Source of the DNA: Halapricum salinum
GTDB taxonomy: Archaea; Halobacteriota; Halobacteria; Halobacteriales; Haloarculaceae
DNA length: 64,000 nt
Direction: 5' to 3'
NCBI RefSeq assembly: GCF_004799665.1
Contig: NZ_CP031310.1
Span: 2,968,887 to 3,032,886, forward strand
Part shown: piece by piece, positions 1 to 64,000 of the stretch
How positions within the stretch are numbered: the stretch's first letter is position 1
Layout: each line of letters starts with the position of its first letter
The notes under the pieces: model-generated
What the model saw: the letters and a program-made list of their open reading frames with translations, nothing else
Database searches by the model: none
Told to the model about the DNA's origin: nothing
Translations under genes and position numbers: made by a program

Positions 1-68
1 TACGAGACGTGGGTCGGCTGCCTCGACCGTCCCCACTGGTTTTTACGCGGGCGTTCCTCGATTCGAGT

Positions 69-953
69 ATGGAGACGCGTCCACTCGGCACGACGGGACA
101 GGAGAGCACGATCTGTACGTTCGGTGCGATTGCACTCAACTGGCTCGAACAGGAGGGAGCCGATCAGTTGGTCGAACTGGTCCTCGATCACGGCGTCAAT
201 CACTTCGACGTGGCGCCCGCGTACGGGGACGCCGAACGCAAACTCGCCCCGAAACTCGGGCAGCACCGCGAGGAGATCTTTCTCGGCTGCAAGACCATGG
301 AACGGGACTACGAGGGCGCTCGCGAGAAACTCGAACGCTCGCTCGACAGGCTCGACGTCGAGACGATCGATCTCTACCAGGTCCACGGGCTGGAGTACGA
401 GCACGAACTCGACGAGATCACCGGGCCCGACGGTGCTCTCGCCGCGTTCCGCGACGCACAGGAGGAGGGCCTGATCGACCACATCGGGCTGACCAGCCAC
501 GGCGAGCCCGACCTGATCCTCGACGCGATCGACCGGATCGACGATCTGGAGAGTCTCATGTTCCCGATGAACCCGGTCGTCGCCGGGGCGGGCGAGGACG
601 AGGTGGGCTACGACGACGTTCTGGAACGCGCCCAGGCCGAGGACATCGGCACACTCGGTATCAAGGCGTTCGCGAAGGGGCCGTGGCCCGGGACCGACGA
701 ACTCCCCGAGGAGGACCGTCCGTACGCGAACTGGTATCAGCCCGTCGACACGCAGGCCGAGATCGACGAACGGTTCGCGTTCGCGGCGTCACGCGGTCTG
801 ACAAGCGTCGTCTCGCTCGGCGATCCGAAACTGGTCCGGATGGTCCTCGACGCCGCCCAGCGATTCGAACCGCTGTCCGACGCCGAACAGCGGGCACAGA
901 TCGAACGATCACGCCACGAGGAGAGTCCTGTCCCGACGCAGCTGCACCACTGA
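69..953 (+). CDS. aldo/keto reductase
   Basis: NAD(P)H-dependent oxidoreductase of the aldo/keto reductase superfamily; the substrate cannot be predicted. The catalytic tetrad is visible as Asp47, Tyr52 (VAPAYGD), Lys75 (GCKTM) and His106 (QVHG), and the length (294 aa) is normal for a TIM-barrel AKR. The start at 69 is preferred over an upstream in-frame codon because residues METRPLGTTG match the usual AKR N-terminus and a T-rich TATA-like box (41-47) lies about 26 nt upstream, as expected for a leaderless haloarchaeal transcript. The stop overlaps the next start (TGATG), so the two genes are probably co-translated. Confidence 0.9.
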   Translation: METRPLGTTGQESTICTFGAIALNWLEQEGADQLVELVLDHGVNHFDVAPAYGDAERKLAPKLGQHREEIFLGCKTMERDYEGAREKLERSLDRLDVETIDLYQVHGLEYEHELDEITGPDGALAAFRDAQEEGLIDHIGLTSHGEPDLILDAIDRIDDLESLMFPMNPVVAGAGEDEVGYDDVLERAQAEDIGTLGIKAFAKGPWPGTDELPEEDRPYANWYQPVDTQAEIDERFAFAASRGLTSVVSLGDPKLVRMVLDAAQRFEPLSDAEQRAQIERSRHEESPVPTQLHH

Positions 954-1657
954 TGAGCGTCCCCGAAACCGTCCGAACCGCGCTCTCCGATCAGCCTGTC
1001 GAGGGCCGCGTCTGCCTCGAAGCCGGTGCTGGCGTCGGGAACGCGACTGCCGCCCTCGGTGAGGCCGGTGCAGCGGCCGTCTACGCGATCACCGACGATC
1101 GTTCTCACGCCCGGACGGTCCGTGACCGCGTCTCGCACGAGGGCGTCGACGTCCTCCGGGCCGACCTCCGTGCGATCCCGCTTCCGAGCGACGCCGTCGA
1201 CTTCGTCACCGCGCACGCGCTGTTCAACGTCGTCCCACCGCCCGACGCCGACCCTATCGTGTCGGCACTCTCGCGCGTCGCCAGCCCCGGCGCGAAGCTG
1301 GTGGTCGACGACTATACGCCGATCCCCGACGCCGAGATTCGGGAGTTGTTCGCTCTCGAGAACGCCGCGGCCGAGCTGGCGACCGGTCGGCCGGCACTCG
1401 CGTTCTATCCGGCGTCACATCTCAGTGCCCTGTTCGAGGACCGCGGGTGGACGTTCGAGCGCCGGCGATCACTGCTGGACCCGGTTCCCTGGACCGCATC
1501 GCACGTCGAGGCACATCTCGACGTCACGCGTGAGTACGCAGACGCACTCCCGGACGCGGTCGCTCGCCCGCTCGTCGATCGTGCCGAGCGACTGGCGGCT
1601 GACATCGAAACCGATCAGGCCGGCGAAATGTACAGTCTCGCCTTCACGCGGGACTAG
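953..1657 (+). CDS. class I SAM-dependent methyltransferase
   Basis: Small Rossmann-fold methyltransferase of 234 aa. The SAM-binding glycine motif (LEAGAGVGNATAAL) lies near residues 21-34. It is followed by a run typical of motifs II to IV, ending in an acidic segment and PLPSDAVDFVTAHALF. The target is unknown. The start ATG shares bases with the upstream aldo/keto reductase stop codon, which fixes the start and indicates a two-gene operon. Its 3' end overlaps the convergent cupin gene by 4 nt. No upstream promoter of its own is apparent. Confidence 0.85.
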   Translation: MSVPETVRTALSDQPVEGRVCLEAGAGVGNATAALGEAGAAAVYAITDDRSHARTVRDRVSHEGVDVLRADLRAIPLPSDAVDFVTAHALFNVVPPPDADPIVSALSRVASPGAKLVVDDYTPIPDAEIRELFALENAAAELATGRPALAFYPASHLSALFEDRGWTFERRRSLLDPVPWTASHVEAHLDVTREYADALPDAVARPLVDRAERLAADIETDQAGEMYSLAFTRD

Positions 1658-1974
1658 GGCGCGCCGACGAGCACGAACGTACTCTCGACGCCGCGATTCT
1701 GGATCTGGCGCTGACTCTCGGGATCGATTCGCAAGGCGTCGCCCTCGTTCATCGAGACCTCCTCGCCGTCGACGACGACAGTCGCGCGACCCTCGACCAG
1801 CAGGTACACCTCCTCGTGCTCGTTCTCGGCGTGGTCGTGGGGCTTGCCTTCCCAGTGCGGCTCGCACTCGACGATAGTGAGTCCCAGCTGCTCGCACCCC
1901 AGCGGGTCCCGCAGGAAGTGCATCGCGTCTGCGACCGGTTCGACGTCCTCGTAATTGATTTTCGTGTACGCCAT
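1654..1974 (-). CDS. cupin domain protein
   Basis: Single-domain cupin of 106 aa with a predicted beta-barrel fold. The metal-binding cupin 1 motif is seen as PHDHAENEHEEVYLLVEG (histidines and glutamate), and cupin 2 as a weaker DALRIDPESQRQI segment in which the usual His is replaced. Members of this type often bind a divalent metal and act as small dioxygenases, isomerases or ligand sensors; the role here is not predictable. It is convergent with, and overlaps by 4 nt, the methyltransferase gene. Confidence 0.85.
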   Translation of the reverse strand: MAYTKINYEDVEPVADAMHFLRDPLGCEQLGLTIVECEPHWEGKPHDHAENEHEEVYLLVEGRATVVVDGEEVSMNEGDALRIDPESQRQIQNRGVESTFVLVGAP

Positions 1975-2068
1975 GTCGCGACGTTCGGCGGCGTCACTGA
2001 AAGAGGTTCGTGGCGCGTCGGGTCGGGGGTGGCAGAAACGGTTTCACGACAGGGATTCACGTGGGCCT

Positions 2069-3832
2069 ATGCAGGTCCGGATCGACGCGCAGGCTACCCG
2101 GGAAGAGGCCGAGGCGATCGCCACCGTGCTGGCCGAGGAACACGGCGTCTCCGTCGAGGTTTTCGTGGGCGAGAGCGACGAACCGCTGGTCAGCCGTGAC
2201 GCGCCGGCAGAGACCGAACCGACCGGGGCGACCGACCGAGTCGACGAAGGCCAGACTGGAGGCCCGACCGAGCGCGAACGACGGCTCCGCGAACAGATCG
2301 CAGACATCGACGAGGGCGGCCCCGAAAAGTACCGCCAACGCCTCTCCGAGCAGGGGAAACTGTTCGTTCGCGACCGCCTCGATCTGTGGTTCGGCGAGGA
2401 CGGCTTCGTCTTCGAGGACGGAAAGTTCGCTAACTTCGACGCGTGGCACCCTGACGGCGACGATCCTCAAGAAGATCAGCGTCTGCCCGCCGACGGCCTG
2501 CTCACGGGCGCGGCCGACTTCGAGGACCGACTCGTGCACGTCATGGCCAACGATTTCACCGTGAAAGCGGGCTCGATGGCCGAGAAAGGCGTCGAAAAGT
2601 TCCTCCGGATGCAACAGCGCGCGCTCAAAACAGGGCGGCCAGTGCTGTACCTGATGGATTCGTCGGGTGGGCGGATCGACCAGCAGACCGGCTTCTTCGC
2701 CAATCGCGAGGGGATCGGCAAGTACTACTACAACCACTCGATGCTCTCGGGTCGGGTCCCCCAGATCTGCGTGCTCTACGGGCCCTGTATCGCTGGTGCA
2801 GCCTACACTCCCGTCTTCGCGGATTTCACCGTCATGGTCGAGGGGATGTCGGCGATGGCCATCGCATCCCCGCGGATGGTCGAGATGGTGACGGGTGAGG
2901 AGATCGACTTACAGGAACTCGGTGGTCCCGAGATCCACGCCAGACACTCGGGATCGGCGGATCTGATCGCCACGGACGAAGAACACGCCCGCGAACTCGT
3001 GGCCGACCTGCTGACGTATCTGCCCGACAACTGTGATGAGGAGCCGCCCCAAACGGCAGGGGCAGCACCGGCGAAATCACCCGGGGGGATCGACTCGATC
3101 GTGCCCCAGGAACCGAACAAGGGCTACGACATGACCGAGATCATCGAGCGCGTCGTCGATTCGGAGTCGTGGTTCGAACTCCGCCCGCAGTACGGTCCCG
3201 AGATCCTGACTGGGTTCGCGAGAATCGACGGCCGTCCCGTGGGAGTCGTCGCGAACCAGCCGAGCCAGCGCGCCGGTGCGATCTTCCCCGACGCCGCCGA
3301 AAAGGCCGCGGAGTTCGTCTGGACCTGTGACGCCTATGGGATCCCGCTGCTGTATCTCTGTGACACCCCCGGGTTCATGGCCGGCTCGCAGGTCGAGAAA
3401 GAGGGGATCCTGGAGCAGGGCAAGAAGATGATCTACGCGACCTCGGCGGCGACGGTCCCCAAACAGTGCGTCGTCGTGCGGAAGGCCTACGGTGCGGGGA
3501 TCTACGCCATGTCGGGGCCCGCCTACGATCCCGAGTCGACGATCGCGCTCCCCTCTGGCGAGATCGCGATCATGGGCCCGGAAGCGGCGATCAACGCCGT
3601 CTACGCCAACAAACTCGACGCGATCGACGATCCCGACGAGCGCGAACAGCGCGAGGCCGAACTCCGCGAGGCCTACCGCGAGGACATCGACGTCCACCGG
3701 ATGGCCAGCGAGGTCGTCATCGACGAGATCGTCCCGCCGAGCGACCTCCGGGACGAACTCGACGCACGGTTCGAGTTCTACGAGACCGTCGAGAAAGATC
3801 GACCGGAGAAGAAACACGGGACGGTACTGTGA
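2069..3832 (+). CDS. acyl-CoA carboxylase carboxyltransferase (beta) subunit with N-terminal extension
   Basis: Carboxyltransferase subunit of a biotin-dependent acyl-CoA carboxylase (propionyl-CoA or methylmalonyl-CoA decarboxylase type), 587 aa. Crotonase-fold halves are visible: LMDSSGGRIDQQTGFF and the oxyanion-hole region GPCIAGAAYTP in the N half, CDTPGFMAGSQVEKEG and YAMSGPAYDPE in the C half. The usual family length is about 515 aa; here roughly 70 extra residues precede the domain, beginning MQVRIDAQATREEAEAIAT. That segment resembles the small epsilon/PccX-type subunit of actinobacterial and haloarchaeal carboxylases (inference from pattern only). The start at 2069 follows a purine-poor leader. 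No biotin carboxylase or biotin carrier gene is in the window, so partners are encoded elsewhere. Confidence 0.88.
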   Translation: MQVRIDAQATREEAEAIATVLAEEHGVSVEVFVGESDEPLVSRDAPAETEPTGATDRVDEGQTGGPTERERRLREQIADIDEGGPEKYRQRLSEQGKLFVRDRLDLWFGEDGFVFEDGKFANFDAWHPDGDDPQEDQRLPADGLLTGAADFEDRLVHVMANDFTVKAGSMAEKGVEKFLRMQQRALKTGRPVLYLMDSSGGRIDQQTGFFANREGIGKYYYNHSMLSGRVPQICVLYGPCIAGAAYTPVFADFTVMVEGMSAMAIASPRMVEMVTGEEIDLQELGGPEIHARHSGSADLIATDEEHARELVADLLTYLPDNCDEEPPQTAGAAPAKSPGGIDSIVPQEPNKGYDMTEIIERVVDSESWFELRPQYGPEILTGFARIDGRPVGVVANQPSQRAGAIFPDAAEKAAEFVWTCDAYGIPLLYLCDTPGFMAGSQVEKEGILEQGKKMIYATSAATVPKQCVVVRKAYGAGIYAMSGPAYDPESTIALPSGEIAIMGPEAAINAVYANKLDAIDDPDEREQREAELREAYREDIDVHRMASEVVIDEIVPPSDLRDELDARFEFYETVEKDRPEKKHGTVL

Positions 3833-3910
3833 TCGAGTCGCTGGCCCCAAACTGACCAGATAGTCAGCCTTTTCGAAAAGTGTATCCGGGAGAGCGAGGG
3901 AGAGAGGGAC

Positions 3911-5119
3911 GTGAGCGAGGGGACCTCACTCGCCGAGGCGAGTCGGGAACACCGCATCCTGATCTGGAAGTTCTACCTCTACCGCGCGACGCTCTCTGAA
4001 GGGTTCATCTATCCGATCATCACCCTGTATCTGCTCTCGCGCGGCCTCTCCGAAGGCGGCGTCGGACTGGTCAACGGACTCTTCTTCGCGGGCGTCGTCG
4101 CCGCGGAGATTCCGACGGGCTACGTCGGCGACAAGATCGGCCGTCGGAACAGCCTGATCGTCAGCACCCTCCTGATGTCGATCTCGATGTTTGCCTTCAC
4201 CGTCACGGGATCACTCCTGGGGTTCGCGGCCGTGTTCGTCTTCTGGGGCGTCGCGCTGACCTTCCGATCGGGGTCTGGCTCGGCGTACCTCTACGACATG
4301 CTCGACGAACGACTGGACACCGACGAGTACACCACGATCACCGGCCGCGGCGGTGCGGCCTTTCTCGTCACTTCCGCTGTCACGTCGATTCTGGGTGGGT
4401 ATCTCTACACGATCGACCGTCGGATCCCCTTCGTCGCGGCCGGCCTGATCACCGGCTCGGGCGCGCTCGTCCTGCTCTCGATGCCCCAGACCGAACAGTA
4501 CGCAGCGGGCGAGGGTGGCGAGGCCTTCTCCGCGCGGGACGCCTGGCACACTGTCAGAGCGAAGTTTCTCGCACCCGAACTCCGCCTGTTCATCGTCTAC
4601 ACCGCCCTGTTGCTTTCGATCCCGGAACTCGCAGATCTGTACATCCAGCCGATCGTCGTCGACGCGGGCGTGCCCGAGGCGTGGCTCGGCTATCTCTACG
4701 CGGCGTTCATGCTGCTGACGGCCCTGGCGTCGTACAACATCGACCGCGTCCGGGACGCGGTCGGAATCGGCGGCTGGTTCGCGGTCGCGCCCATCCTGCT
4801 GGCTGCGGTACTGGCGGGGATGCTCGTCGAGCCCTGGCTCGCCATCCCCGGATTCGTCGGCATGCGGATCGTCAAGAGCCTCTCGTATGCCTTCCGCGGG
4901 CAGTACCTCAACGACCACCTGCCGTCGCTCGGACGGGCGACCGTCCTCTCGACGGCGTCGATGATCTACGGGGTCTCCTTCGTCGTCTTCCGCGTCGGCG
5001 GCGGCGCAGTCGCCGACACCGTCGGTCCGGAACTGGCGATCGTGGCATTGGCTGTCGTTGTGGCCACCCTTTCGGTGCTGCTCCAGGTCGTCGGCACGCC
5101 TGTCAGACCGTCCGATTGA
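3911..5119 (+). CDS. MFS transporter
   Basis: Major facilitator superfamily permease of 402 aa with about 12 hydrophobic segments. The signature loop between TM2 and TM3 is present as GYVGDKIGRRNSL (motif A). The N-terminus (GTG start at 3911) is short and hydrophilic, followed directly by TM1. The family moves small solutes by proton- or ion-coupled exchange; the substrate cannot be called. A short AT-containing gap separates it from the carboxyltransferase gene, and the transducer gene follows about 80 nt downstream on the same strand. Confidence 0.85.
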   Translation: MSEGTSLAEASREHRILIWKFYLYRATLSEGFIYPIITLYLLSRGLSEGGVGLVNGLFFAGVVAAEIPTGYVGDKIGRRNSLIVSTLLMSISMFAFTVTGSLLGFAAVFVFWGVALTFRSGSGSAYLYDMLDERLDTDEYTTITGRGGAAFLVTSAVTSILGGYLYTIDRRIPFVAAGLITGSGALVLLSMPQTEQYAAGEGGEAFSARDAWHTVRAKFLAPELRLFIVYTALLLSIPELADLYIQPIVVDAGVPEAWLGYLYAAFMLLTALASYNIDRVRDAVGIGGWFAVAPILLAAVLAGMLVEPWLAIPGFVGMRIVKSLSYAFRGQYLNDHLPSLGRATVLSTASMIYGVSFVVFRVGGGAVADTVGPELAIVALAVVVATLSVLLQVVGTPVRPSD

Positions 5120-5201
5120 GCGAGTGTCGGGCCGATGGCATTATTGGCACTGAGAATGGGGTGCCAACGGTTTACTACGATTGCCCGTTATGTGGGTCAG
5201 A

Positions 5202-6869
5202 ATGAGTACTGATGTCGGCTCGGGATCGACTACCGAGCGCCGGTTTCTGTCTCCGTCGCCGTCGGGGAGTGCGCGGCTGTGGTCCGGGATGGCGCGCCTC
5301 TCGAAAGCGATCAAGTATCTGGTGCCATCTGCGTTGCAATCGACGTTGAACAGGCAACTGTGGGTGTTCGCCGGGACGGCCGTGCTGGTTCCCGTAGTGA
5401 TCGCAGCCTACGAGGGCGCGTGGCTGACTGTCACCGCTCTCTTCGTGATCACGTTCGGGATCGGCGCCGGTATCTACGGCGAGATGTACGTCATCATCGA
5501 GACCCTGCAGGCGGCGGTGCAGGCGATCAAGAACGAACAGTATCACTTCGAGATCGAAGAACAGCGCGACGACGGCATCGACGACGTCTACCGCGGGTTC
5601 GAGACGACGGCCGCGACGCTCGCCGAGCGGATCGCCGAGGCCGAAGACGCGACCGCCACTGCAGAGACCGAAAAAGAGCGTGCCGAAGAGGCGCGTGAAT
5701 CAGCCGAGGCTGCTCGGAGAGACGCCGAACGGACGTCTTCGCGGCTCAAAGAGCAGGCGCGGGCGTACAGCACTGTCATGGCGGCAGTCGCAGCAGGCGA
5801 CCTCACGCGGCGGCTGGACGAAGACGCCGACAACGAAGCGATGGCCGAGATCGCCACGTCGTTCAACGAGATGCTCGACTCGCTGGAGGGGACGGTCGTC
5901 GACGTCACGGAATTCTCCGAAGACGTTGCGAGTGTCAGCGAGGACGCGGCGACCAGTGGTCAGGAGATCGCCCGCGTGAGCGACGACGTCAGCGACTCGA
6001 TGGAGCGTATCGCCTCGGGCGTCGACGACCAGCGAGACCGACTGGGCGACGCGTCGGCCCAGACGAACGATCTCTCGGCGACGATCGAAGCCGTCGCCGC
6101 CTCCGCCGCCGACGTCGCCGAGACGACCCGAGAGGTGACCGACACCGCACGCTCGGCCCGAGCCGATTCGGAGACAGCCGTCGCAGAGATCGAGTCGATA
6201 CGATCGCAAGCCAGTAGCGCCGCCGCGGAAGTCGCGGCCCTCGACGACCGGATCGAGGAGGTCGACGACGTCGTCGACCTGATCGACGGAATCGCAGAAC
6301 AGACGAACACGCTCGCGCTGAACGCCTCGATCGAGGCTGCGCGGGCCGGCGAGGCTGGCGACGGGTTCGCGGTCGTCGCCGAGGAAGTCAAAGGCCTCGC
6401 CGAGGAGACTCAGGAGGCGACACGGGAAGTCGAGCGTCTCATCGATGAGATGCGCGAGCAGGCGGAGTCGGCCGTCGACGGCATGGTCGAGATGGAGTCC
6501 AGCGTCGAAACCGGGGCGGCGACGATCGAAGACGCGATGGGGGCCATCGAGAACGTCGTCGAACAGATCGAAGACGTCAATGCTGGCATCCAGGAGATCG
6601 ACCAGGCCACCGACAGCCAGGCTCGCACGACCGAAGAGGTCGACCAACTGATCGGAGAGATCGCAGAGATCAGCGACGAGACGGCCTCCGAAGCCCAGTC
6701 GGTGTCTGCCTCGGCCGAGGAGCAGACGGCCGCGATATCCGAGATGACCGACACAGTGAGCGAACTCGCCGAGGAGGCGACACAGCTCCAGTCGATGCTC
6801 GACGAACTGGCGACGACGAGCACCGCGGCCGGCGGTACCGGGGCCAACAGTGTGCGTGCGAACGACTGA
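5202..6869 (+). CDS. methyl-accepting chemotaxis (Htr-type) transducer without a large extracellular domain
   Basis: Taxis signal transducer of 555 aa that would feed CheA/CheW and the archaellum motor. Two membrane segments lie within the first 100 residues ([20 protein letters not shown] and a following hydrophobic stretch) with only a tiny loop between them. There is therefore no periplasmic sensor, and input must come from the membrane or cytoplasm. A HAMP-like linker and long coiled coil follow. The conserved signalling hairpin is seen as [20 protein letters not shown] and [13 protein letters not shown]. Start 5202 is chosen because a TTTACTAC TATA-like box sits about 29 nt upstream; ATG 5190 is an alternative. 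Confidence 0.9.
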
Positions 6870-6901
6870 GCAGCCTATTCGTCCCGGCAGCCGACCAGTT
6901 G

Positions 6902-6920
6902 GGATAACAATATATTTGTG
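6902..6920 (+). promoter_or_regulatory. TATA-box region upstream of the DUF5658-like gene
   Basis: An AT-rich run (ATAACAATATATTT) in otherwise GC-rich DNA, placed after the transducer stop and about 60-80 nt before the next gene. It fits a haloarchaeal TATA box with initiation expected near 6935, giving a leadered transcript of about 45-65 nt. Confidence 0.5.
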
Positions 6921-6982
6921 CCCACAGTAGTGACACTCTGTACCAACAGTTCGCCAGTTCGGACAGTCCGGGGAGACTGTCG

Positions 6983-7369
6983 ATGGTGGCTGTGGGGGTG
7001 TCCATGTCAACCCAGAAGTCGACAGCCGTCGACCAGGGGTATCGAGCGAAAAGCACGGGAAAGGATCGGTTCGTCGGCCGCCTCGCCTCCGTCGAGCCGT
7101 ATCTGTGGGTCGGACTGGTCGCGGTCCTGCTGGCCGATGTCGTCTCGACGTACGCGGGACTGCAGGCGGGCATGACCGAAGGGAACCCGGCGATGCGAAT
7201 CGCGATCGAGACGGCCGGGATCGCCGCCCTGGTCGCGGTGAAGCTGGTGGTGCTCGGGTTCGGCGCGGGCGTCCGTACGCTACTCGACGAGCGCGGCGCG
7301 GTCGTGCCGTTGGGACTGGCGATTCCGTGGTTCGTCGCCGCCGCGAGCAACGCGACACACCTTCTGTAG
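6983..7369 (+). CDS. small multi-pass membrane protein, DUF5658-like
   Basis: Predicted integral membrane protein of 128 aa with three or four hydrophobic helices: around residues 41-60 (LWVGLVAVLLADVVSTYAGL), 70-95 and 100-125. The pattern matches the haloarchaeal DUF5658 type, whose function is unknown. A start at 7004 (MSTQKS) would remove seven residues and is equally plausible. The gene ends 17 nt before the convergent MaoC gene; the T-rich GGTCCCTTTTCGG between them could serve as a terminator for both. Confidence 0.65.
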   Translation: MVAVGVSMSTQKSTAVDQGYRAKSTGKDRFVGRLASVEPYLWVGLVAVLLADVVSTYAGLQAGMTEGNPAMRIAIETAGIAALVAVKLVVLGFGAGVRTLLDERGAVVPLGLAIPWFVAAASNATHLL

Positions 7370-7385
7370 GGTCCCTTTTCGGTAG

Positions 7386-7835
7386 CTATTCAGGTCGTCG
7401 TTGGGCCAGCACCGTCCGGTCGAACGAACAGACCAGCGTGTCATCCTGATCGAACACTTCGACGTGCATGGTGACGACGCCGCGCTCGCCGTCACTGGTT
7501 TCGCGTTTGGACTCGACCGTGGTCTCGGCGCGGATCGTGTCGCCGTGGAACACTGGATTGGGGTGCTCGACGTCGTCGTAGGAGAGGTTCGCGACGATGG
7601 TCCCGTCGGTCGTGTCGGGGATCGTCAGGCCGACCGCGAGACTCATCGTGTAGAGCCCGTTGACGACGCGCTCGCCGAACTGCGTCTCGGCGGCGAACTC
7701 GCCGTCGAGGTGCAGGGGCTGCTGGTTCATCGTCAGATCACAGAAGCGCTGGTTGTCGCTCTCGCTGATGGTCCGGCGCTTGTCGTGGACGATGGTCTCG
7801 CCCTCCTCGAAGTCCTCGTAGAACTTCCCGGGCAT
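7386..7835 (-). CDS. MaoC-like (R)-enoyl-CoA hydratase
   Basis: Hotdog-fold acyl-CoA hydratase of 149 aa. The N-terminal half carries the diagnostic catalytic segment DLTMNQQPLHLDGEFA, including the His/Asp environment of R-specific hydratases, followed by GERVVNGLYTMSLAVGL. Related haloarchaeal proteins hydrate unsaturated acyl-CoA or mesaconyl-type C4/C5 intermediates; which one applies here is not resolvable. The length is normal for a single-domain MaoC protein. The next gene on the same strand is PssD-like, 57 nt upstream, with no obvious functional link. Confidence 0.88.
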   Translation of the reverse strand: MPGKFYEDFEEGETIVHDKRRTISESDNQRFCDLTMNQQPLHLDGEFAAETQFGERVVNGLYTMSLAVGLTIPDTTDGTIVANLSYDDVEHPNPVFHGDTIRAETTVESKRETSDGERGVVTMHVEVFDQDDTLVCSFDRTVLAQRRPE

Positions 7836-7891
7836 ACTGGCCCGTCGTCGCCGATCCTCAAATGGTTATCCCGGCTCGTGGGCCGCCAGCC

Positions 7892-8485
7892 TCAGGGCTC
7901 GACGAACACCGACTGACCCGCGCGGACGCGCTCGCCGCGCTCGACCAGCAGCTCATCGCGCTCGATCTCGGGCGGGAAGAGGACGTCGACACGACTCCCG
8001 AAGGAGATGTGGCCGATCCGCTCGCCCCGGTCGACGGTGTCGCCGGTCTCGACGTAGGGATGGATCCGTCGGGCGAACGCCCCCGCGATCAGCGTCACTC
8101 GATAGTCGGGAAAGTCGACGTGGACGCGTTCGTTTCGGTCGGAGTCTTTCGAGAACGCCGGCTTGTGCGCGCCCGGCGTGTGCGTCACGTCTTCGATGGG
8201 TCCCGCGGTAGGTGCGCGATTGACGTGGACGTTGTGGACGTTCATGAATACGCCCACGCGGAGGCGGCCGTCTTCCTCGCGAATCACCGAGACTTTGCCG
8301 TCCGCGGGCGAGACGTACCCCGACTCGGGTACGTCCCGGTCGGGGTTACGATGGAAGACGAGGACGGCGATCCCGGCCAGTGCTGCGCCCGCGCCAAGGG
8401 AGGGGTCGAGCCACAGCAGCGGCCCGGCGAGCAGCAACAGGGGCAGGGCGTACCACCACGTCCCGGGTGCGAACCAGCGCGACAT
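7892..8485 (-). CDS. pssD: archaetidylserine decarboxylase (protein-sorting PssD type)
   Basis: Pyruvoyl-dependent decarboxylase converting archaetidylserine to archaetidylethanolamine, 197 aa. Two N-terminal membrane segments (WWYALPLLLLAGPLLWLD and a second) are followed by the conserved VSPADGKV and NVHNVHVNRAP motifs and, near the C-terminus, SFGSRVDV. The Gly-Ser in that last motif is the expected self-cleavage site that makes the pyruvoyl group. In haloarchaea this lipid is needed for archaeosortase ArtA processing of the S-layer glycoprotein. Start 8485 (MSRWFAPG) is preferred; ATG 8512 would add nine residues. AglJ, which also acts on S-layer glycoprotein, is the divergent neighbour. 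Confidence 0.85.
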   Translation of the reverse strand: MSRWFAPGTWWYALPLLLLAGPLLWLDPSLGAGAALAGIAVLVFHRNPDRDVPESGYVSPADGKVSVIREEDGRLRVGVFMNVHNVHVNRAPTAGPIEDVTHTPGAHKPAFSKDSDRNERVHVDFPDYRVTLIAGAFARRIHPYVETGDTVDRGERIGHISFGSRVDVLFPPEIERDELLVERGERVRAGQSVFVEP

Positions 8486-8599
8486 ACTCGGAGTCGGGTG
8501 CGAGAGGTGCATAAGGGATTCGACCCGCGTTGCAGGGCCGGCGCTCTAGCGCGGAGCAAGACCACACCTTTTTGCGCGCCTGGGGTGCACAGTAGGGTG

Positions 8600-9592
8600 A
8601 TGGGCGAGTGGAGCGACGTCTGCGTGTTGATCCCGACGTACAACGAAGCCGCGGCCATCGGCCAGGTTCTCGACGGATTCGAAGCACAGGGATTCGAGCA
8701 CGTCCTGGTCATGGACGGCGGCTCCGACGACGGCACGCAGGAGATCGCTCGCGACCACGGCGCAGACGTCCGCGAACAGACCGGTTCGGGCAAGGGCCAG
8801 GCGATCCGAGAAGCAGTTCAGCTGATCGACCAGCCCTACGTGCTGATGCTCGACGGCGACGCCACCTACCGCCCGGACGAGGCGCCGGCCATGCTCGAAC
8901 CGCTGCTCGACGGCGAGGCTGAACACGTCATCGGCAATCGCTTCGCCGACATGGAGTCGGGGGCGATGAGCCGGCTCAACAGGGTCGGTAATCGGCTGAT
9001 AAACCGGGCGTTCCGGGTCGTCCACGGCCGGGATTTCGTCGACATTCTCAGCGGCTACCGGGCGTTCACGATCGAGTCGGCACGGCGGTTCGCGCTGACG
9101 GCCGACGGCTTCGGTATCGAGACGGAGATGGCCGTCGAGTGTGTCAAACACAACGTCACGACCGAGGTCGTCCCGATCACCTACGAGTGTCGGCCCGAGG
9201 AGGCCGAGACGAATCTGAGTCCGTTCCGGGACGGAGCAGTCATCCTGATGACGCTGTACCGGATGGCCAAGACAAACAATCCGCTGTTTTACTTCGGGAG
9301 CGTCGGGATCGTGAGTACACTCGTCGGGATCATGCTGGGTGGATACGTCGCTGTCGAGTGGTTTACACGTGGCATCTCTCACGAGGTGATCGCCATCGTC
9401 TCCGCGCTCGGGATCATCTTCGGCGTCCAGTTGTTGATCTTCGGCGTCCTCTCGGACATGATCGTCACGCTCCACCGCGAGCAGTTACACTACATCGAAC
9501 GGCTGAGCGCGGAGAACCAGCCGAACGACGCCGGCCGACCGGGTGATTCCGGTCGTCGCGAGCCCTCTTCAGAAGGGGACGAGCGCTCGTAA
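8600..9592 (+). CDS. aglJ: dolichyl-phosphate hexosyltransferase AglJ (S-layer N-glycosylation)
   Basis: Membrane-bound GT2 glycosyltransferase of 330 aa that adds the first sugar to dolichol phosphate in haloarchaeal N-glycosylation. Motifs: LIPTYNEAAAIG at the N-terminus, VMDGGSDDGT, the metal-binding MLDGDATY, and ILSGYRAFT. Two C-terminal membrane helices follow NPLFYFGSVGI, the AglJ-typical layout. The start at 8600 gives the usual compact N-terminus; a longer frame upstream overlaps pssD and is not credible. The last 24 nt overlap the convergent small gene. No other agl genes are visible in the window. Confidence 0.92.
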   Translation: MGEWSDVCVLIPTYNEAAAIGQVLDGFEAQGFEHVLVMDGGSDDGTQEIARDHGADVREQTGSGKGQAIREAVQLIDQPYVLMLDGDATYRPDEAPAMLEPLLDGEAEHVIGNRFADMESGAMSRLNRVGNRLINRAFRVVHGRDFVDILSGYRAFTIESARRFALTADGFGIETEMAVECVKHNVTTEVVPITYECRPEEAETNLSPFRDGAVILMTLYRMAKTNNPLFYFGSVGIVSTLVGIMLGGYVAVEWFTRGISHEVIAIVSALGIIFGVQLLIFGVLSDMIVTLHREQLHYIERLSAENQPNDAGRPGDSGRREPSSEGDERS

Positions 9593-9895
9593 CTGCCCGA
9601 GAATACTATTGCTCGTCGACTGCCGACGTTTCTCGAAGACCGGGTAGAGATCGTTTTTCAGTGCCTGGGCGGACTCGAAGCGGTCGGTGTCGACCTCCGC
9701 GACCGCGTCGGCGAGACGAATACTGTTGCCCGAGGCATCGTACGGGACCGACTGGTCGCCGATCGCCTGGACGACGGTCTCACGGTCCGCCGGAAACGAG
9801 ACTGACGCGTCCGCGAGCACGTCGTCGAGGACCGCAATACCGAACTCGATCGCATCCGGGTCGGAAGTGTCGCTGCTAGGTGGCCTGACTCCCAT
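9569..9895 (-). CDS. small acidic haloarchaeal protein, DUF5789-like
   Basis: Acidic soluble protein of 108 aa without membrane segments. The segment ADAVAEVDTDRFESAQALKN followed by LYPVFEKRR matches the pattern of the haloarchaeal DUF5789 group; function unknown. The C-terminus overlaps the convergent aglJ gene by 24 nt. A longer member of what may be the same group is encoded at 46910-47509. The family assignment rests on recall of the pattern rather than a profile search. Confidence 0.6.
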   Translation of the reverse strand: MGVRPPSSDTSDPDAIEFGIAVLDDVLADASVSFPADRETVVQAIGDQSVPYDASGNSIRLADAVAEVDTDRFESAQALKNDLYPVFEKRRQSTSNSILGQLRALVPF

Positions 9896-9928
9896 CGCCT
9901 GAACCCAGGGAAGACTGGCAGGAAAAAC

Positions 9929-10273
9929 CTACGCTCGATCGAGCGCCCACTCGTCGCCCCACTCCCCCAGCGCGTCGAAGACCGGGCACAGTGACTCGCC
10001 TTTCTCTGTCAGGCGATAGTAACTCGCGACCGGCGCGTCCTCTTCCAACCGGCGGTCGACGAACCCCATCTCCTGAAGGTCGTCGAGCACGCGCGAGAGA
10101 GTTCGTGCGCTCGCGTCGGTCTCTCGCTTGAGTTCGTTGAACCGGCGCTCGCCGTCTTGCAGTTCGTGCAAGACGACCAGCCGCCACTGCGACCCGATCT
10201 GGTCGATCGTCTTCACAACCGAGCACGGCCCGGGTTTGTCCTCGTCTGTCGTGTGAGTGAGTTCCGATGACAT
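9929..10273 (-). CDS. HxlR-family winged-helix regulator
   Basis: DNA-binding regulator of 114 aa with the HxlR winged-helix pattern: CSVVKTIDQIGSQWRLVVL, then RRFNELKRETDASARTLSRV as the recognition helix region, and YYRLTEKGESL as the wing. One Cys (GPCSVV) at the start of the domain is the position used for redox sensing in several HxlR proteins. Start 10273 (MSSELTH) is favoured over an upstream in-frame codon, which would run across the intergenic promoter region. It diverges from the small ORF/DoxX unit and probably controls it through the inverted repeat at 10317-10330. Confidence 0.88.
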   Translation of the reverse strand: MSSELTHTTDEDKPGPCSVVKTIDQIGSQWRLVVLHELQDGERRFNELKRETDASARTLSRVLDDLQEMGFVDRRLEEDAPVASYYRLTEKGESLCPVFDALGEWGDEWALDRA

Positions 10274-10308
10274 CGGCGTTACCTGGTGGCTTCTATGTCC
10301 GGGAATCG

Positions 10309-10330
10309 ATAAATAGGTTCGCATTCGAAC
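10309..10330 (+). promoter_or_regulatory. promoter with perfect inverted repeat (likely HxlR operator)
   Basis: GATAAATAGG (about 10309-10318) is a TATA-like box 28 nt before the ATG at 10342. It is followed directly by the perfect palindrome GTTCG-CATT-CGAAC (10317-10330). The repeat lies between the TATA box and the predicted start, where a bound dimer would block initiation. Assignment to the neighbouring HxlR regulator is inference from position. Confidence 0.6.
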
Positions 10331-10341
10331 TAGGTAACGTA

Positions 10342-10416
10342 ATGAAAGCAACTATCGCGGTGCAACCAGTCGAGGTATCGAACGAGAATCAGCGGCTGCT
10401 CGGAGGTGCCCAGTAA
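10342..10416 (+). CDS. 24-residue small ORF upstream of doxX
   Basis: Short reading frame encoding MKATIAVQPVEVSNENQRLL plus four residues. Its ATG sits 28 nt after a TATA-like box, the spacing of a leaderless haloarchaeal gene. Its TAA overlaps the ATG of the doxX gene (TAATG at 10414-10418), so ribosomes finishing it could restart on doxX. No homolog is recognised. It may be a translational-coupling leader or a functional microprotein; an accidental frame cannot be excluded. Confidence 0.5.
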   Translation: MKATIAVQPVEVSNENQRLLGGAQ

Positions 10417-10835
10417 TGGTCCTCGAATCGGCCGGTGTCGCCGAAGCGTTCCTGTTTGCTCGCCTGCTGTTCGGGGGCGTCCTGGCGTTTCTGGGACTCA
10501 ACCATCTGTTGAACGCCGAGCAGATGGTCGGATACAGTCAGGCCAAGGGGATTCCGGCAGCCGGCGTTCTCGTGCCGGCCAGCGGCCTGCTGCTGATCGG
10601 TGGCGGGCTCGGCGTCGCTGCCGGGGTCTTTCCCGTGGTAGCCGCGGGTGCGATCGCGGGCTTTCTCGTGATCGCCACGGTGACGATGCACGACTTCTGG
10701 GCCGTCCCAGAAGACCAGAAGCAGGACGAGATGACGCACTTCCTGAAGAACACCGCGCTAGTGGGCGGGACGCTGGTGCTGGTGGCTCTGGGCACCGCAG
10801 AGTGGCCCTACGCCGTCGGCGTCGGCTTGTTCTAG
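10416..10835 (+). CDS. DoxX family membrane protein
   Basis: Four-helix integral membrane protein of 139 aa. The first helix segment LLFGGVLAFLGLNHLLN, the conserved KGIPAAGVLVPASGLLLIGG block and the TVTMHDFW segment before helix 4 are typical of the DoxX family. Relatives act as quinone oxidoreductase subunits or membrane partners in thiol and redox stress responses; the precise role here is unknown. The start overlaps the stop of a 24-codon ORF. Divergent transcription from an HxlR regulator suggests control by reactive electrophiles, oxidants or quinones (inference). Confidence 0.85.
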   Translation: MVLESAGVAEAFLFARLLFGGVLAFLGLNHLLNAEQMVGYSQAKGIPAAGVLVPASGLLLIGGGLGVAAGVFPVVAAGAIAGFLVIATVTMHDFWAVPEDQKQDEMTHFLKNTALVGGTLVLVALGTAEWPYAVGVGLF

Positions 10836-10853
10836 GCAGTCTCTCGCTGTCGA

Positions 10854-11750
10854 CTATCGCGACCGGGTCGTGACTTCACAGCCGTCTTCGGTCACGATGA
10901 CGGTGTGCTCTTTCTGACTCACGAGACAGCCGTCCTCCTCTTTGAGGACGGGATACCCGTGCACGATCCCCTGGCGTTTGAGGCGACGTAGCGCCATCTT
11001 CGGCCGGGAGACGTCCAGCCAGCGCGTCGCGAAGGGCAGCGTCTTGAAGTCGTCGACGATCTGTTCGAGGGCCTGGCGAGCCGAGCGATCCCTGACCGAG
11101 CCCTCGCTGTCGAGTGCGAAGATCTCTTCGTCCTGGCCCTCGCTGACCTTGCCGCCGCCGTCGGTCGCGAACGGCTCGATCGCCACCACGTCACCGACTT
11201 CGAGCGCCGAGCTCTGTGAGACTTCGCGGTTGGGGATGTTCGGTGTCGTGTGCTGCTCCCAGTGGCCCAGGCCGTGGCCGGTCAGATTGACGACGGGGTT
11301 GAAGCCGTAGCCATCGATGACCTCCTCGATGGCCGCGCCGATCTCGCCCGTCTCGACGCCGGGCTCGACCGTCTCGATCGCGGCGTCCAGCGCTTCGGCG
11401 GAGGCCGCAGCGAGTTCGTCGTGTCCCGAGAGGTCGACCGTCACGGCCGTGTCCGCGAGCCAGCCGTCGACGTGGACGCCGATGTCGAGGTTGACCATGT
11501 CCTCGCCGAAAGTCGAGTCGTCGTCGATACTGGGGGTCGCGTGGGCAGCCTCCTCGTCGATCGAGATGTTGACTGGGAACGCGGGCTCGCCGCCGAGTTC
11601 GCGGATGCGGTCTTCGGCCCATTCGGCGACTTCCAGGTGGGAGACACCGACTTCGACTTTCTCGGCGGCCTCGTCGCGGACCGCCGCGAGGATCTCGCCG
11701 GCTTCACGGCACTTCTCGTACTGCTCGCTCGTCAGGTCGACGTCGCTCAT
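10854..11750 (-). CDS. map: methionine aminopeptidase, type II
   Basis: Removes initiator methionine from nascent proteins; pita-bread metallopeptidase of 298 aa. Metal-ligand regions are visible: NLDIGVHVDGWLADTAVT (two Asp), LTGHGLGHWEQH (His) and the two Glu in the VAIEPF and EGQDEEIF segments. The type II insert of about 60 residues between the last His and the C-terminal Glu is present, as in archaea and eukaryotes. It is an essential housekeeping enzyme. The gene is followed by an isoaspartyl peptidase-family gene on the same strand after 45 nt. Confidence 0.95.
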   Translation of the reverse strand: MSDVDLTSEQYEKCREAGEILAAVRDEAAEKVEVGVSHLEVAEWAEDRIRELGGEPAFPVNISIDEEAAHATPSIDDDSTFGEDMVNLDIGVHVDGWLADTAVTVDLSGHDELAAASAEALDAAIETVEPGVETGEIGAAIEEVIDGYGFNPVVNLTGHGLGHWEQHTTPNIPNREVSQSSALEVGDVVAIEPFATDGGGKVSEGQDEEIFALDSEGSVRDRSARQALEQIVDDFKTLPFATRWLDVSRPKMALRRLKRQGIVHGYPVLKEEDGCLVSQKEHTVIVTEDGCEVTTRSR

Positions 11751-11795
11751 GTAGCCGACTTCGACCGCCGCTCCCGAAAGCGTTTGCGTTCCGAC

Positions 11796-12641
11796 CTACT
11801 CGGTGGCGACTTGCATCGACTCGCTGTTGTACGCGCTCCCGGCGTCACCGTCGACGCTCATCACGATCACGCCTGCGTCGCCCGTTCGAGCGACGTCGAA
11901 GTCGGCGATCGTCCGATCGGCAGCCGTCTGGGCGTCCGTTCCGTCTTCGAGGTGAGAGACTGCCTCGCGAGCGAGCGTCTCGCGGGCGATGTCCTCGCCG
12001 GCGCCCGTCGCGCTCGCCCCACCGGCTTCGCTGGCGTAAAATCCCGACCCGATCTGTGGGACGTCACCGACTCGTCCGGCGAGCGCGAACCACCGCCCGC
12101 CGGTCGAGGTCGCGGTCGCGACGCGCTCCCCGTCGGTCGCGACCGCGCCGACGGTGTCGTGGCCGCCGAAGTGCTCGCGAACCCACGCCAGTTGGTCTTC
12201 GAGACCAGTCATCGGCGGCTCGACCTCGGCCCAGCGCTCGCGCGTCCGTTCAGTCCAGAGGTCGACCCGAGTCGGAATCCCGAACGATGCCGCCAGATCG
12301 ACGGCGTGTTCGCCCGAGACGAGTACGTGCGGCGTCGAGGCCATCACGACCCGCGCGACCTCGATCGCGTGCTCGACCCCGGGCATCGAGCAGGCCGCAC
12401 CCGCCGATCCGCTCCCGGTCATCATCCCGGCGTCCGTCCGGATCGTCCCGTCGCTCTGGACGGCACTGCCGACGCCGGCGTTGAACTGTGGCGTCGACTC
12501 CAGCCACCGAACCGCCGCGACTACGGCGTCCACCGGCGAGGCAGCGTCTGCTCCCCTGCTGGCTGCCTTCTCCAGCGCCGACGCACGTCCCTCGGGGTCG
12601 GCCGGGTCCGATCCTGCACCGCCGTGCACGATCACGTCCAT
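11796..12641 (-). CDS. isoaspartyl peptidase / plant-type L-asparaginase
   Basis: N-terminal nucleophile hydrolase of 281 aa. It begins MDVIVHGGAGS, the family's glycine-rich start. The autocleavage site is seen as GGHDTVGAVA, where the Thr after HD becomes the new N-terminal nucleophile. Substrate-binding motifs are ASTSTGG-like (ATSTGGRWFA) and GEDIARETLA. Enzymes of this type hydrolyse asparagine and isoaspartyl dipeptides from damaged proteins. Start 12641 is preferred because the longer frame adds unrelated residues. It probably shares a transcript with map. Confidence 0.9.
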   Translation of the reverse strand: MDVIVHGGAGSDPADPEGRASALEKAASRGADAASPVDAVVAAVRWLESTPQFNAGVGSAVQSDGTIRTDAGMMTGSGSAGAACSMPGVEHAIEVARVVMASTPHVLVSGEHAVDLAASFGIPTRVDLWTERTRERWAEVEPPMTGLEDQLAWVREHFGGHDTVGAVATDGERVATATSTGGRWFALAGRVGDVPQIGSGFYASEAGGASATGAGEDIARETLAREAVSHLEDGTDAQTAADRTIADFDVARTGDAGVIVMSVDGDAGSAYNSESMQVATE

Positions 12642-12724
12642 GGGTTGGCATTTCGTGGCACGGAACTTAAACACGCCCCCCGATCCGCACAACGCTTACC
12701 TGGCTGGTGGCCCCATCCGCTGGC

Positions 12725-12949
12725 ATGGTCGTGCCACTGGCGGTCGAGTCGACGTGGATCCTCGCGAGTATCCCCGTCGTCGGTCTCGTTCTCCTCGTGC
12801 TGATCGGACGCGCGTTTTCAGGCGGTGGAGACGAGTGGTCGACCGGCCGACGCGGGGGGAGCGGCGGCGAAGACGTCGTCTGCCCGCGGTGTCATCACCG
12901 GACGCCACCCGACGCGACGCGCTGCCCGGAGTGTGGGAAATCCCTCTAG
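12725..12949 (+). CDS. small membrane-anchored zinc-ribbon protein
   Basis: Protein of 74 aa: one N-terminal hydrophobic helix ([16 protein letters not shown]), a glycine-rich linker, and a C-terminal zinc ribbon with two CxxC pairs ([20 protein letters not shown]). The topology is probably N-out with a cytoplasmic ribbon. ATG 12725 is favoured over GTG 12707 because a TTAC-containing box about 28-30 nt upstream fits leaderless initiation. It sits just before the DUF309 gene, with 37 nt between. Function unknown. Confidence 0.7.
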
Positions 12950-12986
12950 CGGTGGAGTTTCCCGTCTCGACGCCCTCTCGAGAACT

Positions 12987-13466
12987 ATGGACGACCACAC
13001 CCGCGACGACAGCGTCGGTCCACCCGTCGGGTCGCCGACGGGCTGGAGCGAGGGGCGCTGGGAGCACGCGACGCTGCGCCGGGCCGTCGTCCACGGTGTT
13101 CGACTGTTCAACAGCGGCCACTACCACGCCAGCCACGACTGTTTCGAGGACGAGTGGTACAACTACGGCCGCGGCACGACCGAGAGCGCCTTCCTTCACG
13201 GGATGGTCCAGGTCGCGGCCGGCGCGTACAAACACGTCGACTTCGAGGACGACGACGGCATGCGGAGCCTCTTCGGTACTGCGCTACAGTACTTTCAGGG
13301 CGTTCCGCGTGACTTCTACGGCGTCGACGTCCTCGACGTCCGGACGGTACTCACGAACGCCCGTGCCGACCCCGACGTGCTCGAGGGCTGGGCGATCCGT
13401 CTCGACGACGACCGCCCGACAGCCCGCGAGGAAGACCACGCGTTCGTCGCCAGTCTGGATCACTGA
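12987..13466 (+). CDS. DUF309 domain protein
   Basis: Soluble helical protein of 159 aa. The DUF309 signature is clear: [20 protein letters not shown] followed by [15 protein letters not shown], with the conserved His and Glu residues of the family. DUF309 proteins occur in bacteria and archaea and have no established biochemical role. The start at 12987 (MDDHTRDD) avoids an upstream stretch that overlaps the zinc-ribbon gene in another frame. It ends 24 nt before a convergent, frameshifted gene. Confidence 0.85.
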
Positions 13467-13490
13467 TCGCGATTCCTGGCCGCGGCTCGG

Positions 13491-14746
13491 TCACGATTCG
13501 CGCAGCGTCGCTCTGACCGGGACCGCCGTTCGCGCCTCGCTGACTGCCGCCAGTGCGTCGCCGATCGGTTGTGGTTCACCCGCGCGGTAGACCTTCGCGA
13601 GTTCGTGGGCTCGCTCGTAGTGCTGGACGGCCGTCCGGTAGGCGTCACCGGCGTCGAGCGGTCGGTCAGCTCGACGGGCGTTCTCGGCGTAGGCTGCGGC
13701 TGCCTCAGCGATGTCTACTCTGAGGTCGATCACCTCGCTGGCCGTCGCTTCGACGCGTTCTTGCAGGCGCTCCCGATCGAGGCCGAACGTCCCTTCGTCG
13801 GACCACACGACATCGAGGAGTGTCTGATACCGGTCGAGAGCCGTCTCCAGCCCCGTGATCGACCCAGTTTCGACCGCTCGCTGGCGGCGCTCGTCGGCCG
13901 TCTCGATCGGCCGCCGCGCCAGCGCGTCGACCCGCTCCTGTGCCCGTTCGATCGCCGCTGTGAGTGAGGGGGCGTCGCCGACCGGCGAGGACAGCGAATC
14001 GAGCCGGACCCCCCTGACGTCGTCGCCGACGACGAAGCCGTGTGACTCTGCCCGCGCGGTGACTTCGTTCAGGCTCTCGCGAGCGGTTTCGATCGCTCGC
14101 GCGCCGCGCTCGACGTCTCCGTCGTCGAGCCACTCCCGACCAACCGCTCGCAGTTTTTCCACGCGGCGGAGTACCGCCTCGACGTAGGCCGATTCGAGTG
14201 TGGTGTCGGCTCGGTCGAGCGGGTCACGGAACGCCGGGACGCCCTCGAACGGGGAGTTCTCGACGCCGACCTGTGCGCAGTCGACGGTCGAGCGCAACTG
14301 CTCGTAGCGCTCGCGCGTCGTCGCCCAGTCGCCGTCCGCGATCGGTTCGATCAGGTCGGCCCGCGCGGCTTCCACGGCTCTGGTCGCATCTTCGACCTGC
14401 TCGAAGAGGTCGATGGCCTTCTCGACGAGTCGGAGACCGTACTTCGCCGCACTGCGTGACGATGATGCGACGCCGAGCCGCCACGTCGTCGCCGCCTCGA
14501 CGGTCACGCTCACTGTCGTCGGTTCTCGCGGATCGTCGAGGGCGACGGCTCTGACCTCGCGGTAGGGAATCGACACCGCCGGGTCGTCGTCGGTCCCCCA
14601 GCGAGGACGATCCGTCTGTCGGTCAGGACGCCGACGGCCCGGTGGCCCGGCTGCGGTTCGAACGTCTCCTCGCCGCTGGCGGACTCGCGGACGAGCGGGT
14701 CGTCGTTCGACTCGACGATCGCCTCGATAGTCTCCCCCGTCCCCAC
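13491..14746 (-). pseudogene. uncharacterised coiled-coil protein, frameshifted near 14595-14599
   Basis: Two frames read as one protein. Residues 1-50 come from a GTG at 14746 (MGTGETIEAIVESNDD to VLTDRRIVLAGG); the other frame continues DDDPAVSIPYREVRAVALDD to a stop at 13491. They meet at a run of five C (14595-14599, G on the coding strand); one more base would restore a single frame of about 419 aa. The N-terminus resembles a PH-like module (TDRRIVL then IPYREV), and the rest is alpha-helical and acidic with no recognised catalytic motif. The break may be a real mutation, a phase-variable tract or an assembly error. Function unknown. Confidence 0.7.
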
Positions 14747-14859
14747 GAGCGAGCGGATCGCACCGAGCGGATCGGTCTCCCCCGGGGATTCAGTCTGTAC
14801 TGGTCGGTCTGCTGGCTGACGATGACTCGGAATAGGGTCCCACCCTTGTGTAGGTAGAC

Positions 14860-14885
14860 TGGAGTCCGATTATTAAAGGTTCATG
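14860..14885 (-). promoter_or_regulatory. AT-rich promoter upstream of the frameshifted gene
   Basis: On the minus strand, CTTTAATAAT (about 14871-14880) is a good TATA-box match. It lies roughly 125 nt before the GTG at 14746, so it implies a leader or a start upstream of 14746. No in-frame ATG was found in that leader. Confidence 0.4.
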
Positions 14886-14915
14886 TCCTGAATCCGCCGT
14901 TCGTCTACCGTCGGA

Positions 14916-15899
14916 TCAGTCCTCAGCCGCTACCTCCCCGGGCCGCGGCACCTCGATGTCGGTCAGCTGTGCTTCGATCTCCTCGCGCCGAGCGTCGAAT
15001 TTGCCGGGGAGGACGAGTCGCTCACCCAGTTCGTCGAGCGGTTCGTCGCTGTCGTATCCCGGGCCGTTGGTCGCGAGTTCGAACAGGACGCCGCCGAACT
15101 CCCGGAAGTAGACCGACCGAAACCAGTGGCGGTCGATCTGGGCCGTCGGATTCAGCCCCGCCCGACGAACCGCCGTTCGCATCGACTCCTGCTCGCCGTC
15201 GGTCGGCGTCTGGAAGGCGACGTGATGCACCGTCCCGTGACCCTGCCGACCGCCCTGGATCGTCGGCAGGATGTCCACGTATTTGCCGACCGGCCCCGCC
15301 GCAGCGAATCGGGTTCGCTCGTCGCCGGGCGTATCTCCCTGGGCCTGTTCGGTCCCGACTTCGGTAAGGCCCATCGTCCTGAGGAGGTCTTCGGTCGGCT
15401 CGGGGTCGGCCAGCCACAGCGTCACCGAGTGAAAGCCCCTGATCGCGTGTTCCTCGGGGACGAATGCCGTCCACGGCACAGTCGGATCATCGTCGGGAAT
15501 CTCGACTGCCACGAGTTCGACGGGGAGGCCGTCCGGGTCTTCGAACGGGAGGACCGTCTCGCCGAATCGTTCGACCCGGTCACTGTAAGGCACGTCGTAC
15601 GCCTCGAACCGCTCTTGCCAGTAGTCCAGACTTCCCTCGGGGACCCGGAAGGCAGTCCGGGCGACCTGGCCGGAGCCGACTTTTCCTTGGCGGAAATTCT
15701 CCCAGGGGAAGAACGTCATGCTCGTTCCGGGTGTGCCCTCCGCGTCCGCGAAGAAGAAGTGATACGTCCCGGGGTCGTCCTGGTTGACCGATCGCTTGAC
15801 CAGTCGCAGCCCCAGCGCCTCGACCCAGAAGTCGAGGTTTCGCTGGGGATTGCCGGCGATACACGTCACGTGGTGGATGCCCGGTGTGGGATCTGTCAT
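14916..15899 (-). CDS. ring-cleaving dioxygenase, VOC superfamily
   Basis: Two-domain glyoxalase/extradiol dioxygenase protein of 327 aa, similar in layout to the MhqO/YaeR-like hydroquinone dioxygenases. Metal ligands are visible as His in GIHHVTCIAG at the N-terminus, His in GTVHHVAFQT around residue 220, and Glu in GGVLFELATNGPGY near residue 275. YDSDEP after the Glu motif is typical of this subgroup. Expected role: oxidative cleavage or detoxification of quinol-type aromatics, substrate unverified. It stands alone between a frameshifted gene and a divergent membrane protein gene. Confidence 0.88.
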   Translation of the reverse strand: MTDPTPGIHHVTCIAGNPQRNLDFWVEALGLRLVKRSVNQDDPGTYHFFFADAEGTPGTSMTFFPWENFRQGKVGSGQVARTAFRVPEGSLDYWQERFEAYDVPYSDRVERFGETVLPFEDPDGLPVELVAVEIPDDDPTVPWTAFVPEEHAIRGFHSVTLWLADPEPTEDLLRTMGLTEVGTEQAQGDTPGDERTRFAAAGPVGKYVDILPTIQGGRQGHGTVHHVAFQTPTDGEQESMRTAVRRAGLNPTAQIDRHWFRSVYFREFGGVLFELATNGPGYDSDEPLDELGERLVLPGKFDARREEIEAQLTDIEVPRPGEVAAED

Positions 15900-16057
15900 T
15901 GGTTTCGGTAGGTGCCGGAGGGCCTTGAATTCGCGCTGACGTGGATGTCACCGGCTGTCGGATGCGGCCCGGTCGAGAGTACCTGAACTCCTCGCTGGCT
16001 CGGTCGGGCCACGACAGATCACAGTCATTTTCAGGGTCGGAGCAATTGACTCGATCA

Positions 16058-16900
16058 ATGACCAGTGCCGATGCCGTCGGTGCTGTCGTCATGGTCGGGC
16101 TGGCGATGTCTGTCGCCGCCGCCTGGCCGATATACAAGGGTTGGCAGCGGCGTGCCCGGTACCGTCTCGTCCGGGACACGGAGGTGGGGACGCCCGACAC
16201 GGTCACATCTGGGAACACAGTACTCCTGACGGGGGCAGCACGGACGCGTGAGTCCCCGATCCACGCACCGCTCACCGAACGCGAGGCGCTCGTCGCCGTC
16301 TGGTCAGTCTCCGAGTGGCAAGACGAAAATCTACAACTGAAGTACTGGTCTCCGGAAGCCAGGGGGCTCCGAAGTGGTGCGTTCGGGATCGAATCTGGCG
16401 GTGCGTTGGTCACGGTCCCGGCCCAGACCTGCGAGGGATCGACGACTTCGACGACCAGTATGCTGGGATACGACGCCGTCACTGGCTTCGACATTGAGTC
16501 CACTCTCGTCGAGGTCGAATCGTTCGATTTCACCGAAGAGATCCCACAGGCGGTAGAACCGCCTGCACAGTTTCGCACCCTCGAACGAAAGGTCGGACTC
16601 GAAGCGCCCGATCCGGGAGTGACCCTCGTCGATCTCGGCCGGAAACACGGTGCGCGACGCTATCACGAAGCGATCGTCGAACCCGGAGACACGCTCACGA
16701 TCCGCGGAACGATAGAGACGAGGGCAGATGGGGAGAACGTTCTCGCACCCCCGGAACGGGGACCGATGGTCGTCTCCGACCTCGATCCCGATACGCTGGC
16801 GTGGCGGTATCGATGGTCGTACTGGAAGCTATTCTACGGCTCGATCACCGTGATTCTCGCGATGATGCTGTTGTCGGTGTTCCTGATCGCTGTCGGGTGA
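16058..16900 (+). CDS. membrane protein with GIDE-like domain
   Basis: Protein of 280 aa with one N-terminal (VVMVGLAMSVAAAWPIYKGW) and one C-terminal helix (GSITVILAMMLLSVFLIAV) enclosing a soluble domain of about 220 residues. The order of conserved pieces (GNTVLLTGAA, then AVWSVSEWQ, then TLVDLGRKHGARRYHEAIVE and GDTLTIRGTI) matches the GIDE domain known from mitochondrial MUL1-type proteins, here without a RING finger. A second gene of the same design is at 26807-27568. In prokaryotes the domain's function is unknown. Confidence 0.7.
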   Translation: MTSADAVGAVVMVGLAMSVAAAWPIYKGWQRRARYRLVRDTEVGTPDTVTSGNTVLLTGAARTRESPIHAPLTEREALVAVWSVSEWQDENLQLKYWSPEARGLRSGAFGIESGGALVTVPAQTCEGSTTSTTSMLGYDAVTGFDIESTLVEVESFDFTEEIPQAVEPPAQFRTLERKVGLEAPDPGVTLVDLGRKHGARRYHEAIVEPGDTLTIRGTIETRADGENVLAPPERGPMVVSDLDPDTLAWRYRWSYWKLFYGSITVILAMMLLSVFLIAVG

Positions 16901-17039
16901 TTCTCGGTTACTGCCGATGGCTCCCCCTGAGTACGATCATCGCGTCCCCCTATAGTAACAATTGAAACGATTTACACATCGATCGCACTGTTGCCGTGTG
17001 ATCGTGTGTACATTGACTTTCAATGGCTACTATCGTTTG

Positions 17040-17160
17040 AGCGTTCAACGTACAGAATACACACGCTGCTCGAAATTGAGCACCACGAGAATCTTGGGGT
17101 CGGGGAACTGTTGAACCACGGGAAGACGTGCTCGCTCTCGCTCACGGTTCCACCGTTCGC
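17040..17160. repeat. distal degenerate copy of the tRNA-Trp 3'-end repeat unit (att-like)
   Basis: This stretch aligns with 20160-20285. Shared landmarks in the same order are GAATAC/GAATTC-ACACGCTGCTCG with its hairpin, TTGGGGTCGG (tRNA-Trp acceptor 3' end complement), TGTTGAACCACGGGAA and a GCTCGC-rich tail ending GGTTC. It is more diverged than the proximal copy and lies 3.1 kb away, so the two copies bracket the AT-rich island as direct repeats. Confidence 0.65.
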
Positions 17161-17210
17161 ATCGAGTCGTTCCCGCTGGGTCACGCCTCGGTCTCGCTGC
17201 GCGCGACTTC

Positions 17211-17451
17211 CCTGGTCGATTCACAGGCCGCGTTTACGGAGTTGAGCGACGACTCCCGTACTACTTCACGAATATCGGGTTCGAGTTCGGCACTATCGGC
17301 CCGATAGGTCAACAGGGACATGTTCATGATCTCATCACGCTTCTTACTACTGACGCGGACGTGGTCGGACTGACGACTGAAGGGCAGCAATATCTTGAAC
17401 AGACAGTCGGTGTTGAGTTGTATCCACCGGCGCGGCATCCGCGTATGGTGT
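17211..17451 (+). pseudogene. possible C-terminal gene remnant inside the island
   Basis: An open stretch without its own start reads RVYGVERRLPYYFTNIGFEF, then a GPIG loop and LTTEGQQYLEQTVGVEL before a TGA at 17449-17451. The sequence has plausible protein character (GFEFGxxGP followed by a helix pair) reminiscent of small winged-helix or Panacea/YwgA-like proteins, but the N-terminal part is missing. The opposite strand (17181-17471) is also open, so which strand was coding is uncertain. Low-confidence remnant. Confidence 0.3.
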
Positions 17452-17743
17452 GAGCACAATAACCGAAGCACTTGATTCCGATTCGGTTCTCAGGGATGGC
17501 TACTACTTCGAATCTCTCATCACATCCAGCGGGGCAAGCCACCCAATCTTCTAGCGGCCTGCATACCGATACTTCCGTGAATTCGGGCCAAAAGCCGAGA
17601 AGCGCTTAAAAATCTATAGGGTGTGAATAATTCTTCGAAAATAGAGGCAACACATCTACTCTACGTTCTGAGGATTTAATATATACATATTCAGGGCCAG
17701 CGGATTATCGGAAAATTCAGGTCAGCACAAACCGATTAGACAA

Positions 17744-17765
17744 GTGCCGATTGAACGATCGGCAC
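17744..17765. other. perfect 8-bp hairpin
   Basis: GTGCCGAT-TGAACG-ATCGGCAC is a perfect inverted repeat with a 6-nt loop in AT-rich DNA. It could be a terminator-like stem, an operator or a relic of a mobile-element end. No gene adjoins it closely, and the 17452-18155 interval otherwise shows no supportable gene. Confidence 0.45.
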
Positions 17766-18155
17766 AAAGGGGAGGTGAGCTGTGTCAGAGGCACCATTTC
17801 ATCTCCCCTCTGTACCATTCATCACCTATCCCGGTTTACAAATAAAACTCACCATTCGACCCGTCGAACATGTTCGAAAGTATTGGGTCCAGGTGTGTGC
17901 GATACTACGAATACCCCGTCGCTCCGCTCGGGGGCGTACGCTGCGGAGGAGACTCGTCCCCCTATGTGAGGGGGTCAACTCGCCACGATCCTCGCTTGTA
18001 CTTTTAGATGGGCCGAGCGTAGCACGTCCTCCGAATCGGAGATCTATCGGACGGATATGTCATCCTGCACACGGTGGGGTGGTGGGTGGGGAGTGATCGA
18101 GGAGGCCAACTGGGGAACCATGGAGATCGAGACGATTCACAGGTGACCGAGACGG

Positions 18156-18269
18156 CTACTTGGCGGAGTCTGGGTCAGCGAGCGAACGCCTGCAATGCGG
18201 ACACCGTTCATTTACAGCGATATTTACGCTCTTCTCACAATTCGGGCATTTGATAATGGTTTGTGGCAT
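18156..18269 (-). CDS. 37-residue zinc-finger microprotein
   Basis: Very short gene encoding MPQTIIKCPNCEKSVNIAVN then ERCPHCRRSLADPDSAK. It has two CPxC half-knuckles spaced 14 residues apart, the layout of the one-domain zinc-finger microproteins common in haloarchaea. Its ATG at 18269 lies 28 nt after TTGAATAAG (18294-18300), a good TATA box for a leaderless transcript. That box, the intact cysteines and the frame length argue that it is real even though it lies in AT-rich island DNA. Function unknown; RNA, DNA or protein binding are all possible. Confidence 0.6.
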   Translation of the reverse strand: MPQTIIKCPNCEKSVNIAVNERCPHCRRSLADPDSAK

Positions 18270-18884
18270 TACTCTCTCTATTCTATTGGGGCTTATTCAA
18301 TTTCCGGTTGCCATCTATTACTTATGGAAAGAGTATATATCTATTTGCTGGATACAAGTGCTTCTGAAAGCGGAACGAGGAAACAGCGAGTCAGAGGCTG
18401 GCATCCGATTCGGGATTGTATTGGTGCCTCCACATCCCGAAGTTTGCTTACTGACGATTTTGTATATCTCTATTATGGTTGGAATAGACTGATCTTCAAA
18501 TCGCGGTTGGGAGAGGGTGCCTCTGACAAGGCGCGCTTTTAATCCAAAGCACGCTAACTGGGATTGAGATTCGATTAATATATGTCTTGTTGAATGATCG
18601 TCACTAATACTCTTCTCAATTCGGAGCGGGTGAGACCGATCTACCAGCAGTCGAGAGGGAAATTGGGAATTCGGGCCAGATTCACAGATAGCGGGGTCTA
18701 TCAGGGCTTATTTGGTACTTTTCGAGATCCTGGCTTCCACTCTAAGTCTTTAGAGGCTGATAGACGTGTTTTGCTGAATATAGAGACTGAAGTCAGCATA
18801 CAGAGTTAGTTAAATTCGCGGTTTACATTCCCGAACCAGCCGGTACAGAGAACATGCGGATCTACCAAACGTCAAACGTATTTA
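18270..18884. other. AT-rich stretch without a supportable gene
   Basis: Open frames exist on the plus strand, but they have no recognisable start context, domain or haloarchaeal codon bias, and several overlap each other in different frames. A hydrophobic run encoded around 18240-18350 is explained by AT-rich composition. I see promoter-like AT runs but no gene I can defend. Confidence 0.4.
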
Positions 18885-19601
18885 CTACTGATAGACACCA
18901 AAATACGCTGTCGCAAACCTATGAAACCCGAGGTTCTGGGCAAGAGTGACTGACCACGGCCACGCATCTGAGGTTCGGTACTGCGGGAGGAGGCCGTCAG
19001 CCAATGCCTGCTCTGTGGCTCGGGAAACTACGGCTTTGCCGTATCCTTGATTGCGGTGGTCCGGATGGGTCACAACTGCCAGATGGGCAAGCAAGCCATC
19101 CCAAACCTCATAGCCTGCGATTGCCACGAGTTTCCCATCAACGAACAGACCCACAGTTTCATCGGGAGTGAACTGCATGCCACCGTTTTCCCACTCTTCA
19201 TCTGGTATACTGCTCCGAAACGTCCGGTAGGCAGTGCTATCAGCGGAGGTTAGGACGCGAGCATCCGATTCGATGGAGGAGAACGTTTCCCGGTCAGAGT
19301 ATCCATAGAAGGTGGGGCCGAGGACTTGCTCTATACCGTCGAAGTAAGTGAACCACTCGTGGACTTCATCGACGGTATCAGTATCAAGTGTTTCAAGGGC
19401 CTCCCCCTGGTCTTTAGCCGACTCTACGAGTGCGTTCGGTGCACCGACGACCAGTGCATCGTTGCGACAAAACAACTGGACACCACTCTCCTCAACCAGG
19501 CCGACAGTCACTTCTGATTCCTCGAACGCACCGGAAGGAACGCCGAGTCGGTCAGCCCAATACCGGCGGAGAGTCCACAGGGTGCGCGAAGTGAGACCCA
19601 T
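18885..19601 (-). CDS. GNAT family N-acetyltransferase
   Basis: Acetyl-CoA-dependent acyltransferase of 238 aa with an unassigned N-terminal half of about 130 residues and a C-terminal GNAT domain. Motif A is clear: HLAVVTHPDHRNQGYGKAVV, followed by ALADGLLPQYRT and the C-terminal NLGFHRFATAYFGVY. The acceptor substrate is unknown. Start 19601 (MGLTSRT) is chosen because TATTTCTTAAAC sits 25-30 nt upstream; a longer frame would run through that box. Base composition is closer to AT-rich than the genome average, and the gene lies inside the tRNA-Trp-bounded island, consistent with lateral acquisition. Confidence 0.8.
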   Translation of the reverse strand: MGLTSRTLWTLRRYWADRLGVPSGAFEESEVTVGLVEESGVQLFCRNDALVVGAPNALVESAKDQGEALETLDTDTVDEVHEWFTYFDGIEQVLGPTFYGYSDRETFSSIESDARVLTSADSTAYRTFRSSIPDEEWENGGMQFTPDETVGLFVDGKLVAIAGYEVWDGLLAHLAVVTHPDHRNQGYGKAVVSRATEQALADGLLPQYRTSDAWPWSVTLAQNLGFHRFATAYFGVYQ

Positions 19602-19781
19602 AGGTAACTGTTCCAACTTCAGTTTAAGAAATACTCGTTTCGAGACAACCATACGCTCTGTACTGACCGACCAGTGCTTCACTTGTCTCTACCGATTCGT
19701 CCTCTCCCAACGCTCGAGATATCAGTGATCGATTCGCGCCTTGTATTCAGCACAGGTGTCAAGATATATCGCAAATTCGGA

Positions 19782-20165
19782 CTAATTTGAGGCTGACAGG
19801 AGCAATCTGTCTTCGTCGAGGTCCCATTGTAGCGGAGACCAATCATCCGGGCCATACAGCCCTTCCGGCGGCTTCTCCAGCCCGTAAACGGGATCAGGAA
19901 ACACAGCATCGACGCGATCGTCGTCCTGGTAGTCCTCGAAGAACTGCACCTGCGTCTTCTCCGGCTTGTAGAAGAACGTGGTCGCCTGGCGCTTGCCCTC
20001 GGGATGGACGTCTTTGATCGTGTGCCCGATCGTCGCGAAGTCGACGGACAACTTCGCGAATCGCTTCGAGAACGGCGAGAACTGCGAGGCGATCTCGTGA
20101 GAGATCGTCCGCGCGTCAAAACGCGTCTAGCGAGATGTTGATCTGGTAGCACTTGACGCCAAGCT
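19782..20165 (-). pseudogene. truncated conserved gene cut at the tRNA-Trp repeat
   Basis: The C-terminal 89 residues (MSVDFATIGHTIKDVHPEG through a proline-rich tail ending LLLSASN) are intact, with GC-rich haloarchaeal codon use. Upstream, the same protein continues as ARTISHEIASQFSPFSKRF and, after a frame change near 20127, LGVKCYQINISLDAF. Beyond about 20165 it stops abruptly at the tRNA-derived repeat. I do not recognise the family. The truncation point coincides with the presumed attachment core, so the gene was probably split by integration or excision. The remaining internal frame could still be expressed. Confidence 0.55.
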
Positions 20166-20284
20166 CACGCAGAGGGGTCGGAGAGATGTTGAACCACGGG
20201 AAATTCGCTTCGCTCGCTCCCTGGTTCAAACTCTCCACGTTCAGAATTCACGCGCTGCTCGGAGTCGAGCAGCGCGAGAAGTTA
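20160..20284. repeat. proximal tRNA-Trp T-arm palindrome unit
   Basis: In the tRNA sense (minus strand) the order after the tRNA is: a perfect 11-bp hairpin (CGCGCTGCTCG/CGAGCAGCGCG), an inverted T-arm copy (GGAGAGTTTGAACCA), a GCGAGCGAAGCGAA inner segment, and a direct T-arm and acceptor copy ending CTCTCCGACCCC (20174-20193). The unit is therefore an imperfect palindrome built from the tRNA 3' end. A diverged second copy lies at 17040-17160. Confidence 0.75.
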
Positions 20285-20461
20285 TGGGGTCGGAGAGATT
20301 TGAACTCCCGATCGACTGATATCTCCGGTAGCGCCTCGGAACTCCAGAGGGTCATCAGCGCGGTCGATGATCAGTCGGCCGCTCAGTATATCAGTCTGGA
20401 GTGTCGTCCCGGGCGCGTTGCCTCTGGAGTCAGTCGCCATGCCGGACTTGGCCACGACCCC
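20285..20461 (-). tRNA. trnW: tRNA-Trp (CCA) with 103-nt intron
   Basis: Exon 1 is 20461-20424 and exon 2 is 20320-20285. Joined, they give a 74-nt tRNA with a 7-bp acceptor (GGGGTCG/CGACCCC), a D-arm GCCA/TGGC, an anticodon stem ACTGA/TCAGT with loop CTCCAGA (anticodon CCA), a T-arm GGGAG-TTCAAAT-CTCTC and discriminator A. The splice sites form a textbook bulge-helix-bulge: bulge AGA, 4-bp helix CTCC/GGAG, bulge ATA. The intron (20321-20423) contains TGATGA (20357-20352) and CTGA elements. This matches the known haloarchaeal tRNA-Trp intron that doubles as a box C/D guide for 2'-O-methylation of its own transcript. CCA is not encoded. Confidence 0.95.
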
Positions 20462-20503
20462 GCACTCACCCGTAAGCCTAATCTCCCTAAAGGGATTTCG
20501 ATT

Positions 20504-20734
20504 CTACTCCTCGCGATCGGTCGCGGCCCAATCACAGTCCTGGCACTTGTATCCAGTCACGAACTCCGTAATCGAGGGCATGTACCCCACCTCGATGACG
20601 TCGCCACCGCATTCTGGACACGCCCGGTCGGTGTCTTCAATCGATTCGGCGTCCATGACATCTTCACCTTCGATCAATTCGGCCAGTCGCTTCGGTGTGA
20701 CCATCCGCCCCTGAACCACGCGGTTCTCACTCAT
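20504..20734 (-). CDS. DUF5795 zinc-ribbon protein
   Basis: Protein of 76 aa beginning MSENRVVQGRMVTPKRLAEL, with two cysteine pairs: CPECGGDV around residue 39 and CQDCDW near residue 64. This pattern is the haloarchaeal DUF5795 family, function unknown, presumed zinc-binding. Start 20734 is supported by a CTTAGGAC box about 26 nt upstream on the minus strand. The DUF5794 gene upstream on the same strand is the usual haloarchaeal neighbour. Confidence 0.85.
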   Translation of the reverse strand: MSENRVVQGRMVTPKRLAELIEGEDVMDAESIEDTDRACPECGGDVIEVGYMPSITEFVTGYKCQDCDWAATDREE

Positions 20735-20791
20735 AGTCGGAGTCTGGGCGAGAAGGGTCCTAAGTGTTCCCGTCCGCCGATCGCTAGGGGG

Positions 20792-21643
20792 TCAGAGCCA
20801 GGGAGCCTGGTACCCGTCGTCGCTGGTGTTCAGCCCGTCAGTGAGGTCCTGCTCTCGGGAGTGACCGTCACCGCCGTCGGTCGCCGTCGTCCGGGAGCGA
20901 GAGCGGGCTGCCTCCCCATCAGGGTCGAACGCGAGCACGGCAGTCAGTCCCAGGACAGCCAGCGCGAGCGGCGCGTTACCCGGGACGAGACCGAATATCG
21001 ACAGCGGGAGCATCCCCAGCGCGACGGCGCTCCCGAATCGGAAGCGGTCGAGATCGACCGAGCGCCGGAGCGTCGGTCCCGCCAGCGAGACGGCGACGGC
21101 GAACGCGACGCCGACGGCCGCCGCAGCGGTCCCGCGAGCGATCAGCCCGAGGTCGGTCGAGACGACGAGCGTCGCGTTTGCGGGCTCGACGCTTGCGAGA
21201 AAGCCCAGCGCGACGATCATCGCCGGTCGGGGGAGCAAGTCGCCGATCCGGGCGCTGGCAGTCTTGGCGGCGACCGCGAGGATCACGACGGCGGCGAAGC
21301 GCTCGAAGACCCAGAGGTTGAGCAGGCTCTCGACCGTCGGTGCGAGCGCGGCCATCACGGCTGCGCCGGCCACCAGAACCGCGCCGACGCCCAGAATCTT
21401 GGGTAGCTGTTCGCGCGGGCCGCCGTCCATGTCCGCGAGAATTACCGCGACGGTCGCACTCCCGCCGAATACCAGCAGCCCTACTTCGAGAATGCCGACT
21501 GGGCCGTCGACCGCACCCGCCAACACGAGTGCGGGGAACAGCCCGTCGACTAACGGGAGACACATGACAGTCGCCAACAGACGCGTCGAGCCTCCGACCT
21601 GGCGCTCTATCGCGAGCGCGATCGGGTGTTGGGAGCTACTCAT
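20792..21643 (-). CDS. DUF5794 family membrane protein
   Basis: Integral membrane protein of 283 aa with about seven hydrophobic segments, beginning with STRLLATVMCLPLVDGLFPA and ending in a hydrophilic acidic tail of about 45 residues. The conserved motifs VFGGSATVAVILADMD and GFLASVEPANATLVVSTDLG fit the haloarchaeal DUF5794 family. Function unknown. It lies 57 nt upstream of the DUF5795 gene on the same strand, and the pair probably forms a transcription unit. Confidence 0.85.
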   Translation of the reverse strand: MSSSQHPIALAIERQVGGSTRLLATVMCLPLVDGLFPALVLAGAVDGPVGILEVGLLVFGGSATVAVILADMDGGPREQLPKILGVGAVLVAGAAVMAALAPTVESLLNLWVFERFAAVVILAVAAKTASARIGDLLPRPAMIVALGFLASVEPANATLVVSTDLGLIARGTAAAAVGVAFAVAVSLAGPTLRRSVDLDRFRFGSAVALGMLPLSIFGLVPGNAPLALAVLGLTAVLAFDPDGEAARSRSRTTATDGGDGHSREQDLTDGLNTSDDGYQAPWL

Positions 21644-22214
21644 CAGGCTACAGGGCCGTCTCCCGTGGCCTGTGGGGATTCACGCACGCGCCGCCGATAC
21701 CGTGGTCGGGCTTCGAAGACGCGTGCGAACTCCGCCCAGTTCGACGACTGGTGATTGCAATTCCCCACCGATTTCCAGAATGTGTGCGAGCAAGGGTCCG
21801 CGGTCTGCATCTGGATGCTCGTACCCGCTCGGGTGGTGGGACTGACGGAGTCCATACATGTAGAATCGGGTCATTCCATCAAAAGCGTTGTGTGAGATGC
21901 GCCCCCATGGTACAAACAAACGTACGATTACACACCACAATACACAGGTATCAAACCCATACAGCGGACAAAATTTTACATATGACTAAACATCATGATT
22001 GTTCAGGCCCGTAATGTGGCGAAGTCGTACCGACAGCGTGTAAAATTCCAACTATTCAGTCCGGGGTGGCGCTGATCAACGAGGTCTCCGGATAGGACAC
22101 GAGTCGGTAGTGTGCCTGTGATGCTGTGGGATGCGTGTTGCCGTAGGCTGGGAGCGTCTCCCACAACAGGAGTCGTCTCGCAACGTTTTTCAGCAGTCGC
22201 GGCGGACGGCTTAC
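21644..22214. other. 571-bp intergenic region before guaB
   Basis: The region is locally AT-rich around 21910-22000. A minus-strand frame (21680-21874, MTRFYMYGLRQSHHPSG) of 64 codons is conceivable but has no convincing promoter. A plus-strand frame of 26 codons at 21992-22072 (MIVQARNVAKSYRQRVKFQL) could be a decayed gene end. A T-rich run (CGTTTTTCAG) about 25 nt before the guaB ATG fits its TATA box. Nothing else is supportable. Confidence 0.35.
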
Positions 22215-23705
22215 ATGGCGAACGATCCACAGCCCTATTCTGCGAAACTGGACGTACCAGAGGCATTGACGTTCGACGACGTACTGCTCCGCCCCAAGGA
22301 GAGTCGCGTCGAACCGGACGAAGCAGACATGCGCACGAAAGTCTCGAAGAACGTCGAGCTACAGGTCCCGGTGCTGTCGGCGGCGATGGACACCGTCACC
22401 GAGAGCGGGATGGCGATCGGGATGGCCCGACACGGTGGCCTGGGCGTCATGCACCGCAACATGGATGTCGACCGGATGGCCACTGAGGTCGAACGCGTCA
22501 AACGTGCCGACGAACTCATCATCCGGGACGTCGTGACTGCCAGTCCCGATCAAACTGTGCAGGACGTCGACGAGATGATGGATCACGCGGGCGTCTCCGG
22601 TGCGCCCGTCGTCGACGACGACCAGAAGGTGCTCGGGATCATCTCCGGGACGGACATCCGGCCCTACCTCGAGGTCGGCGAGCGTGACGAAGTCCGTGAG
22701 GCGATGACCGACGAGGTCGTCACCGCCAGCGAGGACGTCACCGCTCGTGACGCGCTCGAACTGATGTACGACCACAAGATCGAGCGCGTCCCGATCGTCG
22801 ACGACGGGAACCGTCTCGTCGGTCTCGTGACGATGCAGGGCATCCTCCAGCGACGGGAGTACGACAACGCCGCCCGGGCCGAGGACGGCTCGCTACGCTG
22901 TGGCGTGGCTGTCGGCCCCTTCGAGCAAGAGCGCGCCGAAGTCGCCGACGAGGCCGGTGCGGATATTATCTTCATCGACTGTGCACACGCGCACAACCTC
23001 GACGTCGTCGACAGCGCTCGCGAGATCAAATCCTCCGTCGACGCCGATGTCGTCGTCGGTAACATCGGGACCAGCGAGGCAGCGGAGGATCTGGTCGACT
23101 TCGCCGATGGTCTCAAAGTCGGGATTGGCCCGGGCTCGATCTGTACGACGCGGGTCGTCTCCGGCGCGGGCATGCCCCAGATCACGGCCGTCTCGGAGGT
23201 GGCTGACGTCGCGAGCCAGCACGACGTGCCAGTGATCGCCGACGGCGGGATTCGCTACTCCGGCGACGCGATCAAGGCCATCGCCGCCGGTGCCGACGCC
23301 GTCATGCTCGGGTCGTATTTCGCCGGCACCGACGAAGCCCCAGGCCGCGTCATCACGATGAACGGCAAGAAGTACAAACAGTACCGCGGGATGGGGTCGG
23401 TCGGCGCTATGAAGTCCGGCGGCGGCGAGCGCTACCTCAAGGACGTCGAGGACGACGAAGAAGACGAATACGTCCCCGAAGGTGTCGAGGCCGCGACCCC
23501 CTACAAGGGCTCGCTCCAGTCTGAACTCCACCAGCTCGTCGGCGGCATGAAGTCCGGGATGGGCTACGTCGGCGCGAACACCATTCCCGAGTTCAAGGAA
23601 CGCTCGGAGTTCGTTCGGGTCTCCAGTGCGGGCCACCAGGAGAGTCACCCACACGACGTGATGATCACCGACGAAGCGCCTAACTACAGCCCTGACGAGA
23701 GTTAG
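22215..23705 (+). CDS. guaB: inosine-5'-monophosphate dehydrogenase
   Basis: Catalyses NAD-dependent oxidation of IMP to XMP, the committed step of GMP synthesis; 496 aa, full length. The N-terminal barrel start ([15 protein letters not shown]) is followed by a two-CBS insert at about residues 110-225. The catalytic loop is [19 protein letters not shown] with the active-site Cys, then [20 protein letters not shown] and the GMGSVGAM flap. The start at 22215 gives the normal haloarchaeal N-terminus. The gene ends in a 4-nt overlap with a convergent zinc-finger microprotein gene. Confidence 0.95.
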
Positions 23706-23827
23706 AGGCCTTTCCCCGCGCTCTCACAGGCTGGACTACAGAAGCCGTTCTGGGCCGCACGAGCGCTCGGGTGTGCCTTGAACGTCTCCTCACAGTTCTT
23801 GCAGGTGTACCTCTCGAAGTCGGACAT
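23702..23827 (-). CDS. 41-residue zinc-finger microprotein
   Basis: Short gene encoding MSDFERYTCKNCEETFKAHP then [26 protein letters not shown] pair and a CSPAC pair about 20 residues apart form a treble-clef-like knuckle. The ATG at 23827 lies 27 nt after ACTATTTAGG (23850-23859) on the minus strand, ideal for a leaderless haloarchaeal gene. It overlaps the convergent guaB stop by 4 nt. Proteins of this size and pattern are widespread in haloarchaea; the role is unknown. Confidence 0.8.
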   Translation of the reverse strand: MSDFERYTCKNCEETFKAHPSARAAQNGFCSPACESAGKGL

Positions 23828-23930
23828 GACAGGCGAACGCACGTCCGCTGCCCCCTAAATAGTTGTCCTGCGGCCGCCCGGTAGCCACATTTCGGAGGCT
23901 CTTTGAATCCGAGGGCGCAATTCCGGGTCG

Positions 23931-24632
23931 ATGAGTCTGCGAGACGAAGACGAGCCGCCGGATCCGATTCTGGTACTCAAGACCTACGGGCGGATCGCCA
24001 TCAGCGACGCCGTCACGATCTTCGTGTTGAGTCTCCTGTATTTCGTGGCGTCTCTGTCGATCGTCACGATCGGGCCCGCACTGCTGGCGCTGATGGACGC
24101 GTTCTATTCGTCGGTGTCGCACACCGGGACTGGGGGCGGCGCGCCAGCGAGCACCCGGGGCCGTGCCTCGCAGTTCGTCTCCTCGATCTGGACGTATCTG
24201 TGGGCCGGTCTCCCCTACACGGTCGCCGTGATCGTCGCTGTCTACTCGCTCTACACCTACTCTGTGCTCGCGCTCTCGGGCGGCACTGCACAGGCTCTGA
24301 TATTCGGCGTCGTGGGGATGTACACCGTCGTGCTCGTGTTCGTGTTGCTCTTTCGTGCTGCGGACATCGTGGTCCGGGCCGACGAGAACGAACGTCCCGG
24401 ATTCTTCAGTGCGCTTCGCAAGGCCTGGGGGTCGCTGGGCTCGAACGTCGCGTTCGCTGCGACACACGTCGTGACTGCTATCGCTGTGACGATCGCGTCA
24501 CTCATCTTCATCGTCACGGCGATCTGCTTTCTCCCGGGACTGCTGGCACTGCTCGAACTACTGAACTACGAAGAACTCGACGGCGCGGGCGCGAAAGCGA
24601 TCCGGTACGCCTACCTCGATCCCCAGACGTGA
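23931..24632 (+). CDS. multi-pass membrane protein (DUF624/YesL-like)
   Basis: Integral membrane protein of 233 aa. It begins with a hydrophilic 25-residue tail, then helices at about residues 25-60 (IFVLSLLYFVASLSIVTIGP), 85-110, 118-145 and 175-215. The early helix-ALLALMDAFY pattern and FFSALRKAWGSLGSN before the last helix pair resemble DUF624-type proteins. Function unknown. It is flanked by convergent or divergent unrelated genes and appears monocistronic, ending 12 nt before the ABC1 kinase gene on the other strand. Confidence 0.7.
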   Translation: MSLRDEDEPPDPILVLKTYGRIAISDAVTIFVLSLLYFVASLSIVTIGPALLALMDAFYSSVSHTGTGGGAPASTRGRASQFVSSIWTYLWAGLPYTVAVIVAVYSLYTYSVLALSGGTAQALIFGVVGMYTVVLVFVLLFRAADIVVRADENERPGFFSALRKAWGSLGSNVAFAATHVVTAIAVTIASLIFIVTAICFLPGLLALLELLNYEELDGAGAKAIRYAYLDPQT

Positions 24633-24644
24633 GGACGTGCCAGG

Positions 24645-26378
24645 TCACTCACTGCCGGTCTGTTGCTCCGGGCCAACGCCGTCGTCGAACGGCCCGAGAC
24701 TCGGTTGTTCGGGTTCCGAATCGGCCGGTTCTCGCTCTCGCATCTGCTGGCGGGTGAACTGCGGTCGGGCTCTGATTCCTCGCTGTTTGCGGAAGGATCG
24801 ATACAGCAAGAACGCGATCACGACCGTGCCGCCACCCGCGACTGCGGTGGTCTCGACGGTCCCGAATACCGAGAGAAACACCGTCGAGCCGATCCCACTC
24901 GCCAGGACCAATCCGAGGACGATCCGCCGGGCGAGAATATCGAAGAGCTTGTCTGAGTCTTCGATATCTGCTTTGACTCGGAGATCCCCGTGCTCGACCC
25001 GGTCGAGTGCGGATTCGAGTTTCGGCGGGACCCGGACTGCCGAGCGGGCCGCGTCCTGAAACTCCGTCGCGCGATCCCGGACGAACTGTCGTGCGCTTTC
25101 CTCGAAGTACCCTGCCTCCCGGAGGTAGTCGGTCGCGACCGAGATGAAGTCGAAGTCGGGATCGAGCGTCACGCAGACCCCTTCGACGACCGTCGCGACC
25201 CGGAGGACGAGCGCGAGGTTCGACGGCAGGCGAAGCGGAAACTCGTAGATCGTGTCCTCGACTTGCTGGACGATCTGCTGGACGCGGTACTGCTCGATGT
25301 CTTCCCCGCGAGCGTCGGCGATGGCCAGTTCCATCACGTCGGCCATCACCTGCCGGTCGGCTTCGGGCGAGAGCGTCCCCATCTCGATCAGTGCGTCGAG
25401 GATCTTGTCGATGTCCTGCTCGGCGACGGCAGTGTAGAACTCGACGATCTTCTCCTGGATGAACGGGTCGACGTAGCCGCTCATCCCGAAGTCGTAGAAG
25501 ACGATCGAGCCGTCGTCTTTCACCGCGAGATTTCCAGGGTGGGGGTCGGCGTGGAAGACACCGTCTTCGACGATCATCTGGAAGTACGCCTCTTCGAGCG
25601 TCTCGGCCAGTTCGGTTCGGTCGATCCCCTTTCGATCGAGTTCCTCGACGTCGTTGATCTTCGTCCCTGGGATGTACCCCATGGTGAGCACGCGCTCGGT
25701 CGAGTGACTCTCGACCACGGGTGGGATGACGATCCGGTCGTCGCCCTCGAAATTCCCTCGAATCTCGGTCAGCATCTTCGCCTCGCGGCCGTAGTCCATC
25801 TCCTCGCGGATGGTCTTGGTGAACTCGTCGGCAAGCGTCTGCAAGGAGAACGAGCGGGCCGAATCGACGAATCGCATCACGAGCGGTAGCGTCCACCTGA
25901 TAACCCGCAAGTCGGCCTCGACGAGGTCCTCGACGCCCGGGCGACGAACCTTGACGGCGACGGGATCCCCGTCGACCTCGGCGTAGTAGACCTGTCCGAG
26001 ACTCGCACCGCTGATCGGTTCGACGTCGAAGTCACTGAAGCGCTGGTCGACAGGGCCGATCTCCTCTTCGAGGACGACCCGGGCCTGGCCCCAGTCGGCG
26101 GGCGGGACCTTGTCCTGGAGTTTCGAGAACTCCTCGACGTACTCCGGCGGGAGGATGTCCGGGCGGGTCGAAAGCAACTGGCCGAGTTTGATGAACGTCG
26201 GCCCGAGCGTCAACAGCGACTCTAGTAATCGCTGTGCGCGGCGGCGGCGCTGGTCTGCGGTCACCTGACGAGACGAGCCAAACAGCAAGAATCGACGGCG
26301 GTCACGGGCGTAGGCGATCGCCAGAGGGAGGAACTGGCGGACGACCGTGAAGAACCGCCGGTAGGCACGGAGGTTCAC
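24645..26378 (-). CDS. ABC1/UbiB-family atypical kinase
   Basis: AarF/UbiB-type protein kinase-like ATPase of 577 aa, implicated in isoprenoid-quinone homeostasis in bacteria and mitochondria; in archaea the role is inferred (menaquinone). The diagnostic KxGQ motif is in FIKLGQLLSTRPDILP. The Ala-rich nucleotide loop is GASLGQVYYAEVDG, the lysine is in AVKVRRPG, and the catalytic and metal motifs are FHADPHPGNLAVK and FYDFGMSG. A C-terminal membrane hairpin follows (VLGLVLASGIGSTVFLSVFG). The next gene upstream, Hsp20, is 18 nt away on the same strand. Confidence 0.92.
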   Translation of the reverse strand: MNLRAYRRFFTVVRQFLPLAIAYARDRRRFLLFGSSRQVTADQRRRRAQRLLESLLTLGPTFIKLGQLLSTRPDILPPEYVEEFSKLQDKVPPADWGQARVVLEEEIGPVDQRFSDFDVEPISGASLGQVYYAEVDGDPVAVKVRRPGVEDLVEADLRVIRWTLPLVMRFVDSARSFSLQTLADEFTKTIREEMDYGREAKMLTEIRGNFEGDDRIVIPPVVESHSTERVLTMGYIPGTKINDVEELDRKGIDRTELAETLEEAYFQMIVEDGVFHADPHPGNLAVKDDGSIVFYDFGMSGYVDPFIQEKIVEFYTAVAEQDIDKILDALIEMGTLSPEADRQVMADVMELAIADARGEDIEQYRVQQIVQQVEDTIYEFPLRLPSNLALVLRVATVVEGVCVTLDPDFDFISVATDYLREAGYFEESARQFVRDRATEFQDAARSAVRVPPKLESALDRVEHGDLRVKADIEDSDKLFDILARRIVLGLVLASGIGSTVFLSVFGTVETTAVAGGGTVVIAFLLYRSFRKQRGIRARPQFTRQQMREREPADSEPEQPSLGPFDDGVGPEQQTGSE

Positions 26379-26396
26379 CTGCGGGCCACCCCGTCC

Positions 26397-26753
26397 TCAG
26401 GCCTCGTCGATCGGGATCGTCGCCGACGGTGCGGCGGTCTGTTTCGGCAGGCGCAGTTCGAGCACGCCCTGATCGACGCTGCCTTTTGCGCCGTCGCCGG
26501 TCGCGTCCGGTGGCAACGGCAACTCGACGTCGAGAAACAGCGAGCGCTCCTCCTCGACGTACTCGAAGCCAGCAGGGAGGTCTTTCTCACGCCGCGCTTC
26601 GATGATCACTCGGCCGCGCTCGACGCGGGCGTCGACCGTCTCACTGGTCGCGCCGGGGAGATCGACGAGCAACAGGTACGCGTCGTCGCTCTCCAGCACG
26701 TCGGCGTACACTGCATCGGGCAACTCTCGCAGGGCATCACGCAGCGCTGACAT
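26397..26753 (-). CDS. Hsp20/alpha-crystallin family chaperone
   Basis: ATP-independent small heat-shock protein of 118 aa. The alpha-crystallin domain spans about residues 22-112: DAYLLLVDLPGATSETVDA at the first strand pair, VEEERSLFLDVELPLPPDA, and the ending GVLELRLPK, matching the family's GVLxVxxP element. The N-terminal arm is short and the C-terminal IxI-like tail is IPI (ATIPIDEA). It holds unfolding proteins as oligomers. It is transcribed toward the ABC1 kinase gene. Confidence 0.9.
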   Translation of the reverse strand: MSALRDALRELPDAVYADVLESDDAYLLLVDLPGATSETVDARVERGRVIIEARREKDLPAGFEYVEEERSLFLDVELPLPPDATGDGAKGSVDQGVLELRLPKQTAAPSATIPIDEA

Positions 26754-26806
26754 ACGCTCCCGTTAGGGCGGCACCGGGAAAAACACGGTGGTCGCGCCAG
26801 CATCCA

Positions 26807-27568
26807 TCACAGCGCGAGTGCGATGGCAGCGCCCACGAATACGAGGCCCAGCACCGTCGGCAAAATCCCGATCTTCACCTGCTCCCACGCGACGCCGCGC
26901 TCACGACTGTCGGCGACGAGAAACCGCCGGACACCGTCGCCGTCGACGCGAACGTTGACCTCGCCCGCACGGCTCCCGGCTGCGGGATCGTAGTGGGCGT
27001 AGCCGTAGACGTAACAGTCCTCACCGGGGTCGAGCCGCCGCTCGACGAATCGCTGTTCCTCGCCGAGATTGATCCCGGCGAACGTCGCGTCGGCGGCCCC
27101 TTCCTGGGAGTCGACGTTCGGATTGGACGCGACGAACGCCCGCAGCCGATCCGGTAGTTCCGTCCCTGCCGGAACTTTCACGTCGTGTTCGTCCAGATGG
27201 CGAACCGAGCCAGCTGGTTCGATCCGACAACTGGCCGTCTCGTCGGTTAGTCGAAAGGGCCCGCCGCGGAGGCCCTGATCGAGGGTCTTCCAGTGGACGC
27301 CGCCCTCGCCGGTGGTTTCTGCCTCCTGCACCTCCCACTCACAGAGCAGACAGTCGGCACCCGAGAACGGCGACTCGACGGTCCCCTCGTCGGACTGGGC
27401 CGTGCCCTGAAGTTCGGCAGGACCGGGGTCGTTCACCACGTCGGCGATGGCCGTCGGCTCACCGCGGTAGATCCGCGTGGCGAACCACAGCTCACGGGCC
27501 CCGAGTGCGAACACGGCCAGTCCGACCAGCGCGAGCAGCGCCGCACCGACGAGCGTGATCGCAACCAT
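26807..27568 (-). CDS. membrane protein with GIDE-like domain
   Basis: Protein of 253 aa built like the one at 16058-16900: an N-terminal helix (LVGAALLALVGLAVFALGA), a soluble GIDE-like domain (PAELQGTAQSDEGTVESPFS, CLLCEWEVQEAE, then RFVERRLDPGEDCYVYGYAH) and a C-terminal helix (ILPTVLGLVFVGAAIALAL). There is no RING finger. The start at 27568 is set by its upstream neighbour, whose stop lies one base away (TGACATGG), so the gene is the second of an operon with the inositol-phosphatase gene. Function unknown. Confidence 0.75.
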   Translation of the reverse strand: MVAITLVGAALLALVGLAVFALGARELWFATRIYRGEPTAIADVVNDPGPAELQGTAQSDEGTVESPFSGADCLLCEWEVQEAETTGEGGVHWKTLDQGLRGGPFRLTDETASCRIEPAGSVRHLDEHDVKVPAGTELPDRLRAFVASNPNVDSQEGAADATFAGINLGEEQRFVERRLDPGEDCYVYGYAHYDPAAGSRAGEVNVRVDGDGVRRFLVADSRERGVAWEQVKIGILPTVLGLVFVGAAIALAL

Positions 27569-27569
27569 G

Positions 27570-28424
27570 TCACTCGATCGCAGCCTGGATCGAATCGACG
27601 ACGGCGTCGTGGGTCCTGCCGTTGGAGGCCACGAGCCCGTCGGTCTCGGCGCTCCATGCACTGCCGTCGGGATCGGTGACTGTCCCACCCGCCGCCTCGA
27701 CGAGTTTCACGCCAGCCAGCGTGTCCCAGGCGGTGATCGGCTCGGTCGTCACGGCCGCGTCTAGCTCGCCGCTTGCGACCATCGCCAGCGTCGCCTGGAA
27801 GCTCCCGAACCGGCGGCTGTCACCGAATCTCGCGGCGACTTCGCGTGCCAGTGCTCCGAACTGCTCGCTGCGGTCGCCAGCCCAGTAGGCGACCAGTCCG
27901 ACGGCGAACGTCTCGGGGTCGTCACGTTGGCTCGTCACCAGGGTCTCGCCGTTGCGCGTGGCGCTGTCCGGCCCCGCGGTATAGATGTCCTGCAAAGAGG
28001 GGAGGTACGTCCCGGCTGCGACCGTCTCGCCGTCGTCGACGGCCGCGACGCTGGTCGTCCAGAGCCTGATCCCGCGTGCGAAGTTCGCCGTTCCGTCGAT
28101 CGGGTCGACGACCCAGCACGGTCCCGTCTCTGGAACGCTATCGACTACTTCACCCGCGCGCTGGATCGGTGTGGGAGCGTCGGGCGCATCCTCGCCGCCC
28201 GGGTTCTCGAAACTCTCCTCTGTGAGGAACGCTTCGTTGGGAAACTCTTGCACGATCGTGTGGACGACCTGACGCTGGGCCTCCCGGTCGGCGTCGGTCA
28301 CCAGGTCGTTCTTGTTCGCTTTGGTCTCGATCGTCAACTCCCCCCGGAAGATGTCCCGTGCGACCGCCCCACCGGCGCGGACCGCCCGCTCGGTCAACGC
28401 CGCACGCTGTCTCGCGTCACTCAT
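27570..28424 (-). CDS. inositol monophosphatase family protein
   Basis: Mg-dependent sugar- or inositol-phosphate phosphatase (possibly acting on fructose-1,6-bisphosphate), 284 aa. Metal motifs: the first Glu region FLTEES, the signature WVVDPIDGTANFARG, and the C-terminal AWDTLAGVKLVEAAGG. The N-terminus KANKNDLVTDADREA is also typical. Start 28424 (MSDARQR) is chosen; upstream residues in the same frame do not resemble the family. It is translationally linked to the GIDE-like gene downstream (1-nt gap). Confidence 0.9.
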   Translation of the reverse strand: MSDARQRAALTERAVRAGGAVARDIFRGELTIETKANKNDLVTDADREAQRQVVHTIVQEFPNEAFLTEESFENPGGEDAPDAPTPIQRAGEVVDSVPETGPCWVVDPIDGTANFARGIRLWTTSVAAVDDGETVAAGTYLPSLQDIYTAGPDSATRNGETLVTSQRDDPETFAVGLVAYWAGDRSEQFGALAREVAARFGDSRRFGSFQATLAMVASGELDAAVTTEPITAWDTLAGVKLVEAAGGTVTDPDGSAWSAETDGLVASNGRTHDAVVDSIQAAIE

Positions 28425-28597
28425 ACGACATGGTGGCGAGTCGACCGCCATAGCCGCTTTGTTTTGCTCCCGACGGGACCACACGGGGGTGAAACCGATT
28501 GTCGAAACCGCACTCATAGTGATTACTGTCTCGATTTACCGAGATGAGCGCGCGCCTTCGTGCGGTCAATGCGGAACAGACCGACAGTACTCACCTC

Positions 28598-30430
28598 TCA
28601 GACGTTCGGTAGCCGCGCGAGGGAGTTCGACCGCTCCTCGAACAGCGCCCGGAAAAGCTTCCGTTCAGCCGCACGGAGATGCTGGGTGAACGTCGACTGG
28701 CTGATGTCCATCATCGAGGCGACCGCTTCGCCGTTCGTCTCGCGTGGCCACTCGAAGAAGCCGGCGAAATACGCCGTCTGGGCCGCCTCGAGCTGGCGAG
28801 TCGTCAGCGACTCTTCGAGTGCAGCGCGGAACTCGGTCTCGAACGGCGACTCGCGCTCGCGCTCGCGTTGCGCTATCAGATCGAGCGGGGGATACACCGA
28901 CTTGGCAGCCTCGACGAGGGCTCGCACGTCGTTCGACGGCGAGACGTCCGCGACGAGCCGTCCCTGTCCGTCAGTGATCTCGAGAGCGGTCACAGCCGCC
29001 CCGTACCGAGCGAGCGTCGTGACTACCGAGTCGTCGATCCCGAGCCGGAAGACGGACGCTTCGTCGTGGACACACACCCGTTGGGCGGTCCGTATCCCCG
29101 GCGTGTCCGAGACGTCCTCGGCGACTTCGGGCCCGTCACAATCCCGCACGGAAACGTAGGCGATACACCCGTCGCCCTCGTCGCTCATACCCGCCAGTTC
29201 GAGTGTGCCCCCGATCGCCTCTGAGAGGCGGACGAACGGATCGTCGACCCCTTCGACCCGGAACTCCAGTTCCGTCACGTCGTCGGAAGCGAGCGTCTGC
29301 CTGCTCTCGGCCGCGTTGATCGCGTCTCCGACAGTCAGCCCGAGGTCGGCGAACAGCCCCTGGTCGATCGCCTCGAAGGCATTGTCCCGGGCCGCGTCGA
29401 CGAAGAGCACCCCGTACTCGGCGTTCTGGTACGACAGTGGAACGAGGACACCAGTCGCCGCCGCCGGGTCTGTGACTTCTTCGAGTGTCGAATCGACGAA
29501 CGACGGCCGACCCTGGTCGAGAACTTCCGCAACGGCCGTTCTGCCGGCACCGGTCGCGAAGCGTTCCCCGTAGACCCCCGCCTCGTCAGTGCCGGCAGCG
29601 GTCCGGACGGTTACTCGCTCGGCGAAGGCCCCCGTATCGAGAATGCAGGCCGCCTCGAAGAGCTCCGACCGCGAGAAACGATCACAGACAGCCCGCTCGA
29701 TTTCCTCCCGCGTCGACGCCGCGACGAGGTCGCGGTTGACGTCCCGGAGCACCTCGTTCGTGTTGTTGAGGCGATCGAGACGGTCGTTCTGCTGTTCGAT
29801 GCGGTGCTGGCGTTCCTTGCGGTCGGTGACGTCCCGTTCGACGGCGACGTAGCGTTCGATATCGCCGTCATCGTCCGTAACTGGTGCGATCGTCATGTCG
29901 ACCCAGCAGTGCTCGCCGGACCTGGTCTGGTTCACGATCTCACCCTCCCAGACCGATCCCGAGGAGATCTGATCCCACATCTCCGCGTAGAAGTCCTCGT
30001 CGTGCTCGCCGGACTTCCAGAGCCGTGGGTTCTCACCGACGACCGCGTCGGGATCGTGCCCGACGACGCTCTCGACCGCGGGGTTCGCGTACTCGATAGT
30101 TCCGTCGGTGTCCGTCAGGAGGATGGCGTGGCCGGCGTGTTCGATGGCCTTGCGAAACCCGCGGAGGCGATCGGTGAGGCGCTTCTCTTCGACGACATAA
30201 CTGGAGAGATAGTAGACGGTCAACAGCGCGAGGACGCTCACTGCCAGGCCGGGGAGTTCCTCGATCGGACTCGTGGCGTGTCGTGCAGACAGCATCTGGC
30301 GGGTCGCCATCAGCGACAGCATCACCGTGAGGAATCCGAACCGTCTGTCGCCGCTCCGTGACAGGAGCACGAGCGAGTAGCCCACGCCGGCGACGCGCAG
30401 GACGATCGATACGAGAATCACGACGTTCAC
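28598..30430 (-). CDS. bat/DmsR-type regulator: membrane helices, PAS, GAF and HTH domains
   Basis: Sensor-transcription factor of 610 aa. Order: two or three N-terminal membrane helices (residues 1-80), a PAS domain (about 90-210, AIEHAGHAILLTDTDGTIEY to VAVERDVTDRKE), a coiled linker, a GAF domain (about 230-375), a bacterio-opsin-activator middle domain, and a C-terminal HTH (LTTRQLEAAQTAYFAGFFEW, then DISQSTFTQHLRAAERKL). The HTH_10 ending is characteristic of Bat and DmsR proteins. It is divergent from the molybdoenzyme operon and is its most likely regulator, as DmsR is for DMSO reductase in Halobacterium and Haloferax (by analogy). The signal is probably redox or oxygen related (inference). 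Confidence 0.88.
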   Translation of the reverse strand: MNVVILVSIVLRVAGVGYSLVLLSRSGDRRFGFLTVMLSLMATRQMLSARHATSPIEELPGLAVSVLALLTVYYLSSYVVEEKRLTDRLRGFRKAIEHAGHAILLTDTDGTIEYANPAVESVVGHDPDAVVGENPRLWKSGEHDEDFYAEMWDQISSGSVWEGEIVNQTRSGEHCWVDMTIAPVTDDDGDIERYVAVERDVTDRKERQHRIEQQNDRLDRLNNTNEVLRDVNRDLVAASTREEIERAVCDRFSRSELFEAACILDTGAFAERVTVRTAAGTDEAGVYGERFATGAGRTAVAEVLDQGRPSFVDSTLEEVTDPAAATGVLVPLSYQNAEYGVLFVDAARDNAFEAIDQGLFADLGLTVGDAINAAESRQTLASDDVTELEFRVEGVDDPFVRLSEAIGGTLELAGMSDEGDGCIAYVSVRDCDGPEVAEDVSDTPGIRTAQRVCVHDEASVFRLGIDDSVVTTLARYGAAVTALEITDGQGRLVADVSPSNDVRALVEAAKSVYPPLDLIAQRERERESPFETEFRAALEESLTTRQLEAAQTAYFAGFFEWPRETNGEAVASMMDISQSTFTQHLRAAERKLFRALFEERSNSLARLPNV

Positions 30431-30720
30431 GGCCGGACACCTCCCGACGAACGGTGACGGCGAGTTCGTTCAGCGGACCGGTTCATGGCTCGAACTTGTT
30501 CGCCACCCAGTATATGAACCGAGCGCGTTCTCAGAAACTGGGACGCGGTGAGACGGGGGTCTCGTGACGGCCGTGACCCCCGATCCAAAGAGTATTGGGT
30601 GGGTGGTTATACCCCACTTTGCCGGACCAAACAGTATCGGTGGTACACTCTCTACGCCGTCTCTCGTAGCTATACGTGTATGATCCGAACGAGCGAGATG
30701 GAGTCCGACCGGTGGTTACG
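30431..30720. promoter_or_regulatory. divergent promoter region of regulator and molybdoenzyme operon
   Basis: Minus-strand TATA candidate GTTCATATACTGG (about 30507-30519) serves the regulator. On the plus side GGGTGG-TTATA-CCCCAC (about 30600-30617) is an inverted repeat around an AT core, and AGCTATACGTGTA (about 30667-30680) is a TATA candidate about 45 nt before the ATG at 30721. The inverted repeat is a plausible binding site for the neighbouring bat-type regulator. These calls are by eye. Confidence 0.5.
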
Positions 30721-31767
30721 ATGAGTCGCTCAGGCGAGGACGGGCGCGCGCCCGGCGTGCCGGACGTGGGCCGGACCACACTCGACGAGATGGTCGATCA
30801 CGAGCGAACCGACCCTCGCGAAGAGTTAGCCAGGACCGATCACGACACCGACCTGGGGCTGGCGATGGCCGAGGACGCAAAGCGGGTCTCCCGGGGCGAC
30901 CTCTCCGCCGAGGAGTTCTGGGAGCGATACGACGAGCGCGCCGAGCGAGAGTTCGGTGACGCTTACCGCGAGACGCCGAACCCCGCGATCGACAGCGACG
31001 ACCAGACAATCGACGCCGGGACCGCCGATTCGCTGGGCTGTTCAGTCGGCTCGATGGAGTCGGTAGCGTGTGACCTTCGAGCACAGGACGAGACGGACGC
31101 GGCCGCGGAGTCCTCCAGCGACGTGACCGACGGTGACGAGCGCTGGGGGATGGTGATCGACCTCCAGAAGTGCGTCGGCTGTGACTCCTGTTCGGTCGCC
31201 TGCAAGGCCGAGAACCGGACGCCGCCGGGGGTCTCCTACAACGTCGTGATGGAGGAGGAACACGGCGAGTTTCCGAACGTCACGCGGACGAACGTCCCCC
31301 GGCCCTGTATGCAGTGTGAGAACCCCCCGTGCGTGCAGGTCTGTCCGGTCAGCGCGACCTACAAGATGGACAACGGCGTGGTCAACATCGACTACGACCG
31401 CTGTATCGGCTGTCGGTACTGTATGATCGCGTGCCCGTACGGGGCGCGGTACTTCGACTTCGGGGAGAACTACGACGACGAGGTCGAGGAAGCCGGCGAG
31501 ATCACTAGCCCCGAGTACGGCGTCGACCGCGGCGCGCGCGAAGACGGCGAGTCCCCGATCGGCAACGTCAGGAAGTGCAGTTTCTGTACGCATCGCCTCG
31601 AACGCGGCGAGGAGCCGGCCTGTGTCGAGACCTGCGTCGGCGACGCCCGGAATATGGGCGACCTCGATGATCCCGACAGCGAGGTCTCGAAGATGGCCGA
31701 CTCCTCGCGGGCGTTCCAGCTCAAAGAGAGCGAGGGCACCGATCCCAACGTCTACTACCTGGAGTAA
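30721..31767 (+). CDS. 4x[4Fe-4S] ferredoxin-type electron-transfer subunit (B subunit) of a molybdoenzyme
   Basis: Iron-sulfur subunit of 348 aa that would wire the membrane subunit to the catalytic subunit. Sixteen cysteines form four clusters: [42 protein letters not shown] and CSFCTHRL...CVETC. The family norm is about 200-250 aa. Here the first 140 residues are an acidic extension ([18 protein letters not shown] and [20 protein letters not shown]) with no cluster motif, a haloarchaeal N-terminal domain of unknown role. No Tat signal is seen, so export probably depends on the catalytic partner. It is first in the operon; the downstream gene starts 3 nt after its stop. Confidence 0.9.
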
Positions 31768-31769
31768 TC

Positions 31770-33038
31770 ATGGCAACTGAACAATCGCGATTCGATTTCG
31801 ATCCCGGTTTCCTGGACGACCGACTCCGCGTCGCCTGGTACGCCGTACTGGGCGTGCTGTTGCTGATCGGCGGCTACGCGATGTGGCTGCGGCTCACCCA
31901 GGGCATGCGGAGTACGAACCTGACGAGCACGACCCCGTGGGGCGCGTGGGTCGCCTTCTACATCTACTTCGTCGGCCTCTCGGCGGGCGCGTTCCTCGTG
32001 AGCACGCTGGCCAACGTCTTCGGTATCGAGAAGCTCCACCGGATCGACCGGGACGCGCTGTTCGCGGCGATCATCAGCATGGTCGTCGCGCTGCTGTTCG
32101 TCTGGACCGACCTCGGCCGGATGGACCGGATGTTCTACCCGTTCGTCTGGCGGCAACTCACGTCGCCGCTGTCCTGGGAGGTCCACGCCTACGTCGCCTA
32201 CATCCTGGTGCTGGTCGCGGAACTGTACTTCTCGATGCGATACGATCTCGCCCGGATCGCCGAGCACGGGTCGGGACTGCGGTCGCGGCTCAGCGCACTC
32301 CTGACCCTCGGCCGCCGGGCGACGACCGACGCATCCCGGGCGACCGACCGGACGTGGCTCAAGCGGGCCGGTATCCTCGGGATCCCGCTGGCGATCTTCC
32401 TCGTCCACGGCGGGACCGGCGTGCTCTTCGCGGTCTCGAAGGCCCGTCCGTACTGGAACAGCGGGCTGTTCCCGGTGATCTTCATCGTCTCTGCTGTCCT
32501 CTCGGGAACGGCGCTGGTAATGGTGCTGTACGTCCTCCGGACGCGGCTGTTCGACGGCGAGTCCGTTGACCGAGACCTCCTCGAGCGCCTCTCGGTACTG
32601 CTGGCCGTGTTCATCATCGTCGACGCGGCCCTGACCGCCATCGAGGCGCTGATCGCCGTCGCAAGCCTCCACCCCCACGAACTAGAGACCTGGAGCATCA
32701 TCCTCTTCGGCGAGATGTCGTGGTCGTTCTGGTGGTTCATGGTCGGCTTCGGCTGGGTGTTCCCGCTCGTGATGGTCTCGAAGCGCTCCTGGCGGCGCAC
32801 CCCGTGGCTGATGGTCGTCGCCGGACTCAGCGTCGTGATCGGCATCGTCGCGGTCCGGTTCAACATCGTCGTCCCGCCGCAGATCCTCCCCGTCATGGAG
32901 GGGCTCCCCCACGGCTCGTACTTCCCATCGGCCGTGGAGTGGGCCACCAGCGCCGGGATGATTGCAGTCGGCCTGCTGCTGTACACGATCGGCGCGGAAC
33001 TGCTTCCCCTTACCCCACTCGATCGAGGTGATAACTGA
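31770..33038 (+). CDS. nrfD: NrfD/PsrC-type quinol-interacting membrane subunit
   Basis: Polytopic membrane protein of 422 aa with about nine or ten hydrophobic helices. Features of the NrfD/PsrC family are TTPWGAWVAFYIYFVGLSAG near the first quinone-site helices, the acidic LADVFGIEKL-type turn (TLANVFGIEKLHRIDR), DLGRMDRMFYP, and a late LFGEMSWSFWWFMVGFGWVF. It would exchange electrons with menaquinol and pass them to the Fe-S subunit. NrfD rather than DmsC favours a polysulfide, tetrathionate or arsenate/selenate reductase type of complex. The stop overlaps the next start by one base. Confidence 0.9.
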   Translation: MATEQSRFDFDPGFLDDRLRVAWYAVLGVLLLIGGYAMWLRLTQGMRSTNLTSTTPWGAWVAFYIYFVGLSAGAFLVSTLANVFGIEKLHRIDRDALFAAIISMVVALLFVWTDLGRMDRMFYPFVWRQLTSPLSWEVHAYVAYILVLVAELYFSMRYDLARIAEHGSGLRSRLSALLTLGRRATTDASRATDRTWLKRAGILGIPLAIFLVHGGTGVLFAVSKARPYWNSGLFPVIFIVSAVLSGTALVMVLYVLRTRLFDGESVDRDLLERLSVLLAVFIIVDAALTAIEALIAVASLHPHELETWSIILFGEMSWSFWWFMVGFGWVFPLVMVSKRSWRRTPWLMVVAGLSVVIGIVAVRFNIVVPPQILPVMEGLPHGSYFPSAVEWATSAGMIAVGLLLYTIGAELLPLTPLDRGDN

Positions 33039-36000
33039 TGTCAACCGACTCCCCGGACGATCGTACCGAACCCGAAGACAGCGCGTCCCTCACGCGGCGT
33101 GATCTCGTGAAAGCCGTCGGCGCCGTCGGCCTCGTCGGCGGGGCCAGCGCCGCGACCGTGAACGTCGACACCGACGACCTCTGGACCGACGACCAGCAGC
33201 ACTACGTCGGCGACGACCACGGCGAGTACGGCGCGAGCGACGTTATCCACACGACCTGCGGGCAGTGCAACACCTTCTGTCCGATCAAGGTCCGCCTCGC
33301 CGACGAGAGCGGGACCGGCGAGTACAGTTCGCTCGTCCGCAAACTGGCGGGCAACCCCTACTCGTTTCTCAACACCCAGCCGTTCTCGCAAGTGCCCTAC
33401 GACAGCGACCCCGAGGACGTCGCGATGGGCGACGTCGAGGGCAGCGGCGACGTCACCGCCGACCGCTGGTCGCTGTCGGGCGGCCGGATCTGCCTGAAGG
33501 GCCAGGCCGGCATCCAGACGGCCTTCGACAGCTACCGGGTCCGCAAACCGATGAAGCGGGTCGGCCCTCGGGGCTCCGGCGAGTGGAAGACCGTCTCCTG
33601 GGAGCAGGCCATCGAGGACATCGTCGAGGGCGACGACGAACTCGGTCACCCGGGTCTGCGCGACCTCTGGGGGTACGCACCCCAGGACGCAGTCATGAGC
33701 GACTGGGAGGCCGTCCAGAACGACGAGATGGACAAGGCGGACTTCGACGAGAAGTGGGGCGACGCGCTCGTCGACACCGACCACCCGGACCTCGGGCCGA
33801 AGGCCAACCAGATCGTCGACGTCGGCGGATTCCGTCGGAACTTCATCCGGACCCGGCTGTGGCACCAGGGACTGGGGTCGATCAACAGTGTCCACCACGC
33901 CGGGACCTGTGGCTTCTCCAGCGTCCTCGGGAACGTCCGCTCGCACGCCGGCAAAAAGAAGCGCCAGTACCCCGACATCGAGAACTGCGAGTACCTGCTG
34001 GTGTGGGGGACCAACCCGATGGTCGCCAACAAGGGACCGACCTGGCTCGCCCCCAAACTCACGAACGCCATCGAGGACGGCATGCGGATGGACGTGATCG
34101 ACCCCCGGATGTCCAAGACCGCCGAGAAGGCCGACACCTGGGTGCCGGTCGAACCCGGCGCGGACGGCGCGCTCGCGCTCGGGATGGCCCGCTGGATCCT
34201 CGAACACGACCGCCACGATACCGAGTACCTGCGGAACCCTGCCGAGAGCGCCGCCGAGGCGGACGGCGAGCCCACGTGGAGCGACGCGACCCACCTCGTC
34301 CTCGTCGACGAGGAGGCCGGCCCCAAGGCGCGCGCGTCGGACCTCGGACTCGTCCCCGAGGATCACGACCTCGCGGACGACTTCGTGGCCGTCGACGCGT
34401 CGACCGGCGAGCCCCGCCCCGTCAGCGAGATCGAGACGGGCGTTCTCGACGTGGCGATGACCGTCGACGGGGCCGCCGTCGAGAGCGTCTGGAGCCAGTA
34501 CCGTGACCGGGTGTTCGAGTACACGATCGAAGAGTACGCCGAGATGGCGGGGGTTTCCGTCGAGCGGATCGAAGAGATCGCCGACGAGTTCACCAGCCAC
34601 GGCAAACGGGCGGCGATCATGGCTTACCGCGGCCCGGCGAAACACACCAACGGGTTCTACAACACCCGCGCCATCGCGACGCTGCAGCACCTCGTCGGCA
34701 ACTACGACTGGAAGGGCGGCCAGATCACGCCCTACGCGGGCTACAGCACGATGTCCGGCCGGTACGAACTCGGGCAGGTCCCCGACGGTCACTCGCCGTG
34801 GGGAATCCCGCTGCTGCGCGGCGGAGTCAACTACGAGGACACCTCGCTGTTCGAGCGCGACGACGGGTACCCCGCGAAGCGACCGTGGTTCCCCGTCGCG
34901 CCACCGCAGGCCACCCAGGAGCTGTACGGCAGCGCCGCCGACGAGTACCCCTACGGCGTCGAGGCCCTGTTCATCCGGCCGTACTCGAATAACCACGTGC
35001 TGGCCGTGGCCGGCGGCGACGAAATCCCAGACATCCTGGGCGACCCCGACACCATCCCGCTCGTGGTCGCCTCGGACACGGTGATCGGCGAGACGAGCAA
35101 GTACGCCGACTACATCCTGCCGGAACCGACCTACCTCGAACGCTGGGAGAACTTCGGCACGTACCCGAACAAGCGCCTGGCCGACGAGAAGATCAGTCAG
35201 CCGGCCATCAGCGTCGTCCCGGATGCCCGTCCGTTCGAGGACGTGCTGATCGATCTCTGGAAGGAGATGGACCTCCCTGGCGTCGGCGAGGACGCGATCC
35301 CCGACAGCGAGGGAACGCTGTGGCCGCTCGATCAGGCCGAGGACTTCTACCTGAAACTGACGGCGAACATCGCTTACTCCCGGGAGCCGGTCCCCGACGC
35401 CGAGGAGGACGAACTGCGGGCCTTCCGGGAGAGCCACGAGAAGGGGCTGGGCGACGCCTTCGATCTCGAGCGCTGGAAGCAGGCCGTCGGAGACGAGGAG
35501 TGGGCGAAGGTCGTCACAGTACTCAACCGGGGCGGGCGCTTCGAGGAGCCGGTCGAAAACTACGCCGAGCGCTACGCCGAGCACGGTCACGACTACGACT
35601 ACGCCGACCGCTTCGACGACAGCAACGCCTACGACGGCGAGCACATGCGCTACAAGCTCGGCTCGCGCGTTGACTTCTACAGCGAAGTCGTCCCCAACGG
35701 CAAACACTCCTACACCGGTGAGCGGTTCGATCCGCTGCCGCGGGTCGACGACGTGGAACACTACGACGGTCAGGTCCAGGCGGCGGTCACCGACGAGGGC
35801 GATCCCGAGCGCCCCCTGCGGCTGATCAACTGGAAGCCCAGGACCCAGGGGATGCACCGGACCCAGAACAGTCCGTGGTTGCGGGAGACCCGGCCCGAGA
35901 ACCCGGTGTGGATCAACCCCCGCGACGCCGACGGGCGCGGGATCGAGAACGGCGACGAGATCACCGTCGACGCCGGCCGCCGCGAGGTCGAGGGTATCGC

Positions 36001-36310
36001 GATGGTCACAGGCGGCATCCGTCCGGGCGTCGTCGGCGCGATGTGGGGCTGGGGCCGGAGCGGTGACGGCGCGAGCGCCGAGACGATCGACGGCTCGACC
36101 CGCGGCCCGGTCGAGGGCGACGGCCATACCCCCTACCAGTTCGACGAGCCGATGACCGAGGAGGCGGGGCTCGCGAAAGGGCGAGACGCAGGGTTCGCAA
36201 TCAACCACCTCCAGCCCCTCGACGCGGACCTGGGCGACACCGGACTGTCGGATCTGGTCGGCGGGAGCAACGCGCAGTACGACGCCTTCGTCGAGGTCGA
36301 ACGGCGGTGA
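33038..36310 (+). CDS. Tat-exported molybdopterin oxidoreductase catalytic subunit (tetrathionate/selenate/polysulfide reductase-like)
   Basis: Catalytic subunit of 1090 aa of the DMSO reductase superfamily. A Tat signal (LTRRDLVKAVGAVGLVGGAS) predicts transport across the membrane. A [4Fe-4S] site follows (TTCGQCNTFCPI ... RICLKGQAG). The likely Mo ligand is Cys291 in HHAGTCGFSS, unlike the Ser of DmsA, which argues against a DMSO reductase. Later motifs include WGTNPMVANKGPTW, AIMAYRGPAKHTNGFYNTRA and, near the C-terminus, WINPRDADGRGIENGDEITV for the second pterin. Length and B-C-A gene order fit Ttr/Srd-type reductases. The real substrate cannot be told. Confidence 0.88.
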   Translation: MSTDSPDDRTEPEDSASLTRRDLVKAVGAVGLVGGASAATVNVDTDDLWTDDQQHYVGDDHGEYGASDVIHTTCGQCNTFCPIKVRLADESGTGEYSSLVRKLAGNPYSFLNTQPFSQVPYDSDPEDVAMGDVEGSGDVTADRWSLSGGRICLKGQAGIQTAFDSYRVRKPMKRVGPRGSGEWKTVSWEQAIEDIVEGDDELGHPGLRDLWGYAPQDAVMSDWEAVQNDEMDKADFDEKWGDALVDTDHPDLGPKANQIVDVGGFRRNFIRTRLWHQGLGSINSVHHAGTCGFSSVLGNVRSHAGKKKRQYPDIENCEYLLVWGTNPMVANKGPTWLAPKLTNAIEDGMRMDVIDPRMSKTAEKADTWVPVEPGADGALALGMARWILEHDRHDTEYLRNPAESAAEADGEPTWSDATHLVLVDEEAGPKARASDLGLVPEDHDLADDFVAVDASTGEPRPVSEIETGVLDVAMTVDGAAVESVWSQYRDRVFEYTIEEYAEMAGVSVERIEEIADEFTSHGKRAAIMAYRGPAKHTNGFYNTRAIATLQHLVGNYDWKGGQITPYAGYSTMSGRYELGQVPDGHSPWGIPLLRGGVNYEDTSLFERDDGYPAKRPWFPVAPPQATQELYGSAADEYPYGVEALFIRPYSNNHVLAVAGGDEIPDILGDPDTIPLVVASDTVIGETSKYADYILPEPTYLERWENFGTYPNKRLADEKISQPAISVVPDARPFEDVLIDLWKEMDLPGVGEDAIPDSEGTLWPLDQAEDFYLKLTANIAYSREPVPDAEEDELRAFRESHEKGLGDAFDLERWKQAVGDEEWAKVVTVLNRGGRFEEPVENYAERYAEHGHDYDYADRFDDSNAYDGEHMRYKLGSRVDFYSEVVPNGKHSYTGERFDPLPRVDDVEHYDGQVQAAVTDEGDPERPLRLINWKPRTQGMHRTQNSPWLRETRPENPVWINPRDADGRGIENGDEITVDAGRREVEGIAMVTGGIRPGVVGAMWGWGRSGDGASAETIDGSTRGPVEGDGHTPYQFDEPMTEEAGLAKGRDAGFAINHLQPLDADLGDTGLSDLVGGSNAQYDAFVEVERR

Positions 36311-37041
36311 TCGAGATGCCACTCGATGCCTCCGACGGAAGGGCAGACACGGGACACGCGACGAACGACACGACCGAGAGTTCGGTCGCCCGAGCCCGCG
36401 CGACGGTGTACGGCCTGCTGTCCGGGGTGTTCGACGGCGACGTCGAGACGCTTTCGAGCGCGCTCGAAGACGGGACGTTCACCGAACTAGCAGCCGCGCT
36501 CCCGGCCGAGATGCCCACGGACGCACTCGCTCGGTCTGATCTCGACGCCGAGACACTCAAGATAGGCTACGACAACCTGTTCGTCGTTCCGGGACCGCAC
36601 TACGTGCCACCGTTCGCGTCTGGCCACGCCGACGATCCCAGCGAGTCCTTCGAGTCGGACTCGCCGTACCACGAGGTCGGTCAGGCGGGCGAGCTCCTGG
36701 GCGACCCCGCCGCGGCTGCCGCACGTGCACACGCGGCCGTTGACTTCGAGCCCCAGCGCGGTGACGGCATCCCCGACCACCTGGCCGCCGACCTCGAATT
36801 CATGCAACTCCTGTGCGAGCACGAAGCGAGACGACTACAGGCCGGCGAATCAGACGACGAACTAGCGGCTGTCCGCGAACTACAACGGGCCACGATCAGT
36901 CGACTGGCATGGCTCGATACGTTCCACGAGCGCGTCGCACAGCACGACACGGCCGAAGGTGTCTACGCAGCTCTCGCACGGTTCGCCCGCACGTTCGTCG
37001 CGTGGGACGTCGACGAAGGAATCGGCTCGACGAACAGCTAG
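36307..37041 (+). CDS. TorD/DmsD-family molybdoenzyme maturation chaperone
   Basis: All-helical chaperone of 244 aa expected to bind the Tat signal of the catalytic subunit and guard cofactor insertion. The family signature is visible as FVVPGPHYVPPFAS near residue 95, followed by EVGQAGELLGDP and a helical FMQLLCEHEARRLQAGE segment. The GTG at 36307 overlaps the catalytic-subunit stop by 4 nt; ATG 36316 is an alternative. It closes the four-gene operon; no second operon gene follows before the tRNA-Leu region. Confidence 0.88.
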   Translation: MIEMPLDASDGRADTGHATNDTTESSVARARATVYGLLSGVFDGDVETLSSALEDGTFTELAAALPAEMPTDALARSDLDAETLKIGYDNLFVVPGPHYVPPFASGHADDPSESFESDSPYHEVGQAGELLGDPAAAAARAHAAVDFEPQRGDGIPDHLAADLEFMQLLCEHEARRLQAGESDDELAAVRELQRATISRLAWLDTFHERVAQHDTAEGVYAALARFARTFVAWDVDEGIGSTNS

Positions 37042-37262
37042 CTGTAGCGGCGACGCCCGCGAGAACAGCAGTAGTGCCGCTTCGGACCACCAGCCGATTC
37101 AGAGTATGTCCTGTCAGACACTGCGGCTGTCGAACAGGCCGTAGGAGTTGTCGCCTGGAGGGCGACCCTCTCTGAACGTCGTCGGACGAGCGGACCGGTA
37201 GGTGAAACCGGTCATGACACAACTGTCTCGACGGCTCTCCGATCGGTTCCGTGAGAAGTTTT
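37042..37262. other. intergenic stretch after the molybdoenzyme operon
   Basis: No supportable coding frame: open frames here lack starts and domains. An ACTGTCTCGACGG segment (about 37222-37234) matches the head of the 62-bp repeat found at 40.3-40.8 kb, and the region then runs into tRNA-Leu-derived repeats. Confidence 0.4.
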
Positions 37263-37480
37263 GCGAGGGAAGATCACTCCTGCTCACGGGGCATCGCGTG
37301 CCCCGTTCGCGTCTTCGAGGCCTCCTCGGGGTCGGCCTCGCTGATCTTCCTGCACTGTTTTGCGAGGGGCCGTAGTGGCCAACAGTGCGAGGGAAGGGAT
37401 TTGAACTACGCGGTCGGCAAAGCCGCCCTCTCGTTCAAATCCTTCCGTGTGCATCTTGTTCGGCCCGTTTTGGGCCTCAC
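37263..37480. repeat. tRNA-Leu 3'-end derived palindromic repeats
   Basis: Copies of the tRNA-Leu 3' end complement (GCGAGGGAAGGGATTTGAAC) recur at 37387, exactly 100 nt from the tRNA's own copy at 37487, and in shortened form at 37263 and 37362. In the tRNA sense the nearest unit reads: hairpin GGCCCAAAACGGGCC, inverted T-arm GGAAGGATTTGAAC, inner GGCGGCTTTGCCG, direct T-arm and acceptor. The 37263 unit has its own inverted partner (GCGAGGGAAGATCA with TGATCTTCC). Same architecture as at tRNA-Trp and tRNA-Arg. Confidence 0.75.
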
Positions 37481-37485
37481 ATCGA

Positions 37486-37569
37486 TGCGAGGGAAGGGAT
37501 TTGAACCCTTGGACCCCTACGGGAGCGGATCTTGAGTCCGCCGCCGTTTCCAGGCTTGGCTACCCTCGC
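37486..37569 (-). tRNA. trnL: tRNA-Leu (CAA)
   Basis: 84-nt class II tRNA. Acceptor GCGAGGG/CCCTCGC, D-arm beginning GCC, anticodon stem GCGGA/TCCGC with loop CTCAAGA (anticodon CAA), long variable arm TCCCGTAGGGGTCC, T-arm AAGGG-TTCAAAT-CCCTT, discriminator A. No intron. CCA is not encoded. It is followed downstream by partial copies of its own 3' end. Confidence 0.95.
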
Positions 37570-37626
37570 ACCTATGTCGTGCATTGGTTGGTACTTCGAG
37601 GGCGTATAAACCTCCTGCGGATTGCG

Positions 37627-38139
37627 TCATTGCTCTCGCACCCGATTCAGGACATCCTCGAGCGTCTGTCTCCTCAGCCGCGACTGCACTGTCGCTCGGT
37701 CGCCGTCGAACTGATAGCGCTCGACGGTCGTCTCCGAGTCGCCGCTCCCCCAGGGTGCGGCGTAGGCGACGGCCACGAACGCCGTCCCGACGGGCTTGTC
37801 GTCCGTCCCGCCCTCCGGGCCTGCGATGCCCGTGTTGGCGACCCCCCAGGTGACGTCTGCGGTGTCTCGGATCGCTCTCGCCAACTGAGCCGTCACCTCG
37901 GCACTGACCGCGCCGTACTGGTCCAAAGCCTCTCGGTCGACCGCCAGCAGATCCCGAAGTGAGTCGTAATCGTAGGGGACGAGCACGCGATCGAGGACGG
38001 CACTCGCGCCGGGCGTGGCTGTCAGCGCCGCCCCAACACGGCCGCCGGTCACGGTCTCGGCGACGGCGACCGTCTGGTCACGTTCCTGAAGGCGGTCCCG
38101 GAGGTCGCCTGCGAGGTCGTCTTCGGCAGTGTCGTCCAT
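37627..38139 (-). CDS. CinA family nicotinamide-nucleotide amidase
   Basis: CinA C-terminal domain protein of 170 aa; in bacteria the family deamidates NMN for pyridine nucleotide salvage. Motifs: VAVAETVTGGRVGAALTATP at the N-terminus (usual ESCTGG is ETVTGG here), YGAVSAEVTAQLA, and the signature GVANTGIAGPEGGTDDKPVG. It stands alone without the N-terminal MoeA-like domain, as in many archaea. The replacement in ESCTGG should be weighed when assuming activity. It is divergent from the Nudix gene. Confidence 0.85.
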   Translation of the reverse strand: MDDTAEDDLAGDLRDRLQERDQTVAVAETVTGGRVGAALTATPGASAVLDRVLVPYDYDSLRDLLAVDREALDQYGAVSAEVTAQLARAIRDTADVTWGVANTGIAGPEGGTDDKPVGTAFVAVAYAAPWGSGDSETTVERYQFDGDRATVQSRLRRQTLEDVLNRVREQ

Positions 38140-38258
38140 ACGCCAGGACGGGCGGCGAGACAGGTCAACGTTGTCCCTGTCGGGGGAGCAAAGCGCGTGG
38201 CGGCAACCCCGTTGTGGCTCCGATATCCTCTTAAGTAACGGTCGAGTATACGTCAGTA

Positions 38259-38693
38259 ATGATAGAGGCCACGAGCGCGGGAGCCATCCTCTTTCGCGAT
38301 ACGCGTGGCCGGCGGGAGTACCTCCTCCTGAAGAGCCGCCCCGGCGACTGGGAGTTTCCCAAAGGCGGGGTCGAAGGCGAGGAGGAGCTTCAACAGACCG
38401 CCATCCGCGAAGTGAAAGAGGAGGCCGGAATCGAAGATTTCCGGCTCTTGGACGGCTTCCGAGAGGACTACGACTACGTGTTCGAGGCGAACGGTAACAC
38501 CATCCACAAGACCGTTCACCTCTTCATCGCCAGATCCTTCGAGGCGAGCGCAGAACTGTCGAACGAACATCGCGACCTGCAGTGGCGCGACTACGACCAG
38601 GCGATCAACACGATCACCCAGGACGGACCCCGAGACATCCTGGTCGACGCCCACGACTTCCTCGACGAGAAGCAAGAGGCGTCCGACGAGTAA
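38259..38693 (+). CDS. Nudix hydrolase (diadenosine tetraphosphatase-like)
   Basis: Mg-dependent pyrophosphohydrolase of 144 aa. The Nudix box is complete: GGVEGEEELQQTAIREVKEE then AGI. The N-terminus (TSAGAILFRD) and KSRPGDWEFPKGG resemble Ap4A hydrolases, so cleavage of dinucleoside polyphosphates or mRNA cap-like ends is plausible (inference). CTTAAGTAA about 27 nt before the ATG is a good TATA box and supports a leaderless start at 38259. Confidence 0.88.
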   Translation: MIEATSAGAILFRDTRGRREYLLLKSRPGDWEFPKGGVEGEEELQQTAIREVKEEAGIEDFRLLDGFREDYDYVFEANGNTIHKTVHLFIARSFEASAELSNEHRDLQWRDYDQAINTITQDGPRDILVDAHDFLDEKQEASDE

Positions 38694-38721
38694 CGCTGAC
38701 GCGACGCGTTCGGCCGAGCAC

Positions 38722-39429
38722 TCAGATGTTTCGGCTGTCGTCGACGTAGACGCGCTGCTGGTCGATCAGGAGCGTGATCTCTTCGAGCACCGCGTTTCCG
38801 CGCCTGTTCTTGGGGATACGGAGCTGAAACTCGACGTCGCCGTTCGCGACGGCCCGGACGTCCAGTTCCCAGACGACGTCCGCGACCATCAGCGTCGTCT
38901 CCCGGAACACGGGGGGATCGTCGTGGGTGATACAGTGGAGCACGCCGACGCTTCCCGTCTCCATCAGCCGGGTCTTGAGCGCGTCCAGCACCTCCTGATA
39001 GGCCTTGCGGTCGGCCGTCCGTTCGAGTGGATTCGTCGGATCGACGACGACGTTTCCGGGGTCATCGATCCGCTGGACGGCCTCGTAGACGTCGTCGAGC
39101 ATCCCGTCGTCAGTCAGCGATGCCACCGAGTAGGTTCGACTTCCCGTCAGTTCGTGGAGGAACTCGTTTTCCATCGAGACGCCACTGGCGACATCTTCGA
39201 CGATCACCGCCGACTCGCTATCGGCGAGCACGTCGAAATCCGACTCGATCGCGCTAGCCGAGCGCAACGTCGTCAGGTACAGCGTCGAACGCTCGCGCAT
39301 CATCTGAGCGATGAGAGCGTGGCTCTGTGTCGCGGGTGCCGTGACGATTGCCATCAGATCTCCGGGATTCAACCCACCGTTTAACCGCCGATCGAGGGTC
39401 GGGACCCCCGTCGAAAGCTTCTCCCCCAT
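38722..39429 (-). CDS. RecA/KaiC-superfamily protein with degenerate Walker A (HTR-like)
   Basis: RecA-fold protein of 235 aa. The N-terminus STGVPTLDRRLNGGLNPGDL matches KaiC/RadA-type ATPases. The place of the P-loop reads MAIVTAPATQSHALI, without GK[ST], so ATP binding is doubtful. A Walker B-like NVVVDPTNPLE follows. Haloarchaea carry families of such KaiC-like proteins, often near signalling genes; roles are unknown. A second, P-loop-containing relative lies at 62489-63169. AT-rich DNA upstream (39437-39465) holds its promoter and that of thyX. Confidence 0.75.
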   Translation of the reverse strand: MGEKLSTGVPTLDRRLNGGLNPGDLMAIVTAPATQSHALIAQMMRERSTLYLTTLRSASAIESDFDVLADSESAVIVEDVASGVSMENEFLHELTGSRTYSVASLTDDGMLDDVYEAVQRIDDPGNVVVDPTNPLERTADRKAYQEVLDALKTRLMETGSVGVLHCITHDDPPVFRETTLMVADVVWELDVRAVANGDVEFQLRIPKNRRGNAVLEEITLLIDQQRVYVDDSRNI

Positions 39430-39523
39430 ACCACATCCTTCATCATTTTAGATTATATACTTTGCCAACAGGTTCAGGCGGTCGATGGCAGGAATTATTT
39501 TCCTCCGCGTCGGGGTGGCGGGT

Positions 39524-40267
39524 ATGGACGTACGCTTGTTGGAAGCCACCCAGAATCCGGAGGAACTCATCTGTCGGGCCGCGCGCAACGACTACATGTC
39601 CGAATTCGTCGCCGACCAGTCTTTCGAGGAGGTCATGTCGACCGTCGAGGGCGACTCGATCGAGGACAAACAGGAGACGTTGATCGGCCACTTGCTCAGC
39701 CACGGCCACTACGGTCCTTTCGAGCACCCCCAGGCGACGTTCGCCATCGAGGGCGTCAGTCGCTCCTGTATGGCCCAGATCACCCGGCATCGCCACGTCT
39801 CCTTCGACGTCCAGTCGATGCGCTACGTCTCCTTCGACGACGTCGACCCCGACGACGTTCGCGACGGCGAGCTCGTCGTCTTCCCGCCTTCTGCAACTGA
39901 TCCCGACTGGGTCGGGCGCAACCAGAAGAGTGGCCAGGTCGACGAGGAGACTGTCGAAAAACGTGAGGAGATCTTCGCTGACACCGTCGCAAACGCCGTG
40001 GAGTCCTATCAGGAACTCCTCGATCTCGGCATGCCGCCCGAAGACGCTCGGTTCGTCCTTCCGATCGGGACGAAGGTCAACATCGTGATGTCGATGAACG
40101 CGCGGATGCTCATGCATATTGCTGACATGCGTGCTGCAGCGGACGCCCAGTGGGAGATCCGGCAGATGACTGAGAGTATTCTCGACCTCGCCGAGGAGTG
40201 GTGTCCGATCACCTTCGAGTATTACAACGAGAACATGAAGAACCGAAAGAATCGACTCGCACCCTAA
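39524..40267 (+). CDS. thyX: FAD-dependent thymidylate synthase
   Basis: Makes dTMP from dUMP using methylene-tetrahydrofolate, FAD and NADPH; 247 aa. The signature RHRx7S is present as RHRHVSFDVQS, and the C-terminal LPIGTKVNIVMSMNARMLMH holds the conserved Arg in the usual position. Start 39524 (MDVRLLEA) is supported by GAATTATTTTCC (39491-39502), a TATA box about 27 nt upstream; the longer frame begins inside that promoter. It replaces ThyA, as in many haloarchaea. Confidence 0.95.
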   Translation: MDVRLLEATQNPEELICRAARNDYMSEFVADQSFEEVMSTVEGDSIEDKQETLIGHLLSHGHYGPFEHPQATFAIEGVSRSCMAQITRHRHVSFDVQSMRYVSFDDVDPDDVRDGELVVFPPSATDPDWVGRNQKSGQVDEETVEKREEIFADTVANAVESYQELLDLGMPPEDARFVLPIGTKVNIVMSMNARMLMHIADMRAAADAQWEIRQMTESILDLAEEWCPITFEYYNENMKNRKNRLAP

Positions 40268-40277
40268 AGCCGGGGTG

Positions 40278-40339
40278 AATGTCTCGACGGCGGCTCGCGA
40301 GCACGTTTCTGTGCGAGTAGCCCGGCCGGAAGTAGGTCC
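40278..40339 (+). repeat. single upstream copy of the 62-bp repeat
   Basis: TGTCTCGACGG-CGGCTCGCGAGCAC-GTTTCT-GTGCGAG and the closing CCGGCCGGAAG match the unit repeated at 40568-40845. The inner stem here is GCAC/GTGC, a fully compensated variant. The copy lies between thyX and the promoter of the DUF1508 gene, so that gene sits inside the repeat array. Confidence 0.7.
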
Positions 40340-40373
40340 GACTTTTATCAGCTGTCCATCCCTTTGCTCGCGT

Positions 40374-40562
40374 ATGTCGAAGGCAACCTTCGAACTGTTC
40401 GAGGACAGCGAGGGCAAGTACCGCTGGCGGCTGGTGCACGACAACGGCAACATCATCGCCGACAGTGGTGAGGGGTACGCGACCGAGCAGAAGGCCCGGC
40501 AGGGACTGGCCAGTGTCAAAGAGAACGCACCTGGGGCTGATGTAGTCGAAGTCGACGAGTAG
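40374..40562 (+). CDS. DUF1508 (HVO_2922-like) small protein
   Basis: Protein of 62 aa consisting of a single DUF1508 unit: ATFELFEDSEGKYRWRLVHD then GEGYATEQKARQGLASVKEN. The family folds as a beta-sheet packed on a helix, dimeric in haloarchaea, function unknown. The ATG at 40374 follows ACTTTTATCA (40341-40350) by about 28 nt, a textbook leaderless promoter. It is followed 5 nt after the stop by a 62-bp tandem repeat array. Confidence 0.9.
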   Translation: MSKATFELFEDSEGKYRWRLVHDNGNIIADSGEGYATEQKARQGLASVKENAPGADVVEVDE

Positions 40563-40567
40563 GAACT

Positions 40568-40845
40568 GCTGTCTCGACGGCCGGCTCGTGAGCGCTTTCG
40601 TGCGCGAGCAGTTCAGCCGGGAGCGGATTGCTGTCTCGACGGCCGACTCGTGAGCGCTTTCGTGCGCGAGCAGTTCAGCCGGGAGCGGATTGCTGTCTCG
40701 ACGGCCGGCTCGTGAGCCCTCTCGTGGGCGAGCAGTCCAGCCGGAAGAGGACTGCCGTCTCGACGGCCGGCCCGCGAGCAGTCTCGTCTGCGAGCAGTCC
40801 AGCCGGAAGAGGACTGCCGTCTCGACGGCCGGCACGGCTGCGTAT
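40568..40845. repeat. 62-bp tandem repeat array (4.4 copies) with covarying hairpin
   Basis: Units start at 40568, 40630, 40692, 40754 and 40816 (partial), an exact 62-bp period. Each begins GCTGTCTCGACGGCCGG and ends AGCCGG plus a short purine tail. Inside, CTC-GTGA-stem-loop-stem-GAG forms a hairpin whose 4-bp stem is GCGC/GCGC (copies 1 and 2), GCCC/GGGC (copy 3) and GCAG/CTGC (copy 4). An isolated relative is at 40278-40339. Confidence 0.9.
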
Positions 40846-40892
40846 TCATGTACAGGCAGAGACCAACGGAGAGAACCGACTCGCCAGACTGA

Positions 40893-41903
40893 TCAGTCTC
40901 CCTCGGCTTGCTGGTCGTCGAAGGCAGCGACGATGGGCTCCAGGATCTCCTCGGCGATTGTGTATGGGTCGTTTTCGCGAGCGACGATACGGTCGACAGC
41001 CGTATCGAGACCGCCTCGGCGTTCGATCTCGGCTTCCACTAGCTCGTGGACGTCCTCGCGCAGCAGCGTTCGAATCTCCTCGGCGGTCCGCAGCCGGTCG
41101 ATCTCGGCCCGCCGACCCGACGTGTCGAGATAGTCGGCGTGGTCGGCGAAAGCGTCGAGCACCTCCCGGACGCCCTCGCCGCGGTTGGCGACGGTCTCGA
41201 CTATCGGTGGCTGCCAGCCGCCCTCGATGTCGCTGTCGGACGCTTCCAGACCGTGGGAGTCAGCGATTCCGGGTCCTTCCTGGAGCATCTCACGGAGTTG
41301 TTTGACCGTGCGATCAGCCCCCTCGCGATCGGCCTTGTTGACGACGAAGACGTCCGCGATCTCCAGAATGCCGGCTTTGAGCATCTGGATGTCGTCGCCG
41401 CTGCCCGGTGGAACGAGGACGGCCACCGTATCGGCTGCCCGCACGACGTCGATCTCGTTCTGTCCTGCGCCGACGGTTTCGATGACGATCTTGTCCTTGC
41501 CGAACGCGTCGAGTGCTCGCACGGCGTCCCGCGTGGCTGTCGAGAGTCCGCCGAGCGATCCCCGAGTGCTCATCGAGCGGACGAACACGTCCATATCGCC
41601 GACGGTCGACCCCATTCGAATTCGGTCGCCCAGAACCGCGCCGCCCGTGAACGGCGAGGATGGGTCGATCGCGATGACGCCGACTGTCTCGTCCTGCTCG
41701 CGGTAGGCTGCGGCGAGCTTGTCGACCAGCGTGGACTTTCCCGCGCCGGGACTCCCGGTGATGCCGATCACGTCCGCGTCGCCGGTGTGTTCGTGAAGCT
41801 GGGCGACCAGTTCGCGGTAGCCGTCCTCGCGGTTCTCGATCTTGCTGATGACCCGGGCCAGCGCGCGGTGCTCGCCGGCCAGCAGCGACTCGACTAGATC
41901 CAT
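40893..41903 (-). CDS. meaB: MeaB/ArgK-type GTPase chaperone of methylmalonyl-CoA mutase
   Basis: G3E-family GTPase of 336 aa that protects and loads B12 on methylmalonyl-CoA mutase. Walker A is GITGSPGAGKSTLVDK; also visible are AIDPSSPFTGGAVLGDRIRM, the ETVGAGQNEIDV switch and NKADREGA (specificity NKxD). Start 41903 is 2 nt after the stop of the B12-binding subunit gene, so the two form an operon. A longer upstream frame overlaps that gene and is not used. The mutase large subunit is not in this window. Confidence 0.93.
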   Translation of the reverse strand: MDLVESLLAGEHRALARVISKIENREDGYRELVAQLHEHTGDADVIGITGSPGAGKSTLVDKLAAAYREQDETVGVIAIDPSSPFTGGAVLGDRIRMGSTVGDMDVFVRSMSTRGSLGGLSTATRDAVRALDAFGKDKIVIETVGAGQNEIDVVRAADTVAVLVPPGSGDDIQMLKAGILEIADVFVVNKADREGADRTVKQLREMLQEGPGIADSHGLEASDSDIEGGWQPPIVETVANRGEGVREVLDAFADHADYLDTSGRRAEIDRLRTAEEIRTLLREDVHELVEAEIERRGGLDTAVDRIVARENDPYTIAEEILEPIVAAFDDQQAEGD

Positions 41904-41905
41904 CC

Positions 41906-42322
41906 TCACCGCTCCGGGACGTTCGCGCGGATGTACTCGACCAACTCGTCGGTCGAAGTCCCCGGGCCGAAGATCTCTGCGACTCCTGCTGCCTTCAGCC
42001 GGTCTTTGTCGTCGTCTGGCACGATTCCGCCGACCAGCACGAGGGTATCCTCGAAGGCGCCGTATTCTTCGAGCCCGTCGATCACCTTCGGGACCAGCGT
42101 GTTGTGCGCACCCGAGAGGATCGAGATCCCGAGGACGTCGACGTCCTCCTGCACTGCGGCCTGGACGATCTCCTCGGGCGAGCGGTGGAGCCCGGAGTAG
42201 ATGACTTCGAATCCAGCGTCCCGCATGGCGCGGGCGATGACGTGTGCGCCCCGGTCGTGACCGTCGAGTCCAACTTTGGCGACGAGACAGCGGATCGTCC
42301 GCTGGGCGGCGTCGGCGCTCAT
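41906..42322 (-). CDS. cobalamin-binding small subunit of methylmalonyl-CoA mutase
   Basis: B12-binding domain protein of 138 aa. The cobalt-ligand motif is complete: [18 protein letters not shown] (DxHxxG), followed by [11 protein letters not shown] and VGGIVPDDD, the usual Ser and Gly motifs. Archaea often encode this domain apart from the catalytic subunit. It converts methylmalonyl-CoA to succinyl-CoA with its partner, linking to the carboxyltransferase near 2-3.8 kb in propionate metabolism (inference). Start 42322 (MSADAAQ) is preferred over a longer frame. Confidence 0.92.
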
Positions 42323-42573
42323 GCCACGACGTACCACGCCCCGACAGTTGACTGTAACGGTGCCCCCTGACTCCCACTCCAATTCAGTGTGGTATGTTAT
42401 CAACACACAACCGATAAGTCCGAGTCGAGCCTACAATCCGGTGATGGCACGCTCGAACTCTCTATCCGACAGCTGTCTCTCGCGACCGCACGGCACCCGA
42501 ACCCGACAACATTGCTTTCGAGACCCGTGCGATCCACGGCGGCCAGGAGCCCGATCCCGAGACCGGCGCTGTC

Positions 42574-43662
42574 ATGCCGCCGGTCTACGCCTCCCCGGCG
42601 TTCGCCCAGGACTCACCCGGCGAACACCATGGCTACGAGTATTCCCGAACCGGCAACCCCACGCGGACGGCCCTGGAGGACAACCTCACGAGCGTCGAAG
42701 GCGGCTCGCACGGCCGGACGTTCGCCAGCGGAATGGCCGCAATCAATACGGTCCTGAACCTGTTGGAAGCCGGCGATCACGTCGTCGTCGGCCGGGACGT
42801 CTACGGCGACACCCACCGGCTTTTCACCCAGGTCTACGAGGACTACGACCTCCGTTTCTCGTTCGTTGACGCCACCGACCACGACGCCGTGGCCGACGCG
42901 ATGGGCGCGCACACGGAGCTGGTCTGGATCGAAACGCCGACCAACCCGCTCATGCGCGTCCTCGATATCGAGTCGATCGCGGCCATCGCCCACGAGTACG
43001 ACGCGCTCGCGGCAGTCGACAACACTTTCGCGACACCGGCTCTCCAGCGCCCGCTCGAACTCGGCGCGGACGTCGTCGCCCACTCGCTGACGAAGTATCT
43101 CGGGGGCCACTCGGACGTGGTCGGCAGCGCGCTGGTCACCGACGACCCCGCGCTGGACGAACGGCTGGGATTCTACCAGAACAGCGTCGGCGCGACGCTG
43201 GATCCGTTCGCCTGCTTTCTGGTCCTTCGCGGCACGAAGACCCTGCCCGTCCGGATGGAACGCCACTCCGAGAACGCCCGGAAGCTGGCGAGTTGGCTGG
43301 CGGATCATCCGGCAGTCGAGAGCGTCCACTACTCCGGCCTCCAGTCACACTCTCAGCACGATCTGGCGGGCCGGCAGATGGACGATTTCGGCGGCATGGT
43401 CAGCGTCGAGTTCGACGCCTCGCTCCCGGCGGTCGAACAGTTTGTCTCCAACACGGAGACATTCACACTCTCGGAAGGTCTCAGCGGCGTCGAGAGCTTG
43501 CTCGAACACCCGGCGACGATGACTCACGCCGCTGTCCCTGCCGAGGAACGCCGTGAGACCGGGATCACAGACGGGTTGGTCCGGCTTAGCGTCGGCCTCG
43601 AAGCCGTCGCAGACCTGCGAGACGACCTCGAACAGGCGATCGACAGGAGTCTTCGTCGATAG
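42574..43662 (+). CDS. cystathionine gamma-synthase/lyase family PLP enzyme (5' end problematic)
   Basis: Cys/Met metabolism PLP-dependent enzyme, 362 aa from the first ATG. Motifs: YSRTGNPTRTALEDNLTSVE, FASGMAAI, ETPTNPLM, and the PLP lysine in HSLTKYLGGHSDV. Family-like sequence continues upstream of this ATG in the same frame (NIAFETRAIHGGQEPDPETG, from about 42510) to 42445 with no start codon. An ATG at 42444 lies in another frame. So either a 1-nt indel near 42450-42505 separates the true start from the gene, or translation starts late and loses the conserved N-terminus. Reaction (synthase, lyase or O-acetylhomoserine type) is undecided. Confidence 0.85.
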   Translation: MPPVYASPAFAQDSPGEHHGYEYSRTGNPTRTALEDNLTSVEGGSHGRTFASGMAAINTVLNLLEAGDHVVVGRDVYGDTHRLFTQVYEDYDLRFSFVDATDHDAVADAMGAHTELVWIETPTNPLMRVLDIESIAAIAHEYDALAAVDNTFATPALQRPLELGADVVAHSLTKYLGGHSDVVGSALVTDDPALDERLGFYQNSVGATLDPFACFLVLRGTKTLPVRMERHSENARKLASWLADHPAVESVHYSGLQSHSQHDLAGRQMDDFGGMVSVEFDASLPAVEQFVSNTETFTLSEGLSGVESLLEHPATMTHAAVPAEERRETGITDGLVRLSVGLEAVADLRDDLEQAIDRSLRR

Positions 43663-43758
43663 TGCAGGCCAGGCGAGCGCCGCCGGACGGAGTCCCCACT
43701 GGACGGTAGGCGGCACCAACGACGAAACGCTTTCTGCGACGACGCCCCTATGAGAGGT

Positions 43759-43980
43759 ATGTCCGCGACGGTTTCGACACCCGACGAGGACGAGATGTGT
43801 GCATACTGTAGCTCGCGGATCTTCGATCACGACCCGCTCTGCGTCCGTGACTGCACCGACGATTGTGGCTCACTGAAGTACTTCTGTAACTACGCGTGTC
43901 TGGCCGTCTTCATCGAGGAACACGAGTTGACGACGGGCGACGCCTGTCACTGGTCGCCCGACGAAGAGAACTGCTGTTGA
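43759..43980 (+). CDS. small cysteine-rich zinc-binding-type protein
   Basis: Protein of 73 aa with seven or more cysteines: MCAYCSSRIFDHDPLCVRDC, DDCGSLKYFCNYACLA and a C-terminal CHWSPDEENCC. The CxxC...C...CxxxC spacing predicts one or two zinc knuckles; similar proteins are frequent in haloarchaea without known function. ATG 43750 would add MRG. Its 3' end overlaps the convergent HTH gene by 34 nt, so expression of the two may interfere. Confidence 0.7.
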   Translation: MSATVSTPDEDEMCAYCSSRIFDHDPLCVRDCTDDCGSLKYFCNYACLAVFIEEHELTTGDACHWSPDEENCC

Positions 43981-44624
43981 TCGAGTGCTGGATCCTGCAT
44001 CTCGAGTTCGTCGCTCGGGTAGACGCGGTAGGTCCGTCCCTGGCGCTCTCGGTACAGGAGTCCGCGCTTTTCGAGGTCGCTCACCGTCTGACTCACCTTG
44101 CTCTTCGAGAAGTCCGAGCGGTCGCGGAGTTCGATTTGGGTCAGCCCAGGAGAAGTGAGAACTGGTTCGAGGACCCGCCGTTCGTCTTCCGGAAGCAAGT
44201 CTAGCACGCGCCGCTGGCTGACTGTCTCCGATTCGCCGCTACCGTTAGCTCGGGCGCCAGCGTCTGGTGCCGTCGGCTCTCCGCCGAGCGCCGAGTCGTC
44301 GTCGGTCACCTCAGAAACACTCGGCTCATCGACAGCGGCGGCCGAGTCGGCTCTGGCCGCGTCTCTCTCCGGGGGAACGTCGGTTCGAACGGCGAGGTAA
44401 AAGACGCCGACGACGGCAGTCGCGAACAGCGTCCCGAGGACGTACACCAGCGGATCAGTCCCGTGGACGGCGTCCATCGACCCTCCCATCATCGATCCCA
44501 TCCGATCGACCGATTGCTGCTGTCGATAGGCGTCCCAACTGAGGGCACCGCCGACGATGAGAATGCCGACGACGAGCAGTCCGACGCCGAGATCCGTCTG
44601 CCGTCGGTTCACGCGTCCCACCAC
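43947..44624 (-). CDS. membrane-anchored winged-helix regulator
   Basis: Protein of 225 aa: two N-terminal helices (LGVGLLVVGILIVGGALSW and YVLGTLFATAVVGVFYLAV), an acidic linker of about 60 residues, and a C-terminal MarR/IclR-like winged helix (SPGLTQIELRDRSDFSKSKV then SQTVSDLEKRGLLYRE). A short Met-rich loop (MGSMMGGSMD) between the helices could bind a metal. Start GTG 44624 or a GTG at 44612 (NRRQTDLG) are both possible. It probably controls the divergent His-rich/SHOCT/DUF302 genes (inference from position). Confidence 0.8.
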   Translation of the reverse strand: MVGRVNRRQTDLGVGLLVVGILIVGGALSWDAYRQQQSVDRMGSMMGGSMDAVHGTDPLVYVLGTLFATAVVGVFYLAVRTDVPPERDAARADSAAAVDEPSVSEVTDDDSALGGEPTAPDAGARANGSGESETVSQRRVLDLLPEDERRVLEPVLTSPGLTQIELRDRSDFSKSKVSQTVSDLEKRGLLYRERQGRTYRVYPSDELEMQDPALDQQQFSSSGDQ

Positions 44625-44896
44625 CCACGATCTCGTTCAGTCATACTGTGTCGTTGGCGTGCCAGGTACCTATCGGTTTTGATACTCTCGGGCAATACTG
44701 TGCGCTGTCGTCTCACGGTACTGGCCCGGCAAGAGAGGACTCAGAGACGCCCCTCCGAATTCGGCCGCAGTGAACGGTCTGACCTCAAGGAAACGGTTAG
44801 ATCGGATTAGAAACGTTCTCGAACGTTTTCCTGCTTCTGTTCACGCCCACAGTGATAACCCTCGACCGGTGCTACAAAGGACTGAGGAGAATCACT

Positions 44897-45385
44897 ATGC
44901 CCACAATCGAACTCGGACGGTGGCTGCTCGTGGCGGTCGTAATCGTCGGACTCGCGTTCGCCGCGACCGTCGTCAGCGCACACGGGACCGACACGACGAC
45001 CGACAACCCGTACAACACGACGACCGACCACCCGTACAACACGACGACCGACAACCCGTACAACGGAACGGAGGCCCCCCCGTACAATGGGACTGCTGCG
45101 GAGTGGGAGATCTGGATGGAGAACCACATGACAGAACACGTGGGGTCCGGCTCTGTCGCGTGGATGGAGTCACACATGGGCGTCACTGTCGAGGAGATGG
45201 CACAGCACATGGCTGAAGCGAACTACACCGGCCACGGCGCGGGGTACCTGCACCACGATCATACCAGTGGCTACGGGACGCAGGACTTCGGTCACGGCGG
45301 TGGCTATAGTGTCCACGACGACACCCATCGGGACGATACCCACCGCGGCGGCTACGGGATGACCGGTCGCGGCCACGGTTGCTGA
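44897..45385 (+). CDS. exported His-rich protein with tandem sequon repeats
   Basis: Secreted or surface protein of 162 aa. A signal peptide covers about residues 1-28 (LLVAVVIVGLAFAATVVSAH). Next come four tandem NPYN/HPYN-TTTD repeats carrying N-x-T glycosylation sequons (NTT, NGT, later NYT). A middle helix with MENHMTEH and MESHMGVTVEEMAQHM is followed by a Gly/His/Asp-rich tail (HGAGYLHHDH, DDTHRDDTHRGGYG) ending in Cys. The His/Met content suggests binding of copper or another soft metal outside the cell. Start 44897 is chosen because it opens the signal peptide directly. Confidence 0.75.
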   Translation: MPTIELGRWLLVAVVIVGLAFAATVVSAHGTDTTTDNPYNTTTDHPYNTTTDNPYNGTEAPPYNGTAAEWEIWMENHMTEHVGSGSVAWMESHMGVTVEEMAQHMAEANYTGHGAGYLHHDHTSGYGTQDFGHGGGYSVHDDTHRDDTHRGGYGMTGRGHGC

Positions 45386-45430
45386 TCGACTCTAACGGGA
45401 GCGTTCGAAGATTACTTTCCACAGATCACG

Positions 45431-45787
45431 ATGACCCAACTCACTGCTCGACACGCTCGCACTGCTCGCCGAACGATGATCACGACTGTCGGCCTCCTGG
45501 CCACGGCGACCGGCACCGCTGCCGCCCACGGGAGCGGGAGCTACGGCGGTGGCGGCATGATGGGTGGTGGCGGGGGGCTGTTCGGTGGCGCGATGGGCCT
45601 ATGGGGACTCCTCTGGATGGGCCTATTAGTGGCCGTGCCTGCGTACCTGCTCTACACCTTCGTATCACGCGACCGCGACAGGTGGGCCGACTCACCGCGT
45701 GCTGTCCTCCGGGAGCGCTACGCCCGTGGAGAACTCTCCGACGAAGAGTTCGACCGGCGTCGTGAGCGACTTGACCGGGCCGAGTAA
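45431..45787 (+). CDS. SHOCT domain membrane protein
   Basis: Protein of 118 aa: an N-terminal signal-like or membrane segment (TTVGLLATATGTAAAHGSGS), a Gly/Met-rich GGGGMMGGGGGLFGGAMG stretch, a membrane helix (LWMGLLVAVPAYLLYTFVS), and a C-terminal SHOCT motif (LRERYARGELSDEEFDRRRE). SHOCT is a short oligomerisation-type motif found in many small membrane proteins. It lies 45 nt downstream of the His-rich gene and likely shares its transcript. Confidence 0.85.
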   Translation: MTQLTARHARTARRTMITTVGLLATATGTAAAHGSGSYGGGGMMGGGGGLFGGAMGLWGLLWMGLLVAVPAYLLYTFVSRDRDRWADSPRAVLRERYARGELSDEEFDRRRERLDRAE

Positions 45788-45900
45788 AGCGGACTCACGG
45801 CATCCCGAACCGAACGTCTGTGGGGAGTTGACCGTCGTCCCGATGTACAACCAGAATCCACACGGGTAAGTTCTGCTGACAGTAATGTAGTGTATAGACT

Positions 45901-46297
45901 ATGCCATACAAACTACTGTTTCGGCCGACTTCGAGACTGCCGTCGAGACGACGATGGCGGCACTGAAAGACGAGGGCTTCGGTGTCCTCTGTGATATCGA
46001 CGTTCAGGCGACGTTCGCGGAGAAACTCGACGAGGAGTTCCGGGAGTACCGCATCCTCGGTGCGTGTAACCCGCTGCTGGCACACGAGGGTTGACCGAAG
46101 AGATCGAACTCGGTGCGCTTCTGCCGTGCAACGTCATCGTCTACGAAGCCGACGATGGCACGACCACGGTGAGTGCGGTCGATCGACGGCAACTCGTCGG
46201 AATCGCCGACAACGAGGCGCTCGATTTTATCGCCACCGAGGTTCACGAACGGTTCGAACGCGTTCTCTCGGCGGTTTCGAAGACGCTCGACGCCTGA
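45901..46297 (+). pseudogene. DUF302 protein, two frameshifts
   Basis: Conceptual translation gives a DUF302 protein of about 132 aa in three pieces: MPY at the ATG (45901); then, after a shift near 45910, TTVSADFETAVETTMAALKD through KLDEEFREYRILGACNPLLA and HEG; then, after a TGA at 46092 and a shift, LTEEIELGALLPCNVIVYEA through VSKTLDA. GACNP and LLPCNV are the family motifs. Both shifts are repaired by one added base. DUF302 genes commonly sit beside SHOCT genes in haloarchaea, so this belongs to the cluster before it. Real decay and sequence error are both possible. Confidence 0.75.
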
Positions 46298-46404
46298 ATC
46301 CGCGTCCTGAATCACGCGTCGGTGGCATCGGCTCGGAAGACTGGGGCGGTGTCGCCCCCGACGTCCCACATCCGAGCGAGACGGAGTCGAACGCGGACGA
46401 GTAA
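46298..46404 (+). pseudogene. possible orphan C-terminal fragment
   Basis: An open frame in a third phase ends GGIGSEDWGGVAPDVPHPSE and a short acidic tail before TAA at 46404. Its acidic composition and GC-rich third positions look haloarchaeal, but there is no start or domain. It may be a further frameshifted tail of the DUF302 gene or the end of a deleted gene. Confidence 0.3.
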
Positions 46405-46452
46405 TTCACAGTGAGGCGGCCGAATTAGCCGTTCGGTGAACGTGTGGCGTGA

Positions 46453-46740
46453 CTACTCGATTTCCAACTGGCCACTTCCGCTTTCCCCCTCACTGTCGTT
46501 CTCGTCCCACTCGAGTTCGAATTCGACGCTCAGTTCGGTCATGTTGCCCGCCTGGCCCTCGCGTTCGACTTTGACTTCGAAGGTCGGTCGGGCAGGTGGA
46601 TTCAGGGTTACAGACTCCGAGCCTGCTTTCAGGGTGATCGCGTTTCCGTTCTCGAGGGTGTCCGCGACGTTCCGGAGGTACGTTGCGATCTCTTCTCGGC
46701 TCTGGTCGCTCTCTGAGTTGAACAGGACTTCTTCAGGCAT
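46453..46740 (-). CDS. amphi-Trp domain protein
   Basis: Protein of 95 aa matching the amphi-Trp family: EEVLFNSESDQSREEIATYL then RNVADTLENGNAITLKAG and PARPTFEVKVERE. The family name comes from a conserved amphipathic pattern ending near a Trp (ELEWDEND). Function unknown; such genes are common near DUF302/SHOCT genes in haloarchaea. ATG at 46740. Confidence 0.85.
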   Translation of the reverse strand: MPEEVLFNSESDQSREEIATYLRNVADTLENGNAITLKAGSESVTLNPPARPTFEVKVEREGQAGNMTELSVEFELEWDENDSEGESGSGQLEIE

Positions 46741-46909
46741 ACAGGTGATAGTAGACGGCCTGGACCGATAAGTGCGGCTTCCGTATCGGGTAGCGGCGCA
46801 GCACAGTCGTCAGAGCCGGCCTCGCTCTCCGGGACAGCTATCGGTGTCGCTGAACTGTGGGTCTGGTATCGACCATAGATCTATCTTGTTAGAGCGTCAA
46901 TATTACAGG

Positions 46910-47509
46910 ATGGCAGACGACAAGAGTGGTCGAGACAAGCAAGCACGAGACGCTGAGAGACGCCAGCAAGAGCGTGAGATTGCCACAGAACTGGAGCGCG
47001 GCGACGAGACTGAGCCATCGGTAGACCCGGCGACACTCACGGATTTCGAGGGGGAACTCGATGAACTGACCTTCCCGGCGACGGGGACCGATGTCGTCGC
47101 AGCGGTCGGCGATCACGAGCTCGAATCGGTCGAAGGGAGCTACGCTATTGAGGAACTAGTCCCAGAGAGCGACGAGGAGACGTTCGACTCACCAGACGCT
47201 GTCCGCGTGCAGGTACGACGGCCGACAGTTGCCGCGGCGATGAAACGGATCGTGGAAGCCAGCACGACCCTTCGGAGTACGGATCTCAGTTGGACACAGC
47301 GAAAAGCGTACGAGATGACCTTCGAGGAACTCGAAGCGATCGACGCCGATGACGACGACGAAGGGATTCGAGTTATCCGCGATTGGATCACCGACCGAAT
47401 CCACGACGAGGAACGGCTCCCGTCGTCTCGGGAGGTACGTCGAGAAGCGGCGAAGTTCTGTCGGGCGAACGGCTATCAGGTCCGAAACGACGAGTGGCTC
47501 GGAATATAG
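46910..47509 (+). CDS. haloarchaeal acidic protein, DUF5789-like
   Basis: Soluble acidic protein of 199 aa. A charged N-terminal helix (DKQARDAERRQQEREIATEL) leads into ELTFPATGTDVVAAVGDHEL, SYAIEELVPESDEETFDSPD, QVRRPTVAAAMKRIVEAS and the ending EAAKFCRANGYQVRNDEWLG. I believe this is a widely conserved haloarchaeal family of the DUF5789 type; function unknown. ATG 46910 follows an AT-rich TATTACAGG context; an upstream in-frame start would add 46 unrelated residues. Confidence 0.7.
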   Translation: MADDKSGRDKQARDAERRQQEREIATELERGDETEPSVDPATLTDFEGELDELTFPATGTDVVAAVGDHELESVEGSYAIEELVPESDEETFDSPDAVRVQVRRPTVAAAMKRIVEASTTLRSTDLSWTQRKAYEMTFEELEAIDADDDDEGIRVIRDWITDRIHDEERLPSSREVRREAAKFCRANGYQVRNDEWLGI

Positions 47510-47657
47510 ATCGACGATTTGGTCGGTCGTGACGATGACTGTTGGGACGCTCCACGTGTGACCGAGACGCGCCCTCGATCCGATACTGGGTCTTCGAGGG
47601 CACCACCTCCCGTAGAGTCGCTATGGGCTTTATTGTGATAGCAGTGAAACTATTGGC

Positions 47658-48131
47658 ATGGCACTCGACATCGAGGTCCCTGAATCGCCGGACCTCTCGA
47701 ACCGAGGAATGCCGCGTTCGTTCGAGTGGCAAGAGGAGACACTCGGGTCAGAGGACTTTTACCGTGAGGATATCGAAGATCTGCTCCAAGAAGGGGCGTG
47801 GAAGGAGGGATTCAACGAGTGGAGCGAGTACACGAATCTCCACGAAGAGCTGGTTCGAATTGTCAGCGACCTCGGTCTGTTCCAGGCGTTCGACTTTTAC
47901 TGGGACCCAACCGAAGACCGCCTTCGTTTCGACGCGCCGACGATTCCGGACGACTGGCGGGAGCGGGACACGACTGCGTCGCTCGACTCGAGCACGGTTT
48001 CGATGATCGACGGTGAGTTAGACGACCTCGGCCGAGCAGTACAGGAGATGCTAGAGGACTACCTCGACCGGAACGGCGACACGTCCGATTACGGGTGGAG
48101 TGAGGGGACGGACGGCGAACGCGAGAACTGA
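47658..48131 (+). CDS. uncharacterised acidic protein, paralog A of an inverted pair
   Basis: Protein of 157 aa with no recognised domain. Characteristic blocks are SPDLSNRGMPRSFEWQEETL, GSEDFYREDIEDLLQEGAWK and DLGLFQAFDFYWDPTEDRLR, then DAPTIPDDWRER. It is very similar over its whole length to the protein encoded convergently at 48191-48652; they differ mostly in the C-terminal third. GCTTTATTGTG about 28 nt upstream of the ATG is a good TATA box for a leaderless transcript. No membrane segment or cysteine cluster. Function unknown. Confidence 0.75.
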   Translation: MALDIEVPESPDLSNRGMPRSFEWQEETLGSEDFYREDIEDLLQEGAWKEGFNEWSEYTNLHEELVRIVSDLGLFQAFDFYWDPTEDRLRFDAPTIPDDWRERDTTASLDSSTVSMIDGELDDLGRAVQEMLEDYLDRNGDTSDYGWSEGTDGEREN

Positions 48132-48190
48132 GTCCAGTCGCCACACTCTGTCGATTTCCGAACGTACGAACGACGGCTATCTCGACTGAG

Positions 48191-48652
48191 TCACTCTTCA
48201 CGGTCACCGTAGGCGTGCTCACTCAGACTGAACTCGGAGGGCTCGTCGTCCTGTGCGAGGTAATTCTCCAGTACTTCCTTTACCACCCGACCGAGGTCGT
48301 CTAACTCGTTGTCGATCATCGACACTGCGCTCGAATCGAGCGAGTCTGTCGCCGGACGTTCTCGCCAGTCGTCTGGAATCGTCGGGGCATCGAAGCGAAG
48401 CAAGTCTTCGGTCGGGTCCCAGTAGAAATCGAACGCTCGAAAAAGCCCGAGAGAGTCGACGATTCGGATGTGTTCTGTATCGAGATTCGTGTACTCGCTC
48501 CACTCGTTGAACCCCTCCTTCCACGCACCTTCCTGGAGCAAGTCCTCGATGTCTTCACGGTAGAAATCCTCCGACCCGAGGGTCTCCTCTTGCCACTCGA
48601 AGTGCCGCGGCCTGCCCCGGTTCGAGAGGTCTGGCGCCTGCGGAATCTCCAT
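48191..48652 (-). CDS. uncharacterised acidic protein, paralog B of an inverted pair
   Basis: Protein of 153 aa paralogous to the one at 47658-48131. The N-terminal 60 residues are nearly identical (FEWQEETLGSEDFYREDIED and GFNEWSEYTNL), as are AFDFYWDPTEDLLRF and APTIPDDWRERPAT. ATG 48652 is preferred; an adjacent TTG would add one residue. It lies 37 nt downstream of the CBS-HPF gene on the same strand and probably shares its transcript, whereas paralog A has its own promoter. The two stops face each other 59 nt apart. Confidence 0.75.
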   Translation of the reverse strand: MEIPQAPDLSNRGRPRHFEWQEETLGSEDFYREDIEDLLQEGAWKEGFNEWSEYTNLDTEHIRIVDSLGLFRAFDFYWDPTEDLLRFDAPTIPDDWRERPATDSLDSSAVSMIDNELDDLGRVVKEVLENYLAQDDEPSEFSLSEHAYGDREE

Positions 48653-48689
48653 CAAGAATCACCCACTCCGCTGGGGAAACTCGTGACCA

Positions 48690-49895
48690 TCATCCGCCGA
48701 GCCACCACCCGTAGAGGGCTTCCTGCTCTCGGTTCTCGGGACGCTTTTTGGACTGTCCGTACGTCTTGCCCTTGAGTATCTGGCGCTCGACCTTGTTCGC
48801 GGCCAGCCTGAGAGCGTGGGCCGCACCGTAGCCTTCCCCGTCGGCCGTGAAATAGCCACGGTCGGTCACCAGCCGAATCCGCGCGAGTACCAGCGGCACA
48901 CCGCGCGATTGTTCTTTGTGTTCGTGGAGTTCGATGCTGGCTTTGATAACGTCCATCGCCCCGTACTTCGAGGCCATATTCTCCATGAGGGCCGAGACCT
49001 GGTCGTAGTCCATGCCCTCCAGCAGGTCGAGGCCGAACACTTGCACAGCGTTGCGGTCGTCCTGTTCCCATGTGAGCGCCTCCAGCACGTCTGTTTTCGT
49101 AATCATACCGACGGGCTCGTCACCAGAATCAGCGAGCACGACCAGCGAGGAGATTTCGCGGTCGAACATCGTCTCGACGACGTGTTCGAGGGACGCACTC
49201 AGCCGAACCGTCTCGACGGTGTCGGACATCAGGTTTGTCACTGGTATATCGAGCATACGGTCGGCATCGCCCTCGCGCGCACCGAAGCCACCGTGGCGCG
49301 CACCGCCACCCCGATTGCCGAAGTCTCCCGGTGAGCCACCCTGACTCTTGGTTCCACCTCGCGTGGTGAACTCGACGACGTCGTACAGGCTCACCATCCC
49401 GACGGCTTCGCCGTCGTCGATGACAGGGAGGTGGGCGATTCGGCCCTCCCGGAGTGTATTGAGGGCTTTGCCGACGGTCGTCTCCGGAGTCGCGCTAACG
49501 AGTTGCTCGCTGTAGGCGTCTGCGACCGTCACGCCGCCGAGAAACGATTGCACCGCCGCGAGGACGCTGTCGCCAGTCACGACCCCGACGACACGCCCGT
49601 CGTCCAACACGGGCAGTGTCTTCACGCCGCTGCCTATCATGAGTCGAGCAACTTCCCGGACGTCTGCGGTCCGCTCGACTGTCGGGACGTGCTGTGCCTG
49701 TGACCCGACTTTTGCCGAGGGCTGGTTAGACGACGAGGCTAGTTGTCGGCGGCTGAGAACCCCTCGATACGTGTCTCCGTCTGTGACGACGACGGCATCC
49801 AGTTCGTGATTCTCGAACGCGCCCGCGACTTTCGAGAGCGGGGCCCCGATATCGAACTCGGTGAACTTCGTCGAGAGAATTGTAGAGATGTCCAT
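48690..49895 (-). CDS. four-CBS-domain protein fused to a ribosome hibernation (HPF/RaiA-like) domain
   Basis: Protein of 401 aa. Two CBS pairs fill residues 1-290 (FDIGAPLSKVAGAFENHELD, SGVKTLPVLDDGRVVGVVTG, EGRIAHLPVIDDGEAVGMVS, DREISSLVVLADSGDEPVGM), split by a Gly/Arg-rich linker (GGSPGDFGNRGGGARHGGFG). The last 100 residues (GAMDVIKASIELHEHKEQSR, ARIRLVTDRGYFTADGEGYG, ALRLAANKVERQILKGKTYG) have the strand-helix pattern of HPF/YfiA ribosome-binding domains. CBS modules usually bind adenine nucleotides, so energy-controlled ribosome inactivation is a reasonable inference. Start 49895 (MDISTIL) is chosen. Confidence 0.85.
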   Translation of the reverse strand: MDISTILSTKFTEFDIGAPLSKVAGAFENHELDAVVVTDGDTYRGVLSRRQLASSSNQPSAKVGSQAQHVPTVERTADVREVARLMIGSGVKTLPVLDDGRVVGVVTGDSVLAAVQSFLGGVTVADAYSEQLVSATPETTVGKALNTLREGRIAHLPVIDDGEAVGMVSLYDVVEFTTRGGTKSQGGSPGDFGNRGGGARHGGFGAREGDADRMLDIPVTNLMSDTVETVRLSASLEHVVETMFDREISSLVVLADSGDEPVGMITKTDVLEALTWEQDDRNAVQVFGLDLLEGMDYDQVSALMENMASKYGAMDVIKASIELHEHKEQSRGVPLVLARIRLVTDRGYFTADGEGYGAAHALRLAANKVERQILKGKTYGQSKKRPENREQEALYGWWLGG

Positions 49896-50024
49896 GCGTA
49901 TGTAAGGATAGAGGGACGGAAAGTTAGGCAGGGCATATCGAGTGCCAGGGGATAGGTCACCAGACGTATTGCAGGCTCTGGTTGTGAGGGCCACAGCGAA
50001 TTCTCAGACCCAGATGGGGCTTGT

Positions 50025-50231
50025 CTACAGAATGAACGTGACGATGGCAAGCACGACGAAGATGATGACGAGCCATTTTGCGATCTCCATACTGATGCCT
50101 GCGACACCGCGAGCGCCGAGCACCGCTGCGACGAGCGCGAGTATCAAAAAGAGGACAGCAAGCTCGATGAAATTTCCGCCGGTCTGCAACGGCGCGGCTC
50201 GGACCGAAACCAGGGTATGTGGAACTACCAT
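50025..50231 (-). CDS. DUF1328-type small membrane protein
   Basis: Protein of 68 aa with two closely spaced hydrophobic helices: [20 protein letters not shown] and [18 protein letters not shown], joined by [10 protein letters not shown]. The ARGVAGIS turn is the DUF1328 hallmark. Family members are small inner-membrane proteins often induced by stress; mechanism unknown. ATG 50231 fits a promoter GAATATATCAC (about 50264-50274) with a leader of roughly 12 nt; upstream in-frame ATGs fall in or before that box. Confidence 0.75.
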
Positions 50232-50487
50232 ACCGTAACTACGTCTCCGAACGATGTCAAACTGTGATATATTCATCTCCATCCTCTTTTTGAGCAACCG
50301 GGTGAATCCATCTGTGTAGCAGTGATGCAATCAGCAACTCAGGACAAACTCTCAGTCGGACATTCAGAGGGTGCTATCCTCTCCCCAGTCGGGTATATAT
50401 AGAAAATTGGACACATCTCAGCGACAGTTCTCCGGCACCGGAGTTGTAGTCCCATAGTGCAACCATCGACGCAGTATCTCGGGAAAG
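50232..50487. other. intergenic stretch with AT-rich promoter elements
   Basis: Holds the promoter of the DUF1328 gene (AT-rich run at 50264-50280) and a TATATATAGAAAATT run near 50393-50407 that faces no clear gene. No coding frame with a credible start or domain was found. Confidence 0.4.
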
Positions 50488-50640
50488 GTCGAGACAGTCG
50501 ATAAGCGCGAGATTCAGAAGGGGCGAGGTGGTCTCGATTGTCGCCAGACTGGAGGGAGGCGCACGGGGTTCCTAAGTGTTTGACTGAATGACAGAAATAC
50601 AGCCAACGCTATAGAAATCGGGAATGTACGCCCGCGACAC
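50488..50640 (-). pseudogene. decayed remnant of a UPF0175/PIN toxin-antitoxin locus
   Basis: 50488-50530 aligns with 51136-51178 (5' part of the PIN toxin gene), and 50531-50640 aligns with 51428-51540 (5' end and upstream region of the antitoxin gene). About 250 bp, covering most of the antitoxin, are missing between the two blocks, and the antitoxin start CAT has become CAG. Both copies end in the same GTACGCCCGCGACAC. It is a degenerate second copy of the intact locus 0.7 kb away. Confidence 0.75.
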
Positions 50641-50717
50641 GACCGGGCGAGTTTCTACTCGTAGACATGGTGGAAGTGAAACGAGAACTCGACAGCTATC
50701 CGTTGGAAAGATTTGAG

Positions 50718-51209
50718 CTATTCGTCTGCCTTGGAGAGAACTCGTGAATAGAGGTCGTCGGAAATCCAGAACCCGGCTTCGCGCAGGGCATCAAGTTCAT
50801 TCTCAAGGTCCAGCTCACCAGTCTTCGCTGCGCGGAGCAGAACGCCGATGACCCCAGTGACATCAAGGTCGTGTCTTCGAGCCACGCGTCGGCCGTCCCG
50901 TTCGTCGAGCAAAACGAGATCGGCGGCGTGTTCGACTGCGTAGCAGATCGCCGCTGTCTCCCCGAGGTCGAGTTCGTGAACGATTTCGACAAACAGGTCC
51001 GAGCGCTCCACCTCGACGATGTCCAAGAGGGTGTCATCGCGCAACTCCCGCAGCGCTTCCAGACCTTCCTCCCCCTCAGTGAGTTCGTCCCAGACTTGGC
51101 GAGGGACGACAATCTCGGGAAACTGCGCTCGGAGAAGGTCCAGGCGGTCGATGAGCGCAAGATTAAGAAGAGGGGACGTATCCGAGACGACGAGCGCGCT
51201 ACTCGGCAT
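50718..51209 (-). CDS. PIN-domain toxin (DUF3368 type)
   Basis: Predicted ribonuclease toxin of 163 aa. The N-terminal metal-binding Asp is in VVSDTSPLLNLALIDRLDLL, followed by VVPRQVWDELTEGEEG and the conserved LDLGETAAICYAVEHAADLV with LLDERDGRRVARRHDLDVTG. These motifs are those of DUF3368 PIN-like nucleases. ATG 51209 lies inside the 3' end of the antitoxin gene (11-nt overlap), so the pair is one transcription unit with antitoxin first. A broken copy lies just downstream. Confidence 0.88.
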   Translation of the reverse strand: MPSSALVVSDTSPLLNLALIDRLDLLRAQFPEIVVPRQVWDELTEGEEGLEALRELRDDTLLDIVEVERSDLFVEIVHELDLGETAAICYAVEHAADLVLLDERDGRRVARRHDLDVTGVIGVLLRAAKTGELDLENELDALREAGFWISDDLYSRVLSKADE

Positions 51210-51444
51210 AGTCGAGGTCTTCTTCGAGTTCCTGTTCGCCGTAGTGGCGAGTGATTTCACGCTCGCCGAGGAGTTCGTGAAACTCTCGTTTCGACAATTC
51301 CGCCAACGCGCGCGCCTTCCCGAACGAGAGCACATCACGGGCGTACAGTGAGACCGCTAACTCCCGCTTCAACGCTGGCGACCGCTCCCCTTCCGGAAGT
51401 TGGAGCGCCTCGTAAACGTCGTCGTCGATCTCGATCGTCGCCAT
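51199..51444 (-). CDS. UPF0175 family antitoxin
   Basis: Protein of 81 aa, the expected partner of DUF3368 PIN toxins. MATIEIDDDVYEALQLPEGE and KRELAVSLYARDVLSFGKAR (a helix-turn-helix-like region), then LAELSKREFHELLGEREITR, are UPF0175 features. It should bind and neutralise the toxin and repress its own promoter. ATG 51444 is fixed by homology with the family N-terminus. The region just upstream is shared with the decayed copy at 50.5 kb, marking it as the promoter/operator. Confidence 0.88.
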   Translation of the reverse strand: MATIEIDDDVYEALQLPEGERSPALKRELAVSLYARDVLSFGKARALAELSKREFHELLGEREITRHYGEQELEEDLDYAE

Positions 51445-51589
51445 ATCAGATGTAGGCGCACACGATTCTTGAGTGTTTGGCTGAACGCACCGGAGAACAC
51501 AGCAGGCGCTCTCGAAGCTCGAGATGTACGCCCGCGACACTAACGACCGACATCATCCCAGGCGGCATGCCAGGTCAGCCGGGAAACCC

Positions 51590-51760
51590 TCGTGGCGGGC
51601 GGGCGGCGCTACACGCCGCCAGTTGGCGAGGCGGTGAAACCGCCGAGCCGGGAGATCCCGTCAGGAATCTCCGAGTGCCGAGACGGCGATAGCCGTCGAG
51701 GCGTGATGCTGCCGTGAAGCAGCGATCGAGATGTCGCGTACCTGGGTTCTCCGCGACGTC
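51590..51760. ncRNA. candidate structured RNA: six consecutive GC-rich hairpins
   Basis: Stems in order: GGCGGCG/CGCCGCC (51602-51620); GGCGGT/ACCGCC (51630-51644) inside outer GGC/GCC with GA·GA mismatches; GGAGAT/ATCTCC (51651-51672); GACGGC/GCCGTC with a GATA loop (51682-51697) again inside GCC/GGC with GA·GA; GCTGC/GCAGC (51708-51723); GTCGCG/CGCGAC (51733-51757). No protein family is seen on either strand. RNase P and SRP RNA consensus motifs were looked for and not found. The strand is undetermined. Confidence 0.45.
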
Positions 51761-51866
51761 ATCGCGCCCATACAGGCACACTCGGGCGGGGACTTGTGGT
51801 ACGCACCCCGAGCTATTCGTGGACCGGGGTTAAGCCCTTCGCGTGAACACTGGCTGGCCTCGTTCG

Positions 51867-52049
51867 CTACTCCTCGCCGCCGGCCCAGGGGCCGATACCC
51901 AGCAGGTTGCCGGCTACCCAGCCGACCAGAAACGGCGTCAGCACGGCCAGGCAGATCAGCCCGATCCATCGCACTGGTGGTGGCTGGAGTGCCAGATAGC
52001 ACAGGTAGAGCGTTCCGACTAGCGGCAACGCACGCTGGAGTAGTCCCAT
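51867..52049 (-). CDS. small two-helix membrane protein downstream of geranylgeranyl reductase
   Basis: Protein of 60 aa with two hydrophobic segments (LPLVGTLYLCYLALQPPPV and WIGLICLAVLTPFLVGWVAG) and a short acidic tail. Its ATG overlaps the stop of the geranylgeranyl reductase gene at 52049, so the two are translationally coupled. No family is recognised. It could be a membrane partner of the reductase. Confidence 0.7.
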   Translation of the reverse strand: MGLLQRALPLVGTLYLCYLALQPPPVRWIGLICLAVLTPFLVGWVAGNLLGIGPWAGGEE

Positions 52050-53413
52050 CAGAGCGCGTACTCCGACTCACGCAACTGGACGTACCCGTGTTTCCGGAAT
52101 TTGCGCCTGGTCCACAGGTATCGCCCAAGGAGCGACATCCCACTCCAGCCTGCACGGAACGCCTGCCGGCCCCGTGTCCCTTCGAACTCGACCATCCGCC
52201 TCACTGTCCGGAAGACCTCGTCCCAGTCCGCTGGCCCCATGTCGCGGGCCCTCTCGGCGAGGGAGACGTTTCGGATAATCTCGTCGCCGATCGCGTCTTT
52301 CCACTCGGGGTTGTACCGCTGCATATCGCCGCTGGCGGCCAGTCGGCCAGCAATCTTTCCCGTCCGAACGGCGACGTGGTCGCCGCCTTCGTGGAACGCA
52401 GAGGTCGCGCCCATCGCGCCGCCGACGACGGCGACGTTGGCCTGCGTCGGTGATTCGATCGGTTGCGTCGAGGAGATCGGATAGGCTTCGGTCCCCTTCT
52501 GTTTCCCTCGATCTTCGACCAGCGGGAAGTCTTCGAGGTCGTAGTCCGGGTAGAGCCACTCCAGCAGCCGCCGGATGTAGACCCGCCCGGGCGGGATCTG
52601 TTCGTCGTCGGGCTGCAGGAGTGTGTAGGCGTCTCGATTCGCGACGGCGTCGAGATCCATTCCGATGGGCATCGTCAGGCCGACCCGTGCGACGTTGTCG
52701 TCGTTCGGGAAGATCCACGGATACGCAGTGTGTCCGGGGATGACGCCCCACCAGAATTTGAGCAACTCGGGGTCGAACAACTCTTCGGGGATCTTGCGAT
52801 GTTCCTGGTAGGCGATGTGATTCGCCGTCTTCGGTCCCAGAAGTGACGAAATCGACCGCCCGCTCGGCATGAACTGGTCGACGGCGTTCAACGTGACTGT
52901 ACGCTGGGGGCCGTCCGCCAGCACGAGCGCGTCGGCTTCGATCTCCTCGCCGTCCGCGAGGGTCAGGCGGTGGGTATACGAACGGCCGTCGCGCGTCGAT
53001 TCGACGTCGGTGACGTTCGTTCCGACCTCGTAAGAGGCACCGGCAGCTTCGGCCTCTTCGCGGAGCCAGTCGTCGAAACGGGCCCGCTGGAAGGCGAAGC
53101 CGAAGCCGTCCCACGACGATTCGATCTGGGTGTTCTTGACCGTCGCAGACTCAGAGGGGCCGCCGAAATACGCCCCTTCGAGGTCGCTGAGGATGATGTC
53201 CTCGGGAATCTCCTCGGGTTCGTAGTCCATGATGTCGACCCAGTAATCGAGCATACCAGCAGCGTCGGTCGAGTCGGGGCCGAGATGGTCGCGGTCCGAG
53301 CGCGGAACCCCCTTCTCGATGACGAGCGCATCCGCATCGCCGTCGGCAGCGGCTTTCGCGGCGGAACTACCCGCCGGCCCGCCACCGACGATCGCAACGT
53401 CGACTTGGTGCAT
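52049..53413 (-). CDS. geranylgeranyl reductase family FAD-dependent oxidoreductase
   Basis: Flavoenzyme of 454 aa that saturates isoprenoid chains of archaeal lipids, quinones or dolichol. Features: the N-terminal Rossmann DVAIVGGGPAGSSAAKAAAD; the substrate-site motif AYPWIFPNDDNVARVGLT (YxWxFPx8GxG type); and a second flavin motif VAVVGGAMGATSAFHEGG. The length is typical for haloarchaeal paralogs, of which several exist per genome, so which lipid is reduced is unclear. It is coupled to a small membrane protein gene. Confidence 0.9.
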   Translation of the reverse strand: MHQVDVAIVGGGPAGSSAAKAAADGDADALVIEKGVPRSDRDHLGPDSTDAAGMLDYWVDIMDYEPEEIPEDIILSDLEGAYFGGPSESATVKNTQIESSWDGFGFAFQRARFDDWLREEAEAAGASYEVGTNVTDVESTRDGRSYTHRLTLADGEEIEADALVLADGPQRTVTLNAVDQFMPSGRSISSLLGPKTANHIAYQEHRKIPEELFDPELLKFWWGVIPGHTAYPWIFPNDDNVARVGLTMPIGMDLDAVANRDAYTLLQPDDEQIPPGRVYIRRLLEWLYPDYDLEDFPLVEDRGKQKGTEAYPISSTQPIESPTQANVAVVGGAMGATSAFHEGGDHVAVRTGKIAGRLAASGDMQRYNPEWKDAIGDEIIRNVSLAERARDMGPADWDEVFRTVRRMVEFEGTRGRQAFRAGWSGMSLLGRYLWTRRKFRKHGYVQLRESEYAL

Positions 53414-53651
53414 ATCCCCTACCCCGAACCCTCGGGATTTAATTCTTGCAGGTTGAGTTTCGGGCTACATGCCGGTCGGCGAGTGCCTGGCCTCGGGCGT
53501 GCAGACTTCGAACGTCGCTCGTTCACGTCTCCATTCGACGATACCGACCGTTTCGGTCGCTGGCAGAACGTTGACTGTGAGAAAAGACCTGCTCCGCACT
53601 CGTTTTGGTATCAGTGGACTTTCAACGACTGCGAGTGTCACTGTTCCCACC
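53414..53651. other. divergent promoter region
   Basis: This 238-bp gap separates the divergent reductase and dehydrogenase genes. GGATTTAATTC (about 53433-53443) is an AT-rich box suited to the minus-strand gene. No coding frame is supported. Confidence 0.4.
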
Positions 53652-54617
53652 ATGGTCCCAGAACCGACTGAGATCCTCGTCTTCCAGCAGAAACTCCACG
53701 GACTGCCCGTCGAGCGCCTCGTCGACGCGCTGGACGAACGCGTCGGGTCAGCGACGGTCTCGCTGGCGATAACCGACGAAGCGATCGACGAGAAACTCCC
53801 CGACGCGACCGTCGTCGTCGGCCGCACGATCACTACCGAGCAACTCGAACTGGCCGAATCGCTCGAACTGTTCGCCTGCTCGTTCGCCGGGACCGACCAC
53901 CTCCCGCTCGACGAACTGACCGATCGTGGGATCACGGTCACGAACGCCGGCGGCGTCCACGCCTCCAACGCCGCCGAGCAAGCGATCGGCGGCCTCCTCG
54001 CGCTCACGCGGGATCTCTTTCGCGCACGCCGCCAGCAAGCAGACGGTGTCTGGCAGAACTTTCAATCAGGGGAACTGGCAGGCGGCACGGCCACGGTCGT
54101 CGGACTCGGCGCGATCGGGTCTGCGATCGCAGAGCGGCTCCAGCCGTTCGACGTGACGATCCGCGGCGTCCGCCACTCGCCCGAGAAAGGCGGCCCCGTT
54201 GATGAAGTCTACAGCTACGACGAGTTCGAGCAGGCTATCGTCGACGTCGACGCTGTCCTGCTGGCCTGCCCGTTGACCGAGACGACCCGAAATCTCCTCG
54301 ACCGGTCGGCGTTCCAGGTCCTCCACCCCGAGACGATTCTCGTCAACGTCGCCCGCGGTGGCGTCGTCGACACCGAAGCCCTACTGTATGCACTCCGTTG
54401 GAACGACATCGGTGGGGCGGTGCTAGACGTCACCGATCCCGAGCCGCTGCCGCCCGAGCATCCGCTGTGGGGCTTCGAGAACGTCCTAATCACACCGCAC
54501 AACGCCGGCTACACCCCAGAGTATTACGAGCGGCTGGCGGACATCCTCGCCGAGAACGTCGACCGAGCGCGTGAGAACGGCGAATGGATCGGGCTGCGGA
54601 ATCAGATCGTGCCCTGA
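53652..54617 (+). CDS. D-2-hydroxyacid dehydrogenase
   Basis: NAD(P)-dependent D-isomer-specific 2-hydroxyacid dehydrogenase of 321 aa. The nucleotide fold is VVGLGAIGSAIAERLQPFDV. The catalytic Arg is in ILVNVARGGVVDTEAL, the Glu region is DVTDPEPLPPEHPLW, and the catalytic His is in LITPHNAGYTPEYY. The substrate is not predictable (glyoxylate, hydroxypyruvate or a branched ketoacid). Start 53652 (MVPEPTE) is preferred over an upstream frame with no homologous features. The end overlaps a convergent gene by 16 nt. Confidence 0.9.
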   Translation: MVPEPTEILVFQQKLHGLPVERLVDALDERVGSATVSLAITDEAIDEKLPDATVVVGRTITTEQLELAESLELFACSFAGTDHLPLDELTDRGITVTNAGGVHASNAAEQAIGGLLALTRDLFRARRQQADGVWQNFQSGELAGGTATVVGLGAIGSAIAERLQPFDVTIRGVRHSPEKGGPVDEVYSYDEFEQAIVDVDAVLLACPLTETTRNLLDRSAFQVLHPETILVNVARGGVVDTEALLYALRWNDIGGAVLDVTDPEPLPPEHPLWGFENVLITPHNAGYTPEYYERLADILAENVDRARENGEWIGLRNQIVP

Positions 54618-55006
54618 TCGGCTTTGGATTCTCGGTAGCCGTCACGCGCTTCGAGATACCAGAAACTGACGATCACCACGACAGCGCCGGTGACAGCTCC
54701 GCCGTGGATCCACTGCTGTGGGAGCGACGTCGCCGTCGAGAGCCCGTATGCAACGAGCGCGAGCACTGCGAGCGCGGCGACGAGTCCAACCGTCCGCCAG
54801 CGAGCGGTGACTGGATAGTCCTCGTTTCCTTCACCGAGTATCGCGAGGACGAGGTGTGCGCCGCCGAAAATCAGCGCGTTGAGCAACACTGAAGCGACGA
54901 CACTGATCGTCGGATCAGAGATTCCGAAGATCCGCGGGACGGCGAAGAAGACTGCAAGCGCAAGTACGCCGACCCCAGCCTGGACGACAGTCTCCCGTGA
55001 GAGCAT
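54602..55006 (-). CDS. four-helix membrane protein of unknown function
   Basis: Protein of 134 aa with four hydrophobic helices: AGVGVLALAVFFAVPRIFGI, SVVASVLLNALIFGGAHLVL, VGLVAALAVLALVAYGL and VTGAVVVIVSFWYL. Short charged loops and an acidic tail complete it. No family recognised. It lies 45 nt downstream of asd on the same strand and overlaps the convergent dehydrogenase gene by 16 nt. Confidence 0.7.
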   Translation of the reverse strand: MLSRETVVQAGVGVLALAVFFAVPRIFGISDPTISVVASVLLNALIFGGAHLVLAILGEGNEDYPVTARWRTVGLVAALAVLALVAYGLSTATSLPQQWIHGGAVTGAVVVIVSFWYLEARDGYRESKADQGTI

Positions 55007-55051
55007 ACGATTCGATCTCGACGTGCGTGGAAAAAGATGACGGTCGTCGAC

Positions 55052-56089
55052 TTAGATGTAGCCCGATTCGAGCAGCAGCTCGCCGTTGAGGATGGACGCA
55101 CCGGCTGCGCCGCGAAGCGTGTTGTGCGCGAGACAGTTGAAGTTGATCCCGTGGGTCGTCTCCTTGAGGCCGCCAGTCGCGATTCCCATACCGTTGTCGT
55201 AGTTGCGGTCGAGACGCGGCTGCGGGCGGTCGGGTTCTTCGAAGACACGGATCAACTGGTCGGGCGAGGAGTACAGGTCGATCGAGGGATACTCTCGGAG
55301 CGCCTCGGCGGCCCCGGCAGGCGTGACGTCGTCACTAGTGTCGGCCCAGACGTTTTCGAGGTGGCCGTCAAGCGTCGGGATTCGGTTGCAGGAAGCCGAG
55401 ACGTCGACGTCGTGCCACTCGATCGCTGCGCCGTCGAAACTGCCCAGGAGCTTCTGGGACTCGGTCTCCATCTTCTCCTCTTCGCCGCCGATGTGCGGGA
55501 TTGCGTTGTCGATGATCTCCATCGAGGTGACGCCGTCGTAGCCCGCGCCCGAAACGGCCTGCAACGTCGAGACGTCGACGCGCTCCAGTCCGAAGGCCTC
55601 TTCGAGCGCGGCCAGCGGTGGGACCATCGTGATCGTCGAGCAGTTCGGATTCTTGACGATCGCCCCGTCCCAGCCGCGCTCGTCGCGCTGGACCTCGATC
55701 AGGTCGAGGTGGTCGGCGTTGACCTCCGGGATGGTCAGCGGCACGTCCTCGTCGGTGCGGAAGTTCGAGGAGTTCGACGAGAGGACGTAGCCCTCCTCGG
55801 CGAACTTGGGTTCGACGGCCTCGCCGACGCTGGACGGCAGCGACGAAAAGAGGAGGTCGACGTCGTTGGGGACGTAGGTCGGATCTGTCGCGCGAACTTC
55901 CATCTCTGCCACGTAGTCCGGAATCGGCGTGTCGATTCGCCACTTCGCGGCGTCACGGTAGTCTTCGCCCGCGCTGGACTCGCTGGCCGTGAGCGCGGTG
56001 ATTTCGAATTCAGGATGTGGGTCGAGCAACTGGATCAATCGCTGTCCGACGGCCCCGGTTGCGCCGAGGATGCCGACGTTCGTTGTCAT
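55052..56089 (-). CDS. asd: aspartate-semialdehyde dehydrogenase
   Basis: Reduces aspartyl phosphate to the semialdehyde for threonine, methionine and lysine synthesis; 345 aa, archaeal/fungal type. Motifs: NVGILGATGAVGQRLIQLLD (NADP binding), the active-site Cys in IVKNPNCSTITMVPPL, and the later YDNGMGIATGGLKE and HNTLRGAAGASIL. Start 56089 (MTTNVGILG) is the natural family start; the longer frame adds ten residues with no support. It is upstream of a small membrane protein gene and divergent from the region containing tatA. Confidence 0.93.
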   Translation of the reverse strand: MTTNVGILGATGAVGQRLIQLLDPHPEFEITALTASESSAGEDYRDAAKWRIDTPIPDYVAEMEVRATDPTYVPNDVDLLFSSLPSSVGEAVEPKFAEEGYVLSSNSSNFRTDEDVPLTIPEVNADHLDLIEVQRDERGWDGAIVKNPNCSTITMVPPLAALEEAFGLERVDVSTLQAVSGAGYDGVTSMEIIDNAIPHIGGEEEKMETESQKLLGSFDGAAIEWHDVDVSASCNRIPTLDGHLENVWADTSDDVTPAGAAEALREYPSIDLYSSPDQLIRVFEEPDRPQPRLDRNYDNGMGIATGGLKETTHGINFNCLAHNTLRGAAGASILNGELLLESGYI

Positions 56090-56206
56090 GGTATTCGGGG
56101 GTGTGCGATGCGTGGTCAAAACAGTTTGGATACGGCTCGCACACGGCGCTCGATAGTCTCGCCAGTCGAGCCGTGATCACCGAGAGAAGATCCCCACACT
56201 GCGCAG

Positions 56207-56491
56207 TTAGTTGCTGGAGTCGCTCGTCTCTGACTCACGCTCGCGGGTCGGCTCGTCTTCGCTTTCGACCGTTCGCTCGGTCTCCGCGCTCCCCTCTTCG
56301 GAGTCGCCCTCTTTCATCTCCTGCAGTTCCTGTTCGACCTGCTCGCGACCTTTCTGGAACTCACCGATCGCCTGTCCTGACGAGCGAGCGAGTTTGGGAA
56401 TCTTGTTCGCACCGAACAGAAGCACTGCCAGCAACAGCAGCAACAGCACTTCGGGACCGCCCGGGATGCCTGGGATCTGTAGTACGACCAT
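56207..56491 (-). CDS. tatA: twin-arginine translocase subunit TatA/TatE
   Basis: Pore-forming Tat component of 94 aa. It begins with a short N-out segment and one helix (PEVLLLLLLAVLLFGANKIP), the FG-x-x-K-x-P hinge (FGANKIPKLARSSGQAIGEF) and an amphipathic helix, followed by a long acidic tail (ESEDEPTRERES). Haloarchaea export most proteins by Tat, including the molybdoenzyme catalytic subunit and the HtrA lipoprotein of this window. It is single-gene; tatC is not nearby. Confidence 0.93.
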   Translation of the reverse strand: MVVLQIPGIPGGPEVLLLLLLAVLLFGANKIPKLARSSGQAIGEFQKGREQVEQELQEMKEGDSEEGSAETERTVESEDEPTRERESETSDSSN

Positions 56492-56670
56492 TGTACCCCA
56501 TCCTTACCTGCTGTCTATTATAGTCTTTTTGCCTTTCTGAGCGCCCCGAGAACCGGCCGGTCGGACGCTGTTGTAGTCTTTTCTCTCCGATATCGGTCCC
56601 CAAATCCGAGAGCGCAATCGTCGTCGGGATCACAAAGGTCTTTGAACGGACTTCCCAAACTCCGCTTGCT

Positions 56671-57147
56671 ATGGTAGACGTAAGCGACTCTGCGCCCGAC
56701 TTCACTGCACCGCTCGCGAACGGCGACGTCGACTCCTTTAGCCTCTCGGAGCACCTCGACGAAGCCCCGCTCGTGCTGGCGTTCTTCCCCGGCGCGTTCA
56801 CGAGCGTCTGCAGCCACGAGATGAACGAGTTCCAGGACAAACTCGAAGAATTTCAGGCCGCAGGCGCGTCGGTCTACGGAATCAGCGTCGACTCTCCGTT
56901 CGCGCTCAACGAGTTCCGCGAGAAGCTCGGCCTGCAGTTCGACCTGATCAGCGACGCCGAGAAAGACATCATCGAGGCCTACGACATCCCGATGGACTTC
57001 GCGGACCTGGGCGTCTACGACGTCGCCAAACGCTCGGTGTTCGTCGTCGACGATGACGGCGATGTTCGATACGCGTGGGTCAGCGACGACCCGGGCGTCG
57101 AACCTGACTACGAGGAAGTGCTCGCAGAAGTGCAAGACCTCGCGTAA
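56671..57147 (+). CDS. peroxiredoxin (AhpE/Prx-type)
   Basis: Thiol peroxidase of 158 aa. The active-site motif is complete: FFPGAFTSVCSHEMNEFQDK (PxxxTxxC with the peroxidatic Cys). The conserved Arg is in DVAKRSVFVV. No second Cys is visible, so it is a one-Cys enzyme needing an external thiol partner. The start at 56671 begins VDVSDSAPDF, typical for the family. It is divergent from tatA. Confidence 0.92.
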   Translation: MVDVSDSAPDFTAPLANGDVDSFSLSEHLDEAPLVLAFFPGAFTSVCSHEMNEFQDKLEEFQAAGASVYGISVDSPFALNEFREKLGLQFDLISDAEKDIIEAYDIPMDFADLGVYDVAKRSVFVVDDDGDVRYAWVSDDPGVEPDYEEVLAEVQDLA

Positions 57148-57207
57148 GTCCCGTACTGACTCGCTTCGGTCCGTTCCGCCCCCTTTCGCGGGCCACCGAG
57201 GCCGGTG

Positions 57208-57221
57208 GAATTATATTTACG
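57208..57221 (+). promoter_or_regulatory. TATA box of the GNAT gene deciding a GTG start
   Basis: AATTATATTTACG lies with its centre about 27 nt before the GTG at 57241. That spacing supports leaderless translation from GTG and rules out an earlier in-frame ATG at 57205, which precedes the box. Confidence 0.65.
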
Positions 57222-57240
57222 ACTGTTCTATACGGTGGTA

Positions 57241-57726
57241 GTGAGTATCAACGTCGATACACGGATTATCGACCGAGGCAGCGACGAGTACGTCGGCGAG
57301 GCCTGGGATCTCAAAGAACGGATCCGCCGCTCGGACGACGTCCTGCGTCAGCGACGCGGCTTCTTCGAGAACGCCTATCGACGCTCGAAGGTCTACGTCT
57401 ATCTCAATCGCGCCCGACGGACGAAACTCATCGGCTTTGCGGCCGTCCGTCGGGACGGCTACATCCTCTTTCTGGCCGTCGACGAGTCCTACCGGGGCGA
57501 GGGATTCGGCAAGCGGCTGATCGCTCGGGTCGCAGAAGACTATCGGTCCGTCTCCTGTCACGCCCGGACTACGAATCGAGAGGCGATCGAATTCTACCAG
57601 CACGTCGGCTTCGAGATCGAACGCCGGATCGACAACTACTACGAGGACGGCGGTGACGCCTACTACCTCAAACTCGGCGACGACGAGTCGATCACCCAGC
57701 GACTATCACGGCTGTTGAGTCGCTGA
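57241..57726 (+). CDS. GNAT family N-acetyltransferase (RimI-like)
   Basis: Acetyltransferase of 161 aa. The acetyl-CoA site is AVDESYRGEGFGKRLIARVA, followed by SVSCHARTTNREAIEFYQHV and GFEIERRIDNYYEDGGDAYY, the RimI/NAT-like ending. N-terminal protein acetylation is possible but unproven. GTG 57241 is chosen on promoter spacing. It lies just upstream of the replication genes priS and GINS, 63 nt before priS. Confidence 0.88.
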   Translation: MSINVDTRIIDRGSDEYVGEAWDLKERIRRSDDVLRQRRGFFENAYRRSKVYVYLNRARRTKLIGFAAVRRDGYILFLAVDESYRGEGFGKRLIARVAEDYRSVSCHARTTNREAIEFYQHVGFEIERRIDNYYEDGGDAYYLKLGDDESITQRLSRLLSR

Positions 57727-57789
57727 CCAGGTTCCAGGGTCGTCGAGGGACGAAAACGCTTTAGCCCCGAGTTCGCAAACAGGCAAGCG

Positions 57790-58995
57790 ATGGAAGAACG
57801 GACGCGGGCCTATCTCCGGGGTCGCTTCGGTGACTACTACCGACGGACGGAGTTGACGCCACCACCAGGGGCCAACGAGCGCGAGTGGGGGTTCATCCCC
57901 TGGACGTCCGGCCCCGGGACGACGATGGTCCGCCACCGATCGCTGCTGGATCTCGGCTCGATCGAGGACTTTCTGGCACGCAAGCGCCCGCGCCACGTCT
58001 ACTTCTCGGCCGGCCGCTACGACGAGCCCAGCGCCTCCTCGATGAGCGAGAAGGGCTGGCGTTCGTCCGATCTGGTCTTCGATCTCGACGCCGACCACCT
58101 CCCGTCCGTGACGCTCGGCGAGGACAGTTACGCCGAGATGCTCGCAAAGTGCAAGGACGCCCTGCTTCGCTTGCTCGACTTTCTCGAAGACGACTTCGGG
58201 TTCGAGGACCTGACGATCGTCTTCTCAGGCGGCCGGGGGTATCACGTTCACGTCCGGGACGCCGGGATCCAGGGTCTGGAACGGGAGGCACGGCGTGAGG
58301 TCGTCGACTACGTCCGCGGGATCGGCCTGGATATCGATGAAATCCAAACCAAAGAAATGCGCGGAAATACACCCGCAAGAGTTATCGAAAAAGACGGTGG
58401 CTGGGGTAGTCGAATTCACCAGAGGTTGACCGCTCTTAGTGACGACCTCAAGCGAATGGATAATGAGGAAGCCCTCGGTCGTCTGTCAGAAATCGAGGGG
58501 GTCGGTGATAAGACAGCCAAGACTATCTTGGGTGCAGTATCCGCTGATCAAGACGTTGAAGGTTACACGGAGAACGAAGAGGTTGAAATCAATTACGAGG
58601 CCATATCTGCGGGTAATATTGAACTCGGTGGGGTGGGGATGAGAAAGCTAATCGATGCAATCGCTGAAGAAACAGTATCTGCTGAAAACGCCCCCATCGA
58701 CGAGCCGGTCACGACCGACACGAACCGTCTGATCCGGCTTCCGGGGAGCCTCCACGGCGGCAGCGGGCTCGCAGTTCGACGGATCGACCGATCGGATCTC
58801 GCCGACTTCGATCCGCTGGTCGACGCCGTCCCGGAGACGTTCGTCGGCCACGAGATTTCGGTAGAAGTGACAGACGGCGGCACAGTCGAGTTACGGGGCG
58901 ATAGTTTTACGGTGGAGGAGGGTGTCCATTCCGTTCCAGAGTACCTCGGCGTGTTCCTGATGGCACGGGGACGCGCAGAGAAGGGCCAGGAATAG
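57790..58995 (+). CDS. priS: DNA primase small (catalytic) subunit PriS
   Basis: Archaeal/eukaryotic-type primase catalytic subunit of 401 aa. Catalytic acids are Asp98 and Asp100 in VFDLDADHLP, with SGGRGYHVHVRD near residue 146 and the C-terminal PIDEPVTTDTNRLIRLPGSL HGGSG segment carrying the third Asp and nucleotide contacts. Residues about 180-300 (58330-58690), including a helix-hairpin-helix-like EGVGDKTAKTI, use AT-rich codons unlike both flanks, which points to local gene conversion from a different lineage. It is 1 nt upstream of the GINS gene, the standard archaeal arrangement. Confidence 0.95.
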   Translation: MEERTRAYLRGRFGDYYRRTELTPPPGANEREWGFIPWTSGPGTTMVRHRSLLDLGSIEDFLARKRPRHVYFSAGRYDEPSASSMSEKGWRSSDLVFDLDADHLPSVTLGEDSYAEMLAKCKDALLRLLDFLEDDFGFEDLTIVFSGGRGYHVHVRDAGIQGLEREARREVVDYVRGIGLDIDEIQTKEMRGNTPARVIEKDGGWGSRIHQRLTALSDDLKRMDNEEALGRLSEIEGVGDKTAKTILGAVSADQDVEGYTENEEVEINYEAISAGNIELGGVGMRKLIDAIAEETVSAENAPIDEPVTTDTNRLIRLPGSLHGGSGLAVRRIDRSDLADFDPLVDAVPETFVGHEISVEVTDGGTVELRGDSFTVEEGVHSVPEYLGVFLMARGRAEKGQE

Positions 58996-58996
58996 C

Positions 58997-59857
58997 ATGG
59001 ACATCGACGAGTTACAAACTGTGCAGAGTCGCGAACGGCAAACCGATAGCCTCCAGCAGCTGCGCGACTCCTTCTATTCTGAGGCCAGCGAGTTCGTCCA
59101 GCAACTCAGGGACGCGCGCGACGACGCGGCCCAGCGCGCCGACGACCCTTGGGACAACCCCGAGGTCAACCGGCTGAGCGACGAGATCAAGACCGCCGAG
59201 CAGACCGTCGAGGCGATCTACGATCGGCGGGTCGGCAAGATCGTCAAGAAAGCCTCGCTCGCGGCCGCGGAGATGCCGACCGACGAGGACGGCCTGACGA
59301 GCGAGGAGCAGGCACTGTTCGAGCGGCTGGTCGAGAGCATTCAGGACAACCGCGGCCACGTGCTCGACATGATCGCCGGGGACGTCGAACCGGGGACGTC
59401 CCCGGTCAGTGCAGACTCGGGCTCGACTCCGTCCGCAGAAGCGACCCCGGCGCCAGAACCGTCGAATCCGCAGTCGACTCCCGTCGAGTCGAGTCCGGAT
59501 CCGACACCTCCCGAACCGACTGACGCCGAGGACGATAGTGTCTCGGCAGCGGACGTGATGAACCCCGATGGCGGGACGAAGACGGCCGACGGTGGACCGT
59601 CGCGAACGGAACCGCAGGAACCACCGGAGCCGCCATCTGACGAGGTGTCGTCGTCGCCCGAAGAGACTGCGGAAGGCTCGACTCCCGAGGAGTCAGCAGA
59701 CGTCTCTCGGCGGACGGTCAAGATTACGAAAGACGTCGGGGAGATCTTCGGCGTCGACCAGCGCGAGTACGACCTCTCGACAGACGACGTGGTGACGCTG
59801 CCGGCAGACAACGCCGAGCCGCTTCTACAGCGCGACGCTGCCCAGCCGCTCGATTAG
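58997..59857 (+). CDS. GINS replication factor (Gins51 type)
   Basis: Subunit of the CMG-like helicase complex with MCM and GAN/Cdc45; 286 aa. The helical GINS A domain occupies about residues 1-115 (QTVQSRERQTDSLQQLRDSF, LTSEEQALFERLVESIQ). A long low-complexity Pro/Glu/Ser linker (about 120-230) follows, then a small B domain (VKITKDVGEIFGVDQREYDL and VVTLPADNAEPLL). The A-linker-B order is Gins51. The linker is longer than usual for non-halophiles. It is directly coupled to priS. Confidence 0.92.
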   Translation: MDIDELQTVQSRERQTDSLQQLRDSFYSEASEFVQQLRDARDDAAQRADDPWDNPEVNRLSDEIKTAEQTVEAIYDRRVGKIVKKASLAAAEMPTDEDGLTSEEQALFERLVESIQDNRGHVLDMIAGDVEPGTSPVSADSGSTPSAEATPAPEPSNPQSTPVESSPDPTPPEPTDAEDDSVSAADVMNPDGGTKTADGGPSRTEPQEPPEPPSDEVSSSPEETAEGSTPEESADVSRRTVKITKDVGEIFGVDQREYDLSTDDVVTLPADNAEPLLQRDAAQPLD

Positions 59858-60990
59858 AGGCTTCCGGAGGGTGGTGGCCGCGTCCCGAGTGTGAGATCGA
59901 CCGTCTGGAGCCGGCCATCGCGGACGACTTCGATCTCGATCGTGTCGCCCGGACTCGTCTCCAGTGCGAGAAAGCTCGACAACTGTTGTTCGGTCGTGAT
60001 CTCCTGGCCGCCCATCCGTCTGATGACGTCACCGCCGATCGGAACCGAGCGGCCGTTGATGACCGTGTCGCGTCGGCTCCCCTGGAGGACGCCTCGTGCT
60101 GGGCTGCCATCGCTCGTCCTGACTACGTAGACGCCGCTGGCCAGATCCAGATCGTTCGCTTCGGCGATCGCCGGCGTGACCGATCGGAGACTGATCCCCA
60201 TGAACGGGTGGTCGTAGTTACCTGTCTCTATCAGTGACGGAACCACTCGTTCGAGGAGTCCACCCGAGATCGCGAAGCCGATGTTGTCTCCGCCGCCGGA
60301 GTTGATCACGCCGACGACCCGGCCCTGCAGATCGACGAGTGGGCCGCCGCTGTTACCCGGGTTGACGGGTGCGTCGGTCTGGATCGCGTCCGGGATCGTG
60401 AAGTTGCTATCCGGTGTCGCCGGCAGCGTGCGATCGAGGCCGCTGACGATCCCCGAGGAGACAGATCCCGAGAAGCCGAAGGGGTTGCCGATAGCGAGGA
60501 CTTCCTCACCGACGGGTGGATCGCGGGTCTTCACCGGGAGTGCGTTCGCGTCACCGGGCGGTTGGTCGACTTCGAGGACGGCCAGGTCGCTGTAGACGTC
60601 GTCGGCGACGATCGAGGCGCGTCGCCAGCCTCCCGTTCGAAAGCGAATGTTGACCTCGGTCGCGCCGTCGATGACGTGTTCGTTCGTGACGACGTGGCCG
60701 TCGGTGTCGTACATCCAGCCACTCCCCTGACCGTTGCCCTGGGGTGTGACGACCTGGATCTGGACGATGGAGTTGCGGACGGCTCGAAAGACCTCGGTGA
60801 ATCGGGAGGGCGAGGTCGATTCCGGCTCTTCGAGCGTGGCCTGCTCGATGATATCTTTCGGCGGCGTCTCGGGAGCGAACGGATTCTCTGCCTCGTCTGC
60901 CCCTGGAGCCGACGAACAGCCTGCCAGCGCCACCCCAGCACTGGCGCCCACCAGCCCCACGAATCGTCGTCGCGATACCTCCTGTGGCAT
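59854..60990 (-). CDS. HtrA/DegP-like S1C serine protease, Tat lipoprotein
   Basis: Surface quality-control protease of 378 aa. The N-terminus SRRRFVGLVGASAGVALAGC combines a twin-arginine signal with a lipobox Cys, so the protein is exported folded and lipid-anchored. The catalytic triad is His in HVVTNEHVID, Asp in DVYSDLAVLE and Ser in VNPGNSGGPLVD. One C-terminal PDZ domain (about 275-365) is present. Start 60990 (MPQEVSRRR) is chosen. It overlaps the convergent GINS stop by 4 nt. Confidence 0.92.
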   Translation of the reverse strand: MPQEVSRRRFVGLVGASAGVALAGCSSAPGADEAENPFAPETPPKDIIEQATLEEPESTSPSRFTEVFRAVRNSIVQIQVVTPQGNGQGSGWMYDTDGHVVTNEHVIDGATEVNIRFRTGGWRRASIVADDVYSDLAVLEVDQPPGDANALPVKTRDPPVGEEVLAIGNPFGFSGSVSSGIVSGLDRTLPATPDSNFTIPDAIQTDAPVNPGNSGGPLVDLQGRVVGVINSGGGDNIGFAISGGLLERVVPSLIETGNYDHPFMGISLRSVTPAIAEANDLDLASGVYVVRTSDGSPARGVLQGSRRDTVINGRSVPIGGDVIRRMGGQEITTEQQLSSFLALETSPGDTIEIEVVRDGRLQTVDLTLGTRPPPSGSL

Positions 60991-61069
60991 ACCCGGTTCC
61001 AAGGGAGTGAGCGGAATAAACCCTCGGGGAGCGCAAGCGTTTTTTCGGCCCGCTGTGGAAACGCCGGTA

Positions 61070-61142
61070 GGGCGTGTGGCCTAGCGGACAGGGCGAGGGG
61101 TTCCTAACCCCTCGATCCCGGGTTCGAATCCCGGCACGCCCG
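61070..61142 (+). tRNA. trnR: tRNA-Arg (CCT)
   Basis: 73-nt tRNA: acceptor GGGCGTG/CACGCCC, D-arm starting GCCT, anticodon stem AGGGG/CCCCT with loop TTCCTAA (anticodon CCT, reads AGG), T-arm CCGGG-TTCGAAT-CCCGG, discriminator G. No intron; CCA not encoded. Partial copies of its 3' end recur downstream. Confidence 0.95.
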
Positions 61143-61545
61143 TGCAGCGACCGCAGAGAGCGAACCGGCATGGCGGGATTCTAATCAGGGAGCGGGAGGT
61201 GAGCGAGCGCAGCGAGCGAACGGGAGCGACCGTGGTTCGAATCCCGGCACGCCCGTGCAGCGCGAGACGCGAACGACGTGAGCGTCTCGGAACGGCGAGC
61301 AGAGAGGAACGACCCGCGAGCAAGGAGCGCGAGCCACAGGCTCGCGCGACTGAACCGGAACCGGGATTCGAGCCCTGGGAGTCGCGCGCAACGCTGTGAG
61401 CACGTCTCCCTCCGGTTCGAATCCCGGCACGCCCGCTCGACTCGCTTCGCTCGCCTCGCGGACGTCCCGTAGATCGCAAACGCGAAGCGTTTGCTCACTC
61501 CCGGCACGCCCGCTCGACTCGCTTCGCTCGCCTCGCGGGCGTCGA
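61143..61545. repeat. tRNA-Arg 3'-end derived palindromic repeats
   Basis: The tRNA 3' end GGTTCGAATCCCGGCACGCC recurs at 61234-61255 and 61414-61435, and in truncated form (CCGGCACGCCCG) at 61501. Each of the first two is preceded by an inverted T-arm copy (GCGGGATTCTAATC at about 61173; CCGGGATTCGAGCC at 61361) and a GAGCGAGCGCAGCGAGCGA-type inner segment. The last two copies also share CTCGACTCGCTTCGCTCGCC after the core, 77 nt apart. No coding frame here is credible. Confidence 0.8.
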
Positions 61546-61603
61546 GTAGCGACCGCCATCGAGAAAGGAAACATACAGGCAGGGCGACGACCTACCACTG
61601 ACA

Positions 61604-62005
61604 ATGACGACGGTCGTAGTTCCTGTTCGCTACCCTCTCACTTCCCACTCGAAGTCAACGCTCGGCGAGGCGATCCGCGTCGCCGACGAAGAAGACGCAT
61701 CCCTGACGGTGCTGCACGTCAATCTCTATCAGAACAACGGACGCGTCACCCGGACCGATCTCAAGTCGGCCGTCGAACGCGAATTCGGACACATTCCGCG
61801 GACCCGGTACGTCGTCCGGTCGGGGCTGCTCGTCGAGGAGACGATCCTCGACGAGGTAATCTCAGAAGAGGCGGATATCGTGGTGATCGGCCAAAAACAG
61901 AAGAGTCGCTGGCGCGAGACGGTTCGTCGACTGCTCGACGACCCGGACCTCGAGCACTTCCTCGCGAACGAATTCGACGCCCGGATCGTCACGGTCAACG
62001 GGTGA
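61604..62005 (+). CDS. universal stress protein (UspA) family
   Basis: Single Usp domain of 133 aa: TVVVPVRYPLTSHSKSTLGE at the first strand-helix, DASLTVLHVNLYQNN, then ADIVVIGQKQKSRWRETVRR. The ATP-binding GxxG(9x)G[S/T] is replaced by GQKQKSRWRET, so nucleotide binding is uncertain. Roles of haloarchaeal Usps are mostly unknown. The upstream tRNA-Arg repeat field supplies no clear TATA box. Confidence 0.85.
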   Translation: MTTVVVPVRYPLTSHSKSTLGEAIRVADEEDASLTVLHVNLYQNNGRVTRTDLKSAVEREFGHIPRTRYVVRSGLLVEETILDEVISEEADIVVIGQKQKSRWRETVRRLLDDPDLEHFLANEFDARIVTVNG

Positions 62006-62063
62006 CGTGGGTGACGGAGCGCATACCGAAAGCTACGCCACCGCCCGGCGTGTAGGTGCGTGT

Positions 62064-62492
62064 ATGTCCGACGACTCCGGGACGGTCGTCCCCGAGGAGC
62101 GCCGCGAGGAGTTGCTCGAACGCATCTCGAAACGTGGCTCGACCATCGGCGAGCGAATCCCCGAGAAGATCACTATCGACGATCACGAGATCGCCCTGCG
62201 ATCGTTCGTCTGGGAGACGAAGAAGCAGGGCGTCGTGCCGCCCGAACAGCGCGACGATGTCCAGCGCGTCCGCGCGACACTCAAACGTGAGCGTGATCGG
62301 CTCAAAAAGCGTCTCAAGAACGACCCGCTCTCGACTGCAGAGGCCGAATCGATCGCCGAGACGATCGTCGGGATCGATCGTGCGATCTCGGCATTGAAGA
62401 GTCTCCGTGAACCTGACCTCCGCGAGCACGCACACGAAGAGTACATCGCGAGCAACAAGCGATGGATGAACTTCATCAACCAGTTACGCTAG
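62064..62492 (+). CDS. DUF5788 family protein
   Basis: Soluble, helix-rich, charged protein of 142 aa: RREELLERISKRGSTIGERI, IALRSFVWETKKQGVVPPEQ, TLKRERDRLKKRLKNDPLST and a HEEYIASNKRWMNFINQL ending. I recognise this as the haloarchaeal DUF5788 family; function unknown. The middle is a probable coiled coil. ATG 62064 is chosen over an upstream frame overlapping the Usp gene. The end overlaps the convergent KaiC-like gene by 4 nt. Confidence 0.8.
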   Translation: MSDDSGTVVPEERREELLERISKRGSTIGERIPEKITIDDHEIALRSFVWETKKQGVVPPEQRDDVQRVRATLKRERDRLKKRLKNDPLSTAEAESIAETIVGIDRAISALKSLREPDLREHAHEEYIASNKRWMNFINQLR

Positions 62493-63169
62493 ACTTCGAC
62501 CCACTCCGACGGCGAGGACGTCAGCCCAACGACCCGTGCCTGCCGGGTCCCGCCCTGTTCGCGGACCTCGATCATCCCGTCGAACGCCTGTTTGATGACC
62601 TGCAACGTCTGCTCGTCGTGCGCCGCAGAATCGATCGTGAACAGTCCCAGATACCCCGCCGCGTCCAGCCGCGATGAGAGGACGTGACAGAATTTGAAAA
62701 CTGTCTTGCGATCGGTATAGGTGAGCATCGTCGACAGCGAGGAGAGCGCGAGTCGGCCCTGCTGTGCGCCGCTCTCGTGGAGGCCTTCGAGTGCCTTGGT
62801 GATCCCGATGCCGATGCCAGTCAGATCCCCTGGCGAGGAGACGTGATGAACGTAGATGCCATCTCCCGAGCCGTCGTTCGCACTGTCGGAGACGCAGTCG
62901 ACGACCCCCAGTCGGACGGCGTCCGTCCCGGTCCTGTCTCTGAAGTTCGCGATTACGTTGTCTGCGCGGTCACCGGTCGAGACGATGACAGCTCCCTGCC
63001 CCTGTCGCGTCCCGTCGGCCAGAATCTCGTACGCCAGGTCGTCTTTCCCCGTCATTGCTGGCCCCGAAATCAGGATATTCGATCCTGGGCGCACCGATTC
63101 CAGCGCCTCGATATCGAGTACGTTTGTGAGATCGTACATGGTCCCAGATTGATCAGTGTTCGTCGCCAT
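62489..63169 (-). CDS. KaiC-like RecA-superfamily ATPase (DUF7504-type)
   Basis: RecA-fold protein of 226 aa. The P-loop is intact: ILISGPAMTGKDDLAYEILA. A Walker B-like LALSSLSTMLTYTDRKTVF region and a C-terminal AFDGMIEVREQGGTRQARVV follow. Such haloarchaeal KaiC/RadA-like proteins often accompany HalX response regulators; here the regulator gene overlaps its start by 17 nt, so they act together (inference) in a sensory pathway. Compare the P-loop-less relative at 38722-39429. Confidence 0.82.
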   Translation of the reverse strand: MATNTDQSGTMYDLTNVLDIEALESVRPGSNILISGPAMTGKDDLAYEILADGTRQGQGAVIVSTGDRADNVIANFRDRTGTDAVRLGVVDCVSDSANDGSGDGIYVHHVSSPGDLTGIGIGITKALEGLHESGAQQGRLALSSLSTMLTYTDRKTVFKFCHVLSSRLDAAGYLGLFTIDSAAHDEQTLQVIKQAFDGMIEVREQGGTRQARVVGLTSSPSEWVEV

Positions 63170-63737
63170 TGCCTAGTCCCCGAAGGGTCGCGATGAAGTC
63201 TTCGTCGTCCTCGATTCCCCCGAGCGTCTGTGATAGGTCGTCCTGTAGTTCGTTGATTCGATCTGTCAGATCCGCGTACTCCTCGCTCTCGGCGAGTTCG
63301 GCGCTGCTCTTTGTCGCTTCGAGTGTCGCCTGTTTCTCTACCAACGAGTAGTATTCCTGGAGTAGGCCGTCGTACTCCGAGCGTTCGAGGAGGTTGCCGA
63401 CCGTCTCGTGAAGCTGTTCGCTTCGGATGGGCTTGGTGAGATACGAGTCGAAGCCCATCTCCAGAATATCGAAATCGGGCTCGACAGCTGTCACCATCGC
63501 GACACGGCACTCGAACCCACTGTCGCGGATCCGCGAGAGGACTTCGTCTCCGGAGAGGCCCGGCATCATGCGGTCTAGGAGTACCACGTCGACGTCTTCG
63601 TCGAGCATGTCGAGAGCTTCGTCACCGTTCTGTGCCATCCTGACTTCGTAATCGTCCCGAAGCCAGAGATTGTACGTCTCGGCGACGTCCGGTTCGTCTT
63701 CGACGATAAGTACGACGGGTGCGTCGGGATCTGACAT
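63153..63737 (-). CDS. HalX-domain response regulator
   Basis: Two-domain signalling protein of 194 aa. Receiver domain 1-120: VVLIVEDEPDVAETYNLWLR (acidic pocket), phosphoacceptor Asp in DVVLLDRMMPGLSGDEVLSR, and the conserved Lys in GFDSYLTKPIRSEQ. The C-terminal HalX helical domain (about 125-190: YYSLVEKQATLEATKSSAEL to DLTDRINELQDDL) is haloarchaea-specific. There is no DNA-binding domain, so output is by protein contact. It overlaps the downstream KaiC-like gene by 17 nt; no histidine kinase is in view. Confidence 0.92.
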   Translation of the reverse strand: MSDPDAPVVLIVEDEPDVAETYNLWLRDDYEVRMAQNGDEALDMLDEDVDVVLLDRMMPGLSGDEVLSRIRDSGFECRVAMVTAVEPDFDILEMGFDSYLTKPIRSEQLHETVGNLLERSEYDGLLQEYYSLVEKQATLEATKSSAELAESEEYADLTDRINELQDDLSQTLGGIEDDEDFIATLRGLGNGDEH

Positions 63738-63920
63738 CGGCTCTCTTCGATGTGTTTACCCTCCACGTACATATCACTGTGGGTCGCGTATCGGAATCGA
63801 TACCGGAACGTAATCGGCCGAATGCGGTGTCCCTTCACAGGTTTTGGTGGCGAATTAAAGCGTCTCGTCCAGCCAGTCTGGAGCGACACGCACATCCCGT
63901 CGGTCCCGTTAGATGTGGGC
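63738..63920. other. divergent intergenic region
   Basis: 183 bp between the response regulator and the divergent MBL-fold gene. GGCGAATTAAAGCG (about 63850-63862) is AT-rich and could hold a TATA box. No coding frame is supported. Confidence 0.4.
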
Positions 63921-64000
63921 ATGATCACGAATCTCGCCGCGGGCCAGCAGGTGTTCACGAGTAACGTCTTTCTCGTGACCGGCGAGCGCACAGTGCTGGT
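63921..64000 (+). CDS. MBL-fold metallo-hydrolase (partial, runs off the window)
   Basis: The first 26 residues, MITNLAAGQQVFTSNVFLVT then GERTVLV, match the opening strands of haloarchaeal metallo-beta-lactamase fold hydrolases, which continue with an Asp-containing loop and HxHxDH. The metal motif lies beyond the window edge, so the family call rests on the N-terminal pattern only. Confidence 0.6.
   Translation, partial: MITNLAAGQQVFTSNVFLVTGERTVL

Follow-up and report, generated by a model that had tools for sequence, protein, structure and literature searches.

Why are the 3' ends of several tRNA genes in a haloarchaeal chromosome followed by inverted and direct copies of themselves? The question is raised by a stretch of 64,000 nt (hereafter the window), which covers positions 2968887-3032886 of the one-contig 3.45-Mb genome of Halapricum salinum (labelled G000). 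A preliminary description had placed arrays of such copies behind the genes for tRNA-Arg, tRNA-Leu and tRNA-Trp and had offered three meanings for them, namely decoy or tandem attachment sites, a palindrome process at tRNA ends, and transcribed T-arm mimics. The coordinates were read and the copies located, and all three arrays are present where they had been put (Table 1).

Table 1. Position of the tRNA genes and of the parts of the units behind them in the window
Feature	Position	Strand	Remark
tRNA-Arg(CCT)	61070..61142	+	copied segment nt 53-73 = 61122-61142
Arg unit 1 spacer	61143..61171	+	
Arg unit 1 inverted T-loop copy	61172..61186	+	imperfect
Arg unit 1 inner hairpin	61187..61234	+	GAGCGCAGCGAGC type; MFE sense -35.1, antisense -21.1
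Arg unit 1 direct copy of nt 53-73	61235..61255	+	exact
Arg unit 2 spacer	61256..61359	+	contains hairpin 61327-61347
Arg unit 2 inverted T-loop copy	61360..61374	+	
Arg unit 2 inner hairpin	61375..61414	+	R1 type (GGGAGTCGCGCGC..GCACGTCTCCC); covariance model R1 match G000:C1:3030259-3030300, E 7.6e-5
Arg unit 2 direct copy of nt 53-73	61415..61435	+	exact
Arg unit 3	61436..61512	+	degenerate; hairpin 61477-61493, partial tail copy 61499-61512
tRNA-Leu(CAA)	37486..37570	-	nt 53-73 = 37486-37506
Leu unit spacer	37447..37485	-	contains hairpin 37462-37476
Leu unit inverted T-loop copy	37433..37446	-	GGAAGGATTTGAAC
Leu unit inner hairpin	37407..37432	-	
Leu unit direct copy of nt 53-73	37386..37406	-	exact
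Leu second tail copy	37262..37272	-	partial, only 11 nt
tRNA-Trp(CCA)	20285..20461	-	intron-bearing; nt 53-73 = 20285-20305; 5' end by eye; missed by ARAGORN at the settings used
Trp unit spacer	20237..20284	-	contains hairpin 20251-20276
Trp unit inverted T-loop copy	20223..20236	-	
Trp unit inner hairpin	20195..20222	-	GAGCGAAGCGA
Trp unit direct copy	20174..20194	-	one extra T-loop base (GTTCAACATCTC)

Layout and boundaries of the units

Behind the tRNA, each unit is made up in the same order of a spacer with a hairpin, an 11-nt inverted copy, an inner hairpin of about 35-60 nt and a direct copy of the tRNA tail. The units measure about 80-140 bp, with spacers mostly of 20-90 nt, and no ORFs or element-borne genes were found in them. 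The copies usually end about 80-140 nt 3' of the tRNA, and more units frequently follow. When the last 30 nt of each of the 43 tRNAs of the genome were compared with 600 nt on each side (match +1, mismatch -2), 20 showed a downstream direct copy scoring at least 13, against a best upstream control of 10; upstream copies at a score of 13 were found at none of the 43 tRNAs within the 600 nt. In a wider sample of 196 tRNAs, 131 tail copies were located at 89 (exact 10-nt copy within 600 nt), which is not an estimate of frequency because some loci were chosen for a match to the unit pattern, a selection that leaves the boundary unaffected; the controls gave 2 (reversed tail), 2 (upstream) and 0 (another tRNA's tail).

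The edges of these 131 copies define what is copied. Towards the 5' side, identity to the tRNA falls from 0.84 at nt 53 through 0.73 at nt 52 to 0.32 at nt 51; at the other edge, the first base beyond nt 73 gives 0.53. A T-arm had been described as copied, and a direct copy does exist, but its span is only tRNA nt 53-73 and not the full T-arm. Similarly, the inverted copy is present and specific to its own tRNA as had been stated, but it is complementary only to nt 54-64 and fades past nt 64. At nt 57, 59 and 62-64 it agrees with its own tRNA in 398 matches, whereas 1000 permutations never exceed 316, and an example is AATTGAA opposite the T-loop TTCAATT. Its sequence matches the proximal tail in 12 cases and the distal one in 13, five of the latter coming from a convergent tRNA-Leu unit behind tRNA-Thr. 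Since the direct copy begins at nt 53, a T-arm cannot form; instead, the direct and inverted copies pair to give one long hairpin. The transcribed T-arm mimic is therefore unsupported: the 5' strand of the T-stem (nt 49-53 with 61-65) is missing, with identity at background from nt 51. Further candidates were also dropped, namely a primer-binding site for reverse transcription (complementarity ends at nt 64), a pseudouridylation or methylation guide RNA (no motif by eye) and a kink-turn (the bulge is absent).

First tail copies are 0.43 nt off their tRNA and later copies 1.70 nt (P = 0.001), which is as expected if new units arrive beside the gene. Altered tRNA tails were compatible with the 5' strand in 25 of 62 cases against 19.5 expected, a difference that is not significant. 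In addition, an extra C in the copied T-loop (GTTCACAATCC) recurs in 10 of 144 units at several tRNA species, the base being unpaired opposite the inverted copy.

Distribution, empty sites and the inner hairpin

The pattern GATTYGAR-N(28-58)-GTTCRAATY has 16 distinct sites in the H. salinum genome, every one on the same strand behind a tRNA tail, and the reversed control pattern has 0. The unit pattern is present in 379 of the 392 genomes of the order, spread over 91 of 95 genera, with 0 matches to the reversed pattern in each order genome listed; among the named records that carry it are Natrinema, Halorubrum, Halobacterium, Natrialba, Halorhabdus and Haloprofundus, where the tRNA lies mostly 31-77 nt upstream. 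A scan for units at the other tRNAs of the genome (20 of 43, as above) and in relatives is positive on both sides, and the preliminary view that a common layout with tRNA-specific arms marks a distinct class holds at many tRNAs and in most relatives. At E <=1e-5, a covariance model of the inner hairpin (R1) has matches in 50 of the 295 phylum genomes, and all 50 fall in the order of the window. The unit pattern was also matched in five haloarchaeal plasmids; the phage records scanned gave no match, and matches in viral contigs were set aside as chance-like in records from outside the haloarchaea. In a record labelled Woesearchaeota, of another phylum, a unit-like hairpin stands 42 nt behind tRNA-Ser(gct) (DUFX01000036.1, locus L356), which may reflect mis-binning or transfer.

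The presence and absence of units is precise. At four tRNAs, exact filled and empty sites were found in related species, the flank of the empty site resuming at offset 0 after the tail copy: tRNA-Lys(ctt) (genome pair G274/G218, alignment score 733), tRNA-Ser(gga) (G109/G218, 558), tRNA-Val(gac) (G274/G109, 513) and tRNA-Arg(gcg) (G000/G274, a score of only 51 from a short alignment). The remaining genome pairs are less clear, with offsets of 6-18 nt or an alignment running through the spacer. Genomes of the same genus differ in the units at one tRNA; among four of them, tRNA-Val(gac) is filled in G109 and empty in G000, G274 and G218, and one filled site in four points to the gain of a unit. 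In G109, a palindromic MITE-like element of about 130 bp (AGTGACCGTTGTA..GATTTAC..GACCGCAC..) was also seen in tRNA trailers (loci L145, L149, L157 and L160).

The inner hairpins of 26 units of R1 type align around AG(T/A)CGCA - variable stem - (A/C)CGTCT. The sequence conservation is somewhat circular because the alignment was partly chosen by motif, a limit that does not touch the covariation: 44 double-change cells were counted in the inner helix against 16.8 in shuffles, 0 of 500 shuffles reach 44, and sliding the partners by 1-3 columns leaves 1-17 cells. The non-Watson-Crick cells of the R1 alignment are 9 G-U and 1 A-C, a bias that suggests folding of the tRNA-sense strand, although a separate folding test with symmetric pairing gave no G-U excess (GU 55, AC 61). 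The hairpins are shared between targets. That of Arg(tct) in the H. salinum genome is identical over 34 of 34 nt to that of Arg(ccg) in G109, those of Glu(ttc) and Lys(ttt) in other genera are 96% identical, and overall 95-100% identity is found across tRNAs and across species. The inner hairpin most similar to that of a given unit belongs to a different tRNA in 83 of 120 units, and the mean similarity is 0.62, against a maximum of 0.33 for shuffled sequences. A search of the unit loci with Rfam 15 gave above threshold only tRNA and C/D-box sRNA, and two sub-threshold matches at chance level.

Copies of the aspS end and other sites outside tRNA genes

The strongest R1 match of the H. salinum genome lies behind aspS, not behind a tRNA, and a copy of the last codons of aspS follows the hairpin. 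The inner hairpin is of the same kind as in the tRNA units, and aspS shares only GTTC with the tRNAs. Downstream copies of the gene end occur at 27 of 55 aspS loci in several families, 45 copies in total. They differ from the gene end in a mean of 8.9 of 33 nt and keep 9.6 of 11 residues, against 5.6 expected from random substitution; the search required at least 7 of 11 residues, so the mean retention is biased upward, which does not apply to the 18 perfect cases. These 18 copies encode the identical peptide and stop with 2-10 nt different, and 0 are identical in DNA; the displaced copies encode FPRDRQRLSP plus stop with other synonymous codons. Since a downstream copy cannot be under coding selection, the copies must once have been functional gene ends. 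Gene ends are swapped here: the copies are old aspS ends displaced by a new end from a diverged lineage, or were imported from one.

R1 hairpins occur mainly, but not exclusively, at gene 3' ends. R1-like hairpins were found antisense to the operon, between overlapping genes, at the leuC and nuoC start codons (G000:C1:2393194, L429, and 2775278, L437); by eye, short copies of the start region, both direct and inverted, are visible at leuC and fainter at nuoC. Moreover, in genomes of family f4 (L625-L628, L633, L638) the R1 hairpin lies inside a longer dispersed non-tRNA repeat (GCTGGGGAGGCGTGAGG .. GGGGCTTTGGAGGTGT) with many copies per genome.

Possible origin and significance of the units

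On balance, we lean towards the reading that a unit is one insertion of a tiny non-coding integrative cassette which swaps the gene end, probably by site-specific recombination. Such a cassette would consist of a copy of the 3' end of the target gene, the spacer hairpin, the short inverted copy and the structured inner hairpin, and would insert precisely at a conserved gene 3' end, from GTTC (tRNA nt 53-56; GTTCCCG in aspS). The gene would retain a functional end, the resident end would be displaced 3' of the hairpin, and repeated insertion on the tRNA-proximal side would build up tandem arrays in which age and wear increase with distance from the gene. The structure, the target, the mobility and the swapping of gene ends are shown by the data above. 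We infer that a site-specific recombinase, a role suited to a tyrosine recombinase, would act in trans and cross over at GTTC; the hairpin may act as a folded single strand in movement (DNA; RNA less likely). Among the meanings offered earlier, the tandem part of decoy or tandem attachment sites comes closest, as the units behave as precise tandem insertions. Several points tell against the cassette: it carries no gene of its own; within a single target gene, units could also be spread by homologous recombination of the tail repeats; a move from tRNA to tRNA should briefly leave a wrong tail, for which a plain Campbell-type event is no remedy; the inverted copy is split almost evenly between proximal and distal matches, the tail compatibility count is not significant and the symmetric folding test shows no G-U excess; and a few R1-type hairpins are located at gene starts or in dispersed repeats, not at gene 3' ends. 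We also entertain, tentatively and with more doubt than belief, a stronger form, in which an order-wide gene-less hairpin would move as a folded single strand among many targets and rebuild target-matching arms at each site, driven by a haloarchaeal enzyme that reads GTTC and the hairpin with no fixed attachment sequence. There is a real chance that such rebuilding of target arms is categorically new.

An RNA element is an unlikely alternative, in which the units would be structured 3' trailers of pre-tRNA, with a role in processing or termination, spread by gene conversion via the T-loop sequence. It would account for compensatory changes that preserve structure, for the later T-rich stretches behind the tRNA that several units precede, and for a folded strand that is the transcript strand. 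The latter is suggested by the G-U count given above and by a minimum free energy of the sense strand below that of the antisense in 55 of 80 units. However, about half of the tRNAs have no units and orthologous tRNAs vary freely in carrying them, the same inner hairpin stands behind aspS, with only GTTC in common, and antisense at the leuC and nuoC starts, and displaced aspS ends that preserve coding are not predicted by a trailer.

It is less probable again that the units are ordinary integration scars, i.e. remnants of integrase islands whose interior was deleted and whose ends were fused. In favour of this, the segment from the T-loop to the 3' end is where tRNA-targeting integrases typically have their attachment block (PMC8371274), and integrases do swap gene ends, as seen at aspS. 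Yet islands and units can be observed side by side. In the case of tRNA-Val(cac), gene and unit are separated by a 10.4-kb island (G000:C1:44108-54700, locus L089); the island carries a tyrosine-integrase-like ORF (53405-54449, minus strand) and ends in a right attachment copy, after which the host unit follows. The attachment copy is GTTCAGAATCC, with an extra T-loop base as in GTTCACAATCC of many unit tails. Likewise, tRNA-Phe and its unit are about 70 kb apart with a short tail copy before the unit (G000:C1:211592-281902, L427), and this stretch is probably a large integrated island; displaced units also occur at Pro and Tyr tRNAs in relatives. Because the islands sit between the tRNA and the unit, they are separate from the units, which bears out the earlier statement that the layout is not a simple att duplication. 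Furthermore, an R1 hairpin is absent at the own ends of the three islands examined (Val(cac), Pro and Tyr), and the Phe stretch is likewise without one, the size and layout of the units are uniform across dozens of targets, and no kb-sized form was seen in which genes separate the spacer from the hairpin.

Least probable of all is a local DNA process without any mobile element, in which template switching or fold-back repair would make the copies and correct quasi-palindromes: it accounts for target-specific inverted copies that fade after nt 64, for tandem arrays and for a few aspS loci (L449, L463) in which an inverted copy is present and the inner hairpin nearly absent, but not for 95-100% identical inner hairpins at unrelated tRNAs of different genera, the conserved inner sequence AGTCGCA..ACCGTCT, the confinement to one order or the synonymous divergence of the aspS copies, and the palindrome process proposed earlier fails in its purely local form on these near-identical hairpins and coding-preserving aspS ends.

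The cassette reading can be compared with several known systems. Like integron cassettes and CALIN (attC), the units form tandem arrays that grow at one end and have imperfect hairpin repeats, AAC..GTT-like ends and one structured strand; unlike them, they contain no ORFs, sit on tRNA or aspS ends and have target-derived arms, and their cores GTTCAAA, GTTCGAA and GTTCCCG do not fit the attC core GTTRRRY / RYYYAAC. Integrons have been reported in archaea, with none for Halobacteria in the main text (PMC9668308). With tyrosine-recombinase elements at tRNAs (SNJ2, pNOB8; PMC8371274) the units share a directly repeated tRNA 3' end on their far side and the precise empty site in relatives (four tRNAs, offset 0), whereas they are only about 100 bp long, have no integrase gene, show no clear derivation from a bearer, and use most tRNA species and aspS in one layout with a conserved structured hairpin and an inverted copy. 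MITE, PATE and REP elements, such as the PATEs of Haloquadratum (PMC3119063), are equally short, palindromic, non-coding, dispersed and presumably moved in trans, but their ends are fixed, while the inverted copy and tail of a unit match the host gene, be it a tRNA or aspS. CRISPR arrays and casposons resemble the units in the order repeat-unit-repeat beside a fixed leader, with the newest unit leader-proximal, and in target duplication on insertion; they differ in that the content of a unit is a conserved hairpin family and not foreign spacers. An earlier description of the element was found neither in Rfam nor in the literature searched, which consisted mostly of papers outside subscription.

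For annotation, the tail copies of units can pass for the attachment sites of islands. If the cassette reading is true, nearly every haloarchaeal genome carries an overlooked mobile element on its most conserved genes, and one structure lets an element exploit many different tRNA genes. This would explain the trailing tRNA fragments that are usually dismissed as integration scars, would mean that the ends of essential genes such as aspS are exchanged rapidly between species, and would point to a recombinase with a hairpin substrate.
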